A stretch of DNA of 20,871 nt, taken from a virus. The translations under genes and the position numbers were made by a program. Location of the stretch: the IMG/VR virus record IMGVR_UViG_3300011114_000875, positions 1 to 20,871 of that record; one strand, given 5' to 3'. Of this stretch, positions 1 to 20,871 are shown one piece after another. Position 1 is the stretch's first letter. Each line of letters begins with the position of its first letter. The notes under the pieces were generated by a model. The model was given only the letters and a program-made list of their open reading frames with translations, had not been told where the DNA came from and searched no databases.

Positions 1-2489
1 GTGTTCTTTGTATCTGTAACGTATAAATCTCCGCTAACTGGAGACTGGGCAGAGCCGTGATTAGGCAACAGTCTAAATGATTCGTTATGAATAAATCGGC
101 CCGTAGGAGGAGAGAAGCTCGTCATTAAGACAGACCCGCTAAGATATGAATGGGCACTCCATTGAAAGGCTGGAGACTCAAGATAATTTCCAGTCATCAC
201 TGTGACATATACTGTTTTATCGACAGAGTTAAGAGTGTCGTAAATAAGACCAGTCACGGCATACGCCATTCTATCGCCGCTCGCATAGGAGTAACCTTGA
301 CCAGAAAGTCTCTGAGCCAGTCCTCCAGAAAACATACTCTGGACCCGAAATCCTTGCGTAATTTCGTTTGCTCCGCCGCTGCGGTATTGAATATTAACTA
401 CCTGAGCATCTGGAGTGAATGTCGAGATGTATGTTGTAGGCAACGAACGGAGTAATGTGCCTTCAGAATGAGGAAGAATTTGAGCCGGTGTACCGATGTA
501 TCCAGTAATTCTCAAGTTGTTATATCTGGAAGCAGCTAGGCCGACCTGTCCGCCGTATCCCGTCTCTATACCAGCGTTCTCATCAAAAATAGCCGCACCA
601 GTGAATCTCTCTGTCGTAAGATAGAACCCGTTCCAATAAGTGAAACCATCTCCGCTATACTGTGGAGACTGCTCTGGGTATAAAGAAGCCCAAGGATAAT
701 TAAGTAATCCAGAAACCGCGCTCATTGGCCTAGCAAGAAGATTACATATCATCTGGCCGCTTGGAAAATATCGGTTAGGGTCAGCGATAGAAAACCCGGA
801 GAGACTGTATTCTGTCCCAGTGACTATGGTTGTTATAACCTGCCCACGAGTGGTAGGCCAATAGATATTTCCAGTTGTATTCGGGACACTATTTGCGGAT
901 AAACTATGGTCCACCACTCCAAATCCAGTTGTATTATCAGGAATAGACATCCCTGTAATAGAGCCATTAGCGTCTGGATATACATTAATTCTGAAATCAG
1001 GACCGAGACTAGGAACTAATATTCCGTTATAGAATCCCGTGCCACTATTAGTCAGTGAGACTCCTGTGATATTGCGATAGTGCTGCATCAGTGCGCGACC
1101 GGAATTATCGTAAAGCAACGTATCAACGTAGGGATAAAAATCATTTCCGTTCTGAAATGCTAAGTTAAATGAGCCAAAACGAGAATTATGTCCCAGCGAG
1201 TTAACTGGAGCAAAAAATAGTTTCCGCGTTAATGACTGCCTTCTCGCTCCACTATAAGTATATGGCAGATTAATGGTTAGCGCCGAAAAGACAGCCTTAT
1301 CTCCGATATCCATTAAATCAGTATTGTAACCCGTCGCGCCCGGAGTCGCTATAGAAATTGATGGAGATTTATATAGATAGTTATTGACTGGAGTATTAAA
1401 ATTAACTACATCAGCCTCTGTCCCATAGTCGGAAAGACTTGGGAGCTTTACGTTTTTGTACCTAATATTCGATGGAAGGTCATTAACTGTCCCATTTTCA
1501 GGGAGCGCCGTCGGAGTCAAGTCTCCCATTCTGTAATATGTCGCATTATCGTCTGATACGCGGTTTGCATCAACGCTCAAATCTTGTCCGAAATATACTT
1601 TAGACAACCCATCAGCAGCGTATGCCCCAGCTTCAGAAATTGCCTTTCCTCCCGTCACGCAGACATCGTATTTCGAGTTATCTGGAGAAAAGTATCCTCT
1701 AAATTTGGTGACATCTCTCCTAGAAGGCTCCATACCGTCTCCCCATTTAGGAGTATATGTCGAGCCAAAAATATCAACTAGTCGCAAGCCATGATGGACC
1801 TGTCTATAATATCCAGATTGATTACGCCATTCAGCCAATAATGATGCGTCGTTGTCAATGTTTCCCTGCCCAGTAGAAAAGGAACCCGAATTTAATGTAG
1901 ATATGCCAGTATTAGCCATTTTGACTTGCAACTGGTAACTAATAATAGACCGAGAATTAGCGGGAATTACTACTGAACGAACTACTCTACTAAAGGCGTG
2001 CCTTCCCGTAGCTGCATTTCCCGAATTCGGGCTGACCATGAACTCATTTACGTTTACGGCGGTGCTAGTTAAACCCCCACCACTAGGTACGCTCCATGCT
2101 CTATAGTAAATCGGCCCAGCCTTAGTTACAAGAGTACCACATCCGCCATCGGTTCCTCCATAATAAGAATCTCGGCCCATAAACGATACCGATTGGAAGC
2201 CTCCTCCTAGAATAGTTATCGAGCCATTCGAGTTCACTAGGTCTTGAAGGCCAGTCGTTTCATATCTAAATGCAGCGGCATTTCCTGTCGCACTATTAGC
2301 CACGGTTCCTTGGCCAAGACTCAAGAACCGAAAGCAGTCTGGAAATGAATAGATTGACGGATACTTCATCCCGCTTTGGGTGATGAAATTACTAAAATAG
2401 TCTGTCGAGTCAGTCAATTGGCCGTCAGCGTTGTACACATCGACCTTAAACGCCCCTTGCATCCCATAAATTGTTTCTGTTTCAATCAT
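1..2489 (-). CDS. Large phage structural protein, C-terminus cut by window edge
   Basis: Reading leftward from an ATG at 2489, the frame stays open for 829 codons to the window edge, so only the C-terminal end is missing. An AAGGA Shine-Dalgarno-like run lies about 8 bases before the ATG, which supports this start. The protein is rich in Gly, Ser, Thr, Asn and Tyr, has few charged residues and almost no Cys, and shows no signal peptide, membrane segment or nucleotide-binding motif. That composition is typical of beta-rich virion proteins. It is the last visible gene of the terminase-portal-fibre operon, which fits a tail, baseplate or capsid-decoration role. I do not recognise a specific family. 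That it is a real gene is nearly certain; that it is a virion component is inferred from context and composition. Confidence 0.85.
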   Translation of the reverse strand, partial: MIETETIYGMQGAFKVDVYNADGQLTDSTDYFSNFITQSGMKYPSIYSFPDCFRFLSLGQGTVANSATGNAAAFRYETTGLQDLVNSNGSITILGGGFQSVSFMGRDSYYGGTDGGCGTLVTKAGPIYYRAWSVPSGGGLTSTAVNVNEFMVSPNSGNAATGRHAFSRVVRSVVIPANSRSIISYQLQVKMANTGISTLNSGSFSTGQGNIDNDASLLAEWRNQSGYYRQVHHGLRLVDIFGSTYTPKWGDGMEPSRRDVTKFRGYFSPDNSKYDVCVTGGKAISEAGAYAADGLSKVYFGQDLSVDANRVSDDNATYYRMGDLTPTALPENGTVNDLPSNIRYKNVKLPSLSDYGTEADVVNFNTPVNNYLYKSPSISIATPGATGYNTDLMDIGDKAVFSALTINLPYTYSGARRQSLTRKLFFAPVNSLGHNSRFGSFNLAFQNGNDFYPYVDTLLYDNSGRALMQHYRNITGVSLTNSGTGFYNGILVPSLGPDFRINVYPDANGSITGMSIPDNTTGFGVVDHSLSANSVPNTTGNIYWPTTRGQVITTIVTGTEYSLSGFSIADPNRYFPSGQMICNLLARPMSAVSGLLNYPWASLYPEQSPQYSGDGFTYWNGFYLTTERFTGAAIFDENAGIETGYGGQVGLAASRYNNLRITGYIGTPAQILPHSEGTLLRSLPTTYISTFTPDAQVVNIQYRSGGANEITQGFRVQSMFSGGLAQRLSGQGYSYASGDRMAYAVTGLIYDTLNSVDKTVYVTVMTGNYLESPAFQWSAHSYLSGSVLMTSFSPPTGRFIHNESFRLLPNHGSAQSPVSGDLYVTDTKN

Positions 2490-2567
2490 ATCCAGTTCCT
2501 TATATTACGTTCATTACACTGAAAGCGCAGATTTTAAATAAGCAATTATACAAACAGCAGCCATAAT

Positions 2568-3179
2568 CTAACCTTGGTATGAACCCGTAAAGAAAATCAA
2601 ATCAAACTCAGCCGCGTCACTGCCACTTAATAACTGAGCGACCCTTCCAGCAAAAGAACTTCCAGTAAAAAATAAGAAATCAAACTCAGCCGCGTCATGG
2701 GAGTATGGCAAAAAAGTCCCATGAGAATGTTTTAAAGAATACGAACATAGTTCTCTAAATTCTCCAGAAAATGCTGGGACTATAGTAAATGACTGTCTGG
2801 AAACATCATACAATGGGGCGGCGAAGTCTCCCGAACTAATATAGCTAGAAGTATTTGATACATCTGGAATGGTAGAGTCAAAAGAGCCACTAATGACTAG
2901 CCCATATTTTGAAGAGTCCCCTCCTGCGTCCGATACGATTCCATTTATTAATGTCCCTAAATTCGCCTTATCAGAAAGGGCGGAAGACTGTTCGCCACTC
3001 GACACTACTGCTTTTAAAAATCCCGACTCCCTTACCGACCCCAACAAAGAACCATCAACGCTGATGCTTGAGGCGATTTTCTCGTTAGCGACAGTAAATG
3101 GCTTATACTTTTCGATTCCGATTTCTCGGCCCGATAAGTTATACCTTAAGGTCTGAAGCTGCGAGTAAGGTGAACCCAT
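2568..3179 (-). CDS. Small virion-like protein with a duplicated C-terminal peptide
   Basis: This 203-residue product starts 14 bases after the portal stop codon, with an AGGA run in the short spacer, so it is probably co-transcribed with the portal. It is Ser/Gly-rich and of low complexity, with no recognisable catalytic motif. Its C-terminal 50 residues contain the peptide DAAEFDxxFFTGS twice, about 30 residues apart. The matching DNA also carries a near-identical direct repeat (about 2599-2621 and 2677-2700), which points to a recent internal duplication. Similar short aromatic repeats occur in phage adhesion and decoration proteins, but I recognise no family. The position between the portal and a large structural gene suggests a virion or assembly protein; that is inference. 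Confidence 0.75.
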   Translation of the reverse strand: MGSPYSQLQTLRYNLSGREIGIEKYKPFTVANEKIASSISVDGSLLGSVRESGFLKAVVSSGEQSSALSDKANLGTLINGIVSDAGGDSSKYGLVISGSFDSTIPDVSNTSSYISSGDFAAPLYDVSRQSFTIVPAFSGEFRELCSYSLKHSHGTFLPYSHDAAEFDFLFFTGSSFAGRVAQLLSGSDAAEFDLIFFTGSYQG

Positions 3180-3193
3180 ACGTCATGCGAGTC

Positions 3194-5077
3194 CTATTTA
3201 ATACTCGCCGCAAGCAAGCTAGCCATATAGAAATCCACGTCATGCTTCGCTGATATTTCGAGTACGGCGTTAACGCGAGACTTATTTCTGTCTTTTGGGT
3301 TCTCCGAATAGAAGACGATAGACGAAAGCCATTCTTCAGGGGCCTCATTTGCGATTATCGTTTTGAATATCTGGTCTGTCACTAGTAGTCCGGTAGCGTC
3401 TAAACTAGTGACGTTCATTCGCGTTTTGTACGAGTCTATTACTCCTTTTTCGACTTCTTGAGCTAGTATCAGATTTTGACGTAGTTTCGAGCAACTGTAA
3501 GCTTCCATACTTCCAGCAATCGGCGACGTAGTTTTGGGCGCTGGAGTCCCGGTTGGACGACCGGCAGGGCTTTCGCCAGCAGGCGACCCTGTATTAATAG
3601 GAGCGTAAAGACCATTTTCGCGCAAAGATTTCAAAGTTTTCTGAGACTCGATAGACGACTCTGCATCTGGAAGGGTGTTCGTCTCGATAGCTTTAATTGT
3701 CTCTTCTGGAGTGAGAACGCCAATTTCTGCCAGATGAGAGTAGATTTTAGCGTAAACCCCATCATCCTTAAGGTCGATTTCCTCGAATACAGGGTCAGGA
3801 TAGACTTTAAATCCAAGGTCTTTGGAAATTCTCTTTACTTCTGGATATAGGAAGTTGTTAATAAACGCCTCTCTTCCCTGCTTCAGTCTTGCTATAAATA
3901 CTTCCATCTTTGCTGTCTGATTGGCGAACTTCTCTCCCCCAGCGAAGATATTATTAAGGCCGATATTAATATCGCGCTCTAATACCTCATATTTCTTTGG
4001 GTCCAATAGGTCTGCTATCTGAGGAATAACGAATTCGGCCTTTGTTGTATAGTCCGCTACGAGAACTCGACTGACAGACTGGTTCTCAAATAGTCGTTGT
4101 AATGCGATAAGATTATTAGGATTAATACCGTGTTTATCAGGCTCATTACCGGCGGTGACAACCAATAAAGCCTGCTGCATAGTCCTTGCGATGGCCATGT
4201 CTATGCGCTTCATTTCGCATTTAGCGTTGATATCTTCCAATGCGGGGAATCCCATAGGAATAGCGAATGGTTCATAGTCCTGCTTTTTATAGAAAATAGC
4301 TACAGTATTTTCGGGCAACAGTGGCAATAGAATATTTAATGGACCACTTGTCGCTATTTGCTTTTGTACATTCTCGGGAAGAGACTGTAGAAGCTCTTTG
4401 TCTTCGTCGGTTAGCGGATGCCTAAGTCGCTCAATCTCGTAGTTATTCAGAGTTTTGTAGTAACATGGCGTGCCAAAGTTCACTGTTGACTCGATACGAA
4501 TATCGACCGGATTTAGAACGACATACCTTATCGGTAATGATATTTTCGCAGCTCTTGCAGAGACACCGCCAAATACCTGTGTTATCTTTTTGATATCTGC
4601 GTCGTTAAGCCGGGAAGAATAACGGTATAGAAACACGTTACCCCCTCTATAGTATTCTCGATAAAATTTGTCCTGTAAGTCCCAAATATTAATCTTTTTG
4701 TAGTATGCGGCGAAAAATTCACGAGACTTCGCGCTTCCGTTCTTGAATGACAGTTTTGATATCGAGAACTCTGTCATTAGGTCGATGATATTCCTGAAGA
4801 TACTGAAGTTATAATACGCTTTCTGGCAAAGCTCAATTGCGTCTCTGGCGTCTGGACCCGAAGACTTGTCTCCGAATCTCTGTCCAGTATTAAAAGGAGT
4901 AAGGCCACTTTCAATATTAGCAAATCGGTCAGTCCTTTCTATCGTGCCTGCAATATTCCTGCGCGTAGCGGCAGTAGATTCCATCATCCCGTCGATAAGC
5001 ATAGGCTCGGCTGTGCTGGCTACGGCTGGGCTTTTTTTAGAAGCAGTTGTCTTGATTTTAGTCGTAGTTTTCTTCAT
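3194..5077 (-). CDS. Phage portal protein with an extended C-terminus
   Basis: The portal forms the dodecameric ring at one capsid vertex through which TerL pumps DNA. The 627-residue product has a basic Lys/Thr-rich N-terminus (1-20). A portal-like core follows at about 80-470. It includes the FRNIIDLMTEFS helix near 94-105, a FYREYYRGGNVFLYRY strand pair near 138-153, a VVLNPVDIRI turn near 186-195 and a long helical region with INIGLNNIFAGGEKFANQ near 370-387, all typical of portal folds. A Pro/Gly/Ser linker at about 495-525 leads to a roughly 100-residue C-terminal extension of unknown role. The gene lies two genes downstream of TerL, as expected. It starts 3 bases after the fibre gene stop, with no clear Shine-Dalgarno, so translational coupling is likely. 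No key element is missing that I can see. Confidence 0.85.
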   Translation of the reverse strand: MKKTTTKIKTTASKKSPAVASTAEPMLIDGMMESTAATRRNIAGTIERTDRFANIESGLTPFNTGQRFGDKSSGPDARDAIELCQKAYYNFSIFRNIIDLMTEFSISKLSFKNGSAKSREFFAAYYKKINIWDLQDKFYREYYRGGNVFLYRYSSRLNDADIKKITQVFGGVSARAAKISLPIRYVVLNPVDIRIESTVNFGTPCYYKTLNNYEIERLRHPLTDEDKELLQSLPENVQKQIATSGPLNILLPLLPENTVAIFYKKQDYEPFAIPMGFPALEDINAKCEMKRIDMAIARTMQQALLVVTAGNEPDKHGINPNNLIALQRLFENQSVSRVLVADYTTKAEFVIPQIADLLDPKKYEVLERDINIGLNNIFAGGEKFANQTAKMEVFIARLKQGREAFINNFLYPEVKRISKDLGFKVYPDPVFEEIDLKDDGVYAKIYSHLAEIGVLTPEETIKAIETNTLPDAESSIESQKTLKSLRENGLYAPINTGSPAGESPAGRPTGTPAPKTTSPIAGSMEAYSCSKLRQNLILAQEVEKGVIDSYKTRMNVTSLDATGLLVTDQIFKTIIANEAPEEWLSSIVFYSENPKDRNKSRVNAVLEISAKHDVDFYMASLLAASIK

Positions 5078-5080
5078 ATT

Positions 5081-7351
5081 TTAAACATAGTAATTCGGCG
5101 AATAAGTTCCTAGCACAACAGTCCCCGCTGCCCCATCTGCGAAACGTATAAACGTAAACAGACTTGACCGTCCAGAGACAGTAGGGAAAGTCGGCGCTGC
5201 ATCATCTGGCCAGTATATTCCGCTTCCCCATAAAAAGGGTTGTTCTGAAATAGACTCGCCAGAGTTTTTTATCTTCAACAAGTTGACGTGTCCAGTTATA
5301 AAATTACTATAATCGAACTGGATGGATACGTTGTCGCCAGTTATGCAGTATTCCTGAGCATCATATACAGAGAAATCAACTGTATTAGAACTCGGGATAG
5401 AAGCAAGAATATTTGTACCTCCCACTGTATAAGCAACTGAACCTGTGGCCCCCGTTCCTCCCGCGTCACCTTTTTGCGCTAAAATCTCCCAATACGTGCC
5501 AGTATTAGATTCTGGCGCATTACTCCAACAACATGAAATCCCATCACCAGACGCAGATATATATGTATTACCAAGCCTAGAGACGATGTCGTCTTCTGCA
5601 TAGTAGGTAGCACTATTCCACGGTCCCATAAATCTATTAGTAATTGTGCCCGGTGCGCCACTGATACCAGAACTACCAGTGGCTCCAGTAGCTCCAGTTG
5701 CCCCTACAGCGCCACGAGCAGCTATTAGCACCCAATATACCCCTGAATAAATAGAAGGGCTGTAGCCGCTGTTCTGAGGCACAAGCGGCAGAGAGTTATC
5801 GCCACTCAAAGAAATCCAAGAGCTACCACTGGACGTAACGACATCGTCAGAGAAATAATTTCTAGTAGCTAGCCAGTCGTTCAAGAATCTATTGGATATC
5901 GCTCCAGCCGGTCCAGTATGGCCAGTAATTCCATCTGTTCCAGCTTGGGCGACTAGGAACCACTCCGAATCTAAATACGTTACTGGATTTTTATTAAGAT
6001 TTGTTCCGAACGACACGTAGGAACTGCCATTCAAACTTACGATATCGTCTTCTAAATACGTCGTTCCGCTATTCCATTCTCCTAAAAATCTATTGCTTAT
6101 ACCCCCGGCTGGGCCAGTTGCTCCCGTAGCCGCAGTGGCTCCAGTCGGTCCAGTAGCTCCAGTCGGTCCAGTATATCCGCGCAAACCTTGTCCACCAGTA
6201 GCGCCTGTACTACCTGTCGCTCCAGTAGCTCCTGTGGCTCCTGTAGGACCATAATCATGTACCTCTAGTTGACCTAATACAAAATGTGACTGCTCAGAAG
6301 GCTCGGACCCATCAGAAAAAACTAGTCTCTCAAATCCCCATCTATATCCCGTCCCCGCTGTATATGCAATAACGGTATTTAATTGAAATCTGCCGGTAGG
6401 CTCCTGAACTGTCGAGTAGATAGATGAATCACTTACGACTGCTCCAGTCGGTAAAGAGACATAGCCCTCATCAGGGATATATCGTCCAGTATAATATCCC
6501 GGAGGAGTATTCGGCGTATAGACTGTAAACTTTAGATAGCCACCAGTCTCAATTCCAGATACGAAATAATTAGTAGGAACAGAACTCTCCGTGGTATATG
6601 TATTTAATCCATTGTAGCGGAGATAATAACTTAAGCCGCGAACGAAGTGCAACGTGGGATTATATCCTGAGAACCCGACGATTGATGTCCTCGGAGCCTG
6701 TTCCCCAGAATAAATACCAATTATTGCACCGAAATCTAATAATGCTCCTCCTACGGGACCAATTTCTCCCTGCACACCTCCCGCACCAGATGGAAGATAA
6801 ACGACTTGGCCTGTGTTACCATCACTGAATTGAAAATATATACCAGAATCATTTACTGTCTCATAGCCGGTTACGCTTGCCCCGCTAGCGCCCGTAGCTC
6901 CGATTTCTCCAGATGGACCAGTCGGAATTGAAAATGGAGAACTTAGCGAATAAGAAGAGTCTCCTTCTCCAGATAGAAGTATGTATAGATATTGATAGCC
7001 TCCATTCAGCGCTCCAGAACCAGAAATATCGACGATACCTCTACCAATAGGGCCGGAAGGACCAGTCATTCCTACAAAACTCTCTCCCGGTTCACCACTA
7101 ATTAAAATACCATTTACGTATAAACTTCCACCAGTCGCAGTGAGGTAGTTTCCATCACCGATATAGATGCCAGACGAAAGATGAGCGTCACTAAATGGAT
7201 TGGAAAATGAGCCAAGGGTCTGCCGACCAGATTCAGTAGGTAGAGTATTATAGTGCTGCCGTAAGCCAGATGCAGCCAATACATTTAACACGTATCCGCT
7301 AATTTCCGGCTGTCTTAACTGACTTAACTGAATTAAATTATAATCGGCCAT
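5081..7351 (-). CDS. Collagen-like fibre protein with three carbohydrate-binding-like modules
   Basis: This 756-residue protein has a beta-rich N-terminal part with short Gly-X-Y runs near 93-105 and 143-158. The main collagen-like stretch is at about 367-415 (GPT, GAT, GST and GLR triplets), interrupted once by an AAT triplet near residue 407. Three related modules follow at about 420-475, 483-545 and 568-625. Each begins with NRF(L/M)xxWxxxxxYxxDDxVxxxGxxxxS and ends in YW or EW, separated by further GAT repeats. That pattern resembles CBM5/12 chitin-binding-type modules. The C-terminal 110 residues resemble tail-fibre tips ending in a [12 protein letters not shown]-type strand. Collagen-like rods in phages trimerise into fibres, so the likely role is a surface or tail fibre that binds glycans. 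It sits between TerL and the portal, an unusual place for a fibre. The start has AGAGGG close upstream. Confidence 0.82.
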
Positions 7352-7377
7352 AGCCCTCTATCAAGAGATAATAAAAA

Positions 7378-9252
7378 TTACACTGGTTTCACCCAAAATG
7401 GAGTAAATGTATTTGCATTTTCCATAGGTATCTTCTTCATATCATACCAAGTCTTCATCAGCCATGTAGATAATAATAGGGATGTGTAGTTATCTCTTCT
7501 AGCTCTTTCTGAGCCTTTTTCGTTATTTAAATGAGATGGAAGGTCGAAAGTCTGGGTTCCACGAGCGTTGTTAGAGACTTCTATCAAGGCGCATTCTTTT
7601 TTAGTCACATCAACCATAAATCCGATATGCTCGATAAACTCGTCCTTGGACTCCACCTCGATAATCCTGTATAGGTCTTCGTCGATAGTGGTAGTGATGA
7701 AACTATTAAAAGTACTCGCATGGGCCTGAGCCTTGGAAGGAAACCAAATCTTCTTATAGTCTATATATCCCTGCAATAGTTCATTTGCGTTTCTGATGAA
7801 TTCGTTTTTGCTGAACGCCTGACGAAAAGCTATCCTGTGGATTGTCCGATTATAGGCTTTTTTAGCGACGCTGAGTTCTGCGGCGAGAGCTTCTCCGTCT
7901 AGGGAGATATCTACGTCTATGGTTTTAATGTTTATCTTGCTACGTATAAAACAGTCGCTTTCATTTGCAGAATCCAGAAATTGATATCCAGCGTTATCAA
8001 TCAGAATCGCGACAACATTAAAATTAGTCAAAATATAATGAAAATATTTAATATGGTCTTTTAGGTCTTTGCCATGTTGGCCATATACGTGTGCCACGAT
8101 ACCGGATTCTGTTTTATCGTCAATTTCGAGTAAGGTCATGGCGAAATCGTCAGACTGCGGATTATTAGCGAAAGATGGGTCGATAGCTAGGATATACTCT
8201 GAGTCTGGACTGCCCTTAATCTGGACCGTAGGTACTTGTCCATCCGGCACCGTGCAACTATTCATTTTAGCGGCGGCAAAATATCCCTCACTTCCGTCTG
8301 AGAATTTAGCGTTATATTCTCGGTCGAACACTGGACTCGAAGTTCTTCCACTGGCCGCTTGTTCAATGAGTTCGGTGTTAATCATGTGCGCGGGAATAGA
8401 GTCCCAAGCCATTTGCGACACAAAATATTTTGACTTAATCCTCTCCCCGTCTTTCATACCTGCTCGTGGATTGTAGATTTTTCCAAGATATTCCTTATAT
8501 GTAAGATAAAGATTCTCAAAGGTATATGACGCAGAGGAAAGGGCGACTAGCTGGGTTTTATCTTCAAACTCCATTCTATCGCTCTCCGTCATTGCCCCGA
8601 GTCTGATTAGCTCGTCTTCTTGTTCCCGCACGCTTTGTCTCTCGCTAATATCTTGTGGCGCGGTTAAGAACGGAACGAGTACCGTCTCAATGATTTCCTT
8701 ACTCATCAATAAGTATTCATCAATTACCAGTTTATTAGCTCTAAATCCACGAATCTTCTCTCCGTTTAGCGGAATGGCAGTGATTGTCGAGCCGTTAGAG
8801 AGAGAAAACTGGTGAATATCATTACGCTTGAGCGGTTTGATATCAAACGCCTGCCGTGCTAAAAGAGCCTCTGGTTTCGCTAAAAGCTCTTCTATTTTGT
8901 TAAAGATGAATCGCGAAGTTCTAAAAGTCGGTCCAGCTATCAGAATCTTGGAATTAGGCTCCATTATGGCCTGCATTATACAGAAAATAGCCGCCGTAAA
9001 GGTCTTGCCGCATCCACGGCCATGAACACACATCGAATACTGACGAGTCATAAGCCCACGCAAGTTAATCTCTTGAAAAGGGGCGAGCTTAATCCCTGTA
9101 AGTATTTCCGTAGCGAGGCCGATATTATTCCGAAGAAAGTCTATTAGCGTTAACCGACACTCTTTTTCGTCCAATTCTCCTAGTATAGCTAAGAATTTGT
9201 CGTTCTTGTCTATAGCCAATGGATTTTCGTATTCTGGGGCGTTATACCACAT
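7378..9252 (-). CDS. terL: Terminase large subunit (packaging ATPase and nuclease)
   Basis: TerL drives DNA into the prohead through the portal and cuts the concatemer. The 624-residue length is usual. The ATPase half has Walker A GRGCGKT at 78-84 and Walker B LVIDEY with D178 and E179. The RNase H-like nuclease half has the first acidic strand ILAIDPSF (D358) and a second at AILIDN (D419). A candidate third acid lies in the C-terminal RRDNYTSLLLSTW segment. The order ATPase then nuclease is that of intact TerL. The gene starts 2 bases after the upstream nuclease gene stop, so they are probably translated as one operon. No inactivating change is seen. It belongs broadly to the T4 gp17/Terminase_6 type; I cannot assign a finer packaging class. 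Confidence 0.95.
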   Translation of the reverse strand: MWYNAPEYENPLAIDKNDKFLAILGELDEKECRLTLIDFLRNNIGLATEILTGIKLAPFQEINLRGLMTRQYSMCVHGRGCGKTFTAAIFCIMQAIMEPNSKILIAGPTFRTSRFIFNKIEELLAKPEALLARQAFDIKPLKRNDIHQFSLSNGSTITAIPLNGEKIRGFRANKLVIDEYLLMSKEIIETVLVPFLTAPQDISERQSVREQEDELIRLGAMTESDRMEFEDKTQLVALSSASYTFENLYLTYKEYLGKIYNPRAGMKDGERIKSKYFVSQMAWDSIPAHMINTELIEQAASGRTSSPVFDREYNAKFSDGSEGYFAAAKMNSCTVPDGQVPTVQIKGSPDSEYILAIDPSFANNPQSDDFAMTLLEIDDKTESGIVAHVYGQHGKDLKDHIKYFHYILTNFNVVAILIDNAGYQFLDSANESDCFIRSKINIKTIDVDISLDGEALAAELSVAKKAYNRTIHRIAFRQAFSKNEFIRNANELLQGYIDYKKIWFPSKAQAHASTFNSFITTTIDEDLYRIIEVESKDEFIEHIGFMVDVTKKECALIEVSNNARGTQTFDLPSHLNNEKGSERARRDNYTSLLLSTWLMKTWYDMKKIPMENANTFTPFWVKPV

Positions 9253-9254
9253 AT

Positions 9255-10178
9255 CTAAAGTTGTTTCATATCGTATAAAAGCTGGAGGTCATATTTTCTT
9301 GGTGCCCCATCGGAACCTAATAAAATTCTAGTAACCCTAGAAGACTCTTCTCTATTAGTTACAAATAGAAATTGTATTGACTTATATTTCTGAGAAAGGT
9401 CGCGCATCCTTCTAAAAATGAAATCACCAGTCGTTTTACCATGATAGAGTCTAGCTTCAGTAGCCTGCATAGACCCTTCTACTAAAATCACTAGATATGC
9501 GCCGCCATCTTGTGCTCGCATTATCTCGCGCTGAAATCGGTCGTTTCCTGTCCCTAGCGTCCCATGAAAATCAGCGATAGACTTGCGTTCGATAAAGCAA
9601 TCATTTGCAAGAGCAGGATTATCCAAACAGTAATCTCCAACGTCTAACTTCCTACGCTCGACGGGTTCGTTAAACTGTAACGGAAACTGTTCACGAGTAT
9701 CTATAACTATTTTACTGCCTAAATCGGCTCTTCCCACAATCCGAGATGTGATATGAACGAACCTATTCTCATAACCTATGCTAGCCATGAGTTCGTAATA
9801 TCTATTTCCACTCAATGTATTTAGATAGTTTATAGATGGACACATTATCGTCCTCAGTTCAGTCTGGCAAGGCGACCATACCAGACTTTTTCTTTTGCGT
9901 CTTTCTGCTAGTAAATTAACGCAATAGTCTAATTGCGTCTGTGTCCCCTGTGTGGATAACCACTTGCGGAGATTATCTTTGCAATTAAAATCATTTGAGA
10001 AGTAAGTGTCTCTGCTTTTAAAGAGAATCATTTCTTTTGTATAAAGGTCGTATCTAGGGTAAAACCTCTGATAATATGACGCTAAAGAAATCTTATGCGT
10101 GCGAAAGTGCTTAACTTCACAACCTAAATCCATCTTTATGCCGCAAATCTTACATAAATCTAGGTCATTATACACCAT
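9255..10178 (-). CDS. ERCC4-fold (XPF/Mus81-type) nuclease with N-terminal zinc finger
   Basis: The C-terminal half carries the ERCC4 active-site pattern: VIDTREQ at 158-164, VGDY at 180-183 and IERKSIADF at 196-204. These supply D160, E163, D182, E197, K199 and D203, matching the family GDXnERKX3D motif. These enzymes cut branched or structured DNA in a metal-dependent way. The N-terminus has a C2H2-like unit (C9, C12, H24, H28) followed by SYYQRFYP, a DNA-binding arrangement seen in phage endonucleases and MucR-like proteins. The gene overlaps the end of the upstream gene by 11 bases and precedes TerL by 2 bases. The setting suggests a role in resolving branches or trimming DNA before packaging, comparable to T4 gp49; that role is inferred. 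The domain call is firm. Confidence 0.85.
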   Translation of the reverse strand: MVYNDLDLCKICGIKMDLGCEVKHFRTHKISLASYYQRFYPRYDLYTKEMILFKSRDTYFSNDFNCKDNLRKWLSTQGTQTQLDYCVNLLAERRKRKSLVWSPCQTELRTIMCPSINYLNTLSGNRYYELMASIGYENRFVHITSRIVGRADLGSKIVIDTREQFPLQFNEPVERRKLDVGDYCLDNPALANDCFIERKSIADFHGTLGTGNDRFQREIMRAQDGGAYLVILVEGSMQATEARLYHGKTTGDFIFRRMRDLSQKYKSIQFLFVTNREESSRVTRILLGSDGAPRKYDLQLLYDMKQL

Positions 10179-11271
10179 TTAGAGCCTCCTCCCTTGTTAG
10201 ACCCATAATTCGGCATTTAACATCCTCCATAGAGGAAAGCCTATCAATTTCTTCTTTAACCTTCTCTTTTCTAATTTGTGCCAGCTTTACTAAATCAATG
10301 CGCGTTTTTTCTGCCCGCCAAAGCTCAATTAAATTAAGGATACTGGCATTTTCTTTTGCCGCTTTCGATATTCTGTCGCTACGTTTTTCCTTTAGGGAAT
10401 TGACAAGGTCTTGTTGGCGTTTAATGCAGGCACTATACTCTGCTTGACATTTACCCATAGCCTCGACTAGAGACATTGCTATTTTTGCCTTTTCTTCCCC
10501 ATCGCCGGTCTGGTCCTCTAAGATTATCTCAAGCTTTTCTCCGCGAGCCTGTATTTTACGTTCTTTTACCGCTTCGTTAGCTAGAATCATATACTGGTCA
10601 GTCTCTTCTTCCGTTAAGTCTCCCTTATCGAAAGTATATCTAATGAACACGGACTCGAATAATGTGCGGTCAGATTCTGTGACATACGTCTGAATCTGCT
10701 TCTCTAGTCTGAAGATATTAAGATATCGCATCAATGAACGAATATCTTTGGTCTGTCGGACACTCAATTTGTCCTTATCTAATGGAGCCATCTTAAGATA
10801 TCGGTTTACCCTTGCCAGTGTACGCTCGAATGTATTCGGAGCTTTCCATTCTCCAGAAGGAATCTCATCCGTAGAAGAAAAGGCCTTGGCTGCGCCCAAT
10901 TCTTTTATATAGTCGTTTACAGTTCGCGCCTCAAGATTTAGATTGTTGATTGTCGGATTAGAGAATAAAGACCTAGCCATTTCGACGGCACTCATCGTCT
11001 CGAAATTGTTTAGAATATATTCTTTTTGTTCTGGAGTAAGGACAATCTTCTCTTTAGCCTGTCGGTCTTGTGCTGGTCGTAATTTTATAGCTAGCCCAGA
11101 CAAATATCTCTTTACAGCGCGACCCTGACGACTTCTCCCATCGAAATCTGGACCGAATATATGAATCGTAGCCTCTGTCATCGAAGGCTTATCTTCATCT
11201 GACTTCGACTCCCAAAAAGCAAGAACCGCCGCTTTTTGTTCTTCTGTTAATTCTATTTCGTCTGAGTCCAT
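10168..11271 (-). CDS. Helical DNA-binding-like protein in the small-terminase position
   Basis: The 367-residue product is charged and mostly helical. Near its N-terminus two similar segments begin LTEEQKAAVLAFWE (8-21) and LTPEQKEYILNNFE (78-91), each followed by helices that could form winged or HTH units. The C-terminal third (about 260-350) is a Lys/Glu-rich probable coiled coil. This layout, N-terminal DNA-binding helices plus coiled-coil oligomerisation, is that of small terminase subunits. The gene is upstream of the nuclease and TerL in one operon, but no specific family signature is recognised and it is longer than most small terminases. It could instead be a phage transcription or recombination factor. 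The start lies 5 bases after the sigma gene stop. Confidence 0.7.
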   Translation of the reverse strand: MDSDEIELTEEQKAAVLAFWESKSDEDKPSMTEATIHIFGPDFDGRSRQGRAVKRYLSGLAIKLRPAQDRQAKEKIVLTPEQKEYILNNFETMSAVEMARSLFSNPTINNLNLEARTVNDYIKELGAAKAFSSTDEIPSGEWKAPNTFERTLARVNRYLKMAPLDKDKLSVRQTKDIRSLMRYLNIFRLEKQIQTYVTESDRTLFESVFIRYTFDKGDLTEEETDQYMILANEAVKERKIQARGEKLEIILEDQTGDGEEKAKIAMSLVEAMGKCQAEYSACIKRQQDLVNSLKEKRSDRISKAAKENASILNLIELWRAEKTRIDLVKLAQIRKEKVKEEIDRLSSMEDVKCRIMGLTREEALNGV

Positions 11272-11276
11272 AAGGG

Positions 11277-11957
11277 TTAGAATTCAGCAGAACCATCAGC
11301 AAGGCACTTTTTGGCTTTATCAATAATACATCGCTGGATATTATGAAGCTGTTTGTATCCGGGCGTTCTTCCTGTCTCTGATGTAGTATATCCCAATTCA
11401 AGCGCGACCTCTTCTTCAGTCTTGCCATCGAGATATAGGGACTGATATACCATTTTTTCGATAGGTCGTAGTATCTGCATTAAACGAGCGGTCAATTTTT
11501 CAGCACCAGCATCTATATCAGTACTTTCATCTGGACGTTCGGAGAGTTCGTGTTCATGGAACTCCATAGAGACAGGAACTTTAATATTGAAGGCGTTCTT
11601 TTTCCGCTTCTGCCAGTTCTTAAAGAGCGGACAAGCATCGCATTGCGAACCATATACAGTACATCCTTCGTCTGGCAACTGAGACGGGCATTTTTGACAT
11701 GGTCTAGCATAATTGCTGTAATTATTGCGGATTAGGTTTTTAATCTGATGAGATATGACTTTATTGAGCCACGGCTCGAATGGAAGGCTTTGGTCATACT
11801 TATCCCATTTTTTATAGACGTGTATCCGTATGATTTGGGAAACGTCATCATAATCCATCCAAGCCAAAGAAGTCAGACTCCACTTATTTTTGCGCTTTTT
11901 GAGATTCGTATCTATGATGTCAGAATAGTCTTCAAAAGTTTTAAGTGGGGTTGTCAT
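11277..11957 (-). CDS. Phage sigma-70-family factor with a cysteine-rich insert
   Basis: The 226-residue protein has a region 2-like N-terminal segment (about 31-85) including DYDDVSQIIRIHVYKKWDKYD and FEPWLNKVISHQIKNLIRNN, the core-binding and -10-binding helices. A region 4-like C-terminal segment (158-220) has LRPIEKMVYQSLYLDGKTEEEVALELGY followed by a recognition helix. Between them sits a cysteine cluster (C87, C90, C99, C106, C109) likely to bind zinc, where larger sigma factors have region 3. The build resembles ECF sigmas and gp55-type late factors of T4-like phages. It would redirect host RNA polymerase to late promoters. Its place directly upstream of packaging and virion genes fits. 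Its start overlaps the previous stop by one base (TAATG). Confidence 0.8.
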   Translation of the reverse strand: MTTPLKTFEDYSDIIDTNLKKRKNKWSLTSLAWMDYDDVSQIIRIHVYKKWDKYDQSLPFEPWLNKVISHQIKNLIRNNYSNYARPCQKCPSQLPDEGCTVYGSQCDACPLFKNWQKRKKNAFNIKVPVSMEFHEHELSERPDESTDIDAGAEKLTARLMQILRPIEKMVYQSLYLDGKTEEEVALELGYTTSETGRTPGYKQLHNIQRCIIDKAKKCLADGSAEF

Positions 11958-12424
11958 TATTTTTTATTTTTGGAACCGGCAGGGCGACCTCTCTTGGGCG
12001 CTGGAGATGGTGTTTTAGCGGAGGAAGTTTTGGGCATATTAAGCGCAAATTGTAGAGGCTCTTTCTTCCCGTCTTCTCCAATCGTCTCGGAGGAGAACGT
12101 CAACTTACCAGAAAAAGCTCCAGCATTAAATACCTGAACCCCTTCGTCATCATCTGAATTCGTTCCGGCAAGAGCTGGGGCACCCGCTGTCAGGACAGGG
12201 TCTTCGCTGACAACACTCTTCCTCGCCGCTCTACGGGCCTCCCATTCTGACCTAGTAGTGGCTATTGATGAGGATTTATCTAGCGGATGGACTATTACTG
12301 GTGTAAAAGTAGTTGTGACAGGTGCGGATACGGTCCCAAGAGAATGAAGGTTTCCCCTGCATCCAGCGCAGTTCTTCTGGTCCGTAGTATTCTTTTTTCC
12401 GCAATGTGGACAGTAAATATTCAT
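11957..12424 (-). CDS. Zinc-ribbon protein with C-terminal AT-hook-like tail
   Basis: The 155-residue protein begins with a compact zinc ribbon, CPHC at 5-8 and CAGC at 19-22. The middle is a Pro/Ser/Ala-rich, probably disordered linker, with a short more ordered segment near 105-135. The C-terminus PKRGRPAGSKNKK is a basic AT-hook-like sequence (RGRP core), which usually binds the minor groove of AT-rich DNA. It is the first gene of the late minus-strand operon and overlaps the sigma gene by one base, so the two may act together in transcription; that link is inference. A TATAAT-like hexamer lies about 12 bases upstream of the ATG. I do not recognise a named family. Confidence 0.7.
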   Translation of the reverse strand: MNIYCPHCGKKNTTDQKNCAGCRGNLHSLGTVSAPVTTTFTPVIVHPLDKSSSIATTRSEWEARRAARKSVVSEDPVLTAGAPALAGTNSDDDEGVQVFNAGAFSGKLTFSSETIGEDGKKEPLQFALNMPKTSSAKTPSPAPKRGRPAGSKNKK

Positions 12425-12438
12425 TGTTATCTAATTAT

Positions 12439-12621
12439 ATGCTAGACCAATCAGGAATGAAAGATTTTCTAAGTCGGCTGATGGCCCTGACGTTTCCATT
12501 ATGTCGCCATGAGGACGAAGCAGTATGGACAAGATGCGCAGAAATAAATCGTATTTGCCATGAAGAATTCGTCCGTCTTGGCCGTCTATCAGTAGATGAC
12601 AAAAAAGATTTTCCTCAATGA
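12439..12621 (+). CDS. Small unknown protein, first gene of the plus-strand cluster
   Basis: The reading frame is open from 12406. I prefer the ATG at 12439 (60 residues) because the earlier ATG lies inside the divergent zinc-ribbon gene. A further ATG at 12457, preceded by CAGGA, would give a 54-residue product. The protein is helical with two Cys and no recognised domain. It overlaps the next gene by 26 bases, which suggests joint translation. Only 14 bases separate it from the minus-strand operon start, so both promoters must overlap coding sequence. Confidence 0.5.
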   Translation: MLDQSGMKDFLSRLMALTFPLCRHEDEAVWTRCAEINRICHEEFVRLGRLSVDDKKDFPQ

Positions 12622-13129
12622 TTCTTCCTTAGAGCAGTCTCTATCAGACAAATATGCCCGTAAATTCTTTGGGCTAGACAGCATCCATCCAGATAGCAAT
12701 AAGTGGCGAGTTCTTTTCAGCAAAGATTCAGGTGAATTCTCGTATCAGGTCGTTGTCCAAAATGTCTCCAAATTAGAGAATAATCACTATCATGTATTTG
12801 GATATTGCGAAGACACGCCGATATCATATCTATATTTTAAATCTGGCACAATTTTACCTCCCGTTTACGAGAAGATGTTCGATATCGACTATAAAGACTT
12901 TGTAGCTATCCAAAGGCAAATGAATATCGGATTTTTTCCTTCCTATAACGTCACTCCACCAGAATTGGACGAAAATCGTTTAGGTAAGTTTCTTTACTTT
13001 CTTACCGAGCCTCTCGCTCAAGCCTTTGCTAAGGCGCAAAATGGTGAATCGTATGATATCGTAGCTATACCAGCGGAAAAAGAGGCAGAGATGACCGCTA
13101 AAGTAATTCTTGATACTCCTTTAGTCTAA
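12596..13129 (+). CDS. Unknown 177-residue phage protein
   Basis: The protein is of mixed alpha/beta character, with aromatic-rich strands in the middle (around FGYCEDTPISYLYF) and a helical, acidic C-terminal part. No signal peptide, membrane segment or catalytic motif is visible and I recognise no family. It overlaps the upstream small gene by 26 bases and ends 14 bases before the glycosyltransferase, so it probably belongs to the same transcript. It may serve glycan modification with its neighbour, but nothing in its sequence shows that. Confidence 0.7.
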   Translation: MTKKIFLNDSSLEQSLSDKYARKFFGLDSIHPDSNKWRVLFSKDSGEFSYQVVVQNVSKLENNHYHVFGYCEDTPISYLYFKSGTILPPVYEKMFDIDYKDFVAIQRQMNIGFFPSYNVTPPELDENRLGKFLYFLTEPLAQAFAKAQNGESYDIVAIPAEKEAEMTAKVILDTPLV

Positions 13130-13143
13130 TTCGCTCCGATAGT

Positions 13144-14268
13144 ATGAAAAAAATTGGCCTCTGTATGATTGTCAAAAATGAGGCGGCGATTATCTGTCGC
13201 TGCCTGACGAGCGTCAGGCCGATTATTGATTATGTTTTGATTTGTGACACTGGTTCGTCTGACCGAACGAAAGAAGTCATTTCCGACTGGCTAAGACAGT
13301 CGGCAATACCCGGAGAGGTCATCGACACGCCTTGGGAAAATTTCGCAAACAATCGCTCCCTAGCCTTGTCCATTCTCAAGGGCAAGGGCGTCGTGGATTA
13401 CGCTTTAATGATTGACGCGGACGAAGTCCTGATGTTTAAGGACTCTAGTCCCTCCAAAATCAGACAGTTCAAGCAAAATCTATCCTCCGACCTATACAAT
13501 ATAACAACAAATTTAGGAAATTGTGTCTATACGCGACCGCAATTAACGTCAACTTCAAAAAACTTCTACTACCGAGGGGTAGTCCATGAGTTTTTGGACT
13601 GCAAGGAGCCAATTTCAACCAGAGAAAACACAAATCTCTTCACTAATACTCCAATTCAAGATAGTCACAGGAATTCACAACCAGATAAATACAAAAGAGA
13701 CGCCGAAGTCCTTGATTTAGCTCTACTTACTGAGGAAGACCCCTTTTTGGTAAGTAGGTATCATTTTTATTTGGCGCAGAGCTTACGTGACTCTGGCAGC
13801 ATGGCTCGGGCCATATATAACTACGATATACGCGCCAAATTAGGCGGATGGGAAGAGGAAGTCTTTATCAGCAAATTGTATAGCGCGAGAATGAAAGTCG
13901 CCCTAAAATATCCGATAAATGAATCAATACAATACTTTATGGATGCGGCGGAAGTCGTAAAAGGCCGCGCCGAAGCTTTATATGAGGTAGTCAAGTTATG
14001 CCGTCAAAATAGTAGGTTCTATCAGGGATATATTGTTGGTTCTCACACTCTCAAACTTGCGATGCCTAAAGATGGGCTGTTCCTTGAGAAGAGCGTTTAT
14101 GAGTATGCGCTAATGGATGAAATGTCTATCTGCGCGTATTATGTGGGAGATTATAAATTAAGTAAATTACTGTGCCAAAAACTACTTTCGCTCCCCGGAG
14201 GAATACTACCCGGAATAGAATTAGATAGAGTGATGGACAACTTAAAACATGCAAATAACAAATTATAA
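13144..14268 (+). CDS. Family 2 glycosyltransferase with helical repeat C-terminus
   Basis: The N-terminal domain is a classical GT-A fold. IGLCMIVKNEAAIICRCLTSV (4-24) is the nucleotide-sugar-binding start, ICDTGSSDRT (33-42) follows, and ALMIDADEVL (87-96) holds the DxD metal site D91/D93. It transfers a sugar from a nucleotide donor to an acceptor that cannot be read from sequence. The C-terminal half (about 190-370) is helical with paired helices such as SRYHFYLAQSLRDSGSMARAIYNYD, resembling TPR units and typical of this subgroup. Phage enzymes of this type modify DNA bases, virion proteins or host surface glycans. No membrane segment is seen. The gene overlaps the next by 20 bases. Family assignment is firm; substrate is unknown. 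Confidence 0.88.
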   Translation: MKKIGLCMIVKNEAAIICRCLTSVRPIIDYVLICDTGSSDRTKEVISDWLRQSAIPGEVIDTPWENFANNRSLALSILKGKGVVDYALMIDADEVLMFKDSSPSKIRQFKQNLSSDLYNITTNLGNCVYTRPQLTSTSKNFYYRGVVHEFLDCKEPISTRENTNLFTNTPIQDSHRNSQPDKYKRDAEVLDLALLTEEDPFLVSRYHFYLAQSLRDSGSMARAIYNYDIRAKLGGWEEEVFISKLYSARMKVALKYPINESIQYFMDAAEVVKGRAEALYEVVKLCRQNSRFYQGYIVGSHTLKLAMPKDGLFLEKSVYEYALMDEMSICAYYVGDYKLSKLLCQKLLSLPGGILPGIELDRVMDNLKHANNKL

Positions 14269-14581
14269 ATACGCACTACTTACAGACCAGTCGGTGCAGT
14301 CGTTCACCTGTCTTGTCAAATACCATAGGGACGAATCCGGCACGATTATCGTCGCCGAATGCGCGGAATATCCGAACAGTCTTAAATCCGAGTTCGTCGA
14401 AGATATAAGCTATCGCGACCCAACCGCTAGTCTCAACTTCCGAATAATGCCCGGAATAAGTGAAAATTCATGGTATGGACTCAGTCTGTCTCCTAACGAA
14501 TATGAGAGAATACGCAAAATGATAGAGCTATATCCTTCTTATGAGAAATTCTTGAAATTAGCCAAGGGCGAATCATGCTAA
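14249..14581 (+). CDS. Unknown 110-residue protein
   Basis: The product has a beta-rich N-terminal half (YKYALLTDQSVQSFTCLVKY) and a helical C-terminal third, with no recognised domain. It overlaps the glycosyltransferase gene by 20 bases and the next gene by 7, so translation is probably coupled and the gene is likely real. Its function is unknown. Confidence 0.65.
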   Translation: MQITNYKYALLTDQSVQSFTCLVKYHRDESGTIIVAECAEYPNSLKSEFVEDISYRDPTASLNFRIMPGISENSWYGLSLSPNEYERIRKMIELYPSYEKFLKLAKGESC

Positions 14582-15051
14582 TCGACTTCTCTATCGCCGC
14601 CAAGCCAGAGAAAATCAACGTATGCGCGAAAATTCAGGAGATTTTGGCCGCGCATTTTCCTAAAAGTGTCTATACGATGACCGAACAGAACAAAGACTCC
14701 TGTCTCAAGTTCTACAATAAACTAATCCACCAGTTCGACGGTAGGGGATTAATCCTAGATGAATGTGTCCTACTCTACAAACACGTCTTAATAAGAAGTC
14801 CGCATAACGCTATAGGCGAATTTATGCAAGTAAGAAATCTGCCACATAATACCGAAGGAAACTGTATTTTTGTAGATTTCTTCGTAGCGAATCTTGAGGG
14901 GTCTTTGGATACTCACCCAATAAAAGACGTTCTGTTTAGCGACTATAGGATAGAATACTATATGTTAGCTAGGCGCGGGGAGATTATTATCTTGACTAAG
15001 GACGAATTGCAAGCAAGAACTGTTAGGCTAGAGAATTTAAAAATTTATTAA
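14575..15051 (+). CDS. Unknown 158-residue protein, end of the plus-strand cluster
   Basis: The sequence is alpha/beta, with a helix near 18-30, a charged middle and a strand-rich C-terminal half (around GNCIFVDFFVANLEGS). No motif is recognised. It starts inside the end of the preceding gene. Its 3' end overlaps the end of the convergent minus-strand gene by 29 bases, so the two transcripts are antisense to each other there. No intrinsic terminator is visible between them. Confidence 0.65.
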   Translation: MLIDFSIAAKPEKINVCAKIQEILAAHFPKSVYTMTEQNKDSCLKFYNKLIHQFDGRGLILDECVLLYKHVLIRSPHNAIGEFMQVRNLPHNTEGNCIFVDFFVANLEGSLDTHPIKDVLFSDYRIEYYMLARRGEIIILTKDELQARTVRLENLKIY

Positions 15052-15355
15052 AAAGCTCTGGGTCTTTGAGAAGCTCGGTAAAAGTCATCCGACACAGCTT
15101 CTCATAGAGTTCGACATCCGCCATTAGCTCATCTGCGGTATAGCCTTTGGCTATTGTTTTTTCGTTTAAATAGTCCCAATTTTTCAATTTGGCTACTCCA
15201 TCAGAAGACTGCGACCAAAACCCTTTATCGTCTTTGGTGTTTCGGATATCCCCGATAATAAGGAACATCCGCCCGCCCTCGGAAGGCTGTGAAATTCTGA
15301 CGGCGTCGCATTTTAGAAGGGTTTTCGCCGCCACTAATACTTGTTCTTTGTCCAT
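15023..15355 (-). CDS. Unknown 110-residue protein, last gene of the PhoH operon
   Basis: The frame is open from 15427, but I choose the ATG at 15355. The upstream gene stops at 15357, leaving one base between stop and start, and the longer start would overlap that gene by 71 bases. The product begins MDKEQVLVAAKTLLKC, has a strand segment MFLIIGDI in the middle and a helical C-terminus with FTELLKDPELFNKFLNSL. No family is recognised. It is the fifth gene of the minus-strand run led by the small zinc protein and PhoH. Confidence 0.65.
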   Translation of the reverse strand: MDKEQVLVAAKTLLKCDAVRISQPSEGGRMFLIIGDIRNTKDDKGFWSQSSDGVAKLKNWDYLNEKTIAKGYTADELMADVELYEKLCRMTFTELLKDPELFNKFLNSLA

Positions 15356-15356
15356 A

Positions 15357-15575
15357 TTAAATAGTTCTCCAGAACTCGCATCCGTCCAGTTTATGCACAG
15401 GAAAGGACGGGCCTTCAGGAGCGCCACGAGAAAACCTTTTACCCGTCATCGCTTTAAACGCTTGTGTATTTCCTACGCAGTATCCCATTAGAGGCTTCGA
15501 GGAGGGATGAAATGAAATACACGATACGCAACAATTATGAAACGTATCGCTGAATTCTTGTGTTTTCGTCGCCAT
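15357..15575 (-). CDS. Small cysteine-rich, probably zinc-binding protein
   Basis: The 72-residue product has a CCVSC cluster (15-19), then C33 and C66 in a GCEFW ending. This spacing resembles small phage zinc-binding proteins with a CxxC-(F)H start and a terminal GCxxW. Its start overlaps the upstream stop codon by one base (TAATG), and it ends one base before the next start. That tight packing is the best evidence that it is a gene. The role is unknown. Confidence 0.6.
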   Translation of the reverse strand: MATKTQEFSDTFHNCCVSCISFHPSSKPLMGYCVGNTQAFKAMTGKRFSRGAPEGPSFPVHKLDGCEFWRTI

Positions 15576-15799
15576 TATCGCTTACAGACTTTACATCCCA
15601 CTGATGGAGGGGTGGCGGCAAGTCTTTCGCCCAAGATATTCGAGTAGTCTAACATGACTTCTGCCTGACGGCGCAATAGACAAAGCTCTTCTGGAGTAGC
15701 CTTTGAGGGAAATACCGCGAGAAATAGGCTCAATGCGCCGATTTTTTTGTCAAGTTCAATTTTTTCGAGTAAAACCCGTTGCATGTGTGGAGGTAACAT
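15575..15799 (-). CDS. Acb2/Tad1-hairpin-like small protein, candidate anti-CBASS sponge
   Basis: The 74-residue protein is a predicted helix-turn-helix hairpin. Helix 1 is PPHMQRVLLEKIELDKKIGA (3-22). A turn follows at 30-36, and helix 2 is EELCLLRRQAEVMLDYSN, continuing into ILGERLA (to 61). This matches, from memory, the family pattern PHxxRVxxEKxELDxKIxxL...ExxxLxxQxxxMxxYxxxLxxRI of the Acb2 family (T4 Vs.4, crAss001_48-like). Characterised members bind cyclic di- and trinucleotides and so block CBASS defence. The C-terminal CKVC pair is not part of that pattern. It starts 3 bases after the phoH stop with a GAGGT run upstream, so it is co-expressed with phoH. Family membership is likely but not proven; ligand binding here is inference. 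Confidence 0.62.
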   Translation of the reverse strand: MLPPHMQRVLLEKIELDKKIGALSLFLAVFPSKATPEELCLLRRQAEVMLDYSNILGERLAATPPSVGCKVCKR

Positions 15800-15802
15800 A
15801 GG

Positions 15803-16570
15803 CTATTCTACCTCCCGATTGAGTTTTTTGACAATAAATCGCACCATCGCCGAGCGCATAATATCATCTTCGCCAAATCTAAATACGTTGACGCCCATTT
15901 CTTTAGATTCTTCATCATCGAAAAGACTAGTGACGCTGGCTACGCCACCTTGATGAGAATGACCCAAGTCCGTCTGCGAAGGGTCAGACAAAATAAACAA
16001 ATGCGTAAATTCGCCCAAACGAGTTAGCGCCGTAATTACCTCCTTGCGGCTACTATTCTGCGTCTCATCCAAGATGATAGCTTTAGCATTCCAATTAAGG
16101 CCGCGAATATAATTAATAGGAAAGCAGTGAACGCGCTCGTCTTTTTTGAGCAAATCTACTTGATTTCTTGGCAAAAGTTCATCTAATTTATCCCAAAATG
16201 GCAAATTATAGAAAGCTAATTTATCCTCGGCAGTCCCCGGAAGGAATCCTAATTTCGCCTCAGAACTCTCCACAGCAGAACGCAAGTAGATAATATCGGA
16301 AATCTTCTTGTCGTTTAGCAGATGTAGAGAACAGTAAGCGGCCAAAAGCGTCTTTGCCGTTCCGGCTGGCCCAGTAACGAAGGTAATTCGCGACTTATTG
16401 TGCAACGCCATATCTATAAACTCATTTTGGCGGTCAGTCCATTCCAAATCGCGAATGGATAACTCCTGTCTGAGTTTGCTCCGTTGATGGACGTGGAGTG
16501 AGGTATCGGCCTTAGAACACGCGGTATCATTTTTAGAAACCGCCCCAGTAGGTTTATGTTTTTTTCCCAT
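15803..16570 (-). CDS. phoH: PhoH-like P-loop ATPase
   Basis: The 255-residue protein carries Walker A GPAGTAKT at 67-74, Walker B AIILDETQN at 164-172 and the conserved SDPSQTDL (195-202). RSAVESSEAKLGFLPG (97-112) and the GLNW strand are further PhoH landmarks. The N-terminal 40 residues are basic and probably disordered. PhoH proteins are RNA-associated ATPases, common in large phages, where their exact role is unsettled. A TATATAAT run about 11-18 bases before the ATG is a likely -10 box for a separate promoter. The acb2-like gene follows after 3 bases. Confidence 0.9.
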   Translation of the reverse strand: MGKKHKPTGAVSKNDTACSKADTSLHVHQRSKLRQELSIRDLEWTDRQNEFIDMALHNKSRITFVTGPAGTAKTLLAAYCSLHLLNDKKISDIIYLRSAVESSEAKLGFLPGTAEDKLAFYNLPFWDKLDELLPRNQVDLLKKDERVHCFPINYIRGLNWNAKAIILDETQNSSRKEVITALTRLGEFTHLFILSDPSQTDLGHSHQGGVASVTSLFDDEESKEMGVNVFRFGEDDIMRSAMVRFIVKKLNREVE

Positions 16571-16605
16571 GATAGGAGTTATTATATACTACACGACCAA
16601 ACCGA

Positions 16606-16833
16606 CTAATTATCAAACTTATTTTTGTATTCCTTTACTTTGACGGGATTTTCGCGCTGCCATTTGCGGACCTTCTCAGTAATTTCGCCGCTGTGATTTT
16701 CATAATACTTAGCGTGCCTTAATTTTTCACAGAACTTGCAGGCCGGTTTAAGTCCATCCTTACTCCTAGCATACCTACTAAAGAGGGCCAAGTCAATCAT
16801 TTTTTTGCATTTGCTACAGATTTTTTGCGACAT
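16606..16833 (-). CDS. Small zinc-finger protein related to endonuclease VII N-termini
   Basis: I use the ATG at 16833 (75 residues) because MSQKICSKCKK is the usual beginning of this type. The longer frame from 16881 adds 16 residues with no match and would remove the TATAAT box that lies 4 bases before this ATG. The CSKC pair and CKFC pair form a likely zinc site. The middle FSRYARSKDGLKPACKFCEK and the repeated charged tail ENPVKVKEYKN match the zinc-binding N-terminal part of phage recombination endonuclease VII/HNH proteins. The catalytic part is absent, so it is either a free-standing zinc domain or a remnant. Confidence 0.65.
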   Translation of the reverse strand: MSQKICSKCKKMIDLALFSRYARSKDGLKPACKFCEKLRHAKYYENHSGEITEKVRKWQRENPVKVKEYKNKFDN

Positions 16834-17125
16834 GATTATTATAGAAGAATTAGGGGCGATTTTAGGATTTACTTTTAACAATTGAGGGTCCGGGGCGAAA
16901 TTTCAGTAATTTTGATATTTTAGGATTCACTTTTTTGGGGTAAGCTCGGGTGGAATTTGAGGATTTTTTTGAGGGCTTTTTGAGAATTGAGGTGACTGGA
17001 GTGTTTATTATGTTGGGATTTTAGGATTTGGATTGGTTTTTGGTGGCCGGGGCGAGAGATGGGCGACACCCCCCGCCGTCCTGTCAAGAAATTTATTTTT
17101 ATTTTTTCATTAAACCGGCAGGGGT
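16834..17125. other. G/T-rich strand-asymmetric intergenic stretch with short repeats
   Basis: No supported gene lies here. From about 16842 to 17065 the plus strand is strongly enriched in G and T and poor in C. The decamer TTTTAGGATT occurs three times, near 16860, 16918 and 17020, and the first two copies extend to TTTTAGGATT(T/C)ACTTTT. A C-run follows near 17068, then an A/T-rich run near 17090-17110. The stretch marks the change from the phage genes on the left to the small-gene region on the right. Such asymmetry fits an origin, a recombination junction or decayed sequence; none can be shown. Confidence 0.55.
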
Positions 17126-17160
17126 CTGGCACGGAACCTGCCGAGCAAGTCCCGTGCCAA
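17126..17160. repeat. Inverted-repeat element copy 0 (16-3-16)
   Basis: The left arm is CTGGCACG-GAAC-CTGC, the loop CGA, and the right arm GCAAG-TCC-CGTGCCAA. Read on the minus strand, the arms pair over 14 bases with two G-U pairs. It begins 11 bases beyond the stop of the minus-strand acidic protein gene. Both arms fit a sigma-54 -24/-12 pattern (GG-N10-GC). Confidence 0.75.
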
Positions 17161-17171
17161 CCCAGCACGGC

Positions 17172-17429
17172 CTAGTAATCTTCGCGTGCGAACTCTCGCC
17201 GCTCGTCTTCGTCTTCGCGTTCGTACTCTGGCCCCTCCGCCCGTTCACGTTGGCGCTCGCACCACGCTTCGTACTCTTGGTCAGCGTTCAAACCGTTTTC
17301 CGAAAGGCCGTTTTCGTCGTACTCGTTTTCATCTTCGTACCCATCGTCGCCGAATGCGGCGTCAATGTCTTTGTCGGTACAACCATCGGGCAGATTCCCC
17401 GACGTACCGAAATGCCCGAACGAGTTCAA
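17172..17429 (-). CDS. Very acidic small protein, probable TTG start
   Basis: The product (85 residues) is dominated by Asp and Glu, with DDGYEDENEYDE and EREDEDERRE runs, and resembles other small acidic phage proteins or DNA mimics only in charge. The frame has no internal ATG in a sensible place; the ATG at 17492 would overlap the upstream gene by 67 bases. A TTG at 17429 overlaps the upstream TGA stop as TTGA, a typical translational-coupling arrangement, so I choose it. No function is claimed. Confidence 0.55.
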   Translation of the reverse strand: MNSFGHFGTSGNLPDGCTDKDIDAAFGDDGYEDENEYDENGLSENGLNADQEYEAWCERQRERAEGPEYEREDEDERREFAREDY

Positions 17430-17662
17430 GCGACACCGCCCTTCGCAAGAAACGCTTTGCCGACTGCTTCCGCGAGCGTCGCGCATTGCCAAGACTTCAC
17501 GCGGTCAACGCTCGTACCGTCGTAAACGAGCGAGACGCGAAACGTAGTCGTCAGTGTGTGTTCGCCGTGGGGCGCATGGTGCCAAGTTTGCTCCTCGACG
17601 CTAACAGATGCGAGAGGGAACGCCGACGCCAACACCGAAACCGCATTTTCAATAGTTGTCAT
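17426..17662 (-). CDS. Small unknown protein of mobile-element type
   Basis: I choose the ATG at 17662 (78 residues, MTTIENAVSVLASAF), not the one at 17716, which lies in a structured leader. The middle TFRVSLVYDGTSVDRVKSW and the C-terminal ATLAEAVGKAFLA look like a small alpha/beta fold with a final helix. No family is recognised. A promoter with a TAATCT -10 box lies upstream at 17717-17744, giving a leader of about 48 bases. The acidic protein gene follows with a 4-base overlap. Confidence 0.6.
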   Translation of the reverse strand: MTTIENAVSVLASAFPLASVSVEEQTWHHAPHGEHTLTTTFRVSLVYDGTSVDRVKSWQCATLAEAVGKAFLAKGGVA

Positions 17663-17673
17663 AATCTTTTCTT

Positions 17674-17710
17674 GTCGGTGGGGAGGGCTTCCGGCCTTCC
17701 CGCTCTCGAC
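17674..17710 (-). promoter_or_regulatory. Possible hairpin leader of the 17662 gene
   Basis: On the minus strand, GTCG (17710-17707) can pair with CGAC (17677-17674), enclosing GGG/CCC and GGC/GCC stems around a CGGAA loop. The GTCGAGAGCG block that starts it is also found just downstream of the promoter of the 19381 gene. This suggests a shared leader sequence. Confidence 0.35.
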
Positions 17711-17716
17711 AACCAA

Positions 17717-17744
17717 AGATTAGCAGAACCGACGTACGACACAA
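17717..17744 (-). promoter_or_regulatory. Promoter, TTGTGT-N16-TAATCT
   Basis: The -35 TTGTGT (17744-17739) and -10 TAATCT (17722-17717) are 16 bases apart, with transcription expected near 17710 toward the 17662 gene. The same TAATCT hexamer and spacing recur upstream of the 19381 gene, and TAATCT recurs twice more on the plus strand. Confidence 0.6.
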
Positions 17745-17870
17745 GGGAAATCGAAAAACAATTCACCATCAAAAACACTTTTCCTCTTGACTCAACACGT
17801 TTTTTCCTATAGTATCCCCGCCGTTTCCCTAGCTCAAAAGAAAATGCTTGACAAGTAAAAACATTTGTGA

Positions 17871-17909
17871 GTGGCACGTATCATGCTGTTGTAGCACCTA
17901 CCATGCCAA
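17871..17909. repeat. Inverted-repeat element copy 1 (16-7-16)
   Basis: The left arm is GTGGCACG-TATC-ATGC, the loop TGTTGTA, and the right arm GCACCTACC-ATGCCAA. It lies in the 660-base spacer between divergent small genes. A TGACAAGT at 17849 precedes it, as a fuller TGTCAAGTGC block precedes copies 3 and 5. Confidence 0.65.
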
Positions 17910-17930
17910 CCGAGGCACTGTACACGCGAT

Positions 17931-18014
17931 AGTCATAAACCCCTCTGTACCAAGTACTTACGAAAACGCGCTGCGGCAAGTCATAAGTACTTGATAATCA
18001 ACACCTTATGACTT
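17931..18014. repeat. AGTCATAA/AAGTACTT module, copy A
   Basis: AGTCATAA at 17931, the palindrome AAGTACTT at 17952 and again at 17985 (33 bases apart) form the core. The hairpin arms AAGTCATAAG (17978-17987) and CTTATGACTT (18005-18014) are perfectly complementary around a 17-base loop with CTTGATAATCA. The same layout recurs in modules B, C and D. Confidence 0.75.
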
Positions 18015-18029
18015 TTGCCCTACGCGCTA

Positions 18030-18070
18030 GCACGTTCCATGCCAACCTCGCCTAGCAATCATCATGCCAA
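18030..18070 (-). repeat. Two unpaired right arms of the inverted-repeat family
   Basis: The arms at 18030-18045 and 18055-18070 read on the minus strand as TTGGCATG-GAAC-GTGC and TTGGCATG-ATGA-TTGC. No matching left arm is present. Read leftward they fit sigma-54 type promoters pointing to the minus-strand genes at 17662. Confidence 0.5.
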
Positions 18071-18084
18071 CCTAATAAAAATCT

Positions 18085-18119
18085 TTGGCACGCTTCTTGC
18101 CTAGCATACCCCATGCCAA
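18085..18119. repeat. Inverted-repeat element copy 2 (16-3-16), sigma-54-like left arm
   Basis: The left arm TTGGCACG-CTTC-TTGC matches the sigma-54 consensus exactly, with GG and GC 12 bases apart. The loop is CTA and the right arm GCATACCCC-ATGCCAA. Read rightward, a start near 18112 would transcribe the structured leader and the genes at 18323 and 18574. Confidence 0.65.
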
Positions 18120-18234
18120 TCTCAAAAGAATCTTCGCGCACGAGAAAATCGGGGGATGCTACTAGAAAATTCGCATTGCGTCAAGGAATACTTTCAAATC
18201 ATGCAAAATAATTCTCAAAGATTCCTTGTGTTCG

Positions 18235-18302
18235 CCTGCCCGCCTGCTAAAGTTTGGGCAGGTAAGAACGGGACGGCGCGAAGGAAGCGCCCCCGGCTTA
18301 CC
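18235..18302 (+). promoter_or_regulatory. Structured 5' leader (two adjoining hairpins)
   Basis: Hairpin 1 pairs CCTGCCC (18235-18241) with GGGCAGG (18256-18262), 7 of 7 bases. Hairpin 2 pairs GGTAAG with CTTACC, CGGG with CCCG and GGCGC with GCGCC (18261-18302) around a GAAGGAA loop. The two share GG at 18261-18262, so their bases compete. An A-rich tract then leads to the ATG at 18323. There is no U-run, so it is not an intrinsic terminator in this direction. It may be a cis-acting RNA; I recognise no known riboswitch. Confidence 0.5.
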
Positions 18303-18322
18303 CCAAAAAAAATAATAAAATT

Positions 18323-18544
18323 ATGTACCCTCTTACTCCTGAAGAAACGGTCGCCCTATATGTCGCAGTTTTAAGCCACGAAACCAAGTGCCGATTTGCC
18401 CTTGAGGATGTCGAAAAAGAGCTTGCAAAACGCCCCGACAGCGCGTACCTTCAAGCAGGTCTGAACATCTGCAAATCCGAATACGAAAAAGCAAAAGATG
18501 CCCTTGCAATTGCGTACCGTATCCTGCACACTTCGCCTAAGTAA
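18323..18544 (+). CDS. Small helical unknown protein
   Basis: The 73-residue product is almost wholly helical. MYPLTPEETVALYVAVLSHE is followed by a long charged helix pair (CRFALEDVEKELAKRP, YEKAKDALAIAYRIL), suggesting a two- or three-helix bundle. No family is recognised. It has an A-rich leader (AAAAAAAATAATAAAA) instead of a Shine-Dalgarno, preceded by a strongly structured segment. Its stop is followed directly by a dinucleotide repeat and then the next gene, so the two are probably co-transcribed. Confidence 0.65.
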   Translation: MYPLTPEETVALYVAVLSHETKCRFALEDVEKELAKRPDSAYLQAGLNICKSEYEKAKDALAIAYRILHTSPK

Positions 18545-18566
18545 CACACACACACACACACACACA
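18544..18566 (+). repeat. (AC)11 microsatellite between two genes
   Basis: Eleven AC units plus a final A fill most of the 29-base gap between the 18323 and 18574 genes, and the last A of the stop codon is its first base. Slippage would change only the spacing between the genes. In RNA it is an unstructured leader for the second gene. Confidence 0.9.
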
Positions 18567-18573
18567 AAAAACT

Positions 18574-18780
18574 ATGAATGCAACACCCATGTACGACGCA
18601 ATCGAACGCGGAGAAGAAATTAACCTTGACAATCTGCCCGAAGTCAAGTACGAAAAACCCTCGCGACGTTGGCAACGCAAACACAATTTCGCGCACAAAC
18701 TCCTTGACGATGCGCGGAGAATTTCGGCGTGTGTCGAAACGTGCTACTTTTCGCACCGGAAAACGCCGATTGAAGCGTGA
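18574..18780 (+). CDS. Small basic unknown protein
   Basis: The 68-residue product begins MNATPMYDAIERGEEINLDNLPEVKYEKPSRR in an extended acidic-to-basic region, then has a basic helical half with KHNFAHKLLDDARRISAC. A second in-frame ATG at 18589 gives a shorter form. It follows the (AC)n tract and an AAAAAACT leader with no Shine-Dalgarno. It ends exactly where composite repeat B begins. The function is unknown. Confidence 0.6.
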   Translation: MNATPMYDAIERGEEINLDNLPEVKYEKPSRRWQRKHNFAHKLLDDARRISACVETCYFSHRKTPIEA

Positions 18781-18815
18781 TTGTCAAGTGCTAATTCTCA
18801 CCATTTTTCTGGTGG

Positions 18816-18851
18816 TTGGCACGCTACTTGCGAAAGCATCTAGTGTGCCAA
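18816..18851. repeat. Inverted-repeat element copy 3 (16-4-16, GAAA loop)
   Basis: The left arm TTGGCACG-CTAC-TTGC is a full sigma-54-like -24/-12 match. The TGC-GAAA-GCA core has a GNRA tetraloop if transcribed. The right arm is GCATCTAG-TGTGCCAA. Read rightward it points into the 3' end of the convergent 19169 gene. Confidence 0.7.
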
Positions 18852-18868
18852 GTCAGAAATAAAACCAA

Positions 18869-18907
18869 TTGGCACGGTACCTGCTAGATAAGCAAGGGCC
18901 GTGCCAA
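18869..18907. repeat. Inverted-repeat element copy 4 (16-7-16)
   Basis: The left arm is TTGGCACG-GTAC-CTGC, the loop TAGATAA, and the right arm GCAAGGGC-CGTGCCAA, which reads on the minus strand as TTGGCACG-GCCC-TTGC. It carries sigma-54-like half-sites facing each other on both strands. Confidence 0.7.
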
Positions 18908-18928
18908 ACGCCTTGCTCAAAACGCAAT

Positions 18929-19012
18929 AGTCACAAGTGCCTCTGTACCAAGTACTTACAGAAACGCCCTCCCGCAAGTCACAAGTACTTGATGTTGAGC
19001 ACCTTATGACTT
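18929..19012. repeat. AGTCATAA/AAGTACTT module, copy B
   Basis: AGTCACAA at 18929 and AAGTACTT at 18950 and 18983 keep the 21- and 33-base spacings of copy A. The arms AAGTCACAAG (18976-18985) and CTTATGACTT (19003-19012) pair with one mismatch around a 17-base loop. Confidence 0.7.
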
Positions 19013-19027
19013 TTGCCCTACACGCTA

Positions 19028-19043
19028 GCAACCTCCATGCCAA
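19028..19043 (-). repeat. Single right arm of the inverted-repeat family
   Basis: The minus strand reads TTGGCATG-GAGG-TTGC, a good -24/-12 type sequence with no partner arm. It lies 15 bases after module B, the same place as the arm at 18030 after module A. Confidence 0.5.
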
Positions 19044-19121
19044 ACGCAAAACAATTTTAACACGGGAAAGCCGGGGATTCTATCAAAATTCTCCGAAAGA
19101 GTCAAATAAAATCTTCAAAAT

Positions 19122-19162
19122 AAAAAAAGAAAAAGCGCGAATTCCCTTGCGAGAACCCGCGC
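19122..19162 (-). terminator. Intrinsic terminator of the 19381 gene
   Basis: On the minus strand GCGCGGGTTC pairs with GAATTCGCGC (10 pairs, two G-U) around an 8-base loop. It is followed by TTTTTCTTTTTTT. It begins 7 bases after the stop codon at 19169. Confidence 0.8.
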
Positions 19163-19168
19163 CGCGTG

Positions 19169-19381
19169 TTAAACCGAATCGTTCGCGCCGCCCGCTGTTT
19201 CGGGGTCGTCAACATCGTCAAGCCAATCGTCGCCATCGTCGCGAATTTCGCGGTCGTCTTCCTCGTACTCCGCGTCAATGCGCGGGTCGGGGCGCTCGTA
19301 CACTTCTTCGCCCTCGACATCGTCGGACGTTACGCCGTGCGGAAGGTCGGGATTCGCGGTCGGAATTGCCATCGGGTGCAT
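19169..19381 (-). CDS. Small acidic protein
   Basis: I choose the ATG at 19381 (70 residues); the next ATG at 19372 would give 67. The longer frame from 19516 crosses the promoter and is rejected. The protein starts with a Pro-rich segment (MAIPTANPDLPHG) and continues as a highly acidic tail (DDVEGEEVYERPDPRID, EEDDREIRDDGDDW). It resembles the acidic protein at 17172 in composition and orientation, and the two upstream regions share promoter and leader blocks, so they may be distant paralogues. It has its own promoter and terminator, making it a single-gene unit. Confidence 0.6.
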   Translation of the reverse strand: MHPMAIPTANPDLPHGVTSDDVEGEEVYERPDPRIDAEYEEDDREIRDDGDDWLDDVDDPETAGGANDSV

Positions 19382-19428
19382 AAGTTTTTTTTGTTTCGGC
19401 GAGGCGGGTTTCGCTCTCGACTGATAAG

Positions 19429-19456
19429 AGATTAACAAATCACGCGCCGATTGCAA
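19429..19456 (-). promoter_or_regulatory. Promoter, TTGCAA-N16-TAATCT
   Basis: The -35 TTGCAA (19456-19451) and -10 TAATCT (19434-19429) have the same 16-base spacing as the promoter at 17717. The GTCGAGAGCG block follows in both leaders. Transcription is expected near 19422 toward the 19381 gene. Confidence 0.62.
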
Positions 19457-19499
19457 GGAAATTCTCAAAAATAAATCGCATAAAAACTCAAAATAAATC

Positions 19500-19527
19500 T
19501 TGCACTTTCCTGCCAATGCTTTACACT
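19500..19527 (+). promoter_or_regulatory. Promoter, TTGCAC-N16-TACACT
   Basis: The -10 TACACT ends 7 bases before the ATG at 19535, so the transcript would be leaderless or nearly so. It is divergent from the promoter at 19429-19456. Confidence 0.5.
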
Positions 19528-19534
19528 TTGGGCA

Positions 19535-19708
19535 ATGAAATACGAAATGCTAATCGACGGCGACAGGACAGCAAAAACCACAACGCCAATCTTCACCCTG
19601 ACCTTGACGGCGGAGGGTCTGGTGAAATGGGGCATTCGTGGCTTGTGGTTTCTCGCTGGTGGCATCGTTTTCGGAATACTGAACGCGATTCTTTCAGCGA
19701 AATTCTAA
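19535..19708 (+). CDS. Small single-pass membrane protein
   Basis: The 57-residue product, translated by hand, begins MKYEMLIDGDRTAKTTTP and ends in a hydrophobic helix, GLWFLAGGIVFGILNAIL (36-53), then SAKF. One membrane pass with a polar N-terminal half is likely; topology is not clear. It is the best frame here. The overlapping frame from 19516 is polar, low-complexity and has no upstream signal. The promoter at 19500-19527 places the mRNA start at or near its ATG. Small membrane proteins of this kind in phages include holin-like and exclusion proteins, but nothing specific supports either. Confidence 0.55.
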   Translation: MKYEMLIDGDRTAKTTTPIFTLTLTAEGLVKWGIRGLWFLAGGIVFGILNAILSAKF

Positions 19709-19755
19709 ACCTCAAAACTCCTGTCAAGTGCTAATTCTCACAATCGCCGCACTGG

Positions 19756-19791
19756 TTGGCACGCTTTTTGCGAAAGCAACTGTCATGCCAA
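19756..19791. repeat. Inverted-repeat element copy 5 (16-4-16, GAAA loop)
   Basis: The left arm is TTGGCACG-CTTT-TTGC, the loop GAAA and the right arm GCAACTGTC-ATGCCAA. The left arm fits the sigma-54 consensus with GG and GC 12 bases apart. It is the counterpart of copy 3. Confidence 0.7.
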
Positions 19792-19806
19792 GCGCCAAAT
19801 AAAATA

Positions 19807-19841
19807 ACGGCACGGGACTTGCTAGGCAGGTTCCGTGCCAA
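19807..19841. repeat. Inverted-repeat element copy 6 (16-3-16)
   Basis: GGCACGGGACTTGC (19809-19822) and GCAGGTTCCGTGCC (19826-19839) pair over all 14 positions with two G-U pairs, around a TAG loop. Copy 0 is nearly the same sequence in the opposite orientation. Confidence 0.75.
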
Positions 19842-19861
19842 ACTTTTGTCAAAAATGCAAT

Positions 19862-19945
19862 AGTCATAAACCCCTCATTATCAAGTACTTGCAAAAACGC
19901 CCAGCCAAAAGTCATAAGTCCTTGATAGTCAACGAGTTGTGACTT
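19862..19945. repeat. AGTCATAA/AAGTACTT module, copy C
   Basis: AGTCATAA at 19862, AAGTACTT at 19883 and a degenerate AAGTCCTT at 19916 keep the 21- and 33-base spacings. The arms AAGTCATAAG (19909-19918) and GTTGTGACTT (19936-19945) pair except for the innermost pair, with one G-U, around a 17-base loop. Confidence 0.68.
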
Positions 19946-20116
19946 TTTCGCGCCCCACGAGTCGTAACCCGTTGCGCCGCAGGTACTTACGCCCAGTAGC
20001 CCATTTTCGCGCCTTTGTCAAGGATTATTTAGACTATTTAAGTATTTCTGGGTATTTGGGCAAAATTTGTTTACTTTGTATTTGACTATTTGGGAGAAAC
20101 CGGGCAAGCTTAGGTA

Positions 20117-20335
20117 ATGAAAATTATTTCCCCAAGATGGGCGAAGGAAATGGAAGAGAAGCTCGACAACGGCCAACCCATCGACGTGACGACGGCATTT
20201 AGCAAAGCCGTTGCTTGGCTTGTCTTGCGCCTTGTGAATCTCGATAGACCGTTCAAGATACACAATCTCGGCGGCGGTGTCAAGCGAATTACTACCGACA
20301 CCGACATCTGCCCGTGCTGCAAAAAGAAATTGTGA
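20117..20335 (+). CDS. Small protein with C-terminal cysteine motif
   Basis: The 72-residue product has a helical, charged N-terminal half (SPRWAKEMEEKLDNG) and a hydrophobic helix (FSKAVAWLVLRLVNL). It then has a strand pair near HNLGGGVKRI and a CPCCKKKL tail that could bind metal together with few other ligands. No family is recognised. The start is the first ATG after the T-rich spacer, and a TTGACT at 20082 is a possible but incomplete -35. It ends 6 bases before the promoter of the next gene. Confidence 0.6.
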   Translation: MKIISPRWAKEMEEKLDNGQPIDVTTAFSKAVAWLVLRLVNLDRPFKIHNLGGGVKRITTDTDICPCCKKKL

Positions 20336-20341
20336 TTTTAA

Positions 20342-20370
20342 TTGACGCCCCGCATTTTCTCAAGTAATCT
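20342..20370 (+). promoter_or_regulatory. Promoter, TTGACG-N17-TAATCT
   Basis: This is the closest match to a standard sigma-70 promoter in the region, with optimal spacing. Transcription is expected near 20377, 16 bases before the ATG at 20393. The TAATCT -10 matches three other promoters here. Confidence 0.65.
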
Positions 20371-20392
20371 ATCACCAGTAAACAATAACACT

Positions 20393-20569
20393 ATGCCTAC
20401 CGCAAAAACATTCCAACTCGTCGCCGAAGTTATCGCAGCAATGCCCGACTTCTCCGCCTCTCTCCGCACCCAAAAGGCCAGTTGCGCGAATGCGTTCGCT
20501 GACCGTTTCACGAAAGAGAATCCGAGATTTAAGCGCGGCCTGTTCCTCAAGGCGTGCGGCGTGGAGTAA
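20393..20569 (+). CDS. Small phage/plasmid-type protein with NPRFxxxxFLxAC ending
   Basis: The 58-residue product starts MPTAKTFQLVAEVIA and ends FADRFTKENPRFKRGLFLKACGVE. The ending matches a very common type of small protein in phages and plasmids, in which two helices are followed by NPRFxRxxFLxACG. Its role is unknown. I reject the TTG start at 20342 because it coincides with the -35 box. The ATG at 20393 lies just downstream of the expected transcription start. Confidence 0.7.
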   Translation: MPTAKTFQLVAEVIAAMPDFSASLRTQKASCANAFADRFTKENPRFKRGLFLKACGVE

Positions 20570-20582
20570 CCCATTGAAAATC

Positions 20583-20645
20583 AAGCACTTAGGTAAGTGC
20601 CCTCCCGCAAGTTGTAACCCCTTGATAATCAGCGGCTTACAACAA
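20583..20645. repeat. AGTCATAA/AAGTACTT module, copy D (divergent)
   Basis: AAGCACTT at 20583 replaces the first palindrome and is followed by its mirror, giving GCACTTA-GG-TAAGTGC. The hairpin core GTTGTAA (20611-20617) pairs with TTACAAC (20637-20643). Two base pairs differ from copy A on both sides. The 33-base spacing and 17-base loop are kept. It starts 14 bases after the stop of the 20393 gene. Confidence 0.65.
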
Positions 20646-20669
20646 TCATCAAAAACAGTGCGAATTATC

Positions 20670-20698
20670 TTGTATCGCAGCCCGCGCCGCTGTAATCT
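20670..20698 (+). promoter_or_regulatory. Promoter, TTGTAT-N17-TAATCT
   Basis: The -10 TAATCT ends 6 bases before the ATG at 20705, so the mRNA would begin at the start codon. The hexamer matches the promoters at 17717, 19429 and 20365. Confidence 0.58.
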
Positions 20699-20704
20699 AG
20701 CCGC

Positions 20705-20871
20705 ATGTTGAAACTCTCTTATCTCCACGCGAACAAAGTCTTTATAGCAGTCCGCCCCCGCGATGAAAAAAAACTCATTTCGTTCTATGGCAAAGAGTAT
20801 GGGCGAGTGTACGCCACCGCGCCGGACGGTTACAAGCTGCGCGGCGTGCCGCTGTCTCGCCTGCCCGTAAT
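20705..20871 (+). CDS. Unknown small protein, C-terminus cut by window edge
   Basis: From the ATG the frame is open for 55 codons to the edge. It begins MLKLSYLHANKVFIAVRPRD and continues with KKLISFYGKEYGRVYATAPDGY. It looks like a small beta-rich fold. No family is recognised. The upstream promoter supports this start and a leaderless transcript. Confidence 0.6.
   Translation, partial: MLKLSYLHANKVFIAVRPRDEKKLISFYGKEYGRVYATAPDGYKLRGVPLSRLPV

What the first reader, a model, noticed from the sequence alone, without database searches (positions are those of the whole stretch)
17126..19841. Dispersed 35-39 base inverted repeats with strict 16-loop-16 geometry and sigma-54-like arms
Seven copies (17126, 17871, 18085, 18816, 18869, 19756, 19807) all have a 16-base left arm (N)TGGCACG-N4-YTGC or a close variant and a loop of 3, 4 or 7 bases. 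A 16-base right arm, GCA-N5-YRTGCCAA in most copies, completes each one. The outer and inner bases pair while the five central bases vary and often do not pair. The left arms match the sigma-54 -24/-12 consensus (GG-N10-GC), and in several copies both arms do, on opposite strands. The elements could be paired sigma-54 promoters, protein-bound palindromes, or a mobile hairpin family. Orientation relative to genes does not suit promoters alone: copies 3 and 4 point into the end of a convergent gene.
Basis: partly seen in the sequence, partly recalled or inferred. Interest (0 to 1): 0.85.

Follow-up and report, generated by a model that had tools for sequence, protein, structure and literature searches.

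The report
Face-to-face sigma-54 sites in phages
Between its small genes this phage carries pairs of binding sites for the host's alternative transcription factor sigma-54, set face to face; the same arrangement recurs in many unrelated phages but hardly ever in bacterial genomes, and in one well-studied Pseudomonas phage it marks exactly two measured non-coding RNAs, so it is probably a widespread, overlooked phage control element.

Summary
The window (20,871 b fragment of an uncultured tailed phage) holds seven 35-39 b palindromes plus three unpaired half-sites between 17.1 and 19.85 kb. Each half-site is a near-perfect sigma-54 (RpoN) -24/-12 element: with a matrix built only from 42 ChIP-seq-proven E. 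coli sigma-54 sites, the 16 best positions of the whole window on both strands are half-sites of these elements. The variable arm cores do not covary over 133 distinct palindromes, so this is not a folded hairpin but two duplex sites face to face, 3-8 b apart, never 0-2.
The arrangement is common in viral contigs (at least 55 unrelated DNA clusters, GC 30-68%) but gives only 6 hits in 257 Gb of prokaryote genomes. It occurs in cultured Pseudomonas and Vibrio phages. In phage PAK_P4 the eight best sigma-54 sites of 93 kb all fall inside two RNA-seq-defined antisense RNAs. None of 49 searched virus records encodes sigma-54, so host RpoN is the likely reader.
Best explanation: palindromic, bidirectional host-sigma-54 promoters for short non-coding or antisense RNAs. 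Rivals: sigma-54 decoy arrays, or closed-complex roadblocks. Recognition by sigma-54 is well supported; what binding achieves is inferred.

The parts
17126..17160 (.). palindrome 1: two sigma-54 half-sites face to face (loop 3), just past the stop of the - strand gene 17172-17492
   Evidence: 15.1 and 18.4 bits
17871..17909 (.). palindrome 2 (loop 7); + arm precedes structured element 17926-18016
   Evidence: 16.0 and 13.5 bits
18030..18045 (-). single half-site TTGGCATGGAACGTGC
   Evidence: 13.9 bits
18055..18070 (-). single half-site TTGGCATGATGATTGC
   Evidence: 18.0 bits
18085..18119 (.). palindrome 3 (loop 3)
   Evidence: 17.8 and 13.5 bits
18816..18851 (.). palindrome 4 (loop 4), between convergent small genes
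   Evidence: 18.3 and 15.9 bits
18869..18907 (.). palindrome 5 (loop 7); + arm precedes structured element 18924-19014
   Evidence: 17.6 and 18.3 bits
19028..19043 (-). single half-site TTGGCATGGAGGTTGC
   Evidence: 15.7 bits
19756..19791 (.). palindrome 6 (loop 4)
   Evidence: 19.2 and 18.5 bits
19807..19841 (.). palindrome 7 (loop 3); + arm precedes structured element 19857-19947
   Evidence: 11.3 and 14.4 bits
17926..18016 (+). structured repeat D1 copy 1, begins at +29 of the +1 predicted for the + arm of palindrome 2
   Evidence: (z -5.0)
18924..19014 (+). structured repeat D1 copy 2, begins at +29 from palindrome 5
   Evidence: (z -3.3)
19857..19947 (+). structured repeat D1 copy 3, begins at +24 from palindrome 7
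   Evidence: (z -2.9)
20582..20639 (+). D3, partial fourth copy of the structured repeat, without a palindrome, after a small gene; keeps the end hairpin with two double changes

Best explanation
Each element is a pair of overlapping host sigma-54 (RpoN) promoter elements (YTGGCAYR-N4-YTGC-W) on opposite strands, their -12 ends 3-8 bases apart. Host Esigma54 can dock in either orientation, one at a time; once a host enhancer-binding protein acts, transcription leaves in either direction from start sites calculated to lie 16-20 b apart, giving short non-coding or antisense RNAs between and across the small phage genes. In the window three such RNAs would contain the structured repeat D1. SHOWN by sequence: the sigma-54 match, the face-to-face geometry with its strict spacing, non-pairing of the cores, virus enrichment, and coincidence with two RNA-seq antisense RNAs in PAK_P4. 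INFERRED: that RpoN binds in the window's host, that both arms fire, and that the RNAs or the act of transcription regulate the neighbouring genes.
For: (1) E. coli ChIP-seq matrix (sites from PMC4591121): top 16 positions of the window are these half-sites. (2) Positions left free by the search pattern follow the published RpoN consensus mrNrYTGGCACG-4-TTGCWNNw (PMC2725144): Y 76% before TGG, W 85% after TGC, r/r/m 58/68/60% upstream. (3) Inner gap of exactly 4: 124 half-sites against 1-8 for gaps 1-3 and 5-7 in 21 virus records. (4) Loops 3-7: at least 120 stretches (capped) for five lengths, against 88 for twenty lengths 8-27, same pattern and collection; loops 0-2 never seen. (5) Only 6 stretches in 257 Gb of genomes. 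(6) In PAK_P4 the eight best sites (16.6 bits or more) all lie in asRNAs as16 and as17; a rigid shift reproduces this in 0.18% of positions. The predicted +1 (55830) is nearer the annotated as16 5' end (55850) than the annotated sigma-70 promoter's expected start, about 55777. (7) Pseudomonas phages Kat, phiPMW, Bitten and SYP keep a palindrome with diverged cores; in Kat, phiPMW and Bitten it lies in alignable homologous DNA. (9) The calculated start spacing resembles bidirectional sigma-70 promoters, commonest 18 b (PMC12825309).
Against: No phage-encoded enhancer-binding protein was found near these sites, so activation would need an unidentified host activator. PAK_P4 RNA ends are rounded, only one strand is annotated, as16 also contains a sigma-70 promoter, and as17's annotated 5' end lies about 250-700 nt upstream of the same-strand sites. 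Half-sites have no sense bias to genes. Sites 26-28 b apart in some arrays are too close for simultaneous holoenzymes. The window's host is unknown. The D1 control test is weak with four sequences.
Confidence: 0.5

Rival explanations
1. Decoy array: sigma-54 or idle Esigma54 is held on phage DNA, lowering host sigma-54 output (surface structures, stress operons) or tying up polymerase; no transcription is needed.
For: RpoN binds promoter DNA without core and Esigma54 forms stable inert closed complexes (PMC2725144). Sites are dense, palindromic and arrayed (up to 9 half-sites in about 200 b), without sense bias, and lie in early or small-gene regions.
Against: Many phages have only 4-9 sites, little titration before replication. 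The coincidence with RNA-seq antisense RNAs is unexplained. W at -11 and the minimum loop fit promoter function as well.
Confidence: 0.22
2. Roadblock or repressor: a closed Esigma54 complex, able to sit in either orientation, blocks or insulates neighbouring sigma-70 transcription without starting RNA itself.
For: Sites are commoner in divergent than in convergent gaps (140 against 47 half-sites). In Kat the palindrome ends about 10 b from a TTGACA-N16-TAGAAT promoter. RpoN holoenzyme acts as a repressor at some E. coli genes (PMC8743547).
Against: Does not explain the tight 3-8 b geometry or the coincidence with asRNAs; elongating polymerase usually displaces bound holoenzyme (established knowledge).
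Confidence: 0.13
3. Operator for a phage- or host-encoded regulator whose half-site merely resembles the sigma-54 consensus.
For: Strict pair geometry and tandem spacings of 26-28 and 46-47 b look like cooperative binding; no transcript from the window is known.
Against: The match extends to weakly conserved and degenerate sigma-54 positions and to spacing 4 only. The element spans at least 55 DNA clusters of GC 30-68%, which favours a conserved host factor. No candidate protein was found.
Confidence: 0.1
4. RNA or DNA hairpin (mobile palindrome, terminator, recombination site).
For: Inverted-repeat symmetry; some copies (1, 5, 7) pair well along the arms.
Against: Core positions pair no more than shuffled arms in 133 non-redundant palindromes; position 9 pairs less, 0.16 against 0.28. 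Unpaired single and tandem half-sites are common.
Confidence: 0.02

Closest known systems
sigma-54 (RpoN) -24/-12 promoters
   Same: Every position of the extended consensus and the 4 b gap; scores like ChIP-proven E. coli sites; E. coli glnAp2 recovered as a control.
   Different: Set in overlapping face-to-face pairs and arrays; no sense relation to genes; carried by phages without sigma-54 or a convincing activator gene near the sites.
Bidirectional (pseudo-symmetric) sigma-70 promoters of E. coli (PMC12825309)
   Same: Symmetry lets RNA polymerase bind in two exclusive orientations and transcribe divergently; calculated start spacing 16-20 b against the commonest 18 b there.
   Different: Those share one symmetric -10 element; here two complete sigma-54 elements abut, and initiation would need an activator. 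Divergent firing is not shown here.
Intragenic and antisense sigma-54 sites of E. coli (PMC4591121)
   Same: sigma-54 sites away from gene starts, some antisense.
   Different: Single sites, mostly weak, with a sense bias in E. coli; none of the listed intergenic sites is palindromic.
Phage antisense RNAs of PAK_P3/PAK_P4
   Same: Two PAK_P4 asRNAs coincide with the sigma-54 clusters.
   Different: The other 15 PAK_P4 asRNAs lie in the structural region without such sites; the papers found here do not name sigma-54 as their source.

Membership tests
sigma-54 promoter element | GG at -24 and GC at -12, 10 b apart, within YTGGCAYR-N4-YTGCW | tested here: met
sigma-54 promoter element | binding by RpoN | not testable with these tools
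   inferred from the ChIP-derived matrix only
sigma-54 promoter element | transcript starting about 12 b past the GC | tested here: inconclusive
   PAK_P4 as16 annotated start 20 b from the predicted +1, but rounded and with a sigma-70 promoter inside
sigma-54 promoter element | enhancer-binding protein available | tested here: inconclusive
   none encoded near the sites in the searched records; host proteins not testable
bidirectional promoter | symmetric core element allowing docking in both orientations | tested here: met
bidirectional promoter | divergent transcripts from one element | not testable with these tools
   only one strand annotated at PAK_P4 as16 and as17
structured hairpin / mobile palindrome | arms covary to keep pairing | tested here: not met
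conventional mRNA promoter | points towards gene starts more often than away | tested here: not met
   singles between tandem genes 21 with against 19 against; all half-sites 71 against 99

The most novel reading that the evidence does not exclude
Many unrelated phages have independently acquired a host-sigma-54 palindrome as a general device for exploiting or blocking sigma-54: arrays that capture Esigma54 in both orientations, coupling phage non-coding transcription to host stress or nitrogen state and at the same time withholding sigma-54 from host surface and defence genes.
Probability: 0.25. Interest if true: 0.9.

Novelty: new variant of a known kind. Interest (0 to 1): 0.77.

Why it matters
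sigma-54 is the one bacterial sigma factor that holds polymerase silently until an activator arrives, and it governs much of the cell exterior. A recurrent, virus-enriched sigma-54 palindrome in many phage lineages would mean that phages commonly read or block this pathway, which I found described in none of the papers searched. It gives a probable promoter to two orphan phage antisense RNAs and can be tested at once in cultured phages (PAK_P4, phiPMW, VCPH).

Tried and rejected
RNA or DNA hairpin: rejected by the pairing test. Known RNA family: no Rfam match and no tRNA in the window. Phage-encoded sigma-54: none in 49 records; phage enhancer-binding protein: two AAA+ hits, both in relatives without sites, and one sub-threshold hit. 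SrpA palindrome of phage K5 (PMC5945682): motif TATC..GATA, unrelated. rpoN link in PMC11877940 concerns the flagellar receptor, not phage promoters. First whole-record palindrome scan used a right arm one base short and is void. Caulobacter phage RW, related in its portal gene to one cluster, has only imperfect half-sites; T4, phiKZ, KVP40, phiCbK and cyanophage S-PM2 have 0-1, T5 has 1 and PAK_P3 has 2. The window's terminase relatives have none in the DNA held. The structured repeat's conserved loop is almost absent elsewhere (1 viral stretch).
Full report
OBSERVATION. The seven palindromes are at the stated places with loops of 3, 7, 3, 4, 7, 4 and 3 bases. Three unpaired half-sites lie at 18030, 18055 and 19028, all on the - strand. 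The window is a 20,871-base virus record with a terminase large subunit, a portal-like protein, PhoH, an ERCC4-type nuclease, a glycosyltransferase and a weak match to a phage RNA polymerase sigma factor family (phrog_1740); it is a fragment of a tailed phage. The elements sit between short genes in the last 4 kb.

WHAT THE HALF-SITE IS. The half-site YTGGCAYR-N4-YTGC-W is the sigma-54 -24/-12 element. The published consensus of 186 RpoN promoters is mrNrYTGGCACG-4 bp-TTGCWNNw (PMC2725144). In 226 arms from 113 non-redundant palindromes the positions not fixed by my pattern follow it: Y 76% before TGG, W 85% after TGC, and r, r, m upstream at 58, 68 and 60%. As an independent test I built a matrix only from the 42 intergenic sense sites mapped by sigma-54 ChIP-seq in E. 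coli (PMC4591121) and scored both strands of the window. The 16 best positions are half-sites of these elements; 17 hits reach 12 bits against 1.1 expected. The inner gap is exactly 4 in 124 cases against 1-8 for each other gap from 1 to 7 in 21 virus records. As a small positive control, E. coli glnAp2 (TTGGCACAGATTTCGC) was recovered upstream of glnA.

GEOMETRY. Pairs are convergent with loops of 3-8, commonest 4. With the same strict pattern in the same collection, five loop lengths (3-7) gave at least 120 stretches, where the scan stopped, while twenty lengths (8-27) gave 88. Loops 0-2 were never seen. The variable core of one arm does not predict that of the other over 133 palindromes; position 9 pairs less than shuffled arms. 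Each arm is therefore read as duplex DNA on its own. By calculation, initiation 12 b past each GC puts the two starts 23 minus loop, that is 16-20 b, apart for loops 3-7, close to the commonest spacing of bidirectional sigma-70 promoters, 18 b (PMC12825309). The minimum loop of 3 may reflect the need for a separate W at -11 of each arm, or simultaneous binding; this is not resolved.

DISTRIBUTION. Some carry arrays of up to nine half-sites in about 200 b with tandem spacings of 26-28 and 46-47 b. The symmetric pattern gave 6 stretches in 257 Gb of one-per-species prokaryote genomes, three on contigs of about 4-5 kb. The patterns differ slightly; searches use the same one. Cultured phages with the element include Pakpunavirus Kat and PAK_P4 (P. 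aeruginosa), phiPMW (P. putida), Bitten (P. protegens), SYP (P. plecoglossicida), and T5-like VCPH and D419/D260 (Vibrio). In VCPH the sites lie in a 1.27 kb gap next to the A2-A3 and A1 genes, which in T5 are on the first-transferred DNA. Phages T4, phiKZ, KVP40, phiCbK and S-PM2 have 0-1 half-site, T5 one.

CONSERVATION. The Kat region is found in 135 Pseudomonas phage records. In the distant relatives phiPMW and Bitten the palindrome persists with altered cores: Kat TTGGCACGCTAATTGCAATTGCAAAGATTGTGCCAT, phiPMW TTGGCATGACTTTTGCAATTGCATAATACGTGCCAA. This indicates selection on consensus positions.

TRANSCRIPTION EVIDENCE. PAK_P4 is annotated with 17 antisense RNAs from RNA-seq. Its eight best sigma-54 sites by the E. 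coli matrix (16.6 bits or more) all fall within as16 (55650-55850) or as17 (67500-68700), the only two asRNAs outside the structural region; a rigid shift of the two site clusters reproduces full containment in 0.18% of positions, independent placement in about 0.05%. as16 begins 20 b from the +1 predicted for one palindrome arm. Caveats: coordinates are rounded, a sigma-70 promoter is annotated inside as16, and as17 extends well upstream of its same-strand sites. The primary paper on PAK_P4 transcription was not held.

GENE RELATION. Over 1,215 half-sites there is no bias towards sense promoters: between tandem genes 71 point with and 99 against them (singles 21 and 19); divergent gaps are favoured over convergent ones, 140 to 47 (crude gene calls). 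In L039, tandem half-sites point away from small genes that have sigma-70-like promoters, into repeated CTGCCATTTTGGCAG hairpins (read by eye). In the window, three palindromes are followed by a 91-base repeat D1, starting at +24 to +29 of the predicted start; the stretch folds better than shuffles (z -5.0, -3.3, -2.9), and two pairs show double changes, although four sequences are too few for significance.

MECHANISM. No sigma-54 gene and no convincing activator near the sites was found, so host RpoN and a host activator would be used. I commit to bidirectional sigma-54 promoters for non-coding or antisense RNA (0.5). Decoy arrays (0.22) and closed-complex roadblocks (0.13) remain open; both also rest on sigma-54 binding, so sigma-54 recognition itself I hold at about 0.88.

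NOVELTY. The parts are known: sigma-54 promoters, bidirectional sigma-70 promoters, phage antisense RNAs. The palindromic sigma-54 pair as a recurrent virus-enriched element was found in none of ten literature searches, which cover open-licence papers only.

Noticed in passing
window 17926-18016, 18924-19014, 19857-19947, 20582-20639: Structured repeat D1/D3 with conserved CTTGATAATCAAC-like loop and an AAGTCATAAG/CTTATGACTT stem followed by T; three of the four copies follow a sigma-54 palindrome. Loop pattern found in only one other viral stretch (L493).
   Followed up: partly
L039 1950-6050: Tandem sigma-54-like half-sites upstream of each small - strand gene, pointing away and running into repeated CTGCCATTTTGGCAG hairpins; candidate small-RNA genes.
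   Followed up: partly
L250 (Vibrio phage D260) 366 and 728: Half-sites overlap start codons: the ATG of ATGCCA lies inside the reverse complement of the -24 element, antisense to the gene.
   Followed up: no
window 11277-11957 (-): 226 aa protein with a weak match to a phage RNA polymerase sigma factor family (phrog_1740, E 9e-5); possibly a late sigma of the sigma-70 type.
   Followed up: no
L146 137-211 and 1761-1810: A Verrucomicrobiia MAG contig of 4.3 kb carries six half-sites; it may be a phage contig binned with its host and so a host clue.
   Followed up: partly
window 18782-18804 and 19722-19744: TGTCAAGTGCTAATTCTCAC(C/A)AT repeated about 12 b upstream of palindromes 4 and 6; possible activator or UP-like element.
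   Followed up: no
   Followed up: partly
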